Positions 1 to 64,000 of a stretch of DNA of 64,000 bases are shown here, piece after piece. Source of the stretch: Paracoccaceae bacterium. Lineage in GTDB: Bacteria > Pseudomonadota > Alphaproteobacteria > Rhodobacterales > Rhodobacteraceae. The notes under the pieces were generated by a model. That model made no database searches, was not told the DNA's origin, and was given only the letters and a program-made list of their open reading frames with translations. The position numbers and the translations under genes were made by a program. How positions within the stretch are numbered: position 1 is the first letter of the stretch; each line of letters starts with the position of its first letter. The DNA is taken from NCBI GenBank assembly GCA_018222585.1, contig JAAFAB010000006.1, positions 62,001-126,000 on the forward strand, given 5' to 3'.

Positions 1-333
1 GACCGCCAACCGGGTGCGATCGGGCAGGTCATCGAGCGAATGCAGGAAATCCTCGTACCCCAGACCGGCGAAGCGCAGCAGCCGGCGCAGCCCTTCGTTG
101 TTGGGATGCGAGACGAGGTAGGTGCCGATATCCTCCAGCACCATGGCGCGGGTCTTCTTCAGCTTGACGGCAGCGGCGTCCAGCACCCGGCCGGTCAGCG
201 CGTCCTCGTAGACCAGCATCGCCTCGAACTCGACGAAGGGCAAGTCGGCGGCGGCAGCCACGTCGAGCCAGAGCGCGTCCCCGTAGGTATCGCGCAGGAA
301 ACATTGAATAGACCTGTTGATCAATCCGTGCAT
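1..333 (-). CDS. H-NOX (heme NO-binding, HNOB) domain protein, N-terminal part, cut by window edge
   Basis: Only the first 111 codons are visible; the gene runs off the left edge. The start MHGLINR.., the DTYG at residues 16-18, and the block ending FLHSLDDLPD match without gaps the N-terminal H-NOX fold of soluble guanylate cyclase beta1, where the family binds heme and senses NO or O2. The family's proximal heme ligand is a histidine in LDALHD; the aligned residue here is Pro104 (LDDLPD), so ordinary heme ligation is doubtful. The YxSxR heme-propionate motif would lie outside the window, as would any output domain. The ATG at 333 is preceded by a purine-rich stretch. The H-NOX assignment is fairly sure; whether it binds heme is open. 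Confidence 0.75.
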   Translation of the reverse strand, partial: MHGLINRSIQCFLRDTYGDALWLDVAAAADLPFVEFEAMLVYEDALTGRVLDAAAVKLKKTRAMVLEDIGTYLVSHPNNEGLRRLLRFAGLGYEDFLHSLDDLPDRTRLAV

Positions 334-408
334 GGCCTGCCGCCCGTCCTCGTTCCCCGCAGGATGACCGCAGGGACTTAAGATAGGCTCAACAGCGATG
401 CGATCGGG

Positions 409-1998
409 TCAGAAGTCGGTCGGCGCCCCGCCCTCTTCCTTTCGCCGGATCACGAAGTCTTCCAGCGCCGCGCGGTTGGCATCGGGCATCGGCGGCGGGG
501 TGAAATCGGCAAGGATGCGTTTCCAGGTCACATGGGCGCGCTCGGCGGTCCAGACCTCGCCTGCCTGCTGGAACGCCTCGAAGTTGCGCCAGTCCGACAG
601 GAAGGGCTGGTAGAAGGCCGTCGCATAGCGTTCCTGAGTATGGGGAATGCCGAAGAAGTGGCCGTTCTGGCGCACCTCGCGCATCGCCTCCAGCGCCAGG
701 GCGCCCTCATCGACGGCGCAGATCTCGGGTTCCAGGTATCGCTGGATCTGCTGGATCACCTCGCAGTCCATGACGAATTTCTCAGGGCTGGCGATCAGCC
801 CGCCCTCCAGCCAGCCGGCGGCGTGGTAGACCACGTTGGCGCCCGACTGCACGGCGGACCAGAGCGCGTTGGAGGTTTCCCACATGGCCTGGCCGTCAGG
901 CACATTGGCCGCGCACGAGCCCGAGGCGCGCATCGGCAGCCCGTAGTGGCGGCACATCTGGCCGGTCATCTGGGTGGCGCGCATGTATTCCGGCGTGCCG
1001 AAGGCCGGCGCGCCCGACTTCATGTCAACGTTGGAGGTGAAGGTGCCGAAGGCGCAGGGGATGCCGGGCCGGATGTACTGCGCCAGGGCGATGGCCGAGA
1101 GGCCCTCGGCCAGCGACTGCACCACCGCCCCCGCCATGGTTACCGGCGCCATCGCGCCCGCCAGGGTGAAGGGCGAGACGATCAGCCCCTGCCCCCGTCG
1201 CGCCATGCGCATCCAGCCGTCCAGCATCGGATAGTCGTGCTTTAGCGGCGAGGTGGAGTTGATGTTGGTGTAAAGATGAGGGCGCGAGGTGAAGGTCTCT
1301 TCGTCCCAGCCGCCGGCAAGGCGGACCATCTCCATCACGTCCTCGACCCGCTCGGCCCCGAGGGAATAGGCGTGCGGCACCTTGTCGGTCAGGGTCAGCT
1401 TGTCGAAGAGCACGTCGAGGTGGCGCACCGAGGCATGGACGTCGACCGGCTCCACCGGGTAGCCGCCGACAAAGTGGATGCAGTTGAAATACTGCGAGAG
1501 TTTCAGCAGGTTGGCGCAGTATTCGCGGGTGCCGGGGATCTTGCGGCCCAGGTCCATGTCCCAGTAGTTCGGCGGCGAGGAGACATTGCCGAAGAGGATG
1601 TGCCTGCCCCCGACCGGCAGGTCGTGGGCCGGGTTGCGGGCATGGAGGGTCCATTCGGCCGGCGCGTGCGACAGCATCTCGGTGACGAAATCGCGGCCCA
1701 TGCGGACCACCTCCCCCTCCACGATGCAGCCGGCTTCGGCCAGTATCGCGCGGGCCTCGGGGTTGAGAAAGGCGATGCCGATCTCCTCCAGCACCACCAT
1801 CGCGGCCTCGTGGATGGCGGCGACCCCCTCTTCGGAGAGCGGTTCGGTCGGGGCGTCGATATTGACCGGAATGCGCCAGTCGCTTTGCACGATGGCGGCG
1901 GAACCGCGGCGCGCGGCAGAGCCGGCCCGGCCACCGCCGCGGCGCTTGCGCGCCTGGCCTGCGGGATCTGCGCTGTCGGCTGCGGGAATGTCCGCCAT
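409..1998 (-). CDS. Trimethylamine methyltransferase (MttB) superfamily protein, non-pyrrolysine
   Basis: A 529-residue protein of the MttB/DUF1638-neighbour superfamily: corrinoid-dependent methyltransferases that demethylate quaternary or tertiary amines such as glycine betaine or carnitine. The first 30 residues are basic and low-complexity (KRRGGGR, AARRG) and probably disordered; the conserved TIM-barrel part starts near residue 45 (PVNID). No in-frame amber codon is present, so this is the pyrrolysine-free branch. A good Shine-Dalgarno (AAGGGAG) precedes the ATG. No corrinoid protein or reductive activase is next to it, so the methyl acceptor system must be elsewhere. The superfamily is clear; the substrate is not. 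Confidence 0.85.
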   Translation of the reverse strand: MADIPAADSADPAGQARKRRGGGRAGSAARRGSAAIVQSDWRIPVNIDAPTEPLSEEGVAAIHEAAMVVLEEIGIAFLNPEARAILAEAGCIVEGEVVRMGRDFVTEMLSHAPAEWTLHARNPAHDLPVGGRHILFGNVSSPPNYWDMDLGRKIPGTREYCANLLKLSQYFNCIHFVGGYPVEPVDVHASVRHLDVLFDKLTLTDKVPHAYSLGAERVEDVMEMVRLAGGWDEETFTSRPHLYTNINSTSPLKHDYPMLDGWMRMARRGQGLIVSPFTLAGAMAPVTMAGAVVQSLAEGLSAIALAQYIRPGIPCAFGTFTSNVDMKSGAPAFGTPEYMRATQMTGQMCRHYGLPMRASGSCAANVPDGQAMWETSNALWSAVQSGANVVYHAAGWLEGGLIASPEKFVMDCEVIQQIQRYLEPEICAVDEGALALEAMREVRQNGHFFGIPHTQERYATAFYQPFLSDWRNFEAFQQAGEVWTAERAHVTWKRILADFTPPPMPDANRAALEDFVIRRKEEGGAPTDF

Positions 1999-2206
1999 GA
2001 TCTGCTCCCTTGCTGCTGCGCCAAGTCAAGCGCGCGGCAGCGGCGGTTTTCCCAGCCATATGCGACATGAGGCGTCGCTTTTGACCCATCCCGACCTTCA
2101 ACAGCGCCGATGCGTATCGGCAGACAGGCGCCCCGTGGACGCCTGCACAGGTTTCGGGCGCGGACCGGCGACAGGTGCGCGCCGGCATCGCGGACAGGCG
2201 GGAAAG

Positions 2207-2899
2207 TCAGCCCCTGGCCGAAAGCCATTCCGGCAGGTGGCTGATATCGGGCAGCACCACATGGGCATGGGGGGCCAGTTCCTCGATCGGGGCCATGCCC
2301 GAGAGCACGCCGACGCAGATCATCCCCGCAGCGCGCCCCGCCATCAGGTCATGGGTGCTGTCGCCGATCATCGCCACCCGTGCCGGGTCAAGCTCCGCCT
2401 GCCGGGCAAAGGCCAGCAACGGGTCCGGGTCGGGCTTGGCGCCATGTCCGGAATCGAACCCGGCAACGAAGGAGAGATGCGGGGTGAGTCCGGCCAGATC
2501 GACCTGGTGCCGGGCCGAGGCTTCGGCATCGTTAGTCATCACGCCGAGAACATAGCCGAGATCCCGCAGGCCCGACATCAGGGCCGGCAGATCGGTGACC
2601 GGCACCAGCGGCGCCTTGACCGCTTCGGCGGTGAGGAAGGTCTCGATCTGCACAAGGCTGCGCCCCGGGACATATTGCAGCAACAGTTCGGCCACCTCGC
2701 GGTTGGTCTCGGCGATGACCGGACTGTCGGGCTGGAATCCCCCGCCCCGCAGGTCGAAACGCAGGGCACGGGCCATGGCCTCCAGCCGCGCCGGATCGCC
2801 GTCCGAAAGATGGTCCAGGACATCCCGGCCCCAGGCGTTCCAGGTTCCTCCAAAATCGAAGAGCGTTCCGTCCTTGTCGAAGAGAAGTCCTTTTAGCAT
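2207..2899 (-). CDS. HAD-superfamily hydrolase, phosphoglycolate phosphatase-like
   Basis: A 230-residue HAD hydrolase. Motif I is LLFDKDGTLFD right at the N terminus (nucleophile Asp9, acid Asp11), motif II is the Thr of GVMTND, and motif IV is MIGDSTHDL with the conserved acidic pair. The open frame extends 47 codons further upstream, but the ATG at 2899 places the nucleophile motif 5 residues from the start, as usual in the family, so I chose it. The cap-domain region (residues 20-100) fits C1-cap phosphatases of the Gph/PGP group. The substrate cannot be read from sequence. It stands alone between intergenic gaps of about 210 and 240 bp. Confidence 0.85.
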   Translation of the reverse strand: MLKGLLFDKDGTLFDFGGTWNAWGRDVLDHLSDGDPARLEAMARALRFDLRGGGFQPDSPVIAETNREVAELLLQYVPGRSLVQIETFLTAEAVKAPLVPVTDLPALMSGLRDLGYVLGVMTNDAEASARHQVDLAGLTPHLSFVAGFDSGHGAKPDPDPLLAFARQAELDPARVAMIGDSTHDLMAGRAAGMICVGVLSGMAPIEELAPHAHVVLPDISHLPEWLSARG

Positions 2900-3136
2900 C
2901 CGAATTTTTTGCACCCTGACATCCACACGCGATGGAAGCTGCGCCAGGACGAAACCTGTTTCAAGGGCCACCACGCCGGGTTTGCAAATTTTCGCAATCA
3001 TGTCGTTGCAAAATTGCACATGGCCGCGCAGACGGATCATCGCGCAGGCATCTGAGGGGCCGTCGACGGGCGATCCGCCCCCCTGCCTGCCCGGCCCCGC
3101 GCTTGACTTTCAGCCCTGCCTCGGTCTGATGGCGCC

Positions 3137-3595
3137 ATGAGTGGCGATACCTCCCCCTACAGATTGCATGACTCCCTCGGCTACTGGCTGTCGATCACCG
3201 CGCGGCTGCAGGAACGCCGCCTGGACGAGAAACTGCGCGAGATCGGGCTGACCCGGATCACCTGGTGCCTTCTGCTTGGGCTCGCCAACGAGGGACTGAC
3301 CCAGCCTTCGGAACTGGCGGATTTCGTCGGCATCGACCGCACAGCCACCTCGCGCGCGCTGCGCCAGCTGGAACAGGCCGGGTTGCTGTCGCGCAGCTCG
3401 GGCACAGGCGACCGGCGCACCCGGCAGATCACGCTGACCGAGGATGGCCGCGAGGCGGTGCGCGTCGGCACGCCCTTCGCCCGGGCCAATGGCAAGGTCA
3501 TGGCCGAGCGGTTGTCGGAGGGCGAGGATGCCGAGCTGCGCCGCCTGCTTCGCAAGCTGACCGAAGGCGAGGCACCGCGCCTGAGCCACCTCTAG
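3137..3595 (+). CDS. MarR-family transcriptional regulator
   Basis: A 152-residue winged-helix regulator of MarR type. The recognition region (QPSELADFVGIDRTATSRALRQLE, about residues 55-80) and the wing with the family signature DRRTRQITLTEDG (residues 94-107) are plain. It starts at an ATG 237 bp downstream of the divergent HAD gene start, so it may control that gene or itself from the shared gap. No effector can be inferred. Confidence 0.9.
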   Translation: MSGDTSPYRLHDSLGYWLSITARLQERRLDEKLREIGLTRITWCLLLGLANEGLTQPSELADFVGIDRTATSRALRQLEQAGLLSRSSGTGDRRTRQITLTEDGREAVRVGTPFARANGKVMAERLSEGEDAELRRLLRKLTEGEAPRLSHL

Positions 3596-3644
3596 GTCAG
3601 GTTTCGTAAACCAAGACTTCCCCTGCCAGCGGGGCCCATGTGTC

Positions 3645-3947
3645 TCAGGTCCAATGCACCTGCTCGCCCCCGGGCAACGCCTGCCGGGCCTGGTAGGGAA
3701 GTTCGAAGGGCAGCCCCTCGGCGCGGCAGAAAGCCATCACCCAGGCATCATCCATCAGCAGGAAATCCAGCACCGACCCCAGGAAATGAGGGTCCTCCGC
3801 CGAGGCGCGAAGATCCTCGGCCGAGACACCGCTGGCGCCCATGAAGACCGGCAGAAGATCCTCGTTGCCGGCCAGCCAGGCGAGGCAGTTCAGGGCGATC
3901 TCTTCGGCGCGGGCCGCTGCAACAGGTTTCACCGACACATTTTCCAC
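3645..3947 (-). CDS. DUF3572 family protein
   Basis: A small 100-residue protein matching DUF3572, a family largely confined to alphaproteobacteria, with the typical core CLAWLAGNEDLLPVFMGASG (residues 21-40) and the FLGSVLDFLLMDDAWV block (55-70). No function is known. It reads from a GTG start at 3947 and is divergent from the pleD-like gene with 118 bp between; the same neighbourhood occurs in other alphaproteobacteria, which supports the call. No strong ribosome binding site precedes the GTG, so the exact start is uncertain. Confidence 0.8.
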   Translation of the reverse strand: MENVSVKPVAAARAEEIALNCLAWLAGNEDLLPVFMGASGVSAEDLRASAEDPHFLGSVLDFLLMDDAWVMAFCRAEGLPFELPYQARQALPGGEQVHWT

Positions 3948-4065
3948 TGATTTCGAGCAAGGGTTTCTTAACCAATTTCACCATTTCATGCTGCACGCAA
4001 TATCACCGCTGCACCAGGGCGACCGAGGGGTCGACCGGGGGCGGTTTCCAGGGAGCCGCAGGAAG

Positions 4066-5496
4066 ATGTCCGGACGTATCCTCATCGTGGATGACAACGT
4101 GACCCGTCGGATCACCCTGGCGGCGCGCCTCTCAGGCGCCTTCTACGAGATCCAGGTCGCTGGCAGCGCACAGGAGGCGCTGGAACTGCTGGAGCACTGG
4201 CAGCCGGGGACAATCCTGATCGCGGACGAACTGCAATGTATGCCCGCCGGACGCTTCCTGCGCCGGCTGCGCGCCGACAGCCGCTGCGCGGAGGTTTCCC
4301 TGCTGGTGGTCACCGCGCCGGGCGCCCACATGGGGCGCGCCGGCCTGCTGAGCGCAGGGGCCGATGACGTGATCCCGCGCAGCGAACCCCAGGAGGTGTT
4401 TCGCGCCCGGATGCGTGCCCAGGAGCGCGCGCGCGACGTGGTGAACACGCTGCGCCTGCGCGGACCTGATCTGCGTCTGCCCGGGCTGGCGGAACCCTTG
4501 GGGCGTTTCCAGGGCGTCTCGCGCGCCAGTTTCATCGCCCCCGATGCTGCCACGGCGCGCGACTGGCGCCGCGCCTTCGAGGGGTTGCCGGGCTTCCGCA
4601 TGACCTTCACCGACATGGCCGAACTGCGCGAGGGCGCAGGCCGCGCCGCGCCCCCCGGCCAGCCAGACCGCGCTGGCCTGCTGGTGCTGGGCCTCGCCCC
4701 GGAGAGCGAGAGCCGGGGCCTGCGGTTGCTGGCGGAAATGGCCAACCGCTCGGACCGGATGGAGCAGGAGATCCTGATCTTCGCCCCCGGCGCGGCCCCG
4801 CGCATCCAGGCCCAAGCCTACGAGATCGGCGCCAGCGCGGTGATGGCCGGCCCCTTCGATGCCGCCGAGATCGCCGCGCGGATGCGCCTGCTGCAGCTGC
4901 GCCTGACCCGTCGCCGTGCCCTGCGCCGGGCATTGGCCGAAAGCCTGCGCGCCTCGGTCACCGATCCGCTGACCGGGCTGCACAACCGCCGCTTCGCCCT
5001 GCCCCGCCTGGCCCAGATCTCGCGCGCGGCGGCAATGCGGGGCGAGAGCTTCGCGGTAATGGTGGCCGACCTGGATCACTTCAAGGAGGTCAACGACCGC
5101 CACGGCCATGCGGCGGGCGACCTGGTGCTGCAGGCGGTGGCCCAGGTGATGCGGCAGAATCTGCGCGCCGAGGACGTGCTGGCCCGGATCGGCGGAGAGG
5201 AATTCCTGGCAATCCTGCCCGGCATCGGCGCCGCGATGGCCGAGGCCCTCGCGCATCGCATCTGTACCCGCATCCGCGAGGCGCCGGTGGTGTTGCCCGA
5301 CCTGCCGCGCGGGCTGCCGCTCACGATCTCGGTCGGGCTGACCTGCGGCGGCGCCGGGCTGCGCAGCCCCGAAGAACTGCTGGAGGACGCGGACCGGGCG
5401 CTTTATGCCGCCAAGCGCGCCGGCCGGGACCGGGTGCTCTGCCACCCGATGCTGCCGGGCGACGCCCGGACCGCACGGCGCCTCGCCGGCGGCTGA
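4066..5496 (+). CDS. pleD: PleD-like response regulator, diguanylate cyclase (REC-REC-GGDEF)
   Basis: A 476-residue cytoplasmic protein with two receiver domains (about 1-120 and 150-290) and a C-terminal GGDEF domain. The active loop reads IGGEEF, and an RAED sequence exactly five residues before it fits the RxxD inhibitory c-di-GMP site, so an active, product-inhibited cyclase is expected. Receiver 1 keeps the acidic pair (VDDN) and an Asp in LIADE, but the usual conserved Lys of TKP is Arg (IPRSEP). Receiver 2 lacks a clear phospho-acceptor, as in PleD, where it is a dimerisation adaptor. The frame is open 75 codons further upstream, but the ATG at 4066 has AGGAAG before it and starts directly at the receiver (MSGRILIVDD). 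Confidence 0.9.
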   Translation: MSGRILIVDDNVTRRITLAARLSGAFYEIQVAGSAQEALELLEHWQPGTILIADELQCMPAGRFLRRLRADSRCAEVSLLVVTAPGAHMGRAGLLSAGADDVIPRSEPQEVFRARMRAQERARDVVNTLRLRGPDLRLPGLAEPLGRFQGVSRASFIAPDAATARDWRRAFEGLPGFRMTFTDMAELREGAGRAAPPGQPDRAGLLVLGLAPESESRGLRLLAEMANRSDRMEQEILIFAPGAAPRIQAQAYEIGASAVMAGPFDAAEIAARMRLLQLRLTRRRALRRALAESLRASVTDPLTGLHNRRFALPRLAQISRAAAMRGESFAVMVADLDHFKEVNDRHGHAAGDLVLQAVAQVMRQNLRAEDVLARIGGEEFLAILPGIGAAMAEALAHRICTRIREAPVVLPDLPRGLPLTISVGLTCGGAGLRSPEELLEDADRALYAAKRAGRDRVLCHPMLPGDARTARRLAGG

Positions 5497-5654
5497 CCTC
5501 TCCCGCGTCGGTGGCAGCGGCCGGCCCGCCCAGACCAGTCGGAACAGGCCCTTCGCGGCGCGCTGTCCCCCTGAACCCGCGCCCCGGATCAGCCAGGGCC
5601 CGCGCGGCCGGGGCGTTCGAAGACTCCGCCGTGCGCCGGGCGCAGATACCGCGC

Positions 5655-6278
5655 CTATTCACGCGGGGCGGGCGGATGCGATCCGGTGCCACGGGGCGGC
5701 CTGTCGCGCTGGCGCTCCAGCCCCTCTTCAAGCCGGTCGGCGAAAGCCAGTCGTTGCTCAGGCGTCATCGCCATCAGATGCGCCATCAGCGCCTTCTGCC
5801 CGGCCTGCTGGAACCGCAGGGCCGTGTCGCGCTGATGGGCGAAGACCTGGCGCAGCTCCTCGGGCTGGAAGGGGTCGGCGCGCAGGGCAGCCAGCACGCG
5901 GGCATACTCCGCCCGCCGGTCGGGACGGCCCGCCCCGGTCTGGCGCATCTCACGGAAGACCTCGCGACCGATGGCGCGCCGGTCCTCGGGGCTGAGCGCG
6001 AAGGTCAGCGCCCCGGCCACGTGATCGGGGCGCGGCGGCCCCTTGATGGGGGTGCGGGTCAGCACACCGACGACCAGTCCCGCCACCGCAAGGTTCAGCG
6101 CCAGGGAACCGAAGAGCAGCACCCGCAGCCCCATGCCACGGCGCGCCCGGGGCCGAGAGCCCTCCCCCGGCGCGGCGCCCTGGAGCGGCGTTTCACCAGC
6201 GGTTCGCCCTGTCACCTGACGGAGATCGCCACCGCTGTCTTCCCGGGGATCGTGGTCTGGGGCCTTGGGGTCGCTCAT
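5655..6278 (-). CDS. Periplasmic heavy-metal sensor / CpxP-ZraP-like membrane-anchored protein
   Basis: A 207-residue protein: a hydrophilic 45-residue N-terminal tail, one membrane segment (about 50-70, LRVLLFGSLALNLAVAGLVV), then a helical, charged periplasmic part. Two LTPEQ-like repeats, LSPEDRR (near 94) and MTPEQRL (near 170), are typical of the CpxP/ZraP/CnrX group that senses metal or misfolded proteins in the periplasm. No Cys is visible and no His cluster, so metal binding is not shown. It is last in a minus-strand run after a sigma factor and a one-pass membrane protein (5 bp gap), suggesting a sensor arm of a sigma/anti-sigma circuit. Confidence 0.65.
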   Translation of the reverse strand: MSDPKAPDHDPREDSGGDLRQVTGRTAGETPLQGAAPGEGSRPRARRGMGLRVLLFGSLALNLAVAGLVVGVLTRTPIKGPPRPDHVAGALTFALSPEDRRAIGREVFREMRQTGAGRPDRRAEYARVLAALRADPFQPEELRQVFAHQRDTALRFQQAGQKALMAHLMAMTPEQRLAFADRLEEGLERQRDRPPRGTGSHPPAPRE

Positions 6279-6283
6279 TTCTC

Positions 6284-6817
6284 TCAGCCCTCGCTGTCCA
6301 GGAAATCATAGGCGGTGGTGGCGTCCACCAGGTAGGGATTGCTGTCCAGGCTAGCGCCGAAGAGGCTGTCGAGCGGCGTCGCCAGCGCCTCCGGCGGCAT
6401 CACCCCAACCCAGAGCCCGGCGATCGCCACGGCCCCGAGACCGGCCAGGGCGGGACCGCCGCCAAGGGCGCGCGTCAGCTGCGCCCAGAACCCGCCTCCC
6501 GGCCCTCCCGGCCCTCCCGCCAGGCCACCGCCGAAACCGCCGCCCATCCCCGCCGCCGCCGGCATGAGGCCGGCAACGCCAAGACCCGAGGCCGCCCGAC
6601 CCGGCCGCGCATGGCGCGCCGCCGCCCGGGCGCGTTGCGCCTCGCTGGCGCGCGCCTCCTGCAGGCTGTCGGCATCGGAGAGAATGCGCGCCGAGAGGCC
6701 CGGCGGCAGGCCCAGTTCCCCCGCTTCCGCCGCCACGCGATCCGCGTCCCGCGCCGCGCCGAAAAGCGCCTCGAGGTCGGTCTCGGGCAGAGTGTGCTTG
6801 CCGTTGCGATCAGCCAT
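6284..6817 (-). CDS. Uncharacterised one-pass membrane protein downstream of ECF sigma factor (possible anti-sigma)
   Basis: A 177-residue protein starting MADRNGKHTLPETDLEALF. Residues 1-65 are acidic and helical, 70-120 are a Gly/Ala/Pro-rich linker (GGGFGGGLAGGPGGPGGG), and one hydrophobic segment lies near 125-143, followed by an acidic C terminus (TAYDFLDSEG). Its start overlaps the end of the sigma-factor gene by 8 bp, the arrangement seen for many anti-sigma factors, but there is no zinc-binding HxxxCxxC motif. Function is inferred from position only. Confidence 0.55.
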   Translation of the reverse strand: MADRNGKHTLPETDLEALFGAARDADRVAAEAGELGLPPGLSARILSDADSLQEARASEAQRARAAARHARPGRAASGLGVAGLMPAAAGMGGGFGGGLAGGPGGPGGGFWAQLTRALGGGPALAGLGAVAIAGLWVGVMPPEALATPLDSLFGASLDSNPYLVDATTAYDFLDSEG

Positions 6818-7400
6818 CTTGATACCCCAATTCCTCGCGCCGCGCCGCCAGGAGACGGCCGAGCGCCCGCTTGCCCCGGGCGGTCAGGCTTTCCACCGCC
6901 TCGGTACTGATCTCAAGGATCTCGGCAATCTCAGGATTGCCCAGTCCTTCGATATGACGCAAGACCACCGCCTGACGCTGCCGGTCGGGCAGCTGGTTCA
7001 GCGCCCCTTGCAGGGCGTCCATGCGGGCCTGCGCCTGCAGTTTTTCCTCGACCGGCGCCGAGGGATCCTCGGGCTCGGCCACATCGTCGATTGCCGCGCC
7101 GCCACGCCGCCGGCGCAGCCGGTCGGTGCAGAGATTGGCCGTCACCCGGTAGAGCCAGGTGCTCACCCGCGCTTCACCCCGACGCCAGTCGGGGGCGATC
7201 CGCCAGAGCCGCAGCATGGCCTCCTGGGTCACATCCTCGGCCTCGGCCCGGTCGCCCAGGATGCGTGCAGCCTGGGCCAGCACCCGGGGCGCCAGGCGCG
7301 CGGTCAGCAGGCGCGCGGCCTCGCCGTCCCCGTTGGCATAGAGCACAAGGAGCGCGTCGTCGGGTATCGCATCCGGGTCGTCAAAGGCCATCCGCGTCAT
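6810..7400 (-). CDS. RNA polymerase sigma factor, ECF subfamily
   Basis: A 196-residue sigma-70-type factor with region 2 (residues 28-95: DAEDVTQEAMLRLWR-like core and the VSTWLYRVTANLCTDRLRR DNA-melting segment) and region 4 (about 130-185: LPDRQRQAVVLRH, then a helix-turn-helix ending in SLTARGKRALGRLL). A central acidic linker (EPEDPSAPVEEK) joins them. An internal ATG at codon 4 is an alternative start. The gene overlaps the downstream membrane protein by 8 bp and follows an EF-hand gene 110 bp upstream on the same strand, so all four may share regulation. Confidence 0.92.
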   Translation of the reverse strand: MTRMAFDDPDAIPDDALLVLYANGDGEAARLLTARLAPRVLAQAARILGDRAEAEDVTQEAMLRLWRIAPDWRRGEARVSTWLYRVTANLCTDRLRRRRGGAAIDDVAEPEDPSAPVEEKLQAQARMDALQGALNQLPDRQRQAVVLRHIEGLGNPEIAEILEISTEAVESLTARGKRALGRLLAARREELGYQDG

Positions 7401-7510
7401 GCCTGTCGGGCTATCCGTTTCCGCGTGAGCTGTCCACGCTGCCGCTCAATCGCAGCCACCCGGGTGAGCGCCCGCGACCGGGGACAGTCACGGGCGCCGC
7501 CGGGGGCCCT

Positions 7511-8140
7511 TCAGCCGTGGTCGGGACCACCGAAGAGGAAGAAGGGCAGCGCGCCGCCCCGGGGGCCTTGACCCTCGCCCGGGCCGTGCTCTCCGTCGCG
7601 GGGGCCGAAGTGCTTGCGCGGGCCGTCCTCGTGACCGCCATGGGGGCCACGCGCGCGCCACTCGGCCATCCGGGCCTGGGCGGTGTCGAACTCTTCCCGG
7701 CTGATCACGCCATCTCCGTCGCTGTCGATGCGCGAGAACATGCGGTCGGCGCCGCGCGGGGCCTCGGAGGGGGTCACCTCGTCGAGACTGAGCCGTCCGT
7801 CGCCATCGGCATCGGCGCGGTCGAGCATCCGTGCGGCCATCTTCTGCATCCGCGCCTGCCGCTGCGCCTCGGCGCGGGCCTCCATGGCGGCGACCATCTC
7901 CTCGGCGGTGAGCATTCCATCGCCGTCGCTGTCGGCATCGGCGAAACGCGCCGCCATGCGCGCCTTGCCCCGTGCCTGGATTTCCTCCATGCTCAGGGCG
8001 CCGTCGCCATCCGCGTCGGCCTGGACGAAATCGAAGACCGGCCCGCGTGTGGGGGCCTGAGCTTGGGCCTGGTCCTGCGCAAAAGCGGAGGTGGCCAGGG
8101 CGAGGGCGGTCATGCCGCCGAACAGGATCACGCGTTTCAT
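7511..8140 (-). CDS. Exported EF-hand calcium-binding protein
   Basis: A 209-residue protein with a Sec signal peptide (MKRVILFGGMTALALATSAFA, cleavage after AFA) and at least four EF-hand loops: DADGDGALSMEE, DADSDGDGMLTAEE, DADGDGRLSLDE and DSDGDGVISREE, all with the D-x-D-G-D-G calcium ligands and the closing Glu. The C-terminal 60 residues are rich in His, Gly and Pro (HGGHEDGPRKHFGPRDGEHG) and could bind other divalent metals. The frame is open 65 codons upstream, but only the ATG at 8140 yields a signal peptide. It precedes the sigma-factor unit on the same strand. Confidence 0.85.
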   Translation of the reverse strand: MKRVILFGGMTALALATSAFAQDQAQAQAPTRGPVFDFVQADADGDGALSMEEIQARGKARMAARFADADSDGDGMLTAEEMVAAMEARAEAQRQARMQKMAARMLDRADADGDGRLSLDEVTPSEAPRGADRMFSRIDSDGDGVISREEFDTAQARMAEWRARGPHGGHEDGPRKHFGPRDGEHGPGEGQGPRGGALPFFLFGGPDHG

Positions 8141-8373
8141 TTCGTCTACTCCTCTGTTCCCTCTCGGGGGTCTGATGGGGCGGGGGGCATCCCGTCCGCA
8201 TCTGGAGGGTAGAACGGGGCGGCGCGGCGGTTCCGTCGCCGCTCGGAACAACTTTTTTCGCCATCGGCGCGGGGCCGCCCGGCGGCGCTTTGCCTCATGG
8301 CCCCCGCCGCACCGATGCGGATGATGCGCAGGCAACCACGGGCCGACGTCATGGCCCCGAAGGAGGATGCGAG

Positions 8374-8781
8374 ATGCAGGACTGCACCGAGATGACCGCG
8401 CCGATGACCGACACCGCCGACCGTCCGCTTGGCCCCGCGCTGCGCCGCGGCTGGCGGCGGCGCTGCCCCAATTGCGGATCAGGACCGATGCTGAAGGGCT
8501 ATCTCAAGGTGCGCGATCACTGCCCTGTCTGCCGCGAGGATCTGTCGCAACACCGCGCCGACGACGGGCCGGCCTATATGACGATCCTGATCGTCGGGCA
8601 CCTTGCAGCGCCCCTGCTGGGATCGGTCTGGATGGCCTGGCAACCCGAGCCGCTGGTGCTGTTCACCATCTTCGCTATTGGCACCGTGGCCCTGTCTCTC
8701 TACCTTCTGCCGAGGCTCAAGGGGGCGATGGTCGCCTTCCAGTGGGCCCGCAGGATGCACGGTTTCGGCAGCGGGATCTGA
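8374..8781 (+). CDS. DUF983 family membrane protein
   Basis: A 135-residue protein with the DUF983 layout: an N-terminal CPNCGSG and a CPVC pair (residues 31-55) like a zinc ribbon, then two membrane segments (about 72-92 and 97-115). Family members occur near cytochrome oxidase and Nudix genes, but their role is unknown. The start at 8374 is well set by AGGAGG at 8361-8366. It lies 33 bp before a Nudix gene in the same direction, so they are probably co-transcribed. Confidence 0.85.
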   Translation: MQDCTEMTAPMTDTADRPLGPALRRGWRRRCPNCGSGPMLKGYLKVRDHCPVCREDLSQHRADDGPAYMTILIVGHLAAPLLGSVWMAWQPEPLVLFTIFAIGTVALSLYLLPRLKGAMVAFQWARRMHGFGSGI

Positions 8782-8814
8782 CCCCGTATCGCCCCGGACC
8801 GTAGGGGAGGACGC

Positions 8815-9519
8815 ATGAGCCAGCCGCGCCGAGACTCCGTGCCGATCCGTGACGCGGCCACGGTGATCGCCCTGCGCCGCCGTGGCGGTACGCGCCAGGT
8901 GCTGATGGGTCAGCGTGGCGCGGCGGCGGTCTTCATGCCGATGAAATTCGTCTTTCCCGGCGGGGCCGTCGATCCCGGCGACGGCGCGGTGCCGCTGGCG
9001 GCGCCCCTGCCCGCCTCCTGCGCCGCGCGGCTGGAACTGGACGCCCCCGCCGGCATGGCACGGGCGCTGGCCGCGGCGGCGATCCGCGAACTCTGGGAAG
9101 AGACAGGGCTGGTGCTGGGCCGCCCCGGCCACTGGCCGGATGCACCGCCCGACTGGCAGGGCTTCGCGGCCACCGGGCACCTGCCCGACGCCTCGGCGCT
9201 GCGCTTCGTCTTCCGCGCCGTCACGCCACCGGGCCGCCCGCGCCGCTTCGACGCCCGGTTCTTCACCCTGGACGCGGACCAGGCGATCGCCGGCGAGGCC
9301 GAGGATTTCTCGGCCGCCTGCGACGAGCTGAGCCACCTGCAGTGGATCCCGTTGCCCGAGGTGCGCCGCTTCGACCTGCCCTTCATCACCGAGGTCGTGC
9401 TGGCAGAGGTCGCCGCGCGCGACAGCGACGCGGCACCGGACTCAGTGCCCTATTTCGCCCAGGACGAGGAGGCACAGCTGTTCCGCCGCCTTGGCGGACG
9501 CTCTCCCCTCGCCGGGTAG
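8815..9519 (+). CDS. Nudix hydrolase
   Basis: A 234-residue Nudix-fold pyrophosphohydrolase. The catalytic helix is AAAIRELWEETGLVLG (about residues 82-98, REx2EExG core), preceded by FVFPGGAVDPGD, where the Gly-rich strand begins. The length and the large segment after the Nudix box resemble the NUDT7/19-like CoA or acyl-CoA diphosphatase-like group, but no CoA signature is certain. GGGGAGGACGC precedes the ATG. It follows the DUF983 gene closely. Confidence 0.88.
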   Translation: MSQPRRDSVPIRDAATVIALRRRGGTRQVLMGQRGAAAVFMPMKFVFPGGAVDPGDGAVPLAAPLPASCAARLELDAPAGMARALAAAAIRELWEETGLVLGRPGHWPDAPPDWQGFAATGHLPDASALRFVFRAVTPPGRPRRFDARFFTLDADQAIAGEAEDFSAACDELSHLQWIPLPEVRRFDLPFITEVVLAEVAARDSDAAPDSVPYFAQDEEAQLFRRLGGRSPLAG

Positions 9520-9573
9520 AGAATTCGTTTCCACCATGCATTTCAGTGACTTGACGACCGGCCTTCACGTCAC

Positions 9574-10455
9574 TCAGCCGACCGAGATCAACCCCAGGAC
9601 CGAGAGGGTGATCAGGGCGATGCCGCCGAATTCCTTGGCCGAGATCTTCTCGCGGAAGAACAGCACCGAGGCGAACAGGGAGAGCACGACCTCGAACTGG
9701 CCCACGGCATAGACCAGTGCCGCGTTCTGCAGGGTGAAGCCCGCGAACCAGCAGTAGGAGCCCGCCACCGAGGTCAGCCCGACCCAGATCGTGCGCCGCC
9801 AGCCGGTGACGACGCGGGTGATCTCTCCCCCCTCGCGCAGTGCCAGCCAGGCGCCGAGCAGCAGCACCTGCGCGCTGACCACGATGAGCAGCGTCACCAG
9901 GGCGCGGCTGGCCGGTTCGGCCGAGACCAGCAGGGTGGCGCCGCGGATGGTCACCCCAGAGACCGCGAAGAAAAGCCCCGAGGTCAACCCCAGCACAGCC
10001 GCGCGATTCGCGAAGCGTTTCAATCCCTTGCCGCCTGGCAGATCGGTCAGCAGCAAGACGCCGGCCAGCCCGGTCAGGATCGCCATCAAAGCCAGCGTGC
10101 TGATGCTCTCGCCCAGGATCAGCAGGCCGACGAAGGCGGTCAGCAGCACTTCGGTCTTCTTCAGGGTGACACCGACGGCGAAGTTGCGGCTCTTGAAGAT
10201 GGCGACGACACAGATGGTGGCGAGGATCTGCGTGACGCCGCCGATCACCGCATAGAGCCAGAACAGCGGCGGCAGCAGCGGAAAGGCCGGGCCCTGCAGC
10301 GCATAGACCAGCCAGACCAGCGGCGCGGCCCACAGGAAGCGCGCGAAGGTGGCCCCCGCCGGGCTGAGCCCGGTGGCCGCGAGCTGCTTCTGCAGCATGA
10401 ACCGTGCGGTCTGAAAGACAACGGCGGCAAGGGTGAAGAGAATCCAGGCGCTCAT
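9574..10455 (-). CDS. DMT-superfamily (EamA) transporter
   Basis: A 293-residue integral membrane protein with about ten hydrophobic helices in two EamA repeats (about 1-135 and 150-290), typical of drug/metabolite exporters. The sequence TLKKTEVLLTAFVGLLILGE at the end of repeat 1 matches the conserved helix 4-5 region. Substrate unknown. It lies 14 bp downstream of the desaturase gene on the same strand and converges with the Nudix gene. Confidence 0.85.
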   Translation of the reverse strand: MSAWILFTLAAVVFQTARFMLQKQLAATGLSPAGATFARFLWAAPLVWLVYALQGPAFPLLPPLFWLYAVIGGVTQILATICVVAIFKSRNFAVGVTLKKTEVLLTAFVGLLILGESISTLALMAILTGLAGVLLLTDLPGGKGLKRFANRAAVLGLTSGLFFAVSGVTIRGATLLVSAEPASRALVTLLIVVSAQVLLLGAWLALREGGEITRVVTGWRRTIWVGLTSVAGSYCWFAGFTLQNAALVYAVGQFEVVLSLFASVLFFREKISAKEFGGIALITLSVLGLISVG

Positions 10456-10469
10456 CCGCCTTTCATGCG

Positions 10470-11375
10470 CTATTCCCCGGGGGGCTGCCAGAGCGGATGC
10501 GGCACCGGGTCCTTGGCGCGCCCGAGATAGCGCCGGAAGACCTCGCCGTAGCTGGCGTAGCGGTAACCTTCGTTGCGGCGCAGGTAATGTTCCTTCCGCT
10601 TCGCGTAGAGTGCCGGCAGATCGTACCAGGGACGGTTGGGGTGCATGTGGTGCACTACATGGAAATTGTTGTTGAGGAAGAGCAGTGCCAGGGGGCCGCG
10701 ATCCTCGATGATCACCGTGCGGGCACGGGCCTTCTCATGGGCCTGGTGTTCCAGGAAGGTGCGGATCTTGAGCAGCGAATGCGACAGGTAGGTGCCCAGC
10801 ACGAAGGCCCAGAGCGGCATCGTTGCGACCGCGCTCAGCCACCAGATGACCAGCGCCAGCGCCGGAACGTGCCAGAGCCAGCCGCGCAGCACCGCCGGGT
10901 CGCGCAGGGCCAGCTGCGCCTCCAGCGCGATGAAGCCCGCATTGCCGATCAGCGGCCCCAGAAGGATCCGCCCCAGAAGCGTATTGTTGAGCCGCAGCAA
11001 CACCTTGCGCCAGCTCGGCAGGCGCTCCCAGACGGCGGGATCCAGGAAGTTCGTCTCGGGGTCGTCATAGGGATCGGTGAGGATCTCGTCGTGATGATGG
11101 GCCAGGTGGGTGGCGGCGAACCGCAGGTAGGGCACGGTGATCGAGAGCGCCGGAAAGACCAGCGCGGCGTTCAGCAGGCGGTTGCGGAAGGGATGGCCAT
11201 GGATCACCTCGTGGCTGAGCGAGGCATGGAGCCCCGCCGTGACCGCAAGCAGCGCGATCGCCGGCGCCAGCGCGACCTCGGCCAGCCAGGTGGTCGCCAG
11301 GATCCAGCCGGAATAGCAGAGCACGAGCAGGCCCAGGGTGGGCCATTCCACGGGCCGCGCGCCACGCTCAGACAT
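10470..11375 (-). CDS. Membrane fatty acid desaturase
   Basis: A 301-residue di-iron membrane desaturase. The three histidine boxes are present in order: HEVIHGH (about residues 55-61), HLAHHHDE (about 89-96) and HVVHHMHP (about 241-248), separated by hydrophobic pairs of helices. The enzyme would insert a double bond into, or hydroxylate, a membrane lipid or carotenoid-type substrate; which one is not readable. Its start overlaps the end of the DUF2061 gene by 8 bp, so the two are translationally coupled. Confidence 0.88.
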   Translation of the reverse strand: MSERGARPVEWPTLGLLVLCYSGWILATTWLAEVALAPAIALLAVTAGLHASLSHEVIHGHPFRNRLLNAALVFPALSITVPYLRFAATHLAHHHDEILTDPYDDPETNFLDPAVWERLPSWRKVLLRLNNTLLGRILLGPLIGNAGFIALEAQLALRDPAVLRGWLWHVPALALVIWWLSAVATMPLWAFVLGTYLSHSLLKIRTFLEHQAHEKARARTVIIEDRGPLALLFLNNNFHVVHHMHPNRPWYDLPALYAKRKEHYLRRNEGYRYASYGEVFRRYLGRAKDPVPHPLWQPPGE

Positions 11376-11574
11376 CGCGGCGTCCCCAGCTTATCCGGGC
11401 CCAGAGGCGTTCGTAGAGGACATAGCTGACGAGGCCCAGGGTCGCATTGATTAACGCCATCAGCCCGCCGGTGGTGACCGACCCGGTGAAGGCGAGGCCG
11501 ACCAGGCTCATCGTGACCAGACCGATCAGCGTCCAGAGAAGGCCCTTGAGCAGGCTGCGTGTCGTCGTTTCCAT
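11368..11574 (-). CDS. DUF2061 family small membrane protein
   Basis: A 68-residue protein starting METTTRSLLKGLLW, with two hydrophobic helices (about 12-30 and 35-55) around the TGS..GGLMALINA block of DUF2061. The family is often found with sulfate or lipid genes and has no proven function. An ATG 18 bp upstream is possible, but GAAGGGG fits 11574 as start. It is the first gene of a coupled unit with the desaturase. Confidence 0.82.
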   Translation of the reverse strand: METTTRSLLKGLLWTLIGLVTMSLVGLAFTGSVTTGGLMALINATLGLVSYVLYERLWARISWGRRDV

Positions 11575-11638
11575 GTGGTCCCCTTCCGGCACGAAGGTAG
11601 GGGGGCATCAGTGGCGGCGGAACTCGGGATCTTGTTAA

Positions 11639-11668
11639 CATATCCGGCGATATGTGATTTAATTCACT
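11639..11668. promoter_or_regulatory. Inverted repeats in front of the XRE-type regulator gene
   Basis: Two adjoining dyads lie within 32 bp of the regulator's start codon: CATATC-cggc-GATATG (11639-11654) and GTGA-tttaat-TCAC (11654-11667). They fit an operator for autoregulation and could also act on the divergent DUF2061-desaturase unit (start at 11574). The region is locally A+T-rich, as expected for a promoter. Function is inferred. Confidence 0.5.
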
Positions 11669-11670
11669 AC

Positions 11671-12528
11671 ATGGCAGATAGAGTCGACAAACGTGACCGC
11701 GCCCAGCTGTTCCGCCAGCGCCTGCGCGAGTCCATGGGGCAGCGTGGAGTGAGTCAGAGCGCCCTCGCCCGACGGGTGGGTGTGGACCGCTCGACGATTT
11801 CGCAGTTGTTGTCGGGGGACAGCCCCCGGTTGCCCAATGCCCAGGTGGTCGCCGAATGCGCGGCGGCGCTCGGGGTATCGGCGGACTGGCTGCTGGCGCT
11901 CTCGGACCGGCCCGAGACAGCGGCGGACCTGCTGGCGGGCTCGGCCCGGATGACCGAGGCGGCACGGGCGCTGATCGACGAACAGATCTTCGCCTGGCAC
12001 CAGGAGGCCGAGGGCTACAAGATCCGCCATGTGCCGGCCGGGCTGCCTGACATGCTGAAGACCAACGCGCTGCTGGAATGGGAATATACACCGCACCTGG
12101 GACGCACGACCCAGCAGGCCATCGGTGCCTCGGCCGACCGGCTGAGCTGGATGCGAAATGCCTCCTCGGACTACGAGATTGCCTTGCCCCGGCACGAGAT
12201 GATCGCCTTCGCCACCGCCACCGGCTACTACGCCGACGTTCCCGCCGACATCCGCGCCGAGCAGATCGACCGCTTCGCCGACCTGCTGGAAAGCCTCTAT
12301 CCCCGGATGCGGCTGTATCTCTTCGACGCGCGGCGGTTGTTCTCAGCCCCGGTGACGATCTTCGGCCCGCTGTTGGCGGTGCTCTATGTCGGGCAGAACT
12401 ATATCGCCTTCCGCGATACGGAACGGGTGCAGGCGATGACGGCGCACTTCGACCGGCTGGTCCGCGAGGCGTCGGTCTCGTCCCGGCTGCTGCCGGAATA
12501 CCTGCGTGAGTTGAAGGACTGGATCTGA
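11671..12528 (+). CDS. XRE-type helix-turn-helix regulator with uncharacterised C-terminal domain
   Basis: A 285-residue protein. Residues 10-75 form a Cro/CI helix-turn-helix (VSQSALARRVGVDRSTISQLLSGD), followed by LGVSADWLLALSD, the usual end of such domains. The remaining 200 residues carry a domain I do not recognise, with short segments such as GYYADVPADIRAEQIDRFADLLESLYPRMRLYLFD cut across it; it may be an effector or oligomerisation domain. The ATG at 11671 has little Shine-Dalgarno. Dyads directly upstream suggest autoregulation. Divergent from the DUF2061-desaturase unit. Confidence 0.8.
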   Translation: MADRVDKRDRAQLFRQRLRESMGQRGVSQSALARRVGVDRSTISQLLSGDSPRLPNAQVVAECAAALGVSADWLLALSDRPETAADLLAGSARMTEAARALIDEQIFAWHQEAEGYKIRHVPAGLPDMLKTNALLEWEYTPHLGRTTQQAIGASADRLSWMRNASSDYEIALPRHEMIAFATATGYYADVPADIRAEQIDRFADLLESLYPRMRLYLFDARRLFSAPVTIFGPLLAVLYVGQNYIAFRDTERVQAMTAHFDRLVREASVSSRLLPEYLRELKDWI

Positions 12529-12630
12529 GGCCCGGAGCGTGATCCGCCCTGCATCAAGCATATGAAATCTATGTTGACTTCCCCTCAGAGGCTTCCGGCA
12601 CAAGGCTGATGGAACGGACACGCCCAACCG

Positions 12631-12661
12631 GCCCCTGCCCGCCCGGGCCCGCGGCAGGGGC
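12631..12661. terminator. Probable bidirectional stem-loop between convergent genes
   Basis: GCCCCTGCC (12631-12639) and GGCAGGGGC (12653-12661) form a perfect 9-bp stem with a 13-nt loop, between the convergent regulator and aldo/keto reductase genes. There is no clear T-run, so termination efficiency is uncertain. Confidence 0.5.
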
Positions 12662-12669
12662 GCACGACC

Positions 12670-13713
12670 TCAATATGGCATCGGGTGCGCCTTGTAGACC
12701 GCATCGAGGTCCTGCAGCACCTCCTCGGACAGCTCGAGGTCGAGGCCATCGAGGATTCGGCCGAGCTGTTCCATGTCGGTGGCGCCGAAGATCACCGAAG
12801 CGGTGAATGGGCGTTGCGCCACCCAGGCCAGGCACATTGAGACCGTGTCGAGATCATGCTTGAAGGCCACGTCGATGTAATCGTCGATGGCCGCGAAAGC
12901 CCGCTTGGTGGCGCGCCCGCCCAGGTCCGGGTTCAGCGTGATGCGCGAGCCCTTGGGTCGCGCCCGCCCCTGGTACTTGCCCGTCAGCAGACCGGCGGCG
13001 AGGGGCGAATAGGCCATGAGGCCCACGCCCTCCAACAGGCAGAGCTCAGCGAGGTCGGTGTCGAAGTAGCGGCAGAGCAGCGAATACTCGTTCTGGATCG
13101 TCACCGGGCGCAACACGTCCTCTCCGGCCAGGCGCAGGTACTGCGCCATGCCCCAGGCGGTTTCATTGCTGAGACCGAAGGCGCGGATCGTGCCGCGCTT
13201 GCGCTCTTTCTCCAGGGCCTCCAGGCACGCGTGCAGATTGTCCAGGATGGCGTTCCGGTCCATGCCGGAGGGGTCGTAGCCCCAGACCTTGCGAAAGTGG
13301 TAGGAGCCGCGATTGGGCCAGTGGAACTGGTAGAGGTCGATGTAATCGGTCTTGAGCCGCCGCAACGAGCCTTCCACCGCCTCGTTGATGGTGGCGGGGG
13401 TGATCGGCGCGCCTTCGCGGATCATCTTCTGTCCCTCGCCGGCGTGCTTGGTGGCAATCACCACCTCCGACCGATGGCCGCGGCTCTTTTCCAGCCAGAG
13501 GCCGATGATGCGTTCGGTGCGCCCCACGGTTTCCTCGCGCACGGGGTTCACCGGATAGACCTCTGCGGTGTCGATGAAGTTCACGCCACGAGCCAGGGCG
13601 GCGTCGATCTGCTGGTGCGCGTCCTTGCTGCGGGTCTGATTGCCCCAGGTCATCGACCCGAGGCAGTAGTTCGACACCTCGATCCCCGTGCGACCAAGTT
13701 CTACCTTACGCAT
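12670..13713 (-). CDS. Aldo/keto reductase
   Basis: A 347-residue NADPH-dependent aldo/keto reductase of the Tas/YghZ-like group. The catalytic tetrad is visible: Asp and Tyr in FIDTAEVYP (about residues 47-55), Lys in VIATKHAG (about 88) and His in LYQFHWPNRG (about 130). The coenzyme-binding end includes VIFGATDMEQL. Length matches Tas. Its substrate is likely an aldehyde or ketone, not defined. Convergent with the XRE-type regulator. Confidence 0.9.
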   Translation of the reverse strand: MRKVELGRTGIEVSNYCLGSMTWGNQTRSKDAHQQIDAALARGVNFIDTAEVYPVNPVREETVGRTERIIGLWLEKSRGHRSEVVIATKHAGEGQKMIREGAPITPATINEAVEGSLRRLKTDYIDLYQFHWPNRGSYHFRKVWGYDPSGMDRNAILDNLHACLEALEKERKRGTIRAFGLSNETAWGMAQYLRLAGEDVLRPVTIQNEYSLLCRYFDTDLAELCLLEGVGLMAYSPLAAGLLTGKYQGRARPKGSRITLNPDLGGRATKRAFAAIDDYIDVAFKHDLDTVSMCLAWVAQRPFTASVIFGATDMEQLGRILDGLDLELSEEVLQDLDAVYKAHPMPY

Positions 13714-13891
13714 GTCCGTCCGTTCCCAGCTTTCTGTCAGTCCTAGAGCCAGAAGGTTACGAATTTCCTGCGGGTTGCAAGGTCATTTCCCGCAATTGCA
13801 CCTTTCGCGAAACCGAGAGGCAAGGGCAGAAAACGCCCCCTGATGTCGCCGGCGGGCTGGCATTGTCCGCCCCGAGGCGCGAGGAAGGGGG

Positions 13892-15112
13892 ATGCGATTT
13901 GTCCTCAGCCTCTCGGCGCTCTTCCTGTCGGTCATCCTTCTGCAACTCTCCTCCGGCGGGGTCGGCCCGCTGGATGCGCTCTCGGGCCTGGAGCTGGGGT
14001 TCACCCGGGGAGAGATCGGCATGTTGGGCTCGGCCCATTTCGTCGGCTTCTTCATCGGGTGCTGGGGCGCGCCGCGCCTGCTGGGACGGGTCGGCCATGC
14101 CCGCGCCTTCGCCGCCTTCACCGCGCTCGGCTCGATCGGGCTGATGGGACACATGATGCTGGTCGATCCCTGGGCCTGGGCGGCGATGCGTGTCGCCTCG
14201 GGGATCTGCATCGCCGGCTGCTACACGGTGATCGAGGGCTGGCTGATGGCCCGCATCGAGGACCGCGACCGTGGCCGCGCCATCGGCCTCTACCGTATCG
14301 CCGACATGTCGGCCTCGCTGGGTGCCCAGCTGATGATCGGCGTGCTGGCCCCGGCCGCCTATGCCTCCTACAACGTGCTGGCGATCCTGTGCTGCGCCGC
14401 GCTGCTGCCGCTGGCGCTCAGCAAGGCGGCCCAGCCGACGATGTCCGAGGCCCCCCGGCTGCGCCCGCTGCTGGCCTGGCAACGCTCGCCGCTGGCGGCT
14501 TTCGCGGTGGTGGTCTCGGCGCTGTCGGCGGCGACCTTCCGCATGATCGGCCCGCTCTATGGCCAGGAGATCGGCCTGAACACGACACAGATCGCCTGGT
14601 TCCTGGCGCTCTTCGTACTGGGCGGGGCGCTGGCGCAGTACCCGACCGGCTGGCTGGCGGACAAGTACGACCGGCGCCGCGTGCTGGTCGGGATCTCGCT
14701 GGCCGCCATGGCCTCGTGCCTGTTCTCGGCGCTGACCATCACCGGGCCGCAGGCGGCGATGGTCAACGGCTTCTTCTTCGGCCTGGCCACCTACCCGGTC
14801 TATTCCGTCGCCCTCGCCCATGCCCATGACTTCGCCGAAAGCCATGAACGGGCCGAGCTGTCGGCGGCGCTGCTCTTCTCCTATGCGCTCGGCGCGATCT
14901 CGGCGCCCTGGCTGGCCTCGCAACTGATCGGGCTGTTCGGCCCGGCCTCGATCTACGGCATGGTCGCGGCGGGCCATGCGGCGCTGCTGGTCTTCGGCCT
15001 GCTGCGGATGCGGGCGCGCCCGGTGCCCGAGGCACGCACCCAATACATCTATGCGCCGCGCACCACCTTCCTGATCGGGCGCCTGCTGCGCGGGCTGCGC
15101 GAAAGGTCCTGA
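13892..15112 (+). CDS. MFS transporter, YcaD-like
   Basis: A 406-residue major facilitator with twelve predicted helices. It has the MFS loop 2-3 in variant form ([15 protein letters not shown]), a [11 protein letters not shown] segment and the loop 8-9 sequence [13 protein letters not shown]. The spacing and the VIEGWLM block resemble YcaD-type carriers. A GGAAGGGGG sequence lies before the ATG. Substrate unknown; it may be an efflux carrier. It stands alone. Confidence 0.85.
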
Positions 15113-15150
15113 GCGCCGGGCCCTGGCCCCCAGGGATTCCGACATGTCCA

Positions 15151-15178
15151 TGCGGCTCTTTTTATGCGGCTCTTTTTA
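15151..15178. repeat. Perfect 14-bp tandem duplication upstream of metG
   Basis: TGCGGCTCTTTTTA occurs twice without a gap (15151-15164 and 15165-15178), 71 bp before the metG start, in the probable promoter or leader. It is likely a recent duplication; T-runs give it a locally different composition. Confidence 0.7.
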
Positions 15179-15248
15179 TTCGGGCCGGGGCGGGCTAAGA
15201 GGCGGGTCAGACCCTTCGGGGACGGCAGCGATTTCAACGGAGGCGTCC

Positions 15249-16961
15249 ATGGCGCGGCATCTCATCACCTCGGCGATCCCCTACATCAACGGGATCAAGC
15301 ACCTCGGCAACCTCGTCGGCTCTCAGCTGCCGGCGGATCTTTACGCCCGCTACCTGCGCGGACGCGGCAACGAGGTGCTTTTCCTCTGTGCCACCGACGA
15401 GCACGGCACCCCGGCCGAGCTGGCCGCCGCCAAGGCCGGCAAGCCGGTGGCCGAATACTGTGCCGAAATGCACGAGGTGCAGGCCGGGATCGCCGAGGGC
15501 TTCCGTCTCAGCTTCGATCACTTCGGGCGCTCCTCCTCGCCGCGCAACCATGCGCTGACCCAGCATTTCGCCGGCGTCCTGGCCGAAAAGGGACTGATCC
15601 GCGAGGTGTCGGAAACACAGATGTACAGCCCTACCGACGGGCGCTACCTGCCGGACCGCTACATCGAGGGCACCTGCCCCAATTGCGGTTTCGACAGCGC
15701 CCGCGGCGACCAGTGCGACAACTGCACCAAGCAGCTGGATCCGGTCGACCTGATCAATCCGCATTCCACCATCTCGGGCGCCACCGACCTTGAGATGCGC
15801 GAGACCAAGCACCTCTATCTCTGCCAGTCGGTGATGAAGACCGAGATCGAGACCTGGATCGACAGCAAGACCGACTGGCCGGTGCTGACCACCTCGATCG
15901 CGAAGAAATGGCTGAACGACGGCGACGGGCTGCAGGACCGGGGGATCACCCGCGATCTCGACTGGGGCATCCCGGTGAAGAAGGGATCCGAGGACTGGCC
16001 GGGCATGGAAGGCAAGGTCTTCTACGTCTGGTTCGACGCGCCGATCGAATATATCGCCTGCGCCCAGGAATGGGTCGACGCCGGCAAGGGGACGGACTGG
16101 GCGCGCTGGTGGCGCACCGACAAGGGCGCCGGCGATGTCACCTACACGCAGTTCATGGGCAAGGACAACGTGCCCTTCCACACGCTGACCTTCCCCGCCA
16201 CCATCCTCGGCTCGGGCGAGCCCTGGAAGCTGGTCGATTACATCAAGAGCTTCAACTACCTGAACTACGAGGGTGGCCAGTTCTCGACCTCGCGCGGGCG
16301 CGGGGTCTTCATGGATCAGGCGCTTGAGGTCCTGCCCTCGGACTATTGGCGCTGGTGGCTGCTTTCGCATGCGCCGGAGAGCTCCGACGCGGAGTTCACC
16401 TGGGAGAATTTCCAGGCCTCGGTGAACAAGGACCTGGCCGATGTGCTGGGCAATTTCGTCAGCCGGGTGACCAAGTTCTGCCGGTCGAAGTTCGGCGAAG
16501 TGGTGCCGGAAGGGGGCAGCTACGGCGCCGCCGAAGAGGCGCTGATCGCCGAGCTTTCCGAGCGGGTGCGCCGCTACGAGGCGCTGATGGACGCCATGGA
16601 AGTGCGCAAGTCGGCGCAGGAGCTGCGCGCGATCTGGGCGGCGGGCAACGAGTATCTGCAGAGCGCCGCGCCCTGGGCGGTGTTCAAGGAGGATCCGGCG
16701 CAGGCCGCGGCCATCGTCCGCCTGTCGCTGAACCTGATCCGGCTCTACGCGGCGCTGTCCGCGCCCTTCATCCCGGACACCTCGGCGGTGCTCCGCGAGG
16801 CGCTGAAGCTCGACAGCCTCGACTGGCCGGGCGATCTGCCCGAGGCGCTGTCGGCCCTGCCCGCCGGCTCGGCCTTCGCCGTGCCCGAGAACCTGTTCCG
16901 CAAGATCAGCGACGAAGAACGCGAGGACTGGCAGCAGAGGTTCAGCGGCAAGCGCGACTGA
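15249..16961 (+). CDS. metG: Methionyl-tRNA synthetase
   Basis: A 570-residue class I aminoacyl-tRNA synthetase charging tRNA-Met. The HIGH-type motif appears as HLGN in the first 20 residues ([11 protein letters not shown]), the zinc finger of the connective peptide as CPNCGF..CDNC (about 140-160), and the KMSKS equivalent as FSTSRGRG (about 345), the variant of one bacterial and the archaeal/eukaryotic branch. The anticodon-binding helical domain follows; no C-terminal EMAP-like tRNA-binding domain is present. An open frame of 35 extra codons lies upstream, but the ATG at 15249 has an AACGGAGGCG ribosome site and gives the standard MARHLITSA start. Confidence 0.96.
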
Positions 16962-17294
16962 TCCCGGACGCGGCGCTCCGCCTGTCTGGGAGAGGCATCA
17001 GTCAATCCCGGTTCAGCACGGGCGCCGGGGCGGGCGAACGGGTGCGCCTCAATAGCGCCCATCGGGCCGAGACGCCCCTCTGCCTGCCCCTCTGCCTCGT
17101 CGCGGATGGGCTGGACGTTTCCAACGACAGCCTTCCCGCCATGGGGTGCGCCGCGTGCTGCTTGCGGGACCTTGGCCCAGGCGTGTGGCGCCCGGGCCCC
17201 GCCGGGCCGCTACATCGCATACTGCACGGCCCAAGGGGCATCTGGCGGCGCGTCCATCTAGCCCTGACGGATCGCTGCGGGCGCGCCGCGCGCG
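16962..17294. other. Intergenic region without recognisable gene
   Basis: These 333 bp separate convergent metG and the PDC sensor gene. Both strands show only short open stretches without ribosome sites. No clear terminator hairpin with a T-run is seen. Confidence 0.6.
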
Positions 17295-17879
17295 TCAGTA
17301 GAGCATGTCGGCGTTGAGGCCCACGGTCACCGCGCCGATGACCTCGCGCGTGTCGGGATCCATGACCGAGACCGAGACCTGCCCCAGGTAGGACTGGGTG
17401 GATTCATCGAACTCCACGTCACCGACATGGACCGCGCCCGGCCCGACCAGGAAGGTTTCCTGGAACTTCGCCTCGTCCCCCTGCCAGTAGTCCGAGGTGG
17501 CGCCGGTGGCGGCGACGTTCAGCCCGTTGGCATCCATCAGGAAGATCTCGCTGATGGCGCCGGCGGTGTCGTGGGCCCTTTCCCGCAGGAAATCCGAGGC
17601 GGGGTGCGTGAGCACCGTGTCGACCAGGGGCTGCGTGCCTGTGCCGACCTGCGCCCGCCAGTCCTGGTCCAGCGCATCGATCTGGTCCTGTGGCAGGGTC
17701 CCGAGGCGGTTGTTCTGGGTGCGGATCGCGTCGATCACCAAGGGATCGAAGACCCAGAGCAGCACCTCGCTTTCCAGGTAGTCGCGCATCGAGGATTCAT
17801 AGGGATTTGCCTGCAGCGGCGCGGCCAGCGGCAGCAGGGCGAGGGCCGAAGCGGCCAGGGCGGTACGAAGGAGTGTCAT
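17295..17879 (-). CDS. Exported PDC/Cache-type sensor domain protein
   Basis: A 194-residue protein with a signal peptide (MTLLRTALAASALALLPLAAPLQA, cleavage after LQA). The rest resembles a single PDC (Cache) domain: an N-terminal long helix with DPLVIDAIRTQN, the FLMDANGLNVAATG strand pair, a YWQGDEAKFQ segment and the FDESTQSYLGQVSVSVMDPDT..IGAVTVGLN core. Such domains usually sit in chemoreceptors or kinases; here it is alone and has no output domain, so it may be a periplasmic ligand-binding partner. The ATG at 17879 was chosen because it starts the signal peptide. Confidence 0.75.
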   Translation of the reverse strand: MTLLRTALAASALALLPLAAPLQANPYESSMRDYLESEVLLWVFDPLVIDAIRTQNNRLGTLPQDQIDALDQDWRAQVGTGTQPLVDTVLTHPASDFLRERAHDTAGAISEIFLMDANGLNVAATGATSDYWQGDEAKFQETFLVGPGAVHVGDVEFDESTQSYLGQVSVSVMDPDTREVIGAVTVGLNADMLY

Positions 17880-18026
17880 CTGGGTCCCCGAATGGCTGAA
17901 AGTCAGCGGTACTCTGCCCCGAAACACTTTCTCCCCGCTTAACGCCGCCCCAATCCGTGCCCGAAGGAAACGCTCTCTTGCTAAAATGCGCCCTATATTC
18001 CCGGCGGAGCGGAGCCGGGCAGAGGA

Positions 18027-19502
18027 TCAACCCAGCCCGGCCAGCAACCGCACGCAGAGGAAGACCAGGGCCGAGATCCCCCCGGCGCAGGGCAAGGTCA
18101 CCAGCCAGGCGCCGAGGATGGTCATGAAGTGCGAGCGCCGCACCAGGCGGCGGCGGCGGCGCTCCTGCACGGGGAAGCGACGCGACGGGTCGGCGTTGCG
18201 CGGCTGGGTGAACCATTCGCGGTAGAAGCCGACGCCGAAGATGCCGCCGATGGCGATATGGGTCGAGCTGACCGGCAGCCCGAAGGCCGAGGCGAGGATC
18301 ACCGTCATCGCCGCCGACAGCGCCACGCAGAAGGCGCGGGCGGGGTTCAGGCGGGTGATCTCCTGCCCCACCATGCGGATCAGGCGCGGCCCGAAGAGCA
18401 TCAGGCCGACCGAGATGCCCGCCGCGCCGATGGCCAGCACCCAGAGCGGCAGGGGCACGAACTCGGACGGCGCGCCGGACCGCTGCCATTCGACCAGCGC
18501 CGCCAGCGGCCCGACCGCATTGGCCACGTCGTTGGCGCCATGGGCGAAGGAGAGCAGCGCCGCCGAGATCACCAGCGGCAGGCGGAACAGCACCTTCATC
18601 GAGGCGCGTCGGTTCTCCAGCCCCGCCGCCTGGCGGCGCACGGCGGGGATCGACAGCCGCCAGGCCAGCCCGCCGAGGCCGAGGCCGGTGAGGGTGATCA
18701 GCCAGGGCGCCGCCGGGCCGAGATGCAGCGGCAGCTTGAGCATCAGGTAGGCGGCGAAGGCGCCGGCCATCAGGCCGATCAGCCGCGGCAGCCAGATCCG
18801 CGCCGCCGCGACCTTGTCGTCACGCTCGAGGATGCGCCAGGTGACGAAGGACAGCAGCCCGCCGGCGACCAGCGCCCCGAGCAGCGGCGACAGCACCCAG
18901 CCAGCGGCGACCAGCCCCAGGGTCGGCCAGCTCATCGCGCCGAGGCCCTTGGCGGCGGCCACCGCGCCGATCATGCCGCCGATCACCGCCTGGGTGGTCG
19001 AGACCGGCGCCCCGATCCAGGTGGCGACATTGACCCAAAGCGCGGCCCCCAGCAGGGCCGAGATCATCGCCGGCGCGAAGGCGGGCGAGGCCGAGACCAC
19101 GTCGAAATCGAGGATGCCGCGCGACAGGGTATCGACCACCTCGTGCCCGGCCAGCAGCGCGCCGGCGCATTCGCAGACCACGGCCAGGGTGATCGCGCCT
19201 GCCATCGGGAGGGCGCCCGCCCCCACGGCGGGCCCCATGTTGTTGGCGACATCGTTGGCGCCGATGTTCAGCGCCATGTAGGCCGCCAGCGCCGAAGCGG
19301 CGACAATCACCGCCGTGCCCGGCTCGCGCCCCGTCACCAGCAGCGTGACCAGCATCGAAAGCACGATGAAGGCCAGCGAGATCCCCACCCCAAGCAGCGG
19401 TCGCGACAGGTGGATCGCTCCGGCTTCAAGCACGGAGACCCGTTCGAGATCCCGATCCAGGCTGCGCCATTCCCCGGTGCCGCGCCGCCCGGGTCCCTTC
19501 AT
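18027..19502 (-). CDS. pit: Inorganic phosphate transporter, PiT family
   Basis: A 491-residue membrane protein with the two PiT signature regions: GANDVANNMGPAVGAGA in the first half (about residues 81-97) and HGANDVANAVGPLAALV in the second (about 330-346), each typical of the duplicated PHO4 domain, with about eleven helices. It takes up inorganic phosphate by cation symport. A hydrophilic N-terminal tail of 35 residues precedes helix 1. Its start overlaps the upstream Nudix gene by 4 bp (ATGA), so translation is coupled. Confidence 0.92.
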   Translation of the reverse strand: MKGPGRRGTGEWRSLDRDLERVSVLEAGAIHLSRPLLGVGISLAFIVLSMLVTLLVTGREPGTAVIVAASALAAYMALNIGANDVANNMGPAVGAGALPMAGAITLAVVCECAGALLAGHEVVDTLSRGILDFDVVSASPAFAPAMISALLGAALWVNVATWIGAPVSTTQAVIGGMIGAVAAAKGLGAMSWPTLGLVAAGWVLSPLLGALVAGGLLSFVTWRILERDDKVAAARIWLPRLIGLMAGAFAAYLMLKLPLHLGPAAPWLITLTGLGLGGLAWRLSIPAVRRQAAGLENRRASMKVLFRLPLVISAALLSFAHGANDVANAVGPLAALVEWQRSGAPSEFVPLPLWVLAIGAAGISVGLMLFGPRLIRMVGQEITRLNPARAFCVALSAAMTVILASAFGLPVSSTHIAIGGIFGVGFYREWFTQPRNADPSRRFPVQERRRRRLVRRSHFMTILGAWLVTLPCAGGISALVFLCVRLLAGLG

Positions 19503-19963
19503 CGCGCGCCTCCCCTGGCGAAGGTCGAGAGCAGCGCCGAAAGCTCTTCCTCGTCCACCGCCTCGGCGGCTTCGGCAGGGGTCATCCATTGACGCTTGCG
19601 TTGCCCCTTCTCGGGGTAGTCGTCCAGCAGCCCCGAGACCGGAATGGCGAAGACCTCGACCCGGGTCGGCACCGGCAGGCCGCCATCGAGGCGCTTGTGG
19701 TAGTGGTAGCGTCCGACGAGGGCGGGCGTGCCGCAGGGCTTGATGCCGGCCTCTTCCCAGGCTTCCTCCAGCGCGGTGCCGCCGGCGTCATGGCCGCGCT
19801 TGGGCCAGCCCTTCGGCAGGACCCAGCGTCCGGTGTCGCGGGAGGTGATGAGGAGAATGCGCAGCCCCTGCCCCTTGCCACGGTGGCACAGTGCCGCGAC
19901 CTGGTAGCGTGCGGGCCGCGCCAGCAGCGGCAGCAGGAGGGAATTCCAGATTTGCCTCAACAT
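19499..19963 (-). CDS. Nudix hydrolase, DIPP-like
   Basis: A 154-residue Nudix protein. The segment ITSRDTGRWVLPKGWPKRG followed by ALEEAWEEAGI matches the diphosphoinositol polyphosphate / diadenosine polyphosphate hydrolase group (WxLPKGG.. then the Nudix helix). An HYHKRL segment follows. The reaction likely splits phosphoanhydrides in dinucleoside polyphosphates or related compounds. It is translationally coupled (4-bp overlap) to the phosphate transporter, a hint that it acts in phosphate metabolism. Confidence 0.87.
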   Translation of the reverse strand: MLRQIWNSLLLPLLARPARYQVAALCHRGKGQGLRILLITSRDTGRWVLPKGWPKRGHDAGGTALEEAWEEAGIKPCGTPALVGRYHYHKRLDGGLPVPTRVEVFAIPVSGLLDDYPEKGQRKRQWMTPAEAAEAVDEEELSALLSTFARGGAR

Positions 19964-20166
19964 CTCTCACCCATCGCGGCCCGGGGGCCGTCGGTTCTTG
20001 CTTCGGCCTCTCTGGGCCGCTCGTCCGCCCGGGGCGCTTCCGGTCATACGGATGACCCACGGGAAAGGATCGGGCTTGCTACCAGATCCCCCAAGGATTG
20101 TGCAAGCCCCACATGAAACCCCGTTGACAGGGCGGCCCCGCAGCGGCGCGCCCCCTTCCCCCGGGA

Positions 20167-21174
<1,008 letters not shown>

Positions 21175-21422
21175 CTATCGCCGCGCGGACCGGCGCGGAG
21201 CGGGGCAGCCCCCAACAGGGGCCCAAATTCGCGACAGTTGGCCGACCGGGGATTCGCCCTTGTCGCCGCAACCGGTGGCTCGGCGTGGCCGAAGCCACCC
21301 CCGGCCCGGGCGCACTTCCACCGAGAACATGGAAGTTTCCTTTCTTTACAGAGCTTTGCTCCTCGTCACAGAAGCTACACGGAAGTCCAAAGAAACGGTC
21401 ACAGTGCCCGGCTACTCAAGGC

Positions 21423-21438
21423 TTGCACACGAGTGCAA
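21423..21438. promoter_or_regulatory. LacI-type operator in front of the ABC/phosphodiesterase operon
   Basis: TTGCACAC followed by GAGTGCAA is a 16-bp pseudo-palindrome with the central CG step usual for LacI-family operators; the half-sites differ at one position only. It lies 38 bp before the solute-binding-protein start codon, where a bound repressor would block transcription. The matching regulator is presumably the LacI-family gene at 27645. Binding is inferred. Confidence 0.65.
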
Positions 21439-21475
21439 CACCCATTCCACTCCAGCTATCGGGGCTCATCCTCCC

Positions 21476-22831
21476 ATGACCATCCTTTCCCACACCAAGC
21501 GCCTGACCCTCGCGGCGGCCCTTCTGGGCAGCACCGCGGCGGCTGGCATTGCCGAAGACGTCACCATCACCGTCTGGTCCGGCGGCACCGGCGACAGCGC
21601 CAACTACCGCATCGACAACATCAAGCTGGCCGCCGAGCAGCTGTCGCGTGAAGCGGCGATCCGCGGCGACGAGCTGAACATCACCATCGAGGGCCAGGGC
21701 TGGTCCGGCTGGGACGAGTTCAAGCAGGCCGTCACCCTGGCCGCCGAATCCGGCGATGCGCCGGACATCATCGTCTCGGGCCATGAGGACCTCGGTCCCT
21801 GGAGCCAGGCCGGTATCCTGCGCCCGGTCGAGGACTGGGTCTACCTGGACCAGTGGCCGCTGAACGACATCTATCCGAACCTCATCGACGTGGCGACCTA
21901 CAACGGCGTCGTCTGGGGCATCCCCCAGGACGCCGAGGCGCGGGTGATGTACTGGAACCGCGGCGCACTGGAGGCGATCGGCTGGTCCGATGCCGATATC
22001 GAGGCCCTGCCGCAGCGCGTCATCGACGGTGACTACACGCTCTACAACATGCTGGACGACCTGGCCGCCATGCAGGAGGCCGATGCCGTCGCCCCGGGCC
22101 AGGGCTTCATGCCGCGCCCCTCGAACGGCCCTGACTACTGGCAGTTCTACCAGTCCTTCGGCGGCGAGATGCTTGATGCCGAAACCGGCAAGCTGCTGCT
22201 GGATACCGAGGCGCTGACCGGCTTCTACCAGTTCTTCGTCGATGCCGTGGCCCGGGGCGTCGTGCCCGAAAGCTACCTGGGCGCCAACTGGGATGACTGG
22301 CACCGCGCCGTTTCCGGCCTGACAGCCGGGGCCTGGCACGGCGGATCCTGGCACTATGCCCAGTGGACCCGCAGCTTCGAGATGGAGAACTTCTTCGACA
22401 ACGTGCAGTTCACCCTGATCCCCGCCGGTGACGAGAACGGCCGCGCCAACTCGATTACGCACCCGCTGGTCTACCTGATGGGCGCCGGCAATACCGAGGA
22501 CGAGGCCCAGATCGCCGCCGACCTGATCTCGATCGCCTCAGAGCCGCGCCTGAACGCCATGCACGCCGTCAAGTCCGGCCACCTGGCAATCAGCGAGGCC
22601 GAGGTCTCGGTGCCGCTCTATGCCGAAGACCGCTGGCTGAGCGAAGCCTCCGAGGGCTTCCTGCCTTACGTCAACGCGATCCCCAACGATGCCGACTTCG
22701 GCACCTACTGGACCGCGATGTACAAGGGCCTGGAAAACGCCTGGACCGGCACGATGTCCGTCGAGGAGGCTGTCGAGACCGTCAAGGCCGACGTGACCTC
22801 GGCGCTTGGCGACAAGATCATCGTCAAATGA
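21476..22831 (+). CDS. ABC transporter periplasmic solute-binding protein, carbohydrate-type (family 1)
   Basis: A 451-residue exported binding protein with a signal peptide (residues 1-26, ending TAAAGIAED). After it come TITVWSGG and the DAPDIIVSGHEDLGPWSQAGIL segment typical of sugar and glycerol-3-phosphate binding proteins such as MalE and UgpB. It would capture the substrate in the periplasm and hand it to the two permeases encoded next. It is the first gene of a seven-gene run in which every junction overlaps or is 4 nt or shorter. The downstream phosphodiesterase and phosphatase suggest a phosphodiester or a polyol/sugar substrate. Confidence 0.88.
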   Translation: MTILSHTKRLTLAAALLGSTAAAGIAEDVTITVWSGGTGDSANYRIDNIKLAAEQLSREAAIRGDELNITIEGQGWSGWDEFKQAVTLAAESGDAPDIIVSGHEDLGPWSQAGILRPVEDWVYLDQWPLNDIYPNLIDVATYNGVVWGIPQDAEARVMYWNRGALEAIGWSDADIEALPQRVIDGDYTLYNMLDDLAAMQEADAVAPGQGFMPRPSNGPDYWQFYQSFGGEMLDAETGKLLLDTEALTGFYQFFVDAVARGVVPESYLGANWDDWHRAVSGLTAGAWHGGSWHYAQWTRSFEMENFFDNVQFTLIPAGDENGRANSITHPLVYLMGAGNTEDEAQIAADLISIASEPRLNAMHAVKSGHLAISEAEVSVPLYAEDRWLSEASEGFLPYVNAIPNDADFGTYWTAMYKGLENAWTGTMSVEEAVETVKADVTSALGDKIIVK

Positions 22832-24252
22832 ACATGCGCGCCCTGACTGACGGGGCGCGTGAGGGGACCGCGATCGCGGTCCCCTCCACTCCCGTCCCGC
22901 CCGCCGTCACCCTGCCCCCGCGCCGCCGCGGCAAACCCCGCGGCAAGCCCCGCGTCAGCCTGCTGGGCCTTGCCATGCTGGCACCCTCGCTGCTGCTGCT
23001 CTGCGCCTTCTTCTTCGCCCCGGCGATCTTCACCGGGGTCTTCGCCTTCACCAACATGTCCACCTCGACCGGCATCGGGAAGGGTGACTGGATGGTCACC
23101 CCCGTTCTGCTGCGCCAGCTGCGCGACGCGGGCCTGAGCGAGGCCGACGAACAGGCGATCTCTGCCGCCACCTATGTCGTGGATGCCGAACATGTCGCCC
23201 GCGCCGAGGCCGGCGGCGTCGATGCGCGCTTCCTGTCGGACATCGAGAGCCGCCTCGCGGGCGAGACCTACGACAATGCGCGCGACTTCGAGCGCGACCT
23301 TCGGGACCTGCCTTCGAAACCGCGTTCCGCCCGGGCCCTGAAGGGCGCCGCCGACCATTTCGCCAGCTCGGTGCTGAATCGCCGCTACGCGACCGAAGCC
23401 GCCTTCGCCGCCGCCCTGTCCACCGTCGCCCCCGGCCTCGCGCCCGAGACGCTGAGCCTGGTGACCGAGCGCGCCTATACCGGTGCCGTCTTCACGGTCG
23501 AGAACTTCGTCACCCTCGCCACCCGACGCGACACGCTGCGCATCGTCGGCAATACCTTCCTCTATGTCGGGCTGACCCTCGGCTTCAACGTCGCCATCGG
23601 CCTGTTCCTGGCGCTGAGCACCTTCTACCTGCCCAAGCGCGTCGGCTCGGTCTTCTCGGCGCTCTGGCTGCTGCCGCGCATCACGCCGGTCGTGCTCTAC
23701 GCGACGCTCTGGCAATGGTTCACCTGGGAAAACGGCTTCATCTACATCCTCGCCGATACCCTCGGGCTGCCGACCTACAACTACATGAAGGCCGGTGTCA
23801 CCTCGGCCTGGACGATCATGATCCTGTCCAACGGCTTCGTCGGGGCCTCCTTCGGGATGATCCTCTTCTCGGGCGCCCTGCGCGCGATCCCGGTGCAACA
23901 GCTCTGGGCCTCGGAGGTCGACGGCGCCTCGCGGCTGCAGCAGATCCGCCGCATCATCCTGCCGCAACTGCGCTGGCCCGTGCTCTTCGTCACCGCCTAC
24001 CAGACGCTGTCGCTGCTGTCCTCCTACGAACTGATCTGGCTGACCACCGATGGCGGCCCCGGTACCACGACGACGGTCTGGGCGCTGGACGCTTTCAAGA
24101 CCGCCCTCTGGGCCTATTCAGGGGAATTCAAGTACGGCCTCGGCGCGGCCATGGCGCTGATCCTGGTGGTGGTCGGGCTGACCCTGTCGATCGCCTACCT
24201 GATCCTGTTCAAGTTCGACGACCTCGTGAGCCGTCCCAAGATCGAGTTCTGA
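22828..24252 (+). CDS. ABC transporter permease 1 with large MalF-like insert
   Basis: A 474-residue inner-membrane permease, far longer than the usual 290. A basic Pro-rich N-terminal tail (1-42) is followed by helix 1 (about 45-72), then some 135 extra residues (about 84-218, charged and helical) before VFTVENFVTL, where the standard permease resumes, then five more helices. The EAA loop is EVDGASRLQQIRRIILPQL (about 370). The insert sits where E. coli MalF carries its P2 periplasmic domain that touches the binding protein. It overlaps the binding-protein gene by 4 bp (ATGA). Confidence 0.9.
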   Translation: MNMRALTDGAREGTAIAVPSTPVPPAVTLPPRRRGKPRGKPRVSLLGLAMLAPSLLLLCAFFFAPAIFTGVFAFTNMSTSTGIGKGDWMVTPVLLRQLRDAGLSEADEQAISAATYVVDAEHVARAEAGGVDARFLSDIESRLAGETYDNARDFERDLRDLPSKPRSARALKGAADHFASSVLNRRYATEAAFAAALSTVAPGLAPETLSLVTERAYTGAVFTVENFVTLATRRDTLRIVGNTFLYVGLTLGFNVAIGLFLALSTFYLPKRVGSVFSALWLLPRITPVVLYATLWQWFTWENGFIYILADTLGLPTYNYMKAGVTSAWTIMILSNGFVGASFGMILFSGALRAIPVQQLWASEVDGASRLQQIRRIILPQLRWPVLFVTAYQTLSLLSSYELIWLTTDGGPGTTTTVWALDAFKTALWAYSGEFKYGLGAAMALILVVVGLTLSIAYLILFKFDDLVSRPKIEF

Positions 24253-24255
24253 GCC

Positions 24256-25095
24256 ATGCAACATTCCTCCATGACCCGCAATTTCTCGATGATCCCGGTG
24301 CTGGCGGTGCTCGGCCTGGTCACCCTGCCGCTGGTCGTCATGTACGCCTTCCTGGTGATCGACAGTTTCAGCAATGCCCCCGCGACCTCGCTGATCCCCT
24401 CCGAGTTCACGCTGGAGCACTGGCGCTTCCTCTACGACTTCTCCCTTGTCGGCAACGTCTGGATCGCCACCAAGAATTCGCTGATCTTGGCCTTCACCAT
24501 GGTCGTGACGACGCTGGTGCTGTCCTCGACCGGCGGCTACGCCATGTCGCGGCTGAACCTGCCCTTCCGGCGCTTCTTCCTGGCCTCGGTTCTGGTCATG
24601 CACGCCTTCCCGGCGGTGACCCTGCTGATCGGCACCTTCCTGGTGCTGAACTTCACCGGGCTCTACAACTCGATGATCGGGGTGATCCTGGTCAAGGGCA
24701 CGCTGATGCTGCCCTTCGGCATCTGGATCATGAAGGGCTTCTACGATGCCGTCCCGTGGGAAATCGAGATGGCCGGCGTGCAGGATGGCGCCTCGCGCTT
24801 CACCGTCTGGCGCCGCCTCGTGCTGCCGCAGGTCAAACCGGGTCTCGTCGCCCTTGGCGTCTTCGCCTTCCTCGATGGCTGGGGCGAATACCTGCTGCCC
24901 CGCATCCTCGCCCCCGGCGCCGACTTCGAGGTGCTCTCGGTCTTCCTGCAGGATGCCGCGATCCCCGATGCGGCGGACTACAATTTCAACATCTTCAAGT
25001 CGGTGGGCATCTTCTACACCCTGCCCGTACTGATCCTCTTCGTGGTCTTCCAGAACCGGCTCATGAACATCTTCGGCGGAGGCACGAAAGGCTGA
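24256..25095 (+). CDS. ABC transporter permease 2 (MalG/UgpE-like)
   Basis: A 279-residue permease with six membrane helices. The EAA loop reads EIEMAGVQDGASRFTVWRR (about 172-190), the contact site for the ATPase. It ends with a long final helix typical of MalG-type proteins. Three bases separate it from permease 1, and its TGA overlaps the ATPase ATG by one base, so all are one transcription unit. Confidence 0.92.
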   Translation: MQHSSMTRNFSMIPVLAVLGLVTLPLVVMYAFLVIDSFSNAPATSLIPSEFTLEHWRFLYDFSLVGNVWIATKNSLILAFTMVVTTLVLSSTGGYAMSRLNLPFRRFFLASVLVMHAFPAVTLLIGTFLVLNFTGLYNSMIGVILVKGTLMLPFGIWIMKGFYDAVPWEIEMAGVQDGASRFTVWRRLVLPQVKPGLVALGVFAFLDGWGEYLLPRILAPGADFEVLSVFLQDAAIPDAADYNFNIFKSVGIFYTLPVLILFVVFQNRLMNIFGGGTKG

Positions 25096-26150
25096 TGCAA
25101 CTTACCCTCGACAAATTCACCAAGAGCTTCGGCGACACCGAGGTGATCGCCGACATGGACCTGACCGTGCGCGACGGCGAGATGCTGGCCCTGCTCGGCC
25201 CCTCGGGCTGCGGCAAGTCCACGACGCTGTTCGCCATCGCGGGCATCCACCGGGTCTCGGGCGGGCGCATCCTGTTCGGCGACCGTGACGTTTCGGACCT
25301 GCCCAGCCAGAAGCGCAACGTCGGCGTCGTCTTCCAGAACTACGCCCTCTACCCCCACATGTCCGTGGCCGAGAACATCGCCTTCCCGCTGGAAGTCGCC
25401 GGCCAGGACCGCGCCACGATCAAGCGCGAGGTGCAGGCCATCGCCGAGCTCGTCCATATCGAGAAGCTGCTGAACCGCAAACCGGCGGAGCTGTCCGGCG
25501 GCCAGCAGCAGCGCGTCGCCCTGGCCCGCGCCATCGTGCGCAAGCCCGCCGTGCTGCTGCTGGATGAACCTCTCGCCAACCTCGACGCCAAGCTGCGCCT
25601 TGAAATGCGGTCCGAGATCCGCCGCATCCAGCAGGAGACCGGCATCACCGCCATCCTCGTCACCCACGACCAGGTCGAGGCCATGTCGATGTGCGACCGC
25701 GTTGCCATCATGAACGAGGGCGAGATCCTGCAGATCGACAGCCCGACCGAGATGTACCGCGCGCCGGTGTCGCGCTTCGTCGCCGGCTTCCTCGGCAATC
25801 CGCCCATCACCTTCGTCGAGGGCGTGACCGACGGGCGCGGCGATGTCGACCTCTCGGGCCTGAAACTGCCTCTGCCCGCACGGCTGGAGGCCCTGCCGGC
25901 CGGTCGCGCCGTCACCCTCGGCATCCGCCCCGAACACTTCGGCGTCGCCCGGGGCCTGCCGGTGCCCGGCGTGGTGCGTTTCGTCGAACCCCAGGGGCGC
26001 GAGACCCTCTTTGACGTGGCGCTGGACAATGGCGCGGTGCTGCGCTCGATCCAGCCGGTGCGGCAGGATCTGTCGGTGGGCGATGCGGTCCGCTTCAACC
26101 TCGACACCGAGGCCATGCTGGTCTTCGCCGAGACCGGAGCACGCCTGTGA
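25095..26150 (+). CDS. ABC transporter ATP-binding protein (UgpC/MalK family)
   Basis: A 351-residue ATPase with Walker A GPSGCGKST (about 35-43), Q-loop in VVFQNYALYPHMSV, signature LSGGQQQR (about 133-140), Walker B VLLLDEPLANLDAKLR and the switch His in LVTHDQVEAM. The C-terminal 110 residues form the TOBE-type regulatory domain of CUT1 importers (GIRPEHFG). It powers the importer encoded upstream. A longer open frame reads through from within permease 1, but the ATG at 25095 gives the standard N terminus. Confidence 0.95.
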   Translation: MQLTLDKFTKSFGDTEVIADMDLTVRDGEMLALLGPSGCGKSTTLFAIAGIHRVSGGRILFGDRDVSDLPSQKRNVGVVFQNYALYPHMSVAENIAFPLEVAGQDRATIKREVQAIAELVHIEKLLNRKPAELSGGQQQRVALARAIVRKPAVLLLDEPLANLDAKLRLEMRSEIRRIQQETGITAILVTHDQVEAMSMCDRVAIMNEGEILQIDSPTEMYRAPVSRFVAGFLGNPPITFVEGVTDGRGDVDLSGLKLPLPARLEALPAGRAVTLGIRPEHFGVARGLPVPGVVRFVEPQGRETLFDVALDNGAVLRSIQPVRQDLSVGDAVRFNLDTEAMLVFAETGARL

Positions 26151-27643
26151 TCGACGCCATGATCCCGCGCCATCAGCCGATGATCCCCTTCCCGAAGCCC
26201 CATGGCCGCCCCGCCTGCATTGCCCACCGTGGTGCGCAGGCCCATGCGACCCAGAACACCCTGCGCGCCTATGAGATCGCCGCCGACCTCGGCGCCGACA
26301 TGTGGGAGATCGACCTTCGGCTGACCGCCGACGGGGTGCCGGTCTCCTGCCATGATGCCTCGACCGCAGAGGTCTTCGGCCCTGCCCTTCAGATCAGCGA
26401 AACCCCCTTCGCCGATCTGCGCGCCGCCGTGCCCCTCGTGCCGTCGCTTGCCGAGATCCTGACGCTGGCGAAGGCCCGCGACTGCGGTCTCTATATCGAG
26501 CTGAAGGCACCGGGGGCCGGCCCCGCGGCCCTGCCGCTCCTGCAGGGCTTCGGGGCCGCGGCGCTTGGGTCCTTCGACAGCGCTCTGGTGCGCGAGGTGA
26601 TCGAGGCCGGCTGCGACTGGCCGGTCTCGGTGCTGGTACGGATCGGGGAAGACCCGCTGGCGCGCGCGGCGGAAAGTGGCGCCGATACGGTGCACCTGTG
26701 CTGGGAACGCGCCGGCGAGCGTCCGCAGGATCTGGTGACGCCCGAGCTGCTGGCACGGCTCGGTGCCCGCGACCTCGGCCTTGTCCTGTGGCACGAGGAA
26801 CGCCCCTCGGTGCTGGCCGATCTCGAAAAGCTCCCAGCCCTCGGTATCTGCACCGACCAGCCCGAGCTGATGCGCGGCCGCCGCCCCGGTGAGTTCCCCG
26901 AGGTGCAATTCGTCTGTCATCGCGGCATGAACCACATTGCCCCCGAGAACACCCACGCCGCCGCGCTGCTGGCCTATGACATGGGCTGCGACTGGCTGGA
27001 ACTGGACGTCCACGAAACCACCGATGGCGAGATCGTCGTCCATCACGACCAGACCGTCGACCGCTGTTCGGACGGCACCGGCGCCATCGCCGGGATGACC
27101 CTGGCCGAGCTGAAGGCACTGGATATCGGCAGCTGGAAGGATCCGCATTTCTCCGGTCAGCGCATCCAGACCCTGCGCGAGGCGATCACCCTCTGCCAGT
27201 CCCTCGGCAAGCGGATGTATATCGAGAACAAGTTCGCCAGCGTGGAAAAGGTCTGGGCACTGGTCTGCGAGATGGGCTTCCAGCGCGACTGTTTCTTCTG
27301 GTGCTGGAACATGGACTGGATGAAGGCCCTGCGCGCCCTTGCCCCCGAGGCGCTGATCAAGTCCAACATCTCGCGCCACGCCTCCGTCGACCAGATGATC
27401 GAGGAAATCGCCCCGCAGATCTGCGAGATCATGCTGCAGGACTGGGACCGCGAGGCCCCGCTGTGCCGGGCGCGCGGGATCATCCCGATGCTGCAATACT
27501 TCGGCGCCCCCGATCCGGCGGTCTTCGACCGCATCGCCGCGCTGCGCCCCGAGATGATCAACCTTGACCGCGCCGACCTGCTTCTGGAAGCTCTGCGCAG
27601 GCAGGGACAGGCAGAGGGGCATTTCCCCTCGGAAGTGGCGTGA
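26147..27643 (+). CDS. Glycerophosphodiester phosphodiesterase with two tandem GDPD domains
   Basis: A 498-residue cytoplasmic protein (no signal peptide) with two GDPD TIM-barrel units. Unit 1 (about 20-245): AHRGAQAHATQNT, WEIDLRLT, DGVPVSCHD. Unit 2 (about 252-495): CHRGMNHIAPENT, LELDVHETTDG, VVHHD, then YIENK. Both keep the two catalytic His residues. Unit 1 has TQNT instead of PENT, losing the metal-binding Glu, so unit 2 is probably the active one. It would split an imported glycerophosphodiester or sugar phosphodiester. A GTG start overlaps the ATPase gene by 4 bp; internal ATGs at codons 5 and 12 are alternatives. Compare UgpQ in the ugp operon. Confidence 0.88.
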   Translation: MIDAMIPRHQPMIPFPKPHGRPACIAHRGAQAHATQNTLRAYEIAADLGADMWEIDLRLTADGVPVSCHDASTAEVFGPALQISETPFADLRAAVPLVPSLAEILTLAKARDCGLYIELKAPGAGPAALPLLQGFGAAALGSFDSALVREVIEAGCDWPVSVLVRIGEDPLARAAESGADTVHLCWERAGERPQDLVTPELLARLGARDLGLVLWHEERPSVLADLEKLPALGICTDQPELMRGRRPGEFPEVQFVCHRGMNHIAPENTHAAALLAYDMGCDWLELDVHETTDGEIVVHHDQTVDRCSDGTGAIAGMTLAELKALDIGSWKDPHFSGQRIQTLREAITLCQSLGKRMYIENKFASVEKVWALVCEMGFQRDCFFWCWNMDWMKALRALAPEALIKSNISRHASVDQMIEEIAPQICEIMLQDWDREAPLCRARGIIPMLQYFGAPDPAVFDRIAALRPEMINLDRADLLLEALRRQGQAEGHFPSEVA

Positions 27644-27644
27644 G

Positions 27645-28661
27645 ATGAGCGCAGAGAAACCGCGCGGCGCGGTGACCGCCAGCGACGTGGCCCAGCTGGC
27701 CGGCGTGTCGCGCTCGGCCGTGTCGCGCACCTTCACCGAGGGCGCCTCGGTCGCGCCGGAAACCCGCGAACGTGTCATGCAGGCGGCGCGCGACCTGGGC
27801 TATCGTGTCAACTTCCTGGCCCGCAGCCTGAAAGAACAGCGCACCCGGCTGATCGGCCTCGTCGTCTCGGACATGGACCACTCGCTGCGCGCCCATCTGG
27901 TCGACAGCCTCGGGCGGGCGCTAGTTGCGGCGGACTACCGGCCCTTCCTGCTGCCCACCTCGCGCGGCGAGGACACCCGGCGCGCCATCGACATGATGCT
28001 TCACTACAATGTCTCGGGCGCCATCGTGACGTCGGATGCCTCGCCGCAGGCGATCGCCGCCGAATGCGCCCGCCATGACGTGCCGCTGGTGCTGGTCAAC
28101 AAGGCCGAGATGGGCGGGCGGGTCGCCAATGTGACCCAGGACACCGAGGCCGCGGGGCGCCTCGCCGCCGAGGCCCTGGCCGAGGCCGGCTGCCGCCGCG
28201 TGGTGCTGGCCCGACAGCGCCTGCCCTCCTACACCATCGACCTGCGCTGCGATGCCTTCGCGGCCCATCTGCCCCGGCTTGGGCTGAAGCTGGTCGCCAC
28301 CGTCGAGGGCGAGGCGCAGAACTATGCCGGCGGCCAGGAGGCCGGTGCCGCCTTCCTGGCGCGGCGCCCCGAGGCCGATGGCGTCTACTGCGCCAACGAC
28401 TTCCTGGCCCTCGGCTTCATGGACCACCTGCGCCGGCGCGGTGTCTCGATCCCCGACGAGCTGGCCATCGTCGGCTGCGACGACATTGCCGAGGCGGGCT
28501 GGGACGCCTACGATCTGACCACCGTCCGCCAGCCGGTCGAGGCGCTGACCCAGGCCACCCTGCAGGCCCTGCTGACCTGCATCGCCGACCGCAACGCCCG
28601 CCCGGGCCTCACCACCATCGGCGTCGACCTCGTGCGCCGCAACTCGACTGCAAGATCCTGA
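27645..28661 (+). CDS. LacI-family transcriptional regulator
   Basis: A 338-residue repressor. The N-terminal helix-turn-helix and hinge helix are VTASDVAQLAGVSRSAVSRTF (10-30) and VNFLARSLKEQRTR (about 55-68), followed by a periplasmic-binding-protein-like effector domain (IGLVVSDMD, ending YDLTTVRQPVEAL). The likely operator is the TTGCAC../GTGCAA dyad at 21423. It starts one base after the GDPD stop and sits inside the operon it probably controls. The effector is likely the imported compound or a breakdown product. Confidence 0.92.
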   Translation: MSAEKPRGAVTASDVAQLAGVSRSAVSRTFTEGASVAPETRERVMQAARDLGYRVNFLARSLKEQRTRLIGLVVSDMDHSLRAHLVDSLGRALVAADYRPFLLPTSRGEDTRRAIDMMLHYNVSGAIVTSDASPQAIAAECARHDVPLVLVNKAEMGGRVANVTQDTEAAGRLAAEALAEAGCRRVVLARQRLPSYTIDLRCDAFAAHLPRLGLKLVATVEGEAQNYAGGQEAGAAFLARRPEADGVYCANDFLALGFMDHLRRRGVSIPDELAIVGCDDIAEAGWDAYDLTTVRQPVEALTQATLQALLTCIADRNARPGLTTIGVDLVRRNSTARS

Positions 28662-28665
28662 CCCC

Positions 28666-29466
28666 ATGACCGACCAAGACCAAGCCGCGCGCCTTGACTG
28701 CGCGCGCCTCGCCATCGCCCGCGCCGCCGACCTGGCTCTGGAGCATTTCCACAACCTCGGCGCCCTCGCCATCGAGACCAAGACCGGCCCCGGCGATCCC
28801 GTCAGCCAGGCCGACCGCGGCGTCGAGGACCTGCTGCGCCACGAGATCGCCTCGGCCTTCCCCGAGGATTCCATCCTCGGCGAGGAGCGCGGGCTGGAAA
28901 GCGGCCCCTCGGGCTGGACCTGGGTCATCGACCCGATCGACGGTACCATGCCCTTCCTGCACGGCCTGCCCAGCTGGACCGTCGTGCTGTGCCTGCTGCA
29001 GGGTGATCGGACCGTCGCCGGGCTGATCGCCGAACCCTGCCGCGACCGTCTCTATCGCGCCGAAGCCGGCCGGGGCGCCTGGCTGGAAACCGCAGGCTGC
29101 GCGCCGCAACGCCTGACCGCCTCGCCCGCGACAGACCTGGCGGGCCAGGTCGTCGCCTGTGGCCCCGGCGCCAGGATCCATGCCGCCCGCATCGGCTCGG
29201 TGGTGACCCGGCTGACGGCCGCCGAGGCCAGCTTCATGCGCAACGGTTCCGCGGCGCTCTCCCTGGCGCTGGTGGCGGCGGGACATTACGCCGGCTTTCA
29301 CGAGCCAGAGCTTTCGGCCTGGGACTGCCTGGCCGGGCAGCTTCTGGTCCGCGAGGCCGGGGGCCGCACCAGCCCCTTCGACCTTGCCCATCCGACGCTG
29401 CGCCAGCCCGTGACCTGCACCGGCCCCGAGCTCTACGAGGCGCTCTCGGCGCTGGTCGCGGTCTGA
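28666..29466 (+). CDS. Inositol monophosphatase-family phosphatase
   Basis: A 266-residue Mg-dependent phosphatase of the IMPase/SuhB/CysQ family. Metal ligands are in ILGEERG, WVIDPIDGTMPF (motif A; the usual TNF is MPF) and SAWDCLAGQLLVREAGG (motif B). It would remove phosphate from a polyol or sugar phosphate. Four bases separate it from the LacI gene, so it is the last gene of the operon; a stem-loop at 29477 follows. In this context, the substrate is probably the monoester released by the GDPD protein, such as myo-inositol 1-phosphate or an aldose phosphate. Confidence 0.88.
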   Translation: MTDQDQAARLDCARLAIARAADLALEHFHNLGALAIETKTGPGDPVSQADRGVEDLLRHEIASAFPEDSILGEERGLESGPSGWTWVIDPIDGTMPFLHGLPSWTVVLCLLQGDRTVAGLIAEPCRDRLYRAEAGRGAWLETAGCAPQRLTASPATDLAGQVVACGPGARIHAARIGSVVTRLTAAEASFMRNGSAALSLALVAAGHYAGFHEPELSAWDCLAGQLLVREAGGRTSPFDLAHPTLRQPVTCTGPELYEALSALVAV

Positions 29467-29476
29467 AAACCCCCTG

Positions 29477-29499
29477 GCCGGGGCGCCATGTGCCCCGGC
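29477..29499 (+). terminator. Stem-loop after the phosphodiester operon
   Basis: GCCGGGGC (29477-29484) and GCCCCGGC (29492-29499) form a perfect 8-bp GC stem with a 7-nt loop, 10 bp after the phosphatase stop. There is no T-run, so it may need Rho or mark an mRNA 3' end. Confidence 0.5.
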
Positions 29500-29600
29500 G
29501 CGTCGCATTGCGCGAAAAGTCCCTGCCGGCGCAAGCTCGCGTTAACGCGCATGAAAGATCACTGCCCTAGATACGACCCGTCAATGCCGGAGGTAAGTGC

Positions 29601-30950
29601 ATGGGACTTTGGGGCGGAACCAAGGGTCAGACCCTCTCTGACAGCGAATCCGCTGTCCTGAAGATCGTCGAAGACACCCAGGCGGTGATCCATTTCGACC
29701 CGAACGGCATCATCCTGGAGGCCAACGGGAATTTTCTGGCGGCGCTGGAGTATTCGGCGCAGGAGGTCGTGGGCAAGCACCACTCGATCTTCGTCAGCCC
29801 GGAGTTTGCCGCCAGTGCCGAGTATCGCGGGCACTGGGACCGGCTGCGTGGCGGAGAGGCCCTGACAGACCAGTTTCCGCGCATCACCCGCAGCGGCAGG
29901 AAGATCTGGATCCAGGCGACCTATGCGCCGGTGCGCGATGCCCGGGGGCAGGTCATCCGCGTCACCAAGATCGCCACCGACGTGACGCGGCGGCGCGGCG
30001 CCATCGAACGCCTGTCACAGGGGCTGGAAAGCCTCAGCCACGGCAATCTCACCGACCGCGTGCCGAAAACCGGTATCCGCGACCTCGACGAGCTTTCCGA
30101 TGCCTTCAACCGCTCGATGGAAACCTTCAGCTCCACCATCGCCGAGGTGAAGGGCTTCGCCGCCGATTTCGAGACCGTCAGCCAGCATATCGGCAAGACC
30201 ACCGACGACCTGTCGCGCCGCACCGAAAGCCAGGCCGCGACTCTGGAACAGACCGCCGCCGCGATCGAGGAGCTGGATGCCAGCGCCCGTGTCTCGGCCA
30301 GCAACGTGCAGCGTGTCTCCCAGGCCGCCAGCGAAACCCGCAGCGCGGCAGAGACCAGCGGCGCGCTGGTGCAGGAGGTGACGCAGGCGATGGAGCAGAT
30401 CGAGAGTTCCTCGAAGGCCATCGCCGACATCCTCTCTGTGATCAATGACATCGCCTTCCAGACCAACCTGCTGGCACTCAACGCCGGGGTCGAGGCCGCG
30501 CGCGCGGGGGAAGCGGGATACGGCTTTGCGGTGGTCGCTTCGGAGGTCCGTTCGCTGGCCAGCCGCACCGCGGATTCGGCGCGCGAGATCCGGGTGCTGA
30601 TCGACGAGAGCTCGACCTATGTCTCCAATGGCTCGACCCTGGTGGCGCGCACCAGCAGCGAGCTTAACGGCATCTTCACCCGCGTCGACGCGGTGAACGA
30701 CCTGGTCAAGGAAGTGGCCCAGACCATAGAACAGCAATCCACCACCATCGGAGAGATCAACAGCGCGGTGACCAACCTGGACCAGGTGACGCAACGCAAT
30801 GCCGCCATGGCGATCGAGACCGCCGAAGCCTCGCGCAGCCTGTCGCAAAAGAGCGCGGCGCTCGGCGACAGGACCGCCAGCTTCCAGATCGCCGGCGGCG
30901 GGGCGGGCTGGTCGCCCGGTCCCCGGGACGAGAGCCGCCGCGCGTCCTGA
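29601..30950 (+). CDS. Soluble methyl-accepting chemotaxis protein with PAS sensor
   Basis: A 449-residue cytoplasmic chemoreceptor without membrane segments. A PAS domain covers about residues 18-130 ([34 protein letters not shown]), a HAMP-like linker about 135-185 ([20 protein letters not shown]), and the signalling hairpin carries the conserved tip [21 protein letters not shown] (about 285-306), with Gly instead of the more usual Ala after LALN. It would couple an intracellular redox or ligand signal to CheA/CheW. The end lacks a CheR-binding pentapeptide. It is monocistronic. Confidence 0.92.
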
Positions 30951-31146
30951 AACGTCCTGCCGGTCGAACTGCCGCGCCGCCTGATCTGCCCCGCTGGATT
31001 TCTGCCGGGGGTCCGGTTCAGGTGGGGCTGGCTCAGGAGGACGGGGTCAGGGGGGCGCTCGGCGCTCTGCGCAGGCGCGTCCGCCTGGCCGGTCCATGCT
31101 GAGATGCCGGGCTGGCCCGGCAATCCGGGTCGGCCTTCAAAAACGA

Positions 31147-31233
31147 TGGTACGGGCGACGGGACTCGAACCCGTAAGCCATTAAAGGCGCAAGATTTTAA
31201 GTCTCGTGCGTCTACCAGTTCCGCCACGCCCGC
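31147..31233 (-). tRNA. tRNA-Leu (anticodon UAA)
   Basis: An 87-nt tRNA with encoded 3' CCA. The acceptor arms GCGGGCG and CGCCCGT pair (first pair G-U), the T arm contains GGTTCGAGTCC, and the anticodon stem CGAGA/TCTTG encloses loop CTTAAAA with anticodon TAA at 31197-31199. The long variable arm (TGCGCCTTTAATGGCTTA) marks it as class II, leucine type. Reads UUA, and UUG by wobble. Confidence 0.97.
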
Positions 31234-31515
31234 AGTGCCTCAAGCTTTTGCACGAAGTGCAGCGCGATGCAAAGGGGGCTCATCCATGGCGGGGCATTTT
31301 GTCGGCCCGGCCCTACGGACCGCAGCAGCTCCCGGCGGAAGGCCGGCGCCCGGCCACAAGCCGGTGCCGCTGCCGCCGAAGCAAGCCCCGGCGCAAGCTT
31401 GGGATGAGGGGCCCCCGGTCCCAGCGGCCTGCCCATCCGACAGCCCGTCGCCGGCCATGCCCCGGCGATCAACTTTGCGCTTGACCTCTGCCCCCGCGAG
31501 TCCCAGCTATTTGCC

Positions 31516-32337
31516 ATGTTTCCCTTGCGCGATCACAATCCCTCTGACGGGACGCCCTTCGTCACCTACCTGCTGATCGCCGCCAACGTGCTGATCTTCT
31601 TCAGCTATGCGGGCATGATGGGCGACCAGCAGGCGCTCGGCGCCTTCTTCGGCAGCTACGCGATGATCCCCGCCCGGGTAAGCTCGGGCGATGGCGCCGC
31701 GACCCTCCTGACCTCGATGTTCCTGCATGGCGGTTTCATGCACCTGGCCGGCAACATGCTGTTCCTGTGGATCTTCGGCGACAACCTCGAGGAGGAGATG
31801 GGCCACCTCGGCTTTCTTGCCTTCTACCTCGCCGCCGGGATCGGCGCCGGGCTGACCCATGTGGTCTCGGCCCCCGGCTCTATGGTGCCGACGGTGGGCG
31901 CCTCGGGGGCCATCGCCGGGGTGATGGGGGGCTACCTGCTGCTCTATCCGAAGGCCAAGGTCGACATCCTGATCATCATCGTGGTGATCTTCCGCATCAT
32001 CCCGGTCCCCGCCTGGCTGATGCTGGGCTTGTGGTTTGCCCTGCAGCTCTTCAACGGGGTCGGCGCCGATCCGACCACTGGCGGGGTGGCCTACTGGGCC
32101 CATGCGGGCGGCTTCCTCGTCGGCTTCGTGCTGACCTTGCCGGTCTTCCTCAAGCGCGGCGGCCCGGCCTACTGGAACCGCACCCACGGGCGCCCGCCGA
32201 ACCCCGAGGCGCGCTACAGTTTCTCCCGCTCCAGCGTGCCGACCGTACAGCGGGGCAAGAAAAAAGACGCCCCGGCCGCCAGCCAGAGCGTCATTCCACG
32301 TGTCCGTCGCCGCCGCCCCCGCGATCCCTGGGGCTGA
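31516..32337 (+). CDS. Rhomboid-family intramembrane serine protease
   Basis: A 273-residue membrane protease with six or more helices. The catalytic Ser130 is in GASGAIAG and the partner His196 in YWAHAGGF; HGGFMHLAGN (71-80) in helix 2 supplies the oxyanion-side residues. It cuts transmembrane substrates within the membrane; the target is unknown. The C-terminal 60 residues are a basic cytoplasmic tail (RVRRRRPRDPWG). It converges with the next gene, with 9 bp between. Confidence 0.92.
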   Translation: MFPLRDHNPSDGTPFVTYLLIAANVLIFFSYAGMMGDQQALGAFFGSYAMIPARVSSGDGAATLLTSMFLHGGFMHLAGNMLFLWIFGDNLEEEMGHLGFLAFYLAAGIGAGLTHVVSAPGSMVPTVGASGAIAGVMGGYLLLYPKAKVDILIIIVVIFRIIPVPAWLMLGLWFALQLFNGVGADPTTGGVAYWAHAGGFLVGFVLTLPVFLKRGGPAYWNRTHGRPPNPEARYSFSRSSVPTVQRGKKKDAPAASQSVIPRVRRRRPRDPWG

Positions 32338-32346
32338 GCGCGCGCC

Positions 32347-33135
32347 TTACCTGTCGCGGATGATCTTCGAGAACTTCTCGAACAGCGGTTCGTTGGCGCA
32401 GATCACCGCGCCATCGGAGAGGATGTCGCCCTCGGGGTTCACCGGCTCGACGAAGCCACCGGCCTCGCGCAGGATCACCAGGCCCGCGGCCAGGTCCCAG
32501 GGCTTCAGGCCGCGTTCCCAGTAGCCGTCGTAGCGACCTGCAGCCACATAGGCCAGGTCCAGCGACGCCGCCCCCCAGCGACGCACCCCGGCGCAGGCCG
32601 GCATCAGCCGTGCCAGGTCCTGCAGGGTCGCCGGCAGGTGGCGCGAAGTGGCGAAGGGCACGCCGGTGGCGAAGACCGCCTCGATCATCCGCATCCGGCC
32701 CGAGCAGCGGATCCGCATGTCGTTCATCCAGGCGCCCTCGCCCTTCTCGGCCATGAACATCTCGTCCTTGGCGGCGTCGTAGATGACCCCGGCGACGATC
32801 TGGCCCTTGTGTTCCAGCGCGATGGAGATCGCCCAATGCGGCATCCCGTGCAGGAAGTTGGTGGTGCCGTCCAGCGGATCGACGATCCAGCGCCGGGTCG
32901 GATCCTCGCCCTCTTCCTCGCCGCCCTCTTCGGCCAGCCAGCCGTAGTTGGGGCGCGCACCCATCAGCTCTTCCTTCAGGATCGCCTCGGCGGCGATATC
33001 CGCGCGGCTGACGAAATCCCCCGCGCCCTTGACCGAGACCTGCAGGTTCTCGACCTCGCGGAAATCCTTCACGAGGGACCGGCCGGCCTTGCGGGCGGCT
33101 TTCATCATGATGTTGAGATTGGCGCTGAAGGACAT
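32347..33135 (-). CDS. suhB: Inositol monophosphatase (SuhB-like)
   Basis: A 262-residue IMPase-family enzyme with full metal-binding motifs: WLAEEGG (Glu pair), RRWIVDPLDGTTNFLHG (motif A) and LKPWDLAAGLVILREAGG (motif B). It hydrolyses myo-inositol phosphates and, as SuhB, may also act in RNA processing. It is a canonical copy, in contrast to the divergent IMPase-like gene in the ABC operon. The ATG at 33135 (MSFSANLNIMMKAARKAGR) is the normal family start; the frame is open 39 codons further upstream. Confidence 0.93.
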   Translation of the reverse strand: MSFSANLNIMMKAARKAGRSLVKDFREVENLQVSVKGAGDFVSRADIAAEAILKEELMGARPNYGWLAEEGGEEEGEDPTRRWIVDPLDGTTNFLHGMPHWAISIALEHKGQIVAGVIYDAAKDEMFMAEKGEGAWMNDMRIRCSGRMRMIEAVFATGVPFATSRHLPATLQDLARLMPACAGVRRWGAASLDLAYVAAGRYDGYWERGLKPWDLAAGLVILREAGGFVEPVNPEGDILSDGAVICANEPLFEKFSKIIRDR

Positions 33136-33280
33136 GGGGCTGGCTCCGTTGTACGAATGGCGCGTATAGACCTCCCCGCGCCCCTTGCCAAGGCCCTGCG
33201 GCCCTTGCAATTCAGGCAATTTTCCACGTGACGTCACGCGGTCGGCAGCCACCTCGGTGACCTGCCCCGGGGCGCGGCGC

Positions 33281-34195
33281 TCAGCGCCGGGCGTCGGCCT
33301 GCAGCTTCACCGCCTCTGTGCGCGCCAGCTTGGTGAAATGGGCCATGAAGGGTTTCACCGAATCTTCGCTGCGGCAGGCGGCATACATGCGCCGTTTCAG
33401 CTTGCCGTCGCCGATCGGCTTGGTGACGTAGTCGGGATGATAGCGCACCTCGCGCATCACCCAGTCAGGCAGCACCGCCACGCCGCGCCCGGAGGCGACC
33501 AGCAGCAGGATGACCTCGGTCAGTTCCACCTTGCGCTGCTGCGCGGGCTCGACGCCTGCAGGCGCCAGCAGCATCTTGAAGACATCCAGCTTGGCCCGGT
33601 CGACCGGGTAGGTCAGCAGCGTCTCGCCCGCCAGATCCTCGGCGGTGATCAGCTTCCTGGCGGCCAGCGGGTGACTGGCGGCGGCGACGAAGACCGGAGA
33701 GTAGTCGAAGAGCGGTGCGAAGGTGATCCCCGGCATCTCCGCCGGGTCCGAGGTGATCACCACATCGACCTGCTCGCGCTCAAGCGCCTCCATGGCGTTG
33801 AAGGCGAGACCCGGGCGGATGTCGACATCGACCTCGGCCCAGGCGCGGCGGAACAGTTCCAGCACCGGCAGCAGCCAGTCGTAGCAGGCATGGCATTCCA
33901 GCGTGATGTGCAACCGGCCCGCGCTGCCGTCGCGCAGGTGATCGAACTCGGCCTCAAGCGCCTCGATCTCCTCCAGCACCCGCTCGGCGACCCGCAGCAT
34001 CCGCAGGCCCGCCGCCGAAAGGCGCATCGGCTTGGTCTTCCGCACGAAAAGCTCCATCCCCGCCTGTTCCTCCAGGCCCTTGATCTGGTGGGACAGCGCG
34101 GACTGGGTGATGTGCAGGCTCTCGGCTGCGCGCTGCAACCCCCCGGTCTCGTGGATGGCGCGGATGGTCCGCAAATGTCTCAGCTCCAGGTGCAC
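33281..34195 (-). CDS. metR: LysR-type regulator of methionine biosynthesis, MetR
   Basis: A 304-residue LysR-family activator. The helix-turn-helix is GGLQRAAESLHITQSALSHQIKGLEE (about 18-43); the effector part shows the MetR blocks LHITLECHACYDWLLPVLE, SDPAEMPGITFAPLFDYSPV and LLTYPVDRAKLDVF, closely parallel to E. coli MetR, whose co-effector is homocysteine. I chose the GTG at 34195 (MHLELRHLR) because a GAGG ribosome site lies about 10 bp before it; a TTG two codons earlier is possible. It is divergent from metF, its likely target. Confidence 0.92.
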   Translation of the reverse strand: MHLELRHLRTIRAIHETGGLQRAAESLHITQSALSHQIKGLEEQAGMELFVRKTKPMRLSAAGLRMLRVAERVLEEIEALEAEFDHLRDGSAGRLHITLECHACYDWLLPVLELFRRAWAEVDVDIRPGLAFNAMEALEREQVDVVITSDPAEMPGITFAPLFDYSPVFVAAASHPLAARKLITAEDLAGETLLTYPVDRAKLDVFKMLLAPAGVEPAQQRKVELTEVILLLVASGRGVAVLPDWVMREVRYHPDYVTKPIGDGKLKRRMYAACRSEDSVKPFMAHFTKLARTEAVKLQADARR

Positions 34196-34218
34196 TCTCA
34201 ATCCGCCTCATGATTATC

Positions 34219-34242
34219 GTGAGAATTATGAAGTTGTCTCAC
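34219..34242. promoter_or_regulatory. Inverted repeat in the metR-metF divergent promoter region
   Basis: GTGAG (34219-34223) and CTCAC (34238-34242) flank 14 bp in the 92-bp gap between the two starts. The core contains TGAAG.., a MetR-box-like half-site (E. coli consensus TGAA-N5-TTCA). Likely the MetR control region; binding is inferred. Confidence 0.45.
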
Positions 34243-34287
34243 TTCCCCCGATGCGCGACAAGACCGAAGTTTCATCAGGAGAGATCC

Positions 34288-35154
34288 ATGTCCGTTCCCG
34301 CCGTTTCCTTCGAATTCTTCCCCCCGAAGAACCTCGAGGCGTCGTTCCGCCTCTGGGATACCGTGCAGGTGCTCTCTCCGCTCATGCCGCGCTTCGTTTC
34401 GGTGACCTATGGCGCGGGCGGCACCACGCGCGAACTGACCCGCGATGCGGTCGGCACGCTGCACAAGAACACCGGGCTGACCGTCGCGGCGCATCTGACC
34501 TGCGTCAACGCCACCCGCGAAGAGACCCTGGCGATCGCCGAGGGCTTTGCCGAGGTCGGCGTGACCGATATCGTCGCCCTGCGCGGTGACCCGCCCAAGG
34601 GCGAAGGTGCCTTCACCCCCACGCCCGGCGGTTTCGCCAACTCGGTCGAGCTGATCGAGGCGCTCTCGGCCACCGGCAAGTTCAACCTGCGCGTCGGCGC
34701 CTATCCGGAAAAGCACCCCGAGGCCGCTGACAGCGATGCCGACGTGGCCTGGCTGAAGCGCAAGATCGACGCCGGCGCCGCCGAGGCGCTGACACAGTTC
34801 TTCTTCGAGCCGGAAACCTTCCTGCGCTTCCGCGACCGTTGCGCCAAGGCCGGCATCGAGGCGCCCATCGTCCCCGGCATCCTGCCGATCGAGAACTGGC
34901 CGGGCCTGCGCCGCTTCGCCCAGGCCTGCGGCACCGCCATCCCCGCCTGGCTGGACGAGGCGTTCGACAAGGCCATCCGCGACGGCCGCCAGGACCTTCT
35001 GGCCACCGCGCTCTGCACCGAGATGTGCGACACGCTGCTGTCGGAGGGCGTCGAGAAGCTGCATTTCTACACGCTGAACAAGCCCGAGCTGACGCGCGAT
35101 GTCTGCCACGCCCTCGGCGTCACGCCGCGCGCCAAGCTGGAAAACGTGGCCTGA
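34288..35154 (+). CDS. metF: Methylenetetrahydrofolate reductase (NAD(P)H)
   Basis: A 288-residue flavoprotein that reduces 5,10-methylene-THF to 5-methyl-THF for methionine synthesis. Landmarks: SFEFFPPK at residues 7-14 with catalytic Glu, FVSVTYGAGG (36-45), AAHLTCVNATRE (67-78), ALRGDPPKG (97-105) and the FFFEPETFLRF segment (about 173-183). Length matches MetF. AGGAGAG precedes the ATG. Divergent from metR; followed by a GC hairpin. Confidence 0.96.
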   Translation: MSVPAVSFEFFPPKNLEASFRLWDTVQVLSPLMPRFVSVTYGAGGTTRELTRDAVGTLHKNTGLTVAAHLTCVNATREETLAIAEGFAEVGVTDIVALRGDPPKGEGAFTPTPGGFANSVELIEALSATGKFNLRVGAYPEKHPEAADSDADVAWLKRKIDAGAAEALTQFFFEPETFLRFRDRCAKAGIEAPIVPGILPIENWPGLRRFAQACGTAIPAWLDEAFDKAIRDGRQDLLATALCTEMCDTLLSEGVEKLHFYTLNKPELTRDVCHALGVTPRAKLENVA

Positions 35155-35175
35155 GGAGGCCGTCCCGCAAGGATC

Positions 35176-35200
35176 GGCGCCCGGCCCCGCGCCGGGCGCC
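35176..35200 (+). terminator. Stem-loop after metF
   Basis: GGCGCCCGGC (35176-35185) and GCCGGGCGCC (35191-35200) form a perfect 10-bp stem with a 5-nt loop, 21 bp after the metF stop. No T-run follows. Confidence 0.55.
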
Positions 35201-35278
35201 TGACGCTGCGGCGATAGTCCGCAGAGCGGTTGCGCCTGTCGCCTTGCGGGAATAGCCTCTCCCGTGGGAGGACATCGC

Positions 35279-35752
35279 ATGGCAGATCAGGCAGAGGCGC
35301 AGCGCGCCGGGGTGACGGGGCTGCAAGCCCTCAGGTCGATCATCGCGGGCGACCGCTCTGGCCCGGCGATCTCCAGGGTGTTGAATTTCCGCATGGAAAG
35401 CGCCGAAGAGGGAGCGGTCACCTTCATCGGCACCCCCTTGCCCGACTTCGCCAACCCCGCCGGCACCGTCCATGGTGGCTGGTACGGCACGGTGCTGGAC
35501 AGCTGCATGACCTGCGCCGTGCTTTCCCGCCTGCCTGCAGGACGCGGCTGCACCACGCTGGAATTCAAGGTCAACATCCTGCGCCCGATCCCCTACGGCA
35601 CCGAGGTCCGCGCGACGGGCCGCACCCAGCACGTCGGCCGCCGCACCGGTGTCGCCATCGGAGAACTGATCGGCGTCGAGGACGGCCGCCTCTATGCCAC
35701 CGGCTCGACCACCTGCGCGGTGCTGGACCTGCCCCCCGGCGCGGCCTTCTGA
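35279..35752 (+). CDS. PaaI-family (hotdog fold) thioesterase
   Basis: A 157-residue hotdog thioesterase. The active-site helix region FANPAGTVHGGWYGTVLDSCMT (about 58-79) carries the conserved HGG and the Asp after it, and the C-terminal half has LEFKVNILRPIPYGTEVRATG. It would hydrolyse an acyl- or aryl-CoA thioester. GGGAGGAC precedes the ATG. It stands alone between metF and a convergent DUF2235 gene. Confidence 0.9.
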   Translation: MADQAEAQRAGVTGLQALRSIIAGDRSGPAISRVLNFRMESAEEGAVTFIGTPLPDFANPAGTVHGGWYGTVLDSCMTCAVLSRLPAGRGCTTLEFKVNILRPIPYGTEVRATGRTQHVGRRTGVAIGELIGVEDGRLYATGSTTCAVLDLPPGAAF

Positions 35753-35783
35753 ATCGCGCCCCCGGGTTCCGCGCGCCGGCACG

Positions 35784-36854
35784 TCAGTGATAGGACGCCA
35801 GTTGCGCATCGCTTGGGTAGCTGCCCCGCGCCAGGGCAGAATCGTGCAGCCGTTCAGAGGGGTCGGCGCCAACGATGCGTGGCTTGCGCAGCAGGAACAG
35901 CTTCGAAAAGCTGCGCCACTGGCCAAGCGAGGGCGCATTGATGTCGCCGGGAAACCGCTCGCGCCAGCCCTGCGGCAGAGGCAGGCCGCGGAACTCGGCC
36001 TGGCCCAGCATCCAGACCAGCGGCAGGTTCGACAGGCCGCGCGCCTCGGTGAAGCCGCCCAGCTGGCCGCCCACATCGCCATGGGTGCCGGGAAACCAGA
36101 CCTGTTCCAGCCGACCCTGCCATCCGGGTTCACTGCGCCACATGACGGGGGCATAGACCTGCCGCGTCTCCTCCAGCGCGAGGGCATGGAAGCCCGATTT
36201 CACGCAGTGTGACAGCGCGTGGTTGTGAAAGGCGTGTTTGACCTCGGCCAGTTTCCACAGCAGCGGCAGGCGCAGTCCAAGGCTTTTCACCGTGTCGAAG
36301 GCGCCGATCATCTCGATCTGCACCTCGGTGTGACAGTTCTTCTCATGGAAGGCGCGGATCGCCTCGGCGCTGCCGCCCTCCTGGTAGAGTCGATACGCCT
36401 GGCGCACGTTGCGCTCGGTCGCGCGGGGGCCGCGCACCAGCCCGACCCGGTCGATCACCCCGGCAAGCGAACGCACGGCATAGGCGCCGCGCGAATAGCC
36501 GAACAGGAAGATCCGGTCGCCGGGCCGATAGCGCGAGGCCAGCGCCCCGTAGGCGGTGCGGATCTTGCGATTGATGCCGCGCCCCATGAGCACGTCCATG
36601 GTGTTGCGCCAGCTGTCCCACTGGATCCCGGCCTCGTAGTAGACAGACAGCGCGGCGCCGCTCTGCTCGTCCAGCAGCTTGTAGATCAGCCCTGCGTTGG
36701 TCTCCTGCCCCGGGTCGAGCGTCGACATGGTGCCGTCCAGGATCACCACATGGGTGACCGGCCCCCGTCCCGCTGCGCTGGCGGCCCGGCGCTGGCGCCG
36801 GAACCATCCGACCGGCCGCAGCCGGGCGAAGAGACGTTCAAGCGGCCGCTTCAC
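35784..36854 (-). CDS. DUF2235 alpha/beta hydrolase (Tle1-like phospholipase family)
   Basis: A 356-residue protein with the DUF2235 layout: VVILDGTMSTLDP strand-loop (about 36-48), nucleophile elbow LFGYSRGAYAVRSLAG (about 116-131, GxSxG), and the late HGDVGGQ with the catalytic His (about 259-265). The family includes type VI secretion phospholipase effectors, but nothing of a secretion system is near, so a housekeeping lipase is as likely. A basic N terminus (RRQRRAAS) is present. Its start overlaps the end of the upstream CoxL-like gene by 17 bp. Confidence 0.85.
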   Translation of the reverse strand: MKRPLERLFARLRPVGWFRRQRRAASAAGRGPVTHVVILDGTMSTLDPGQETNAGLIYKLLDEQSGAALSVYYEAGIQWDSWRNTMDVLMGRGINRKIRTAYGALASRYRPGDRIFLFGYSRGAYAVRSLAGVIDRVGLVRGPRATERNVRQAYRLYQEGGSAEAIRAFHEKNCHTEVQIEMIGAFDTVKSLGLRLPLLWKLAEVKHAFHNHALSHCVKSGFHALALEETRQVYAPVMWRSEPGWQGRLEQVWFPGTHGDVGGQLGGFTEARGLSNLPLVWMLGQAEFRGLPLPQGWRERFPGDINAPSLGQWRSFSKLFLLRKPRIVGADPSERLHDSALARGSYPSDAQLASYH

Positions 36855-39144
36855 TGCCTTCCGCAGCCTCCCTCAGCAGGGTCCAGACCCGTTGCGGGGT
36901 GAAGGGCATGTCGGCCCGGGCCACGCCGCGCGTCGCCAGCGCATCCATCACCGCGTTCGAGGCCGCGGCCATCGAACCCACGGTGCCGGCCTCGCCACAG
37001 CCCTTCATCCCCATTGGATTGCGGGTCGAGGGCACGGCCTCGGTCGAGAAGGAGATCATCGGCACGTCGCCGGCGCGCGGCATGGCGTAGTCCATGAAGG
37101 TCGCGGTCAGCAACTGGCCGTCCTCGTCGAAGGAGACGTTCTCCATCAGCGCCTGGCCGATACCCTGCACGACACCGCCGTGCACCTGGCCCTCGGCCAG
37201 CATCGGGTTGATGAGATTGCCGAAATCATCGACCACCGTGTAGCTTTCCAGGGTCACCTGGCCGGTCTCGGGGTCGACCTCGACCTCGGCGACATGGGCG
37301 CCGTTCGGGTAGGACCGGCCCGGCAGCTTCGCCTGTTCCTCATGCACCAGCAGTTCGGGACGGTTCGCCTCGCGCGCCATTTCGGCAACGTCGATCATCG
37401 TCGGCGCGGCGTTGGATCCCTTGATGCGGAACGCCTCGTCGTCGAAGGAGACATCCTCGGGGGCGACCTCCATCTTCTGCGCCAGGAACTCGGTGAATTT
37501 CTCGACCATGGTCGCGGTCACTGCCAGCGTGGCGTTGGACTGCGTCGTGACCGAGCGCGAGCCGCCGGTGCCGCCGCCGGTCGCGATGCGGTCACTGTCG
37601 CCCTGCACCACGCGGATCAGATCCATCGGGATGCCTGTCTGGTCGGAAAGGAACGTCGCATAGACCGTTTCATGCCCCTGGCCGTTGGACTGGGTGCCGA
37701 CGTAGATGTTCACCGTGCCGTCGGCGTTGAACTCCACCTTCGCGGTTTCGGAAGGGTCCCCCAGGATGGACTCGATGTAATAACAAAGTCCCAAGCCGCG
37801 CAGCTTTCCGCGACTTTCGGACTCCATCCGCCGACCGGCGAAGCCCGCCAGGTCGCAGGCCTGGGCCGCGGCATCCAGCAGGCGGGAAAAATCGCCCACG
37901 TCGTAGCTTTCTCCCGAGACCGTGTCATAGGGGAACTGGTCGGGGGCGATGAAGTTCTTGCGCCGCAACTCCCAGCCATCGACGCCCAGCTCGCGGGCTG
38001 CGTAGTCCATCGCGCGTTCCAGCAGGTAGTTCGCCTCGGGGCGACCGGCACCGCGATAGGCATCGGTCTGGGCGCTGTTGGAATAGAAGCCCTCGGCCTC
38101 CAGCAGCGCGGTCTTGATGTCGTAAACGCCGGTCAGGACGCGGGCGAAGAGATGGCTCTGGATCAGCTGACCGAAATTCGAGTTGTAGGCGCCCAGATTG
38201 TACTTCGTCTTGACGTGGTAGGCCGTGATCCGGTGGTCCGCATCGAAGCCGAGCGCGACCTCGTGCACCAGGTCGCGGGCACCGTTGTCGGCCAGCATCG
38301 ACTCGGTCCGGTCGGCGATCCAGCGCACCGGGCGGCCAAGCTCGCGCGCCGCGAAGGCGCAGAGCACGTATTCGGGGTAGGTCTTGGCCTTCATGCCGAA
38401 GCCGCCACCGACATCCGGATGGGTCACACGGACTTGCGCATTATCCAGCCCGAAGAGCGCGGCAAGCTCGGACTTGGCGCCCCAGACACCCTGACCGCCG
38501 AAGCACAGGTGCAGCCTCTTTCCTTCCCATTCGGCGAAGCAGCCACGCGGCTCCATGGCGACCACCATGACACGGTTGTCGGCGACCGTCGCGCGCACCA
38601 CGTGGGCCGCCCCGGAGAGCGCCGCTTCGACCGCCTCGGCATCGCCGAGCGCATAGTCCACGGCGCGGTTGCCCGGCACCTCGTCATGCACATCGGCCAC
38701 ATGGGCGGCGAGGAAGTTCTGCGCCGGCAGGTCCTCGTAGTCGAGAAGGATCAGCTCGGCGGCATCCTTGGCCTGGGCGGGGGTCTCGGCGATGATGATC
38801 GCCACCGCCTCGCCGACGAACCGCAGCTTTCCCTCGGCCAGCAGAGGGTGACGGACTTCCGCCCCCTTGCTGCCATCGCGGTTCGGCGCCAGCGAGGCCG
38901 ACAGCCCTCCGGTCAGCCCGCCCGCGTGCAAATCCTCGCTGCAAAGCACCAGGTGCACCCCCGGGGCCTGCCGCGCCTCTGTCACGTCCAGCGAGGTGAT
39001 CCTGCCATGCGCCACCGGAGAGCGGAAGACATGGGCGTGAAGCGCCCCTTCGGGAGCAATATCATCGACGTAGCGGCCCTGTCCGGTGACGAAACGCACG
39101 TCCTCGACGCGGCTGACCGACTGGCTTTTCCCGAACTTTTCCAT
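36838..39144 (-). CDS. Xanthine dehydrogenase-family molybdopterin-binding subunit, form II CoxL-like
   Basis: A 768-residue molybdenum hydroxylase large subunit. The active-site loop is AYRGAGRPE (about 360-368), which is the form II signature (true CO dehydrogenase has AYRCSFR), and the catalytic Glu is in GCGEAGTVG (about 713). [14 protein letters not shown] and [10 protein letters not shown] are cofactor-contacting blocks. It would hydroxylate a carbon centre of an unidentified substrate. The small [2Fe-2S] and FAD subunits are not adjacent. The ATG at 39144 has GGAGAGGGAG before it; 14 more codons are open upstream. Confidence 0.9.
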
Positions 39145-39406
39145 GACCCTGCTCCCTCTCCTGGTCGCTGCTGGGGGATCCCCCAAGGGGGGAGACTATC
39201 CTTTCGAACCGCATAGTCCAGAGCCGGCGCCAGGATTTCAGCCTGCATCTGCGCACATCGGCCAGCGGATGCCGCGGCGCGACGACTTCGGGCATCGCAG
39301 GCGTGCGGACGGACCGCCACGAGGCGGCGGGGCTTCACCTTCAGCCGGGCTTGCGCTATCCCCTCGGGCCAGAACAGACGCCCTCAGTCATACGGGATAC
39401 AGCCAG

Positions 39407-42400
39407 ATGGCCATGGAAAAGACCTTCGACGCCGCCGAAGCGGAACCGCGCATCTCCGCCGCCTGGGAAGAGGCCGGAGCCTTCAAGGCCGGTGCGAACG
39501 CCAAACCCGGCGCGGACAGCTTCTGCGTGATGATCCCGCCGCCCAACGTGACCGGCGCGCTGCATGTGGGCCATGCCTTCAACAACACCCTGCAGGACAT
39601 CCTGACCCGCTGGCACCGGATGCGCGGCTTCGACGTGCTCTGGCAGCCCGGCCAGGACCACGCCGGCATCGCCACCCAGCTGCAGGTGGAAAAGATGCTG
39701 GCTGCCGAGGGCAACGCGGGCCGTCGCGAGCTGGGCCGCGAGAAGTTCCTGGAAAAGGTGTGGGAATGGAAGGGTCAGTACGGCTCGACCATCATCAGCC
39801 AGCTGAAGCGCCTCGGGTCTTCCTGCGACTGGTCGCGCAACGCCTTCACCATGGCCGGCGCCCCGGGCGATCCGAAAATCGGCCATGAAAACAGCCCCAA
39901 CTTCCACGATGCCGTGATCAAGGTCTTCGTCGACATGTACGACAAGGGCCTGATCTATCGCGGCAAGCGGCTGGTCAACTGGGACCCGCATTTCGAGACC
40001 GCGATCTCTGACCTCGAGGTCGAGAACATCGAGGTCGCGGGCCACATGTGGCACTTCAAGTACAAGCTGGCCGGCGGCGAGACCTACACCTACGTCGAGA
40101 AGGACGAGGACGGGAACGTCACCTTCTCCGAGGAACGCGATTACATCTCCATCGCCACCACCCGGCCCGAAACCATGCTGGGCGACGGCGCCGTTGCGGT
40201 GCATCCCGATGACGCGCGTTACGCCCCCATCGTCGGCAAGATGGTGCACCTGCCGCTCTGTGACCGCCTGATCCCCATCGTGACGGATGAATACCCCGAT
40301 GCCAGCTTCGGCTCCGGCGCGGTGAAGATCACCGGCGCGCATGACTTCAACGACTACATGGTCGCCAAACGCTGCGGGTTGCCGATGTACCGGCTGATGG
40401 ACATGGCGGGCAACATGCGCGCCGATGGCAACGACTACGACACCTGCGTCGCCCGCGCCCGCGAGATCGCCGCAGGCAGCGATGCCACCGAGATGGAGAT
40501 CGACACCCTCAACCTGGTGCCCGAGAAATACCGCGGCATGGACCGCTTCGAGGCCCGCAAGGCCGTGGTCGAGGATATCACCGCCGCCGGTCTGGCCGTG
40601 ATGACCACCGCCTCGGATATCCGCCTCGGCGGCAAGCGTCCCGAGGGCGAGGAAGGCGAAGAGATCGTGCCGCTGGTCGAGGCCAAGCCGATCATGCAGC
40701 CCTTCGGTGACCGCTCAAAGGTGGTGATCGAACCGATGCTGACCGACCAGTGGTTCGTCGACAGCGCCCAGATCGTGCAGCCCGCGCTGGCAGCCGTCCG
40801 CGAGGGGCGCACCAAGATCATGCCGGAATCGGGCGAAAAGACCTATTACCACTGGCTTGAGAACATCGAGCCCTGGTGCATCTCGCGCCAGCTGTGGTGG
40901 GGCCACCAGATCCCGGTCTGGTACGGCATCGACCTTGGCACCCTGAAGCAGGGCGGCGACGGCGAGCTTGACCTGGTCGACATGCTGACCCTCTTCATCG
41001 ACGAGCACATGGTGCACATGGGCGATGTCGAGGCCTGTGGCGCCGAGGTGGATGACGTTCTCTCGCGCTTCCAGGATCTGAACGCCGATCTGCCCTCTCC
41101 GCTGTCCCATGCCCGCATCGTTGAGGTCGCGGACAAGAAGGCGGCCCAGCACGCCCTGGCGGAAAGCCTGGCGGAGTACACCGCGACCCAGGACCCGACC
41201 AGGCTGATCTATCCGATCTGGCGTGATGCGGATGTGCTCGACACCTGGTTCTCCTCCGGCCTCTGGCCGATCGGCACCCTCGGCTGGCCGCAGGAAACGC
41301 CCGAACTGGCGCGCTACTTCCCCACCGATGTGCTGATCACCGGCGAGGACATCCTGTTCTTCTGGGTCGCCCGGATGATGATGATGCAACTCGCCGTGGT
41401 CGATCAGGAGCCTTTCCATACCGTCTACCTGCACCAGCTCGTCCGCGACGAGAAGGGCAAGAAGATGTCCAAGACCACCGGCAATGTCATCGACCCGCTG
41501 GAAATCATCGACGAATACGGCGCCGATGCCCTGCGCATGACCAATGCCTCGATGGCGGCCATCGGCGGCGTGCTGAAGCTGTCGGAAGAGCGCATCAAGG
41601 GTTATCGCAACTTTGGCACGAAGCTTTGGAACGCCACCCGCTTCGCCGAGATGAACGGCGTCTTCGAAGCCGGTGCACCATCCAAGGAGGTGCCTGCCGC
41701 CACCGCCACCGTCAACAAGTGGATCATCGGCGAGACCGCGAAGATCCGCGCCGAGGTCGATGCGGCGCTGGAGGCCTACAAGTTCAACGAGGCCGCCCTT
41801 GGCCTCTACGCCTATGTCTGGGGCAAGGTCTGCGACTGGTACGTCGAATTCGCCAAGCCGCTGCTGAACGACGGAGCGCCCGAACAGGCCGAGACCCGCG
41901 CCGTCATGGGCTGGGTCATCGACCAGTGCCTGACCATGCTGCACCCGATCATGCCCTTCATCACCGAAGAGCTCTGGTCGACCACCGCGCAGCGCGACGG
42001 GCTGCTGGCACATAACGACTGGCCGGCCTATGGGCCCGAGCTGATCGACGCGCAGGCCGATGCGGAAATGAACTGGGTCATCGCGCTGATCGAGAGCATC
42101 CGCTCGGCCCGCGCCCAGATGCATGTGCCCGCGGGTCTCTACGTGCCGCTGGTGGTCACCGATTTCTCGGACAGCGCCCGCGCCGCCTGGGACAAGAACG
42201 AGACCCTGATCAAGCGCCTCGCCCGTGTCGGCGACCTTGAGGTGGTCGAGGGGTTCCCCAAGGGCACGATCACCCTGCCTGCCGAGGGCGCGACCTTCGG
42301 CCTGCCGCTGGCTGACGTGATCGACGTGGCCGAGGAAAAGGCCCGGTTGGAGAAGTCGCTGCAGAAGCTGGCCAAGGAAATCGGCGGCCTTGCCGGGCGG

Positions 42401-42532
42401 CTGAAGAACCCCAACTTCGCCACCTCCGCCCCCGCCGAAGTGGTGGCCGAGACCCAGGCCAACCTCGACGCCCGCCAGGAAGAGGAAGCCAAGCTCAAGG
42501 CTGCGCTGGAGCGGATGAACGAGCTGGGCTGA
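39407..42532 (+). CDS. valS: Valyl-tRNA synthetase
   Basis: A 1041-residue class I synthetase. [15 protein letters not shown] holds the HIGH motif (about 42-56), [11 protein letters not shown] the KMSKS motif, and DHAGIATQ and [15 protein letters not shown] are ValRS-specific blocks; the last 70 residues form the coiled-coil tRNA-binding arm. It is longer than the usual 950 residues: between VWYG and DVLDTWFSS about 100 residues occur where E. coli has about 40. The start MAMEKTF is chosen by homology; the frame stays open upstream. A strong terminator follows. Confidence 0.96.
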
Positions 42533-42551
42533 CGCCGGTCCCCGAACATCG

Positions 42552-42580
42552 AAAGGCCCGCTCGACCGAGCGGGCCTTTT
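42552..42580 (+). terminator. Rho-independent terminator of valS
   Basis: AAAGGCCCGCTCG (42552-42564) pairs perfectly with CGAGCGGGCCTTT (42567-42579) and is followed by T; 19 bp after the valS stop. Palindromic A/T edges may let it serve the convergent monooxygenase gene too. Confidence 0.9.
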
Positions 42581-42616
42581 GCATTCAAGGGCCATTCCCC
42601 TTGCCGTCGCGGCGCC

Positions 42617-44470
42617 TCACCCCCGCCGCATGAAGCCATCGAAGTAGCGCGCCAGCGCCTCTCCCCCGTCCAGCGGCAGCACATGGCCGATATACTGATC
42701 GGGGCGCACCACCAGCAGCGCACCCTGCCGCCGGTCCACACCGCGCAGGGCGTAGAGATCACGCCCCGGCGCCGTCTCGGCACAGAAGACCTTCTCGTAG
42801 TCCGGCAGGGCGAAACGACCCTTCCTTGGCAACAGCAGCCCCGGAAGATCGGTCACATCCATGCCCCGGCAAGAGGCGGGAAGGACCGCGCGCAGGTCGA
42901 TCCGCGCGTCGATATCCGCGCCCTCGGGCGTGTAACGCAGGATCGCAGAGGCCGGGTCTTGCGCGAGGAACCGGCAGAGCTCGGGCAGCGCCGCGCCGGG
43001 GGCCAGGGGATCGGCCTCGGGCGCGATGGCAATCAGGCGGAAGCGGGTATCGGCTTCGATGACCTCCCCCAGCTCCATCGGCTTCGCATCCGCCAGCCGC
43101 ACCACCGGCACGGAATGCAGCCGGGTCCCCAGCTCGAAGCCCGTCGCGAGGGACTGCCCTTCGCCGGTGCCGGTCAGCACCGAAGGCCGGTACTGCACCG
43201 AGACCCCGGCCGTGTAGCGCCCCTGCCGCAGGAACTGGCGCTGCACCGGTGGCATGTCGTCAGTCTGCTCCGCCCCCTGTTCCTTGATCGCCTGCGACCA
43301 GTGCCGGTCGAAATCGATCAACTCCTGCGCCACCAGCTGACGCTCGGCGGAATAGCTGTGCAACAGGGCCGGATCGGCCTCGCCCAGCAGGGCCGCCTTC
43401 AGCTTCCAGCCGAGGTTGAAGGCGTCGCCCATCGAGACATTCATCCCCTGCCCCGCCTTGGGGCTGTGGGTGTGGCAGGCATCGCCGGCGATGAAGACCA
43501 CCGGCAGGGCACCGTCCCCGGCATCGTCGAAACGATCGGTCAGCCGCTGACCAATCTGGTAGGCGGACCACCAGACCACGTCCTTCACGTCGAAGCTGTA
43601 GGGCGCCAGCACCCGCCGCGCCTTCTCGATCAGCTGCTGCACGGTGATGTTGCGATCCGCCACCCGTTCGTCCGGGCCAAGGGTGCCCTGCTCGACGTAG
43701 AGCCGCACCAGGTGGCCGCCCTCGCGCGGGATCACCAGGATGGTGCCGGCGCTTTCGGACTGGATGACGGCCTTGAAGCGAATGTCGGGAAAGTCCGTGT
43801 CCACCAGCACATCCATGACGCCCCAGACCTGGTTGGCCGAGGCGCCCTTCAGGTCCAGCCCGATGGCCCCGCGCACGGCGCTGCGCGCGCCGTCGCAGCC
43901 CGCCACGTAGCGGGCCCGCACTTCCTCCAGCGCATCGCCGCGCCGCAGGATGACCCTTGCCGGATGGCTGCGGGTCCGGTCGATCTCCAGCGAGACGAAT
44001 TCGGTGTCATACTCCGGCGCCAGCCGCGTCGGCGCCTTGCGCATCACATCGAGATACATGTCATGGATCCGCGCCTGGTTGAGGATCACATGCGGCATTT
44101 CCGACAGCCCGTCCTCGACATCCTGGACCCGGCCGGCGCGGGCGATCCCGCCGGGTGCGGGCGTCCAGAAGACCGTTTCGTTCACCCAGTAGGCTTCCCG
44201 CATGACCTTCCCAGCGAAACCGAAGGCCCGGAACATCTCCATCGAGCGGCAGGAGACGCCATCCGCCTGCCCCTTCTCCATCGGCCCCGGCTTGCGCTCG
44301 ACAATCCGGGTGGTGACCTGCGGGAAGTGCGCCAGCTGTGCCGCAAGGGTCAGACCCGCAGGGCCGCAGCCGACGATCAGCACATCGACCTCTCCCGGCG
44401 TGCCACGGACCTCTGCCGCCGGGGCAATGTCCGGGTCGCCCGGGCGGAACCCGTTCAGGTGAAATTGCAT
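42617..44470 (-). CDS. FAD-dependent aromatic monooxygenase (phenol 2-monooxygenase / MobA-like)
   Basis: A 617-residue class A flavin hydroxylase. FAD-binding motifs: DVLIVGCGPAGLTLAAQL (about 29-46), the DG segment GCDGARSAVR (about 206-215), and GDACHTHSPKAGQGMNVSMGDAFNLGWKL cut across residues 350-380. The thioredoxin-like C-terminal domain (about 450-617) is that of phenol 2-monooxygenase and 3-hydroxybenzoate 4-hydroxylase. It would hydroxylate a phenolic substrate using NAD(P)H. GGAGGACGCG precedes the ATG. A palindromic operator lies 41 bp upstream and a MarR gene is divergent. Confidence 0.9.
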   Translation of the reverse strand: MQFHLNGFRPGDPDIAPAAEVRGTPGEVDVLIVGCGPAGLTLAAQLAHFPQVTTRIVERKPGPMEKGQADGVSCRSMEMFRAFGFAGKVMREAYWVNETVFWTPAPGGIARAGRVQDVEDGLSEMPHVILNQARIHDMYLDVMRKAPTRLAPEYDTEFVSLEIDRTRSHPARVILRRGDALEEVRARYVAGCDGARSAVRGAIGLDLKGASANQVWGVMDVLVDTDFPDIRFKAVIQSESAGTILVIPREGGHLVRLYVEQGTLGPDERVADRNITVQQLIEKARRVLAPYSFDVKDVVWWSAYQIGQRLTDRFDDAGDGALPVVFIAGDACHTHSPKAGQGMNVSMGDAFNLGWKLKAALLGEADPALLHSYSAERQLVAQELIDFDRHWSQAIKEQGAEQTDDMPPVQRQFLRQGRYTAGVSVQYRPSVLTGTGEGQSLATGFELGTRLHSVPVVRLADAKPMELGEVIEADTRFRLIAIAPEADPLAPGAALPELCRFLAQDPASAILRYTPEGADIDARIDLRAVLPASCRGMDVTDLPGLLLPRKGRFALPDYEKVFCAETAPGRDLYALRGVDRRQGALLVVRPDQYIGHVLPLDGGEALARYFDGFMRRG

Positions 44471-44510
44471 CGCGTCCTCCTGCGCCTGACGGGCCTCCCC
44501 GCCCGGCGAC

Positions 44511-44530
44511 ATGATAAGTACGCTTATCAT
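44511..44530. promoter_or_regulatory. Perfect palindrome, probable MarR operator
   Basis: ATGATAAG-TACG-CTTATCAT is a perfect dyad with 8-bp arms in the 137-bp gap between the monooxygenase and marR genes. It is 41 bp from the monooxygenase start and 78 bp from the marR start, well placed to repress the former. The matching regulator is presumably the adjacent MarR protein. Confidence 0.75.
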
Positions 44531-44607
44531 TCACCTCAACAGAATAATTTTCCTGCATATCAATACGTGTTAGATTGCTGACAACATTCACCTTTCCAAG
44601 GGTCATC

Positions 44608-45042
44608 ATGGACAGTGAAGTGCACGGGATGGTCGGCCACCTGGTCCGTCGGCTGCAGCAGCGGGCGACTCGGCTGTTCCATGACAGGGTGCGCGTCGGC
44701 GGGCAGGAGCTGACCTCGGTGCAGTTCGCCGCGCTCTACATGCTGCGCGAACAGCCGGGGCTGGATCAGGCACGGCTGGCCGAGCTGATCTCCTACGATC
44801 GGGCGACCATCGGCGGCGTGGTCGAACGGCTGGAGAAACGCGGCCTGCTGCAGCGCGCGGTCAACCGGCAGGACCGGCGGGCCCGGGTGCTGCGCCTGAC
44901 CGAGGCGGGCACGGCGGCGGTCACCGCCCTGCTGCCGGAGGTGCGGGCGATCCAGGACGACATCCTGGCCAACCTGGACGCGGAGGAACGCGCCACGCTG
45001 CGCCGCCTGCTGGTGAAATCGCTGGGCGCGGAGGCGGGCTAG
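44608..45042 (+). CDS. MarR-family transcriptional regulator, divergent to monooxygenase
   Basis: A 144-residue winged-helix regulator. Recognition helix region LDQARLAELISYDRATIGGVVERLE (about 54-78) and wing NRQDRRARVLRLTEAG (about 89-104) follow the MarR pattern. Its position next to an aromatic hydroxylase with a shared palindromic region suggests it is relieved by a phenolic ligand. Start at ATG 44608 (MDSEVHGM); an AAGGG lies just before. Confidence 0.9.
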   Translation: MDSEVHGMVGHLVRRLQQRATRLFHDRVRVGGQELTSVQFAALYMLREQPGLDQARLAELISYDRATIGGVVERLEKRGLLQRAVNRQDRRARVLRLTEAGTAAVTALLPEVRAIQDDILANLDAEERATLRRLLVKSLGAEAG

Positions 45043-45046
45043 GCGC

Positions 45047-46279
45047 TCACTCCAGCCCGGGTCCGGCCTTCGGCACATCGGTGCGGATGATCCCCCGGCG
45101 CCGTTCCACCCGGACCAGCCAGAGCCCGGCCACCAGGCCGATCACCGCAACCGAGAGCATGGCGGCCAGCAGGACCTCCATCGCCAGCTCGGGCACGAGC
45201 ACCAGGCCGACGGCGCCGGTGGCCAGCGCCCCGGCAAACTGGATCATCGCCGAGCTCAGCCCCGAGGCCGCCCCCGCCAGGTGCGGACGCACCGCCATGA
45301 CGCCGCTTGCGGCATTGGGCGCGGTCAGCCCGTTGCCCAGCCCGTTCAGCACCATGCAGGAGACCAGCAGCGGAATTGTCAGCAGCCCGATCTCCAGCGC
45401 CACCAGCGCCAGCAGCAGCCCCAGGGCCGCCGCCAGGCGTCCGATGATCACCAGGCGGGTCAGCGGCCAGTCGACACGCCTGGCCACCTGGCCGGACACG
45501 TAGCTGCCCAGCATGAAGCCCACCGACATGGTGGCCATGTAGAGGCCCAGCTCTCCCGCGCCCATGCCGAAGGTGGTCGACAGCGCCAGCGGCGCGGCGG
45601 CGACGAAGACATGGAAGGTGGCGATGGAGAAGCTCCAGCAGGTCGCGTAGCCCCAGAAACGGGGCGAGCCGAGAAGTTCGGGCCAGGCACGGAAATGCGC
45701 CGCGAATCCGGTGCCGCGGCTGCGGTGCGTCTCGCCCAGGTCGACCCAGGCCAGGATCAGCACCGCCAGCCCCAGCAGGGTGTAGAAGGCGAAGTTGCCG
45801 CGCCAGCCGAAGACCTCGTCGATGACCCCGCCGAGAACCGGGCCGACCAGCGGCCCGAGCGCCATCACCATCGAGACCGTGGACATCTTCTGCGACAGCT
45901 CGCGCGGCTCGTACTGGTCGCGCATCACCGCCCGGCTCAGCGCCACGCCGACGGTGGCCGCGGCCTGCAACATGCGCCCGATCCAGAAGACGGTGATATC
46001 CGAGGTCAGCGCGCAGAGCGCCGAGGCAAAGGTGAAGACCGCCATGCCGCCCAGGATCACCGGACGCCGCCCGATCACGTCCGACAGCGGGCCGAACAGC
46101 AGCTGCATCACCGCCGTCACCAGCAGGTAGGCGCCGATCACCAGGCTCATCGCACCGTAGTCGACGCCGAAGTCGCGCGCCATGCCGGGCAGCGAAGGCA
46201 CGAACATGTTGATGGTCAGGATGGCGCTGCCGGTCAGGATGATGAGGGTGGACAGATGTGGCGGGGTGCGGGCGGGCAT
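45047..46279 (-). CDS. MFS transporter, Bcr/CflA-like drug efflux
   Basis: A 410-residue, twelve-helix carrier. The loop 2-3 motif GPLSDVIGRRPVILGG (about 62-77) and the helix 5 motif ALGPLVGPVLGGVIDEVFGWR (DHA1 motif C type) assign it to the Bcr/CflA drug-resistance group. AAGGAGAGCACATG gives the start. It converges on the MarR gene, 4 bp apart, and lies after the DUF2842 gene on the same strand. Confidence 0.9.
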   Translation of the reverse strand: MPARTPPHLSTLIILTGSAILTINMFVPSLPGMARDFGVDYGAMSLVIGAYLLVTAVMQLLFGPLSDVIGRRPVILGGMAVFTFASALCALTSDITVFWIGRMLQAAATVGVALSRAVMRDQYEPRELSQKMSTVSMVMALGPLVGPVLGGVIDEVFGWRGNFAFYTLLGLAVLILAWVDLGETHRSRGTGFAAHFRAWPELLGSPRFWGYATCWSFSIATFHVFVAAAPLALSTTFGMGAGELGLYMATMSVGFMLGSYVSGQVARRVDWPLTRLVIIGRLAAALGLLLALVALEIGLLTIPLLVSCMVLNGLGNGLTAPNAASGVMAVRPHLAGAASGLSSAMIQFAGALATGAVGLVLVPELAMEVLLAAMLSVAVIGLVAGLWLVRVERRRGIIRTDVPKAGPGLE

Positions 46280-46319
46280 GTGCTCTCCTTGAACGTCTCG
46301 ACCTCCCCCGACGCCGTCT

Positions 46320-46571
46320 CTATGCCCTCTCGTCGGAGCCTGCATCCTCTTTCGACACCTGTGCCGGGTCCGCCTGGCCGATACCGCGGAAGACCGCACG
46401 CAGCGGCCAGGCCCAGAGCACGCCCAGCACGATGTAGACCAGCAGCTCGACCAGGATCGGCGGGCGGCCGAGCCAGTTCATCACCGTGACGCAGGCCACG
46501 ATATAGAGCGGCAGGCCGATGACCAGGATCACGAGCGACCAGCGCCGGCGGGCCTTGTAACTCAGTGCCAT
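46320..46571 (-). CDS. DUF2842 family membrane protein
   Basis: An 83-residue protein beginning MALSYKARRRWSL with two membrane helices (about 12-32 and 40-60) and the conserved PLRAVFRGIGQADP near the C terminus, matching DUF2842 of alphaproteobacteria. Function unknown. The frame is open upstream across a palindromic repeat, but MALSYK is the family start. Confidence 0.85.
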   Translation of the reverse strand: MALSYKARRRWSLVILVIGLPLYIVACVTVMNWLGRPPILVELLVYIVLGVLWAWPLRAVFRGIGQADPAQVSKEDAGSDERA

Positions 46572-46600
46572 GATGGTCTCCTCTGCGGTCTCGGTGGTGG

Positions 46601-46783
46601 GGGCTCTGCCCCCCGCGCCTGCGGCGCTCCCCCCGGAGTATTTGACGCCGTCGAATGGCAGCAAGTCTTTCTCTATTCGACGGCTGGAAATACTCCGGGG
46701 GAGGCCCGGCTTGCCGGGACGGGGGCGGAGCCCCCTCTCCCATATCATTGTCGCCCTCTGGCGACGGGGGGCAGAGCCCCCTC
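46601..46783. repeat. GC-rich palindromic intergenic element
   Basis: Between DUF2842 and purA. The core is CCCCCGGAGTATTT (46630-46643) pairing with AAATACTCCGGGGG (46688-46701), with an inner GCCGTCGAAT / ATTCGACGGC pair (46647-46656, 46675-46684), giving about 24 bp of stem. It is flanked by GGGGGCTCTGCCCCC-type short hairpins on both sides. A related element is at 63589-63690. It reads as a dispersed Rhodobacteraceae intergenic repeat. Confidence 0.75.
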
Positions 46784-46792
46784 CCCAATCGA

Positions 46793-48088
46793 TCAGTCCG
46801 CGAAGGGATCGGTGACCAGGATCGTGTCGTCACGCTCGGGGCTGGTCGAGAGCAGGGCCACCGGGCATTCGATCAGCTCTTCCACCCGGCGGACGTACTT
46901 GATCGCATTGGCCGGCAGATCGGCCCAGCTGCGGGCGCCCTCGGTGGATTCGCTCCAGCCGGGCATTTCCTCGTAGATGGGGGTGCAGCGGGCCTGCTGG
47001 TCACTGGCGGTCGGCAGGTAGTCGACGCGCTTGCCGTCCAGCTCGTAGCCGGTGCAGATCTTCAGCGTCTCGAAGCCGTCCAGCACGTCGAGCTTGGTCA
47101 GCGCGATGCCGTTGACGCCCGAGACAGCACAGGTCTGCTTGACCAGCGCCGCATCGAACCAGCCGCACCGGCGCTTGCGCCCGGTAACAGTGCCGAACTC
47201 GTGGCCGCGCTCGCCGAGGCGCTGGCCGGTCTCGTCTTCCAGCTCGGTCGGGAAGGGGCCTTCGCCGACACGGGTGGTGTAGGCCTTGACGATGCCCAGC
47301 ACGAAGTCGATCGAGCCCGGGCCGATACCGACGCCGGTGGCCGCCTGGCCGGCGATCACGTTCGAGGAGGTGACGAAGGGATAGGTGCCGAAGTCGATGT
47401 CCAGCAGCGAGCCCTGGGCGCCTTCGAAGAGGATGCGCTTGCCGGCCTTGCGCTTCTCGGTCAGCACCTTCCAGACCGGGGCGGCGTATTGCAGGATCTC
47501 GGGCGCGATCTCGTCCAGCATGGCGATCAGTGCGTCGCGGTCGACGGCCTCCAGGCCGAGGCCGGCGCGCAGGGCGTTGTGGTGGGTCAGCGCGCGGTCG
47601 ACGCGGGCTTCCAGCGTGGCGCGGTCGGCCAGGTCGGCGACGCGGATCGCACGGCGGCCCACCTTGTCCTCGTAGCAGGGGCCGATGCCCCGGCCGGTGG
47701 TGCCGATCTTGGTGCCCCGGCTCGACGCCTCTTCCCGGGCCCGGTCCAGTTCGCCGTGCAGCGGCAGGATCAAAGGGGTGTTCTCGGCGATCATCAGGGT
47801 CTCGGGATTGATCTCGACGCCCTGCTCGCGGATCTTGGCGATCTCGCCGATCAGGTGCCAGGGGTCCAGCACCACGCCGTTGCCGATGACCGACAGCTTG
47901 CCGCCACGCACCACGCCCGAGGGCAGCGCGTTCAGCTTGTAGATCTTCCCGTCGATGACGAGCGTATGGCCGGCATTATGTCCGCCCTGGAAGCGCGCGA
48001 TCACATCGGCACGCTCGCTGAGCCAGTCCACGATCTTGCCTTTCCCCTCGTCGCCCCACTGGGCGCCGACAACGACGACATTGGCCAT
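46793..48088 (-). CDS. purA: Adenylosuccinate synthetase
   Basis: A 431-residue enzyme of AMP synthesis (IMP + aspartate + GTP). [14 protein letters not shown] (4-17) is the GTP-binding loop, followed by GGHNAGHT (about 35-42) with catalytic His, [14 protein letters not shown] (about 128-141) and the C-terminal TKLDVLDG. Length is normal. The start is at ATG 48088 with AAAGGAC before it. Divergent from the DUF6524 gene, with 362 bp between. Confidence 0.97.
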
Positions 48089-48450
48089 GTCCGGTCCTTT
48101 CTGACTTGGCTGCGTGACGGGCGCGCGCCACAGCGCAGGGCCCAAACCCGCGCCGGTATAGCGAAGCGAAAGGGCGGAAGAAACCCGAATCTGCGCGCCC
48201 CGGCAGGCCACGCGGAGAGCCGCCCCGACGGGGGTGCGCCCCCGCCCACCCCCGAAACGGGGGGAGCCCCCCCTCCCTGGCGCAAGCCACGGCACTTGCC
48301 GGTCGCGACAAAGGGACAGGGGGCGGGCCTTTGGCTGGACAGGGGCCGTCGAAAAGGGCACATCTGCGGCCACTTACATGACTTTGCAGACTCCGCACCC
48401 GGGCCAGCCGGGCGGGGGCATTTGGCGGAACCAATTCAAGGGGGACATTG
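48089..48450. other. Divergent intergenic region purA / DUF6524
   Basis: 362 bp with no credible gene. It holds GC-rich short inverted stretches (around 48227-48275, for example CGGGGGTGCGCCCCCG) and must contain both promoters. No known riboswitch fold recognised. Confidence 0.5.
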
Positions 48451-48852
48451 ATGGGGTTCTTGATGCGCTGGTTGGTGGCCTTCGTGCTGATTGCCGCCAC
48501 CTACAACCCGACACAATACAACTATGTCACCTGGGTGATGCAGAACTGGCCCGACTTCATGTCGGTCACCGTGCTCTTCGGCCTGCTGCTCTTTGTCGGA
48601 TACGTGATCTACCTGCGCGCCACCCTGCGCTCGATCGGGGTCTTCGGCATGGGGCTGGTACTGGCCATCGCCGCCGCCCTGATCTGGGTGCTGTCCGACT
48701 TCGGCCTGCTCGGCCTCGAGAACCGCAACTCGCTGCTGTGGATCGGCATCGTCTCGCTGTCGCTGGTGCTGGGCATCGGGCTCAGCTGGTCGCTGATCCG
48801 CCGCCGCCTCTCGGGGCAGGTCGACATGGACGATGTCGACGAGGACCGCTGA
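48451..48852 (+). CDS. DUF6524 family membrane protein
   Basis: A 133-residue protein with four hydrophobic helices (about 5-20, 38-55, 62-82 and 95-115) and an acidic C-terminal tail (DMDDVDEDR). The motif YNPTQYNYVTW near residue 18 is typical of the DUF6524 family. Function unknown. AAGGGGG lies before the ATG; a TTG three bases earlier is possible. It stands before secG in the same direction. Confidence 0.75.
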   Translation: MGFLMRWLVAFVLIAATYNPTQYNYVTWVMQNWPDFMSVTVLFGLLLFVGYVIYLRATLRSIGVFGMGLVLAIAAALIWVLSDFGLLGLENRNSLLWIGIVSLSLVLGIGLSWSLIRRRLSGQVDMDDVDEDR

Positions 48853-49032
48853 ACTCCTCGCCGGGTCCCGCGTGGTCCCCCGCCCGGCCCGCAGGCCCGG
48901 GCATTCGGGGTTGCGGCGCGGGCCTGCGTGGCTTAGATACCCGCCGAATGGCGCTCTGCCGCCGCGAAGACCCCAGACATCCAGGCGCCGGACCCCGGTT
49001 GCGCGCGCCCTCGACCGAAACGAGCTGAGTAC

Positions 49033-49401
49033 ATGGAAAACGTCGTCCTGATCGTCCACCTGATCCTCGCGCTGGCGCTGATCGGCGTGGTGCTGCTGCA
49101 ACGCTCCGAAGGCGGCGGCCTCGGCATGGGCGGCGGCGGCGCGATGACCGGACGGGCAGCGGCCACCGCGCTCGGCAAGGTCACCTGGGTGCTGGCCGGT
49201 GCCTTCATCGTCACCTCGCTGGCCCTGACCATCGTCGCGGCCGAGAAATCCGCCGGATCCTCCGTGCTCGACCGCCTGGCCCCCGCGCCGGCGCCCGCGG
49301 CCGAGGAAGGCACCGAGACCCCGGCCGCCGATCCCGACGGCCTGCTGCCCCCGCCCTCGGGCGCCTCGGGCGGCAACAACCTGACCCCCTCGGCCGACTG
49401 A
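49033..49401 (+). CDS. secG: Protein-export membrane protein SecG
   Basis: A 122-residue subunit of the Sec translocon. Two membrane helices (about 3-22 and 52-70) flank the conserved VVLLQRSEGGGLGMGGG (19-35). The C-terminal Pro/Ala/Glu-rich tail of about 45 residues is usual for alphaproteobacterial SecG. It precedes pyrG, the common order in this group. Confidence 0.94.
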   Translation: MENVVLIVHLILALALIGVVLLQRSEGGGLGMGGGGAMTGRAAATALGKVTWVLAGAFIVTSLALTIVAAEKSAGSSVLDRLAPAPAPAAEEGTETPAADPDGLLPPPSGASGGNNLTPSAD

Positions 49402-49464
49402 CCGGACCGGGGACCGCCGGAAGGACCCGCCCGGGCGCCCCCGCGCCCGGCCCATGGCCTTCCC

Positions 49465-49507
49465 CCTCAGAACCTACCACACCTTGAGGCGGTGACGCTC
49501 CGTCACC
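49465..49507 (+). other. Two stem-loops between secG and pyrG
   Basis: CCTCA (49465-49469) pairs with TGAGG (49485-49489), then GGTGACG-ctc-CGTCACC (49491-49507) forms a perfect 7-bp hairpin. No T-run follows, so these could be a secG 3' end, processing sites or part of a pyrG leader. Confidence 0.4.
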
Positions 49508-49643
49508 CAGCATCTAGCGGCTGGCTGTTGCCAGAACCGGCCGAATCTGCTATCGGTCAAATCCCGTGATGCTGCCCTCTTCGGGCCGCAAAGGTGATCT
49601 ATTGCGCAACCGCGCTTGAGTATTCCACGGGAGCCCCAGATCC

Positions 49644-51287
49644 ATGGCGAGATATGTTTTCATCACCGGCGGCGTCGTGTCGTCCCTTGGCAAGGGTCTG
49701 GCATCGGCGGCGCTTGGCGCGCTGCTGCAGGCGCGCGGCTTCTCCGTCCGCCTGCGCAAGCTGGACCCCTACCTGAACGTCGATCCGGGCACCATGTCGC
49801 CCTTCGAGCACGGCGAGGTCTTCGTGACCGATGACGGCGCCGAAACCGACCTCGACCTCGGCCACTACGAGCGCTTCACCGGCGTTGCCGCGCGCAACAC
49901 CGACAGCGTCTCCTCGGGCCGCATCTACTCCAACGTGCTCGAGAAGGAGCGCCGCGGCGACTACCTGGGCAAGACCATCCAGGTGGTCCCCCACGTTACC
50001 AACGAGATCAAGGACTTCCTCGCCGTCGGTGACGACGAGGTGGATTTCATGCTCTGCGAGATCGGCGGCACCGTCGGCGATATCGAGGGCCTGCCCTTCT
50101 TCGAGGCGATCCGCCAGTTCAGCCACGACAAGCCGCGCGGCGAATGCATCTTCATGCACCTGACCCTGCTGCCCTACCTGGCCGCCTCGGGCGAGCTGAA
50201 GACCAAGCCCACCCAGCACTCGGTCAAGGAACTGCAGAGCATCGGCATCGCGCCCGACATCCTGGTCTGCCGCTCCGAGCAGCCAATCCCCGAGAAGGAG
50301 CGCGAGAAGATCGCCCTCTTCTGCAACGTGCGCAAGGAAGCGGTCGTGGCCGCCTATGACCTGGGCTCGATCTACGAGGCGCCGCTGGCCTACCACCGCG
50401 AGGGTCTGGACCAGGCGGTGCTGGATGCCTTCCAGATCAGCCCGGCGCCGAAGCCCGACCTGACCACCTGGCAGGACGTGCAGGACCGCATTCACAAGAC
50501 CGACGGCGAAGTGAAGATCGCCATCGTCGGCAAGTACACGCAGCTCGAAGACGCCTACAAGTCGATCAAGGAGGCCCTCGTCCACGGCGGCATGGCCAAC
50601 CGGATCAAGGTCAATGTCGAATGGGTCGACGCCGAGATCTTCGACCACGAGGACGCTGCCCCCCACCTGGAAGGCTTCCACGCCATCCTGGTGCCCGGCG
50701 GCTTCGGCGAGCGCGGCACGGAAGGCAAGATCAAGGCCGCAGAGTTCGCCCGCACCCGCAAGATCCCATACCTCGGCATCTGCCTCGGGATGCAGATGGC
50801 GGTGATCGAAGCGGCACGCAACCTCGCCAAGATCGAGGCCGCGGGCTCGGAGGAATTCGACCACGAAGCCGGCCAGAAGCGTTTCGAGCCTGTGGTCTAT
50901 CACCTCAAGGAATGGGTGAAGGGCAACCACGCCGTGAAGCGCAAGGTGGATGACGACAAGGGCGGCACCATGCGCCTCGGCGCCTATACCGCGCATCTGG
51001 CCGAAGGCTCCAAGGTGGCCGAGGTCTACGGCGCGACCGAGATCGAGGAACGCCACCGCCACCGCTACGAGGTCGACATCAAGTATCGCGACCAGCTGGA
51101 AGCCTGCGGTCTCAGCTTCTCGGGCATGTCGCCTGACGGTCGTCTGCCCGAGATCGTCGAGGTCAAGGATCACCCCTGGTTCATCGGCGTGCAGTTCCAC
51201 CCCGAGCTGAAGTCGAAGCCCTTCGCACCGCACCCGCTGTTCGCCGATTTCGTGCGCGCGGCGAAAGAGGTCTCGCGGCTGGTCTGA
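49644..51287 (+). CDS. pyrG: CTP synthase
   Basis: A 547-residue enzyme converting UTP to CTP with glutamine. The synthetase part starts [18 protein letters not shown] with the P-loop (residues 13-19); the amidotransferase part has GICLGMQ with nucleophile Cys near 380 and the QFHPE His-Glu pair near 515. Length is typical. GGGAGCC lies before the ATG. An inverted repeat follows at 51306-51336. Confidence 0.98.
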
Positions 51288-51305
51288 TCGAAGATCCTTC
51301 ACGTC

Positions 51306-51336
51306 GATGCGGATGGGCCCCAGGGTTCTCCGCATC
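51306..51336 (+). terminator. Possible stem-loop after pyrG
   Basis: GATGCGGA (51306-51313) and TCCGCATC (51329-51336) pair perfectly around a 15-nt loop, 19 bp after the pyrG stop. No T-run, so it is only a candidate. Confidence 0.4.
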
Positions 51337-51425
51337 ATGAAGGAGCCGGACCACACCTGGCAGCTGAGAGCCTGGGCAACAGTCTTCCTGTCCTGTCCAG
51401 GCTCTCTGTCCTGCATCTCATCCGC

Positions 51426-52001
51426 ATGCTGGATCGACGCGATCTCTACAGCGCCGGCTTCGTCGAAAGATACGTGCTGACGCATACCGTGTTGGCGCTT
51501 GCCGCGCTGGCCGTCCTGACCTGTCTCGACGTGGACCTTGACGACATTCCTGCGAAGGTCCTGGCCCTCTAGGGCGCGCTGAGGATCTTCGAAACGGCTG
51601 TCTACCAGCTGACTGTCCTGCTTTTCGACCAGTACCGGCAAGAGACGACCGGCGGCCCGGGCAGCTACCAGGTCCATGGGCATCGCAGAACACTGCTGCT
51701 GCCGATGCACAACTACTTCGAACTGATCGGATGGTTCGGTGTCCTTCATGTGCTGATGCTTCACCGGGGCGACCTGACCCTTGCGACCGAAGTCGACCAG
51801 GCCAGCTTCTTCCGCATTTTCCGCGAGAACCTTCTGCTGATGGTCAGTTTCCATGCCGAGGCCACCACCGCGCGGACCCAGCTGGGCCAGGCATTACTGA
51901 CCTTCCAGAATCTGATCGGGGTCCTGATGACCTTCCTGGTGCTGGCGCGAGTCATCGCGATGCTCCCGCCCCCGAAATCCCTGGACAAGCATGATCCCTG
52001 A
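51426..52001 (+). pseudogene. Membrane-protein gene interrupted by an in-frame amber codon
   Basis: From ATG 51426 the frame encodes a hydrophobic protein (MLDRRDLYSAGF.., helix VLALAALAVLTC), meets TAG at 51570-51572, then continues open in the same frame to the stop at 52001. The part after the TAG (ALRIFETAVYQLTVLLFDQY, MHNYFELIGWFGVLHV, then LIGVLMTFLVLARVIAMLP) is clearly protein-like and keeps GC codon bias, so a single nonsense change seems to have broken a gene of about 190 residues. The 98-residue tail could start at ATG 51705, but no good ribosome site precedes it. Homology unknown. A truncated but translated pair is also possible. Confidence 0.6.
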
Positions 52002-52161
52002 CGGCCCCTTTGCCGGGGCAAGACGTGGCACCGCACGTTGATTTTTCCCCGGGGCGACGACGCGCTCGCGCAAAATGACGCGGCTTCAGGGAACCGGCCT
52101 TGGGCGCCGACAGTTGTTTTCCCGGAAGAACAAGAAGCCACAGCTTGCAAAGGAGAGCGAG

Positions 52162-52230
52162 ATGAACGCGATCATCTACATGGTCGGCCTTGTCGTCATC
52201 GTCCTGGCCATCGTCCAGTTCGTGGCCTGA
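52162..52230 (+). CDS. Small membrane protein of 22 residues
   Basis: A very short gene encoding MNAIIYMVGLVVIVLAIVQFVA, written here as MNAIIY then one hydrophobic helix to the end. AAAGGAGAG sits 6-8 bp before the ATG, a near-ideal ribosome site, and the peptide is a single transmembrane segment. Similar 22-25-residue peptides occur in Rhodobacteraceae, to my recollection, but with no assigned role. It stands alone between a broken gene and a terminator-like hairpin. Confidence 0.6.
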   Translation: MNAIIYMVGLVVIVLAIVQFVA

Positions 52231-52262
52231 GCCACCCCCGGAACCTCCCCCGGGACCAACCC

Positions 52263-52298
52263 GACCGGGAGCGACCCCTTCAGGGCCGCTCCCGGGTC
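52263..52298. terminator. Imperfect stem-loop between convergent genes
   Basis: GACCGGGAGCG (52263-52273) pairs with CGCTCCCGGGTC (52287-52298) with one bulged base. It overlaps the end of the minus-strand gene that stops at 52280 and lies 33 bp after the small peptide gene, so it may stop transcription in both directions. Confidence 0.5.
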
Positions 52299-52705
52299 AA
52301 CCGGACGTCGTCGAATCGCACCACGCCGTCGTCATTGCTGCCCGTCAGCTCCCCGCCCGACTGCCGCAACCGGAAGCTGTCCGGCCGCCAGGCATGGCTC
52401 GTGGTCTCGACAAGCTGGCAGACCAGCCCAATTTCCCCTTCCGCGCCCTCGAAGACAGCGCAGCTCTGCCGCGTACGGTTGCGCGCCGAACTGAGCACGA
52501 GGTCGGCACGACAACGCGGCGGTGAGAAGGTCAGCCGTCCCTCGTATTCGCCCCCGAACCGCATTCGCCAGTTGCCGTCCATGAGGCAGGCAGGCTGCGC
52601 CGCCTCAAGCGGCAGCGGTCGGCACCAGGCGGGCACCCCGGCCAGCATCAGAATGGCCAGAAGTCGGCGTGATGGCAGACGAGAGTTCGGGATCGAACGT
52701 GTCAT
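52280..52705 (-). CDS. Uncharacterised secreted protein
   Basis: A 141-residue protein. The ATG at 52705 gives MTRSIPNSRLPSRRLLAILMLAGVPAWC, a basic then hydrophobic start that could be a signal peptide. The rest is beta-rich, with Cys at several places (PACLMDG, PPRCRAD, RQSCAVFE, GLVCQLVE) and repeated polar turns (GNWRMRFGGEYEGRLTF, GELTGSNDDGVVRF), suggesting a disulfide-linked small barrel such as a META- or AprI-like fold. I do not recognise the family. The frame is open farther upstream without a better start. Confidence 0.5.
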   Translation of the reverse strand: MTRSIPNSRLPSRRLLAILMLAGVPAWCRPLPLEAAQPACLMDGNWRMRFGGEYEGRLTFSPPRCRADLVLSSARNRTRQSCAVFEGAEGEIGLVCQLVETTSHAWRPDSFRLRQSGGELTGSNDDGVVRFDDVRLTRERP

Positions 52706-53064
52706 GGCAAACCCGGTATGGCAGACCCGGCGCAACAGCAAGGTGCCCCAGACTACCCACATGCCGCAGCGCGGCACCAGCGCCACGCCCGGGCGGGCCG
52801 GCGACGGGCCCCCGCAATATCGGGATCTGCCCGTTCCTGCGGCAGCGTCCCACCGCCAGCCCGGACCGGAGCCCGGTAAGCAACGCATCCGTGCCCGCGC
52901 GCCCGCCCCCCCCCCCCAATCCTTGCTAGCCCGCTATGCAGCCTGCCAAGGAACCGTTACAATTCCGTGATTTAAGCAGGCACCGACTCTCCCGGCCCGG
53001 CCCTCGCGGCAACGGCGCCGGCGCTTCCCTTCCGGCGCCCCGCCGCCACAGCCCCGAGGACACC
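52706..53064. other. Intergenic region with a C12 homopolymer
   Basis: 359 bp between divergent genes with no credible gene. A run of twelve C (52906-52917) lies 148 bp before the ppk2 start. The stretch TTGCTAGCCCGCTATGC directly after it is a plausible promoter area for ppk2, but is not proven. Confidence 0.5.
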
Positions 53065-53997
53065 ATGGCCCAGGATATTCCCTCTCCCGACGACTCTCCC
53101 GAAGCCGAGGACTGGCTGGAGGCCGAACTGCGCGACACCCTGGACGAAGACTACGAGATCGAGCTGGAAGATGCCGTCCTGTCGATGAAGATCCGCGAGA
53201 TCTACCGCAAGGCTCATGGTCCCTCGATCCCGCGCCCGCAGTACTTCCGCGACCTGCTGCACCTGCAGTCCGAGCTGATCAAGCTGCAGGACTGGGTGGT
53301 CCATCACAAGGAGAAGGTGGTGGTGATCTTCGAGGGCCGCGACAGCGCCGGCAAGGGCGGGGTGATCAAGCGCATCACCCAGCGGCTGAACCCGCGCGTG
53401 GTGCGCACCGTGGCCCTGCCCGCCCCCTCGGAGCGCGAGAAGTCGCAATGGTATTTCCAGCGCTACGTGCCGCACCTGCCGGCGGGGGGCGAGATCGTGC
53501 TGTTCGACCGCTCCTGGTACAACCGCGCCGGGGTGGAGCGGGTCATGGGCTTTGCCAGCGAGGACCAGGTCCAGCAGTTCTTCGACGACGTGCCGGAATT
53601 CGAACGGATGCTGGTGCGCTCGGGCATCCGGGTGGTGAAATACTGGTTCTCGATCACCGACGAGGAACAGCAGATGCGGTTCCTGATCCGCATCCACGAT
53701 CCGCTGAAGCAGTGGAAGCTCTCGCCCATGGATCTGCAATCTCGCGTCCGCTGGGAACAATACACCAAGGCCAAGGAAGAGATGTTCGCCCGGACCAACA
53801 TCCCCGAGGCGCCTTGGTACATCGTCCCCGGCAACGACAAGAAGCGCGCCCGCCTGAACTGCATGGACCACCTGCTGACCCTCTTCCCCTACGACGACGT
53901 GCCGCAGGAAGAGGTCGCCCTGCCGGAACGGATCTACAATTCCGATTACGAGCGCGCGGTGCTGCCGCCGGAACTCTACGTGCCGTCGAAATACTGA
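53065..53997 (+). CDS. ppk2: Polyphosphate kinase 2 (PPK2 family)
   Basis: A 310-residue P-loop kinase that transfers phosphate between polyphosphate and a nucleoside diphosphate. Walker A is GRDSAGKGG (91-99), Walker B LFDRSWYNRAGVERVMGF (146-163), and the lid region holds the family's basic residues (RVRWEQYTKAKEEM). One PPK2 domain and an acidic N-terminal extension of 35 residues assign it to class I or a near class. Start ATG 53065 has CGAGGAC before it. It may connect with the phosphate carrier and DIPP-like Nudix at 18-20 kb. Confidence 0.93.
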   Translation: MAQDIPSPDDSPEAEDWLEAELRDTLDEDYEIELEDAVLSMKIREIYRKAHGPSIPRPQYFRDLLHLQSELIKLQDWVVHHKEKVVVIFEGRDSAGKGGVIKRITQRLNPRVVRTVALPAPSEREKSQWYFQRYVPHLPAGGEIVLFDRSWYNRAGVERVMGFASEDQVQQFFDDVPEFERMLVRSGIRVVKYWFSITDEEQQMRFLIRIHDPLKQWKLSPMDLQSRVRWEQYTKAKEEMFARTNIPEAPWYIVPGNDKKRARLNCMDHLLTLFPYDDVPQEEVALPERIYNSDYERAVLPPELYVPSKY

Positions 53998-54021
53998 AAC
54001 GGCCACCGGGCCGGGTCCCAC

Positions 54022-54549
54022 TCAGGCGAAGAGCGGAGAGATCAGCTTGCCCAGGAAGCCCTTGTTGCGGGTCTTCGGGCGACGGCGCCCCTTGTGGCCC
54101 GAGCCGGGCATCATCGGCGCCACGATCACCGGGTTCAGCTGCCAGCGCCCGGCCTGGCCCAGGCGGTTGTCCTCGGCCTGGGCGTCCATCCAGGCCACCA
54201 GCCGCTCGGCGCCGATCATCTGTCGGGTCGGGTCGGGCAGGTAGAACCCGGCGTTGATCCGCTGGCACAGCACGTCGAGCTGGGCGCAGGTGCTCTGGGC
54301 GCCACCGGTCACATGGTTGCGCGGGATGCGGTTGTAGCTTTCGGGACCGGCGTTCATGAACAGGGTCAGGGCCGAGCCGAGGTCGACACAGATCTGCGCC
54401 GAGATCCAGCCGATCACCTCGTGGCAATCGCCCTCCCATTCCACCGCGCGGGCCATGGCGCAGACCTGCCTGCCCGTCGCACGGCGAAGGGCCTCCAGCC
54501 GCTCGGAAGCGGAGGATTCGACCCAATCGATCCGAGCTAATGAGGGCAT
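54022..54549 (-). CDS. Uncharacterised protein, weakly DUF4274-like
   Basis: A 175-residue cytoplasmic protein. The centre WEGDCHEVIGWISAQ..DLGSALTLFMNA (about 40-66) loosely resembles DUF4274, and the C terminus is strongly basic (GHKGRRRPKTRNKGFLGK). The start at 54549 (MPSLARIDW) has GGGAG 8 bp before it; the frame is open 29 codons further upstream. Convergent with ppk2. No function proposed. Confidence 0.55.
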   Translation of the reverse strand: MPSLARIDWVESSASERLEALRRATGRQVCAMARAVEWEGDCHEVIGWISAQICVDLGSALTLFMNAGPESYNRIPRNHVTGGAQSTCAQLDVLCQRINAGFYLPDPTRQMIGAERLVAWMDAQAEDNRLGQAGRWQLNPVIVAPMMPGSGHKGRRRPKTRNKGFLGKLISPLFA

Positions 54550-54700
54550 TCTGCGCACTCCCGGTCCCACACGATAATGCTGTCTGGCAGCAAATTGGGC
54601 GCGAACTTGGTCACAATTATGACCAATGCGCGACAATCAGCGGTCCTGTCAGCCGACCCTTGGGCGGCTCCCGACAGCGGCTTGTCACGCGCTTCGGCAG

Positions 54701-54750
54701 CCCTCCCCTGAACAGGCGCCCCCGAACGGGCGCCCCCGAACAGGGGAGGG
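54701..54750. repeat. Inverted repeat with tandem 14-bp units in its loop
   Basis: CCCTCCCCTG (54701-54710) pairs with CAGGGGAGGG (54741-54750). Between them GAACAGGCGCCCCC and GAACGGGCGCCCCC (54710-54737) are 14-bp tandem copies, with a third partial copy starting at 54738. It lies between the divergent uncharacterised and TerB genes. Confidence 0.7.
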
Positions 54751-54890
54751 CCGGAGACCGCACCGAGGGCGACCTGAAACCTGCCGCCGCTCGGGGTCCG
54801 CCATCCCGATGGACGCGGTCAAGGTCACAAAGGGCTTACCCCGCCAAGATCCGATTGGCGCGGCCCCGCCAAGGGCTTATATCCTCTGCC

Positions 54891-55385
54891 ATGTTCGCAG
54901 ATTTCCTGTCCCGCCTCACGGCGCCCCGCCCAGACCCCCTCGACGAGGGCGACGCCCGCCTGGCCCTTGCCGCCCTGCTTGTCCGCGTCGCCCGCGCGGA
55001 CGGCACCTACGACGGTGGCGAGCGCCGCTCGATCGGGCTGATCCTGGCCACCCGCTACGGGCTTGACCAGGCCGGGGCCGAGGCGCTGCTCGGCGACGCC
55101 GAGACGCTTGAAGGCCAGGCCCCGGACACCGTGCGTTTCACCCGCGCCATCAAGGATGCCGTGCCCTACGACAATCGCCTGGCGGTGGTCGAAGCGCTCT
55201 GGCAGGTGGTGCTGGCCGACGGCGAGCGCGACCCGGAGGAGGACGCCCTGCTGCGCCTCGTCACCTCGCTGCTCGGCATCACCGACCAGGACAGCGCCCG
55301 TGCCCGCCAACACGCCGCCGCCCATCCCGCGCCTGCAGCACGGCCCGGGTCGGGTTCGGGCGGCACGTCCGGCCCCTGGTCCTGA
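54891..55385 (+). CDS. TerB-family (tellurite resistance TerB-like) protein
   Basis: A 164-residue helical protein of the TerB/DjlA-N fold. The two signature loops ARADGTYDGGERRSI (about 34-48) and VLADGERDPEEDALL (about 104-118) each carry the D-G-x..E metal-binding pattern. The family is linked to tellurite or other envelope stress. The Gly/Ser/Pro tail (residues 145-164) is disordered. One base separates its stop from the next ATG, so they are coupled. Confidence 0.88.
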   Translation: MFADFLSRLTAPRPDPLDEGDARLALAALLVRVARADGTYDGGERRSIGLILATRYGLDQAGAEALLGDAETLEGQAPDTVRFTRAIKDAVPYDNRLAVVEALWQVVLADGERDPEEDALLRLVTSLLGITDQDSARARQHAAAHPAPAARPGSGSGGTSGPWS

Positions 55386-55386
55386 C

Positions 55387-56160
55387 ATGTCCGACCGTCC
55401 CGGGATCGCCACCCTGCCCATGTATCTCGGTCCGCTGACCCGGGGCCCGCTGCAGCAACTCTGGAGCGAGGTCCGCGCCGAGCTCGGCCAGGGCCCCGAG
55501 GCCCTGACCCAGGAGGCGCCCGACCTCTTCGATCTCTGGGAAAGCCCCGACCTGTTGCTGGGGCAGACCTGCGGCCTGCCCTTCCGCAGCCGCCTCAAGG
55601 GGCGCGTCACCTATGTCGGCACCACCGATCCGGCCCTGCCCGACACGCCGCCCGGTCACTACCGTTCGGTCATCGTGGTGCGCGCCGAGGACCCGGCCCG
55701 CGACCTGGAAGAACTGGCGCACCGCCCCGCCGCCGCCAATGAACCCGTCAGTCAGTCCGGCTGGGCCGCGCTGGCCGATCACTTCGCCGCCGCCGGGGTG
55801 CCCCTTGGCCCCGTGCACTTCACCGGCGCGCATCGCGCCTCCGCCGCCGCCGTCGCCTCGGGCAGTGCCGATCTGGCCGCGCTCGACATGGTGACCTGGT
55901 CGCTGATGTGCGCCGAAGGCGATGCCACCGCCGCCCGCCTGCGCGTGCTCGACCGCACCCGGCCCACGCCCGCGCATCCGATCATCACCGCGCAGGGCAG
56001 TGATCCCGCGCCGCTGGCCCGCGCCCTCTCTGCCGCCCTGCCCCGTATCGCACCCGACCTGCGCCGTGCCTTTGGCATCACCCGCCTGCTTCCCCTGACG
56101 GAAGCCGAATATTTCGCCGTTCCCCTGCCCCCGGTGCCCGCCAACCACGCCCTGTCGTGA
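55387..56160 (+). CDS. PhnD-like (phosphate/phosphonate-binding superfamily) protein without signal peptide
   Basis: A 257-residue protein resembling the PhnD/transferrin-fold substrate-binding proteins: an initial strand ATLPMYLG, the ESPDLLLGQTCGLPF hinge, SVIVVRAED and a second lobe ending ITRLLPLTEAEYFAVPLPP. Normally these are exported, but here the N terminus (MSDRPGIATLP) has no signal sequence, so it would be cytoplasmic. Directly follows the TerB gene with a one-base gap, which suggests a common process. Ligand unknown. Confidence 0.75.
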   Translation: MSDRPGIATLPMYLGPLTRGPLQQLWSEVRAELGQGPEALTQEAPDLFDLWESPDLLLGQTCGLPFRSRLKGRVTYVGTTDPALPDTPPGHYRSVIVVRAEDPARDLEELAHRPAAANEPVSQSGWAALADHFAAAGVPLGPVHFTGAHRASAAAVASGSADLAALDMVTWSLMCAEGDATAARLRVLDRTRPTPAHPIITAQGSDPAPLARALSAALPRIAPDLRRAFGITRLLPLTEAEYFAVPLPPVPANHALS

Positions 56161-56245
56161 AGTCACCCATCACATGTGTTGATTTCCCGGTCAAATTCGG
56201 GTCCTAATCCCGGTCAATCCAAGGCAAAGGCGCTCAGGGGGACAC

Positions 56246-57040
56246 GTGAGCCAGAACCCGCCGGTCATCGAAATCCGCGATCTTCACAAAGCCTATGGCG
56301 CGCTGGAAGTGCTCAAGGGCGTGTCACTGACGGCCCACCGGGGGGATGTGATCTCGCTCATCGGGTCGTCGGGCTCGGGCAAGTCCACGCTGCTGCGCTG
56401 CGCCAATCTGCTGGAAGACAGCCAGCAGGGCGACGTGCTGTTCAAGGGCGAATCCGTGCGCTGGAAGGGCGAAGGCCATCACCGCCGCCCCGCCGACGCC
56501 CGGCAGGTGCTGCGCATCCGCACCAACCTGTCGATGGTCTTCCAGCAGTTCAACCTCTGGTCCCACATGACGATCCTGCAGAACGTCATGGAAGCGCCAC
56601 TGACCGTCATGGGCCGTGACCGGGCCGAGGTCGAACCCAAGGCCCGCGCCTATCTCGACAAGGTCGGCATCGGCGACAAGGCCGACGCCTGGCCGGCCCA
56701 GCTTTCCGGCGGCCAGCAGCAGCGCGCCGCCATCGCCCGCGCCCTCTGCATGGAACCCGAGGCGCTGCTGTTCGACGAGCCGACCTCGGCGCTGGACCCC
56801 GAGCTTGAACAGGAAGTCGTCAAGGTGATCAAGGACCTGGCCGCCGAGGGGCGGACCATGCTGCTGGTCACCCACGACATGCGCCTGGCCGCCGATGTCT
56901 CGGACCAGGTGGTCTTCCTGCACCAGGGCAGCCTGATCGAACAAGGCCCGCCGGCACAGCTCTTCGGGGCGCCCCGGACCGAGCGCCTGCGCCAGTTTCT
57001 CAGCGCCACCACCAGCGATCTCGCGACCTCCGGCGCCTGA
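56246..57040 (+). CDS. ABC transporter ATP-binding protein, polar amino acid type (HisP/GlnQ-like)
   Basis: A 264-residue ATPase. Walker A GSSGSGKST (about 40-48), signature LSGGQQQR, Walker B LLFDEPTSALDPE and switch His LVTHDMRLA are complete. The sequence VFQQFNLWSHMTILQNVMEAP is typical of polar amino-acid importers (HisP). It starts with GTG (56246), with CAGGGGGAC before it. First gene of an importer with binding protein and two permeases downstream. Confidence 0.94.
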   Translation: MSQNPPVIEIRDLHKAYGALEVLKGVSLTAHRGDVISLIGSSGSGKSTLLRCANLLEDSQQGDVLFKGESVRWKGEGHHRRPADARQVLRIRTNLSMVFQQFNLWSHMTILQNVMEAPLTVMGRDRAEVEPKARAYLDKVGIGDKADAWPAQLSGGQQQRAAIARALCMEPEALLFDEPTSALDPELEQEVVKVIKDLAAEGRTMLLVTHDMRLAADVSDQVVFLHQGSLIEQGPPAQLFGAPRTERLRQFLSATTSDLATSGA

Positions 57041-57118
57041 CCCTTTCCGAGCCCGGGCGCAACCGGGCCGGCTCACCGAGGCGGCAGCCCCGCCCGCAAC
57101 ACCACCGGGAGAGACCCA

Positions 57119-57838
57119 ATGAACAAGTTCATCCTCAGCACCGCCCTTCTGGCGCTCACCGCCGGGGGTGCCCTGGCCCAGGACGTCGTCCGCATGGGCA
57201 CCGAAGGCGCCTACCCTCCGTACAACTTCATCGACGACAACGGCGAAGTGGCCGGCTTCGAGCGCGATCTGGGTGACGAGATCTGCGCCCGCGCCGAACT
57301 GACCTGCGAATGGGTGACGAACGACTGGGATTCGATCATTCCGAACCTCGTGTCGGGCAACTACGACACCATCATCGCCGGCATGTCGATCACCGACGAG
57401 CGCGATGAGGTCATCGACTTCACCCAGGATTACTACCCGCCGACCGCCTCCATCTACCTCGCCATGGACGAGGGCGTGGACCTTACCGGCGGCGTCGTCG
57501 CGGCCCAGGCCAACACCATCCAGGCCGGCTACGTCGCCGAGACCGGCGCCACCCTGCTGGAATTCGCCACCGGCGAGGAAACCATCGCGGCAGTCAAGAA
57601 CGGCGAGGCCGACGCGGTCTTCGCCGACATGGACTTCCTGCTGCCCTTCACCGAGGACGGTGAACTGATGGCGGTCGGCGAGGAAGTGCCCCTCGGCGGC
57701 GGCATCGGCATGGGCCTGCGCGAAAGCGACTCCGAGCTGAAGGACAAGTTCGACGCCGCCATCACCTCGATGAAGGAAGACGGCTCGCTGAACGCCCTGC
57801 TGGACGAGTACTTCGGCGAAGGCACCGGCACCTACTAA
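57119..57838 (+). CDS. ABC transporter substrate-binding protein, Lys/Arg/His/ornithine type (family 3)
   Basis: A 239-residue exported binding protein with signal peptide (1-20, ALA-QD). Family 3 signature GAYPPYNFIDDNGEVAGFERDLGDEIC is cut by the pocket residues typical for cationic amino acids or polyamine-like ligands; SIIPNLVSGNYDTIIAGMSIT follows. Ligand class inferred as basic amino acid, octopine or nopaline type. It is 78 bp after the ATPase gene, and a strong hairpin lies after it. Confidence 0.9.
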   Translation: MNKFILSTALLALTAGGALAQDVVRMGTEGAYPPYNFIDDNGEVAGFERDLGDEICARAELTCEWVTNDWDSIIPNLVSGNYDTIIAGMSITDERDEVIDFTQDYYPPTASIYLAMDEGVDLTGGVVAAQANTIQAGYVAETGATLLEFATGEETIAAVKNGEADAVFADMDFLLPFTEDGELMAVGEEVPLGGGIGMGLRESDSELKDKFDAAITSMKEDGSLNALLDEYFGEGTGTY

Positions 57839-57877
57839 CCGGCACCTGCCAAGTCGCCCGGGGCCCCATGGCCCCGT

Positions 57878-57899
57878 CGCCGGGGGCTTGCCCCCGGCG
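57878..57899 (+). terminator. Strong stem-loop after the binding-protein gene
   Basis: CGCCGGGGGC-tt-GCCCCCGGCG is a perfect 10-bp stem with a 2-base loop, 40 bp after the binding-protein stop and about 100 bp before permease 1. Such hairpins commonly protect the binding-protein mRNA or cause partial termination, giving an excess of binding protein over permease. Confidence 0.7.
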
Positions 57900-57997
57900 C
57901 CCGGGAGACAGGCAGGGGGACGGGGCCTGCCCTGCCCCCCTGCCCGCCCCCAACCGAGCGGCGACCACCACCGCCAAAGCCCCCCAGGAGGAGCGCC

Positions 57998-58885
57998 TTG
58001 TTCGACTTCTGCGCCGATCCCGACCTCCTGGAAGGAGGCCGCTGGCTGGCCTGCTACATGAGCACGCCGAAACACATGATGTTCTACCAGAGCTTCGGCC
58101 TGGTCATCCTGCTGATGCTGATCACCGCCCCGATCGCCCTCGGCGCGGGCTTTCTCGGCGCATTGGCCAGCCGCTCGCACCTGGCGCCGCTGCGCTGGCT
58201 CGGCAAGGGCTATACCTCGATCGTGCGCGGCGTGCCCGACATCGCCTTCTTCCTCTTCGTGCCGCTGGCCCTCGACCAGGGCCTCGAATACCTGCGCCAC
58301 AAGGTGAAATGCCCCGACTGGGACGCGCCGATCCGCCAGGGCAGCGACTTCGTCGTCTGCGCCGAGGCCAAGCTGCCGCTCTCCTCGACGCCGCAGGCCT
58401 GGCATGAACTCTACGGCGTGGCGCTGGCCATCGTCGCCTTCGCCTTCGTCTTCGGCGCCTTCGCGGCCTTCGTGCTGTCGGGCGCGATGAACGCCGTGCC
58501 CCGCGCCCAGCTCGAGACCGCCGAGGCCTACGGCATGTCCCGCGCCCAGGTCACCCGCCGCATCCTGGTGCCGCAGATGTGGATCTACGCCCTGCCCGGC
58601 CTGTCGAACCTCTGGATGATCCTGATAAAGGCCACCCCGCTGCTGTTCCTGCTCGGCGTCGAGGACGTGGTCTACTGGGCCCGCGAACTGGGCGGCTCCA
58701 AGACCTCGGCCTATTCCTATCCGCACCCCGACTGGCGCCTGTGGTACTTCCTCGCGCTGCTGGTCTTCTACCTCGGCGTGACCCGCCTGTCCGAAATCGC
58801 CTTCGGCCGCCTGACCCGCCGCCTGTCGCGCGGCCAGGCCACGGCGCAGGGCATGAAGGAGGTCCACAAGGGAGCGCCCGCATGA
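57998..58885 (+). CDS. ABC transporter permease, HisM/HisQ-like (1)
   Basis: A 295-residue permease with five or six helices. The EAA loop is AQLETAEAYGMSRAQVTRRI (about 168-187). A TTG start at 57998 follows AGGAGGAG at good spacing; no ATG fits as well. A periplasmic segment (KCPDWDAP..FVVCAEAK, about 107-127) contains two Cys. It would import the amino acid delivered by the binding protein. Confidence 0.9.
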   Translation: MFDFCADPDLLEGGRWLACYMSTPKHMMFYQSFGLVILLMLITAPIALGAGFLGALASRSHLAPLRWLGKGYTSIVRGVPDIAFFLFVPLALDQGLEYLRHKVKCPDWDAPIRQGSDFVVCAEAKLPLSSTPQAWHELYGVALAIVAFAFVFGAFAAFVLSGAMNAVPRAQLETAEAYGMSRAQVTRRILVPQMWIYALPGLSNLWMILIKATPLLFLLGVEDVVYWARELGGSKTSAYSYPHPDWRLWYFLALLVFYLGVTRLSEIAFGRLTRRLSRGQATAQGMKEVHKGAPA

Positions 58886-59724
58886 TGAGCTGCATCGACA
58901 CGATCCAGGCCTACGGGCTGCGTTCCATCGGCCTGGGAGAGCGGCTGCTGCCACGCGCCGACTTCACCCTCTGCGACCAGTTCGTGCTGATTGGCTCGGG
59001 GATGATCTGGAACCTCTACTTCGGCCTCGGCGCCCTGCTGCTGGGATTCTGGGCCTCCATCGCCGTGGCGCTGGCGCGCAATTCCGAGCACTGGATCCTG
59101 CGCAAGCCCGCCGAGTGGTTCGTCTTCATTTTCCGTGGCTCGCCGCTGTTCATCCAGTTCTTCTTCTTCTACGCCCTGTTCACCCAGCTGCCCCGCGACG
59201 GGGTGCCGATCAACCTCGGCGTGGTGCAGTTCACCGCCGAAACCTCCTGGCTGACCCGGGCCTGGGGCGGCGCGCTGATCACCCTGTTCCTGAACACCAC
59301 CGCCTATGCGGGCGAGATCTTCCTCGGCGGGCTGCGCTCGGTCCCGAAGGGAGACCTGGAGGCCGCCGATGCCTACGGCTTCTCGGGCTGGAAGAAGTTC
59401 CGCCGCATCACCTTCCCGACCATGCTGCGCCTGGCCTGGCCGGCCTACACGAACGAAGCGATCTTCCTCTTCCACGCCACGACGCTGGTCTACTTCAGCT
59501 CGTTCCCGGCACGCCAGCAGCAGGGCGATGCGCTCTACTACGCCGATTACTTCGCCTCGAAGACCTTCAACCCCTTCATCCCCTACCCGATCCTGGCGAT
59601 GTACTTCATCCTGCTGACCCTGGCGGTGGTGGCGATCTACGGAGCGATCTACCGCCGCCTGAACCGGCACCTGCCGTCGAACCAGAAACGCCGGATCCGC
59701 TTCCGCCCGCAGCTGGTGCGCTGA
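58882..59724 (+). CDS. ABC transporter permease, HisM/HisQ-like (2)
   Basis: A 280-residue permease; start ATG overlaps the previous stop by 4 bp. The EAA loop reads GDLEAADAYGFSGWKKFRRI (about 155-174). The long first loop includes LPRADFTLCDQF. Completes a four-gene importer with the ATPase and binding protein upstream. Confidence 0.92.
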   Translation: MMSCIDTIQAYGLRSIGLGERLLPRADFTLCDQFVLIGSGMIWNLYFGLGALLLGFWASIAVALARNSEHWILRKPAEWFVFIFRGSPLFIQFFFFYALFTQLPRDGVPINLGVVQFTAETSWLTRAWGGALITLFLNTTAYAGEIFLGGLRSVPKGDLEAADAYGFSGWKKFRRITFPTMLRLAWPAYTNEAIFLFHATTLVYFSSFPARQQQGDALYYADYFASKTFNPFIPYPILAMYFILLTLAVVAIYGAIYRRLNRHLPSNQKRRIRFRPQLVR

Positions 59725-59867
59725 CGAGCACAGCCGCCAGCGGGCATGGTGCCGGCGGCGATCGAAGGACCGGGGACAGCGCCCGTGCGTGATGCCGGGG
59801 CCAGACGGCCGGGCAGATTCCGGGCGTCCCCCCGGGGCGGGTCGCCCACCCCACGCGGCTCCGCCAC

Positions 59868-59932
59868 GATTTGATCATTTTCCGGCTTCCTCTCCGGGGA
59901 GCGATAGGCCACAATATCCGTGATTTGATCAT
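59868..59932. promoter_or_regulatory. Two direct repeats of GATTTGATCAT upstream of the ligase cluster
   Basis: GATTTGATCAT occurs at 59868-59878 and again at 59922-59932, 54 bp apart (about five helical turns). Each contains the palindrome TGATCA. They lie 37-101 bp before the first glutamine synthetase-like start, as expected for paired operators; the regulator is not in the window. Confidence 0.6.
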
Positions 59933-59968
59933 ATTGCAGATGCGGCCCGGCGGCCGCGAGGGGTTTCG

Positions 59969-61285
59969 ATGAATTTCGAGCAGTACCGCACCTTCCGGGT
60001 GGCGGCGGCAGACCTGAATGGACAGATGCGCGGCAAGAGGGTGCCGCTGGCCTCCTACGACAAGCTGGGGCAAGAGGGCTCGCGGATGCCGCTCTCGGTG
60101 CTCAACGTCGATATCTGGGGCGCGGATATCGAGGACAGCCCGCTGGTCTTCGAGACCGGCGACGAGGACGGGGTGCTGAAACCGACCGAGCACGGGCCGG
60201 TGCCGATGCCCTGGCTCGACAGCCCTTCGGCGCTGGTGCCGATGTGGATGTTCCACGATGACGGCACCCCCTTCGCCGGCGATCCGCGCCACGCCCTGCG
60301 CGCCGTGCTGGACCGCTACGCCGCGCGCGGCTGGACGGTGCAGGCCGCCGTGGAGATGGAGTTCTACCTGGTCGATGACACCGGCCATCAGCTCTCGGCG
60401 CCGCAGAACCCGATCTCGGGGCGGCCCGTCTTCGGCAATGCCATCCTGTCGATCCGCCAGCTGGACGCCTTCGACAGCTTCCTGACCGATCTCTACGACG
60501 CCTGCGAAGCGATGGACATCCCCGCCGACAGCGCCTCGTCCGAGGCCGGGCTGGGCCAGTTCGAAATCAACCTGGCGCATCGCGACGCCATGGCGGCCGC
60601 CGACGATGCCTGGCTGTTCAAGGCCCTGGTGCGCGGCATGGCACGGCGTCACGACATGGCCGCCACCTTCATGGCCAAGCCCTTCCCCAACGATGCCGGC
60701 AACGGGATGCACGTCCATTTCTCGGTGCTGGACGAGAACGGCGACAACATCTTCGACAACGGCGGCCCCGAGGGCACGCCGCTGCTGAAGAACGCCGTTG
60801 CCGGCTGCCTCGCGGGCCTCGCGCCCGGCACCCTGGTCTGGGCCCCCCATGGCAACAGCTACGAGCGGTTCACCCCCGGCGCCCATGCCCCCACCGGAGC
60901 CTGCTGGGCCTACGAGAACCGCACCGCCGCCATCCGCATCCCCTCGGGGCCCGCCAAGGCGCGGCGGATCGAACATCGCGTGGCCTGCGGCGACATCAAC
61001 CCCTACCTGGTGCTGACCACCATCCTCGGCTCGGCGCTGGTCGGCATCGAGGACGGGATGCAGCCCCCGGCGCCGATCACCGGCAACGCCTACGACCTGG
61101 ATCTGCCCGGCGTCATGCCCGACTGGTCCAGCGCGCTGGACCGCTTCGAGAGCGACCCGCTGATTGCCCGCATCTTCCCCCCGGACCTGATCCGCAATTA
61201 CGCGATGACCAAGCGGCAGGAAATCCGCCGTCTGGCCGAACTGCCCGAAGAGGAACACTGGAAAGTCTACCTGGAGACGGTCTGA
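59969..61285 (+). CDS. Glutamine synthetase family protein (gamma-glutamyl ligase-like, 1)
   Basis: A 438-residue ATP-dependent ligase of the glutamine synthetase fold, PuuA/GlnT-like branch. Metal and ATP residues: VEMEFYL (about 129-135), EAGLGQFEINLAH (about 191-203), NGMHVHFSVL (about 246-255) and the C-terminal AYENRTAAIRIP..RRIEHRVA. No adenylylation-site NLYxLP motif, so it is probably not the regulated GlnA. Likely joins glutamate to an amine. GAGGGG precedes the ATG. Confidence 0.88.
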   Translation: MNFEQYRTFRVAAADLNGQMRGKRVPLASYDKLGQEGSRMPLSVLNVDIWGADIEDSPLVFETGDEDGVLKPTEHGPVPMPWLDSPSALVPMWMFHDDGTPFAGDPRHALRAVLDRYAARGWTVQAAVEMEFYLVDDTGHQLSAPQNPISGRPVFGNAILSIRQLDAFDSFLTDLYDACEAMDIPADSASSEAGLGQFEINLAHRDAMAAADDAWLFKALVRGMARRHDMAATFMAKPFPNDAGNGMHVHFSVLDENGDNIFDNGGPEGTPLLKNAVAGCLAGLAPGTLVWAPHGNSYERFTPGAHAPTGACWAYENRTAAIRIPSGPAKARRIEHRVACGDINPYLVLTTILGSALVGIEDGMQPPAPITGNAYDLDLPGVMPDWSSALDRFESDPLIARIFPPDLIRNYAMTKRQEIRRLAELPEEEHWKVYLETV

Positions 61286-61449
61286 CCGCGGCGCGCGGCG
61301 GGTACGACTCCCAAAGCTCGGACCCGGCCCTTCAGCGTGCCGGGACCATCCCGCAGGAGGCATCGCACCCGCCGGGCGCAATATCTGCGCGCGGCTCTTG
61401 CCGCCCCGCAACGGCTCCTCTACCTTCGCGGTGCAACAGACGGTGTTTC

Positions 61450-62130
61450 ATGAAAATCGGCATACTCCAGACCGGACATGCACCCGAGAAAATGCTCGAT
61501 ACCATGGGGGATTACCCCGGCTTCTTCGAGCGGCTTCTCGCGGGCAACGACTTTGACTTCGAGACCTACGCGGTGGTCGACGGAACCTTCCCGTCCGGCC
61601 CGAGGGCCTGCGACGGCTGGATCATCACCGGCTCCAGACATGGCGCCTACGAGGATCACCCCTGGATTCCCCCGCTCGAGGACCTGATCCGCGAGATCTA
61701 CGCCGAGGGCGTGCCCCTCGTCGGGGTCTGCTTCGGGCATCAGATCATCGCCCAGGCCCTCGGTGGCCAGGTCGAGAAATTCTCCGGCGGCTGGTCCGTC
61801 GGCGCCACCCGCTACACCGGCGAGGCCGGCAGCAAGACCCTAAATGCCTGGCACCAGGACCAGGTCACCCTGCTGCCGCCGGGCGCGCGCGTGCTCGCCT
61901 CCTCGCCCTTCTGCCAGTATGCCGCCCTGGCCTATGGCGATCATGTCTACACCATCCAGCCGCACCCCGAGTACGACGCCCAGGCCATCGGGATCCTGCT
62001 GGAAACCCGCGCCCCCGGCGTCGTGCCCTCCTACATGATCGAGGAGGCGACCCAGCGGCTCGACACCCCCACCACCGAGGCCGACGAGGCGGCACGTATC
62101 GCCGCGGTGCTGAAAGGAACCCCCGCATGA
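61450..62130 (+). CDS. Class I glutamine amidotransferase (GATase1)
   Basis: A 226-residue cytoplasmic hydrolase. The nucleophile elbow is GVCFGHQIIAQALGG (about 92-106), and the His-Glu partners are in QPHPEY (about 170-175). It is a free-standing class I domain, of the type often paired with glutamine synthetase-like ligases (compare SpuA/PuuD in polyamine use, though those belong to a related but separate hydrolase family). It likely hydrolyses a gamma-glutamyl bond. It overlaps the next gene by 4 bp (ATGA). Confidence 0.87.
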   Translation: MKIGILQTGHAPEKMLDTMGDYPGFFERLLAGNDFDFETYAVVDGTFPSGPRACDGWIITGSRHGAYEDHPWIPPLEDLIREIYAEGVPLVGVCFGHQIIAQALGGQVEKFSGGWSVGATRYTGEAGSKTLNAWHQDQVTLLPPGARVLASSPFCQYAALAYGDHVYTIQPHPEYDAQAIGILLETRAPGVVPSYMIEEATQRLDTPTTEADEAARIAAVLKGTPA

Positions 62131-63500
62131 GCTCCGACACCGCCGGCGACTGGACCGACCATATCCCCGAGGCCGCCCGGGCCTACCTGGAAAACCGCCG
62201 CCTCGACGAGGTGGAATGCATCATCTCGGACGTGCCCGGCATCGCGCGTGGCAAGGCCGTGCCCGCCTCGAAGTTCGCCCGCCAGAAGAACTTCCACCTG
62301 CCGAACTCCATCTTCTTCCAGACCATCACCGGCGACTGGTCCGATGCCGCCGGCGACGAAGGCTTCATCGAGCCCGACATGATCCTGGAGCCCGATCTGT
62401 CGACCGCCACCGCCGCCCCCTGGACCGGCGACTGGACGTTGCAGGTGATCCACGACGCCTTCGACCGCAAGGGCCGCCCGATCCCCTTTTCGCCGCGCAA
62501 CGTGCTGAAACGGGTCTGCAAGCTCTATGAGGAGCAGGGCTGGAAGCCGGTCGTCGCCCCCGAGATGGAATTCTACCTCGTCGCCCGCAACGTCGACCCG
62601 GCCAAGCCGATCTCGCCGATGATGGGCCGCTCGGGCCGCCCCGCCGCCGCCCGCCAGGCCTATTCGATGACCGCCGTCGACGAATTCGGCCCCGTCATCG
62701 ACGATATCTACGACTTTGCCGAGGCCCAGGGCTTCGAGATCGACGGCATCACCCAGGAAGGCGGCGCCGGACAGCTGGAAATCAACCTGCGCCACGGCAG
62801 CCCGGTGAAGCTGGCGGACGAGGTCTTCTACTTCAAGCGCCTGATCCGCGAGGCCGCCCTGCGCCACGACTGCTTCGCCACCTTCATGGCCAAGCCGATC
62901 AGCGACGAACCCGGCTCGGCGATGCATATCCACCACTCGGTGCTGGACATCGAGACCGGCAAGAACATCTTCACCGGGCCCCAGGGCGGCGAGACGGATG
63001 CCTTCTACTATTTCATCGGCGGCCTGCAGAAGCACCTGCCGGAGTGCATCCCGCTGCTCGCCCCCTACGTGAACTCCTACCGCCGCTACGTGAAGGACCA
63101 CGCCGCGCCGATCAACCTTGAATGGGGCCGCGACAACCGCACCACGGGCATCCGCGTGCCGATCTCCTCGCCCGAAGCGCGCCGGGTCGAGAACCGCGTC
63201 GCAGGCATGGACTGCAACCCCTACCTCGGCATCGCCGCCTCCCTCGCCGCCGGCTACCTCGGCCTGATGAACGAGGAACGGGCCGAGAAGCAGTTCCGCG
63301 GCGATGCCTACGAGGGCGAAGGTGACTTCCCCCGTACCCTGGGCGAGGCGCTGGACACGATGGACGAGGCCAGCGCCCTGGCCGAGGTCCTCGGCCCCGA
63401 GTTCCTGCGCGTCTATTCCATCGTGAAGCGGACGGAGTACGAGGAATTCCTGAACGTCATCTCGCCCTGGGAACGCGAGCACCTGCTCCTGAACGTGTGA
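62127..63500 (+). CDS. Glutamine synthetase family protein (gamma-glutamyl ligase-like, 2)
   Basis: A 457-residue paralogue of the ligase at 59969. Landmarks: APEMEFYLVARN (about 146-157), GGAGQLEINLRHG (about 212-224), GSAMHIHHSVLD (about 266-277) and RDNRTTGIRVP..RVENRVAG. It keeps the ATP and metal residues but differs around the amine pocket (HIHHS against HVHFS), so the two ligases likely use different amines. Translation is coupled to the amidotransferase. Confidence 0.88.
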   Translation: MSSDTAGDWTDHIPEAARAYLENRRLDEVECIISDVPGIARGKAVPASKFARQKNFHLPNSIFFQTITGDWSDAAGDEGFIEPDMILEPDLSTATAAPWTGDWTLQVIHDAFDRKGRPIPFSPRNVLKRVCKLYEEQGWKPVVAPEMEFYLVARNVDPAKPISPMMGRSGRPAAARQAYSMTAVDEFGPVIDDIYDFAEAQGFEIDGITQEGGAGQLEINLRHGSPVKLADEVFYFKRLIREAALRHDCFATFMAKPISDEPGSAMHIHHSVLDIETGKNIFTGPQGGETDAFYYFIGGLQKHLPECIPLLAPYVNSYRRYVKDHAAPINLEWGRDNRTTGIRVPISSPEARRVENRVAGMDCNPYLGIAASLAAGYLGLMNEERAEKQFRGDAYEGEGDFPRTLGEALDTMDEASALAEVLGPEFLRVYSIVKRTEYEEFLNVISPWEREHLLLNV

Positions 63501-63524
63501 TCCTGCATCCATCGGCGCTTGAAC

Positions 63525-63551
63525 GGGCCTCCGCCATACTGGCGGGGGCCC
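63525..63551 (+). terminator. Stem-loop after the second ligase gene
   Basis: GGGCCTCCGCC (63525-63535) pairs with GGCGGGGGCCC (63541-63551), one G-U pair, 5-base loop; followed by CTTGTCGTTT. Position 25 bp after the stop supports a Rho-independent terminator. Confidence 0.7.
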
Positions 63552-63580
63552 TTGTCGTTTCGGGCCTGCGGCCCGAGCCT

Positions 63581-63690
63581 CCTGCGACAGTATTTTCACC
63601 CATCGGATAGGGAAAGTGCCGCATACTTCCATCCGATGGCCGAAAATACTGCGGGGGAAGCCGCAGGCGGAGGGCAGAGCCCCCCACTCC
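63581..63690. repeat. GC-rich palindromic intergenic element, second copy
   Basis: AGTATTTT (63589-63596) and AAAATACT (63643-63650) bracket CATCGGAT (63601-63608) paired with ATCCGATG (63631-63638). GCGGGGG and a GGGCAGAGCCCCCC hairpin follow, as in the element at 46601-46783. The outer AGTATTT arm and the flanking GGGGGCTCTGCCCCC-like motif are shared; the inner arm differs. Confidence 0.7.
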
Positions 63691-63780
63691 GCCCGCCCCC
63701 CGGTTACATACTTTTCACTTTGCCCGCGCCGCCTCTTCCGTTAGATTTCCCGAAAGTGAGTTTCAGGAAAGCCGAAGACC

Positions 63781-64000
63781 ATGACCCTGCCGCCGAATGT
63801 CTACGACGCCGAACCGATCCCCGAAGCCGCCCGCGCAGAGGTCGAACGCCTGCTCTCCTCCGGGGATCTCTTCCGCTACACCGCGCCCGAGAACGCCCCC
63901 GTCACCCTGCTGGAAACCGAGTTCGCCGAGATGCTGGGCACGAAATATGCCTTGGCGGTCTCCTCCTGCTCGGCGGCGCTGTTCCTGTCGCTGAAGGCGC
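63781..64000 (+). CDS. DegT/DnrJ/EryC1/StrS-family aminotransferase, N-terminal part
   Basis: The first 73 codons are visible. TAPENAPVTLLETEFAEMLGTKYALAVSSCSAALFLSLKA (shown in part) is the characteristic N-terminal block of PLP-dependent DegT-type aminotransferases, with the SSCSAAL turn that binds the cofactor phosphate. The gene continues past the right edge. It is 280 bp after the ligase and separated from it by a terminator and a repeat, so it may have its own promoter. Substrate unknown; if part of the amine route it could transaminate the amine. Confidence 0.8.
   Translation, partial: MTLPPNVYDAEPIPEAARAEVERLLSSGDLFRYTAPENAPVTLLETEFAEMLGTKYALAVSSCSAALFLSLKA

Follow-up and report, generated by a model that had tools for sequence, protein, structure and literature searches.

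An operon predicted to import and split a phosphodiester under LacI control in a Paracoccaceae bacterium

A compact operon of seven co-directional genes in a Paracoccaceae bacterium is read here as a LacI-controlled catabolic system that would import and split a phosphodiester, likeliest an inositol one, and this whole reading is given a probability of about 0.5. A binding protein and CUT1 importer would move a small phosphodiester, still intact, into the cytoplasm, where a fused GDPD would hydrolyse it, its two domains probably differing in the ester bond or in the isomer on which they act. An IMPase-fold enzyme would then remove phosphate from the resulting monoester, leaving polyols or sugars and phosphate. 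Among possible substrates, inositol phosphodiesters would be the likeliest class, for example glycerophosphoinositol, which is what remains of phosphatidylinositol after deacylation. Repression of the operon would be local and lifted by the substrate or by a cleavage product.

Operon anatomy and conservation

The operon occupies positions 21476-29466 of the window, the whole 64-kb stretch of DNA that was analysed, and reading of the sequence confirmed the original prediction that its junctions overlap or lie at most 4 nt apart (Table 1). Specifically, the genes for the binding protein and permease 1 overlap by 4 nt, those for permease 2 and the ATPase by 1 nt, and those for the ATPase and the GDPD, which starts with GTG, by 4 nt. 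Gaps of 3, 1 and 4 nt separate permease 1 from permease 2, the GDPD from LacI, and LacI from the IMPase, respectively. The predicted architecture also held: the importer consists of a CUT1 binding protein, a pair of MalFG-like permeases and one ATPase, and its genes are followed by those for a two-domain GDPD, a LacI repressor and a phosphatase of the IMPase fold.

Table 1. Features of the operon and its surroundings, with positions in the window
Feature	Protein	Position	Strand	Basis or detail
PHO4-family phosphate transporter gene		18027-19589	opposite to operon	Pfam; about 1.9 kb upstream of operon
LacI-type operator palindrome TTGCACACGAGTGCAA		21423..21438		best-scoring palindrome upstream; starts 53 bp ahead of first start codon
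Periplasmic substrate-binding protein, CUT1 type	P0001	21476..22831	+	Pfam SBP_bac_8/SBP_bac_1
Permease 1, MalF-like	P0002	22828..24252	+	Pfam BPD_transp_1 at residues 255-460
Permease 2, MalG-like	P0003	24256..25095	+	Pfam BPD_transp_1
Single ATPase, UgpC/MalK type	P0004	25095..26150	+	Pfam ABC_tran, TOBE_2; OB_MalK; NCBIfam
Two-domain GDPD	P0005	26147..27643	+	two Pfam GDPD stretches; N domain about residues 20-247, C domain about 253-490
LacI-family repressor	P0006	27645..28661	+	Pfam LacI and Peripla_BP_3
Predicted IMPase-fold phosphomonoesterase	P0007	28666..29466	+	Pfam Inositol_P, 169 bits (cut-off 27)

The order and strand of all seven genes are kept in 64 of the 80 relatives' loci listed (of 139), and among these 80 the full cassette ranges from Roseobacters to Rhizobium and Vibrionaceae. 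The gene set is therefore not a product of chance or a local accident. An IMPase gene was not found downstream in 15 of the 80 listed loci, two of which are cut by contig ends. The neighbourhood, on whose conservation the original prediction depended, is thus conserved in related genomes; the same prediction had called the combination unusual, and this has to be given up, the cassette being widespread and not peculiar to the host genome. Rhizobium plasmid cassettes, such as that of R. etli p42b (RHE_RS22710 to RHE_RS22680), have the identical seven-gene order and are annotated by family only. The R. etli cassette differs in its GDPD, which consists of an N-type domain only, and in another, distant GDPD gene that lies convergent at its end. 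A literature search found no description of the cassette in the titles and abstracts retrieved.

Importer and enzymes

Closeness to Ugp is not supported: the permeases score nearer MalF and MalG than UgpA and UgpE, and no Ugp cut-off of NCBIfam is reached (UgpA 31.3 against 335 bits, UgpE 43.1 against 297, UgpC 373.1 against 432). The best NCBIfam match of P0002, in which a long stretch separates the first membrane segment from the transport domain, is MalF. The equivalog cut-offs of MalEFGK2 are likewise unmet (MalE 42.8 against 291 bits, MalF 44 against 392, MalG, matched by P0003, 87.7 against 261, MalK 320.6 against 568). UgpB was not recovered for P0001, which matched only MalE in NCBIfam at E <=0.001, and no sequence so named occurs among the seven PDB sequences found by profile at E <=1e-12. 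AccA, the binding protein of the Agrobacterium acc system, is of the oligopeptide-like type; a protein of this type was not indicated either, as SBP_bac_8 and SBP_bac_1 alone match P0001 in Pfam at E <=0.001. In a Foldseek search, the AlphaFold model of P0001 (mean pLDDT 90.9) best matched maltose-type, dinucleotide-, sulfoquinovosylglycerol- and other sugar-binding proteins, and no single ligand class was picked out.

The nearness of the permeases to MalF and MalG, and of the P0001 model to maltose-type binding proteins, would suit a sugar or oligosaccharide importer whose accompanying GDPD and IMPase genes serve other purposes, for example the recycling of the cell's own lipids. This explanation is very unlikely, given that GDPD stays attached across distant lineages, that two GDPD lineages and several EEP-fold homologs occur beside the same importer type, and that Pfam identifies no glycosidase among the seven conserved genes. 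A distant clade of this importer is found in nine genomes of the host's family. Five of them carry a GDPD inside the operon, and in six the ATPase gene is followed by an EEP-fold homolog, degraded in one case; the EEP assignment comes from Pfam for one and from homology for the other five. In this clade the importer is thus accompanied by a single GDPD, by an EEP-fold enzyme or by the two together, and EEP homologs also adjoin the two-domain GDPD at two loci (L052 and L064). Such pairing suggests, as the best and a highly probable reading of these sequences, that an intact phosphodiester would be imported and then hydrolysed.

P0005 (AlphaFold model with mean pLDDT 93.5 and pTM 0.90) unites two separate GDPD lineages in one fused protein, its N and C domains falling in different lineages of the tree. 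Rhizobium-type cassettes contain the N type only and the distant importer clade a C-like type only; P0005 has both. Both domains keep their catalytic residues in an alignment of 57 sequences. The His-Arg, Glu-x-Asp, His and Glu-x-Lys positions, which we take to be the catalytic set of the GDPD family, are each present in 57/57 sequences in the C domain. In the N domain, H27, E54, H69 and K120 are found in 57/57, R28 in 56/57 and D56 in 56/57 with one gap, and position 118 is Asp in 42 sequences and Glu in 15. Because two separate lineages are fused, two cleavage specificities within one protein are suggested. The UgpQ-type GDPD cut-off is not reached by P0005 (PRK09454, 129.8 against 264 bits).

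P0007 has residues E73, E74, D89, D92 and D220, presumably metal-binding, and a four-sequence alignment shows all five to be invariant. It falls short of the NCBIfam equivalog cut-offs for inositol-1-monophosphatase (PRK10757, 121.5 against 332 bits) and HisN (157 against 275 bits). IMPase-fold enzymes accept many monoesters.

Operator and repressor

The operator is the sole match to TTGCACACGTGTGCAA at <=3 mismatches in the window (shuffled sequences give 0.18), and the 5.15-Mb host genome contains the pattern TGYACRCGNGTRCA a single time. An operator-like site (<=4 mismatches) is present in 74 of 77 regions upstream of cassettes, compared with 0.9% of shuffled ones. The site is putatively bound by P0006.

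The strict pattern TTGCACRCGYGTGCAA was present in 18 of 394 family genomes. In ten of them it is flanked by an iolG homolog and a divergently oriented LacI gene, in two it precedes the cassette, in four it is located by other ABC ATPase genes, and in two it is next to neither kind of gene. All ten iol-promoter sites read TTGCACGCGCGTGCAA, whereas the centre is ACACGTGT in 47 of the 74 cassette sites; of the two cassette sites that fit the strict pattern, one has the iol form of the sequence. In four such regions, the LacI at the iol promoter was compared with the cassette LacI and shared 28-32% identity with it. Co-regulation of the cassette with inositol genes through TTGCACRCGYGTGCAA was rejected because the iol sites differ in their centre and have their own LacI; the shared pattern is treated as kinship of repressors, not as proof of a common regulon. 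The alpha-proteobacterial IolR motif, given as GGAA-N6-TTCC in PMC2597717, differs in sequence from the operator.

Substrate and relation to known systems

Glycerophosphoinositol had been offered as an example substrate, and the evidence on this point is divided. In Thalassobius (L035), iolD, iolE and iolB, all over NCBIfam cut-offs, are co-directional with the cassette and end about 340 bp upstream of it; in Aquamicrobium (L091), an iolG over cut-off lies about 1.3 kb upstream, with a second dehydrogenase in between. On a Thermus thermophilus plasmid, a distant run of SBP, permease, ATPase and GDPD genes continues into the annotated iol operon. These neighbours speak for an inositol phosphodiester, glycerophosphoinositol for instance, as the favoured substrate. 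On the other side, iol neighbours are absent from the stored flank of 78 of the 80 relatives' loci listed, and in the host genome, which is 99.93% complete, no gene passes the cut-off for iolD, iolG or iolB (iolD at best 182 against 715 bits, iolG 79 against 355). The host's one IolB/KduI-family match is KduI (396 bits, cut-off 250) and was rejected as iolB. At locus L039, an iolG in place of the IMPase was refuted by NCBIfam (139 bits, cut-off 355).

Co-occurrence adds nothing specific. With gene presence scored at E <=1e-100, IolD is found in 41 of 50 tested carriers and in 44 of 147 general relatives. Within the family, it is found in 11 of 14 carriers (SBP scores >680 bits) and in 199 of 380 others (p 0.06), the latter including the separate clade of nine weakly scoring genomes (230-255 bits). 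Xylose isomerase, an unrelated control, shows a similar gap (12/14 against 229/380, p 0.09), and IolD co-occurrence was therefore rejected as inositol evidence.

The same mechanism could act on another diester, such as glycerophosphocholine, glycerophosphoglycerol, a glycosyl-glycerophosphate or a sugar-sugar phosphodiester, with the IMPase-fold enzyme then acting on glycerol phosphate or a sugar phosphate. The host's gene content and the 78 loci fit this alternative, as do the breadth of IMPase-fold enzymes, the sub-cut-off scores of P0007 and the about equal resemblance of the P0001 model to sugar-, sulfoquinovosylglycerol- and dinucleotide-binding proteins; set against it are the iol neighbours in two genera and the Thermus operon. 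Its prospect is less than even, but substantial. The host's want of a standard inositol route, along with the nearby PHO4-family gene, would also agree with phosphate scavenging, in which the diester serves mainly as a phosphorus source and its organic parts are by-products. This is improbable, since the LacI gene in the operon and the conserved operator point to substrate-dependent control of the kind seen in carbon catabolism.

As originally proposed, the predicted succession of import, phosphodiester cleavage and dephosphorylation is similar to that of the Agrobacterium acc operon. PMC4526662 describes AccA with AccBCDE as importer of the intact phosphodiester, AccF as phosphodiesterase, AccG as putative phosphatase and AccR as regulator. 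The likeness to acc is one of gene content (predicted importer for an intact phosphodiester, phosphodiesterase, phosphatase and regulator); in contrast to AccA with AccBCDE, the importer here is of CUT1 type with one ATPase, and the phosphodiesterase has two domains. The ugpBAEC-ugpQ system shares a CUT1-type importer and a GDPD, and P0004 is nearest UgpC by profile, whereas the cassette adds LacI and IMPase and its GDPD is double. The iol operon of Thermus plasmid pAA2-2c (L093) has distant importer homologs and a GDPD in the same order, joined to inositol catabolism genes. Its SBP is 32% identical, its permease lacks the long stretch and aligns from P0002 residue 204 only, its single GDPD falls outside both P0005 lineages on a long branch, and no IMPase gene is annotated in the 19-kb stretch.

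Bacterial uptake of inositol-type phosphodiesters was not described in the titles and abstracts found, and the passage of PMC9246714 that was consulted contains nothing on uptake. GpxB (PMC12718374), of the PhnT family, was dropped as a relevant system.

Phosphodiesters from deacylated membrane lipids are a source of organic phosphorus and carbon in the sea and in soil. Conserved, self-contained and equipped with a repressor and an operator of its own, the operon offers a small protein set and a clear phenotype to test. Tentatively, it may represent a widespread, undescribed route by which bacteria would use glycerophosphoinositol, or an inositol phosphodiester akin to it, that comes from eukaryotic membranes. 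Such a route would combine a dedicated CUT1 importer, a bifunctional GDPD fusion whose two lineages cut to either side of the phosphate, and an IMPase; it would have spread among Proteobacteria that are marine, symbiotic or soil-living, and Thermus would have a distant counterpart.

Gene content and conservation

The original prediction had described a seven-gene catabolic operon in this part of the 5.15-Mb host genome, and both its coordinates and its description hold, with genes and junctions read from the sequence and families taken from Pfam. The same-strand genes are separated, in order, by a 4-nt overlap, a 3-nt gap, a 1-nt overlap, a 4-nt overlap, a 1-nt gap and a 4-nt gap. They encode a binding protein (SBP), two permeases, an ATPase, a GDPD matched in two stretches, LacI and an Inositol_P-family protein (IMPase). 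NCBIfam profiles place the permeases closest to MalF and MalG and the ATPase closest to UgpC, none reaching its cut-off, and the GDPD and IMPase lie below all equivalog cut-offs listed. Judged by these profiles, the set falls within the CUT1, GDPD and IMPase families and is not a Ugp, Mal or inositol-1-monophosphatase system in the strict sense. The second IMPase-family gene of the window may be a housekeeping enzyme. In the related locus L009, an IMPase homolog lies ~4.9 kb downstream of the operon in the same orientation.

Features of the window and of two related loci
Feature	Position	Strand	Remark
Seven-gene operon	window 21476-29466	+	
Best palindrome upstream of operon	window 21423-21438		TTGCACACGAGTGCAA
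Trimethylamine methyltransferase (MTTB) family gene	window 409-1998	-	
PHO4-family phosphate transporter	window 18027-19589	-	~1.9 kb before operon, opposite strand
L-lactate dehydrogenase gene	window 20167-21171	-	over NCBIfam cut-off; between PHO4-family gene and operon
PAS-HAMP-MCP chemoreceptor-like gene	window 29601-30950	+	134 bp past operon end
tRNA-Leu(taa)	window 31147-31233	-	downstream of operon
Second IMPase-family gene	window 32347-33252	-	~2.9 kb downstream of operon
ORF very similar to PAS-HAMP-MCP gene	L009 12617-13966		likewise after operon
Two-domain GDPD frame	L049 10001-11410		internal stop

The double GDPD was found at E up to 1e-40 in five of 100 genomes, host counted; in the other four (G003, which is of the host's genus, G039, G046 and G098) synteny extends over the transporter genes, GDPD and LacI, and IMPase follows in three. 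A GTDB genome scan with a five-row GDPD alignment, seeded with two N-domain peptides whose conservation is therefore by construction, yielded 162 matches to the pattern, and 139 of these are relatives. Eighty of the 139 were analysed, including those four genomes over again, and synteny was scored by tblastn with the window proteins as queries. In this neighbourhood survey, which the original prediction had proposed, the gene set is kept: all seven genes are present in 64/80 loci, the four transporter genes lie upstream and in the same direction in 74, LacI downstream of GDPD in 75 and IMPase downstream in 65. Some of the missing genes are explained by contig ends, in L043, L052, L054 and L056; by the tblastn criteria, neither LacI nor IMPase was found downstream of the GDPD in L049. 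Carriers include Roseobacters, Martelella, Pelagibacterium, Cohaesibacter, Vibrio, Photobacterium, Oceanospirillaceae, Granulosicoccus, Thalassospira, Rhizobium, Neorhizobium, Ensifer and Devosia. Among annotated plasmids, the GDPD matches 133 records and the binding protein 141, with Rhizobium contributing 121 to each set. Apart from a generic ABC ATPase (42/80 loci), no cluster of flanking ORFs exceeds 14/80, so the cassette is largely self-contained.

Phosphodiesterase domains and related importers

The GDPD model is confident across both domains (mean pLDDT 93.5, pTM 0.90), and its best structural match is 1zcc from Agrobacterium. Residues were counted in 57 two-domain sequences, namely the window and 56 loci, L049 included. 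C-domain H258, R259, E285, D287, H300, E360 and K362 and N-domain H27, E54, H69 and K120 are kept in all 57, R28 in 56 and D56 in 56 with one gap, while position 118 varies between Asp (42) and Glu (15). These residues are assigned their catalytic role from solved GDPDs. The remaining 24 loci comprise 23 that match the N domain only, from Rhizobium, Neorhizobium, Ensifer, Pseudorhizobium, Devosia, Aquamicrobium and other Rhizobiales, and one partial match (L088). In a 30-row tree, N domains cluster with these single domains (100/99) and C domains are separate (96/95) and lie closer to the single-domain GDPD of a second clade of importers (90/93, below the tool's star threshold); the Thermus GDPD and the second R. 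etli GDPD form long branches of unsure placement. By this separation, two lineages have been fused in the double GDPD, which did not arise by recent internal duplication. Each lineage also occurs singly beside the same kind of importer, and the two domains might cut opposite sides of the phosphate.

Across 394 genomes of the host's family, taken to be Rhodobacteraceae/Roseobacteraceae, a close binding protein occurs in 14 and a distant one (230-255 bits), which defines the second clade, in nine, all of whose surroundings were examined. Five have a GDPD downstream (L128, L130, L132, L133, L135). Six carry an Exo_endo_phos-fold (EEP) homolog after the ATPase (L128, L132, L134, L135, L136 and, degraded, L133), and four of them (L132, L134, L135, L136) have a second EEP homolog. 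The assignment was checked with Pfam on the proteins of L128 and L052. Neither was seen in L131, and a contig edge ends the L129 region. Two Sinorhizobium plasmids carry a distant importer with GDPD genes at its sides. Within the 80 loci, L052 exceeds the distance limits owing to an EEP gene between its ATPase and GDPD, and in L064 the GDPD is followed by a diverged importer and then by two EEP homologs. What speaks most strongly for a phosphodiester as the imported molecule is that this importer type occurs repeatedly beside two unrelated folds of phosphodiesterase type. On gene content, the loci where EEP stands beside or replaces GDPD (L128, L132, L134, L135, L136) look like another uncharacterised phosphodiester operon.

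Regulation and a possible inositol link

The LacI protein is predicted to bind the upstream operator. A site within four mismatches of TTGCACACGTGTGCAA, a consensus derived from the same upstream regions, occurs in 74/77 of them against 0.9% of shuffled ones, and within three mismatches in 65/77 against 0.06%. Support independent of the consensus comes from TGYACRCGNGTRCA, whose single occurrence in the host genome is at this operon. No sigma-70-like promoter was found for the operon (chance expectation 0.6). Of the 18 family genomes that have a strict match, 10 show a similar operator at an iolG promoter, although its centre differs in most cassettes and the LacI proteins are separate. In these ten genomes (L172, L173, L175, L177, L179-L181, L184-L186), operator TTGCACGCGCGTGCAA stands between a divergent LacI-family regulator and an iolG homolog; it is unlike the GGAA-N6-TTCC motif given in PMC2597717. 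ABC ATPase genes lie close to the same kind of operator in L174, L182, L187 and L189, the last also with a LacI gene.

The one Thermus record examined out of four, a plasmid, carries a distant version of the operon (SBP 32%), annotated in the order iolD, TIM barrel protein, iolC, aldolase, iolG, 5-deoxy-glucuronate isomerase and DeoR, then the importer; the DeoR gene overlaps the SBP gene, and GDPD closes the importer stretch. Its iolG is over the NCBIfam cut-off and its iolB just below (197 of 205). In Thalassobius, iolD, iolE and iolB, all over cut-offs, end ~340 bp 5' of the SBP gene; in Aquamicrobium, an iolG over cut-off is separated from the SBP gene by a second Gfo/Idh/MocA dehydrogenase, which is not iolG. 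No iolD, iolG or iolB exceeds its cut-off in the host genome, Thermus queries recognised no iol genes in 78/80 loci (up to ~5 kb before SBP and 8 kb after IMPase), and none are annotated near the cassette in R. etli or Marinovum. Co-occurrence with IolD was rejected as evidence for inositol, as it fails the xylose-isomerase control. An inositol substrate is about as likely as not. The SBP model (mean pLDDT 90.9) does not settle the ligand, since Foldseek scores are similar across types: maltose-type proteins and a dinucleotide-binding protein are nearest, a sulfoquinovosylglycerol-binding protein lower.

Comparison with agrocinopine catabolism

Of known systems, the agrocinopine acc operon is the closest working model; according to PMC4526662 it comprises an importer, the phosphodiesterase AccF, the putative phosphatase AccG and the regulator AccR, which has the phosphomonoester product as its effector. 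The window operon differs from it in its importer type, ATPase number and double GDPD. Among the open-licence papers listed, no title or abstract describes the operon or bacterial glycerophosphoinositol import, which is not proof of absence. This is a real, conserved and apparently uncharacterised operon whose function, at class level, would with a probability of roughly 0.85 be phosphodiester catabolism.
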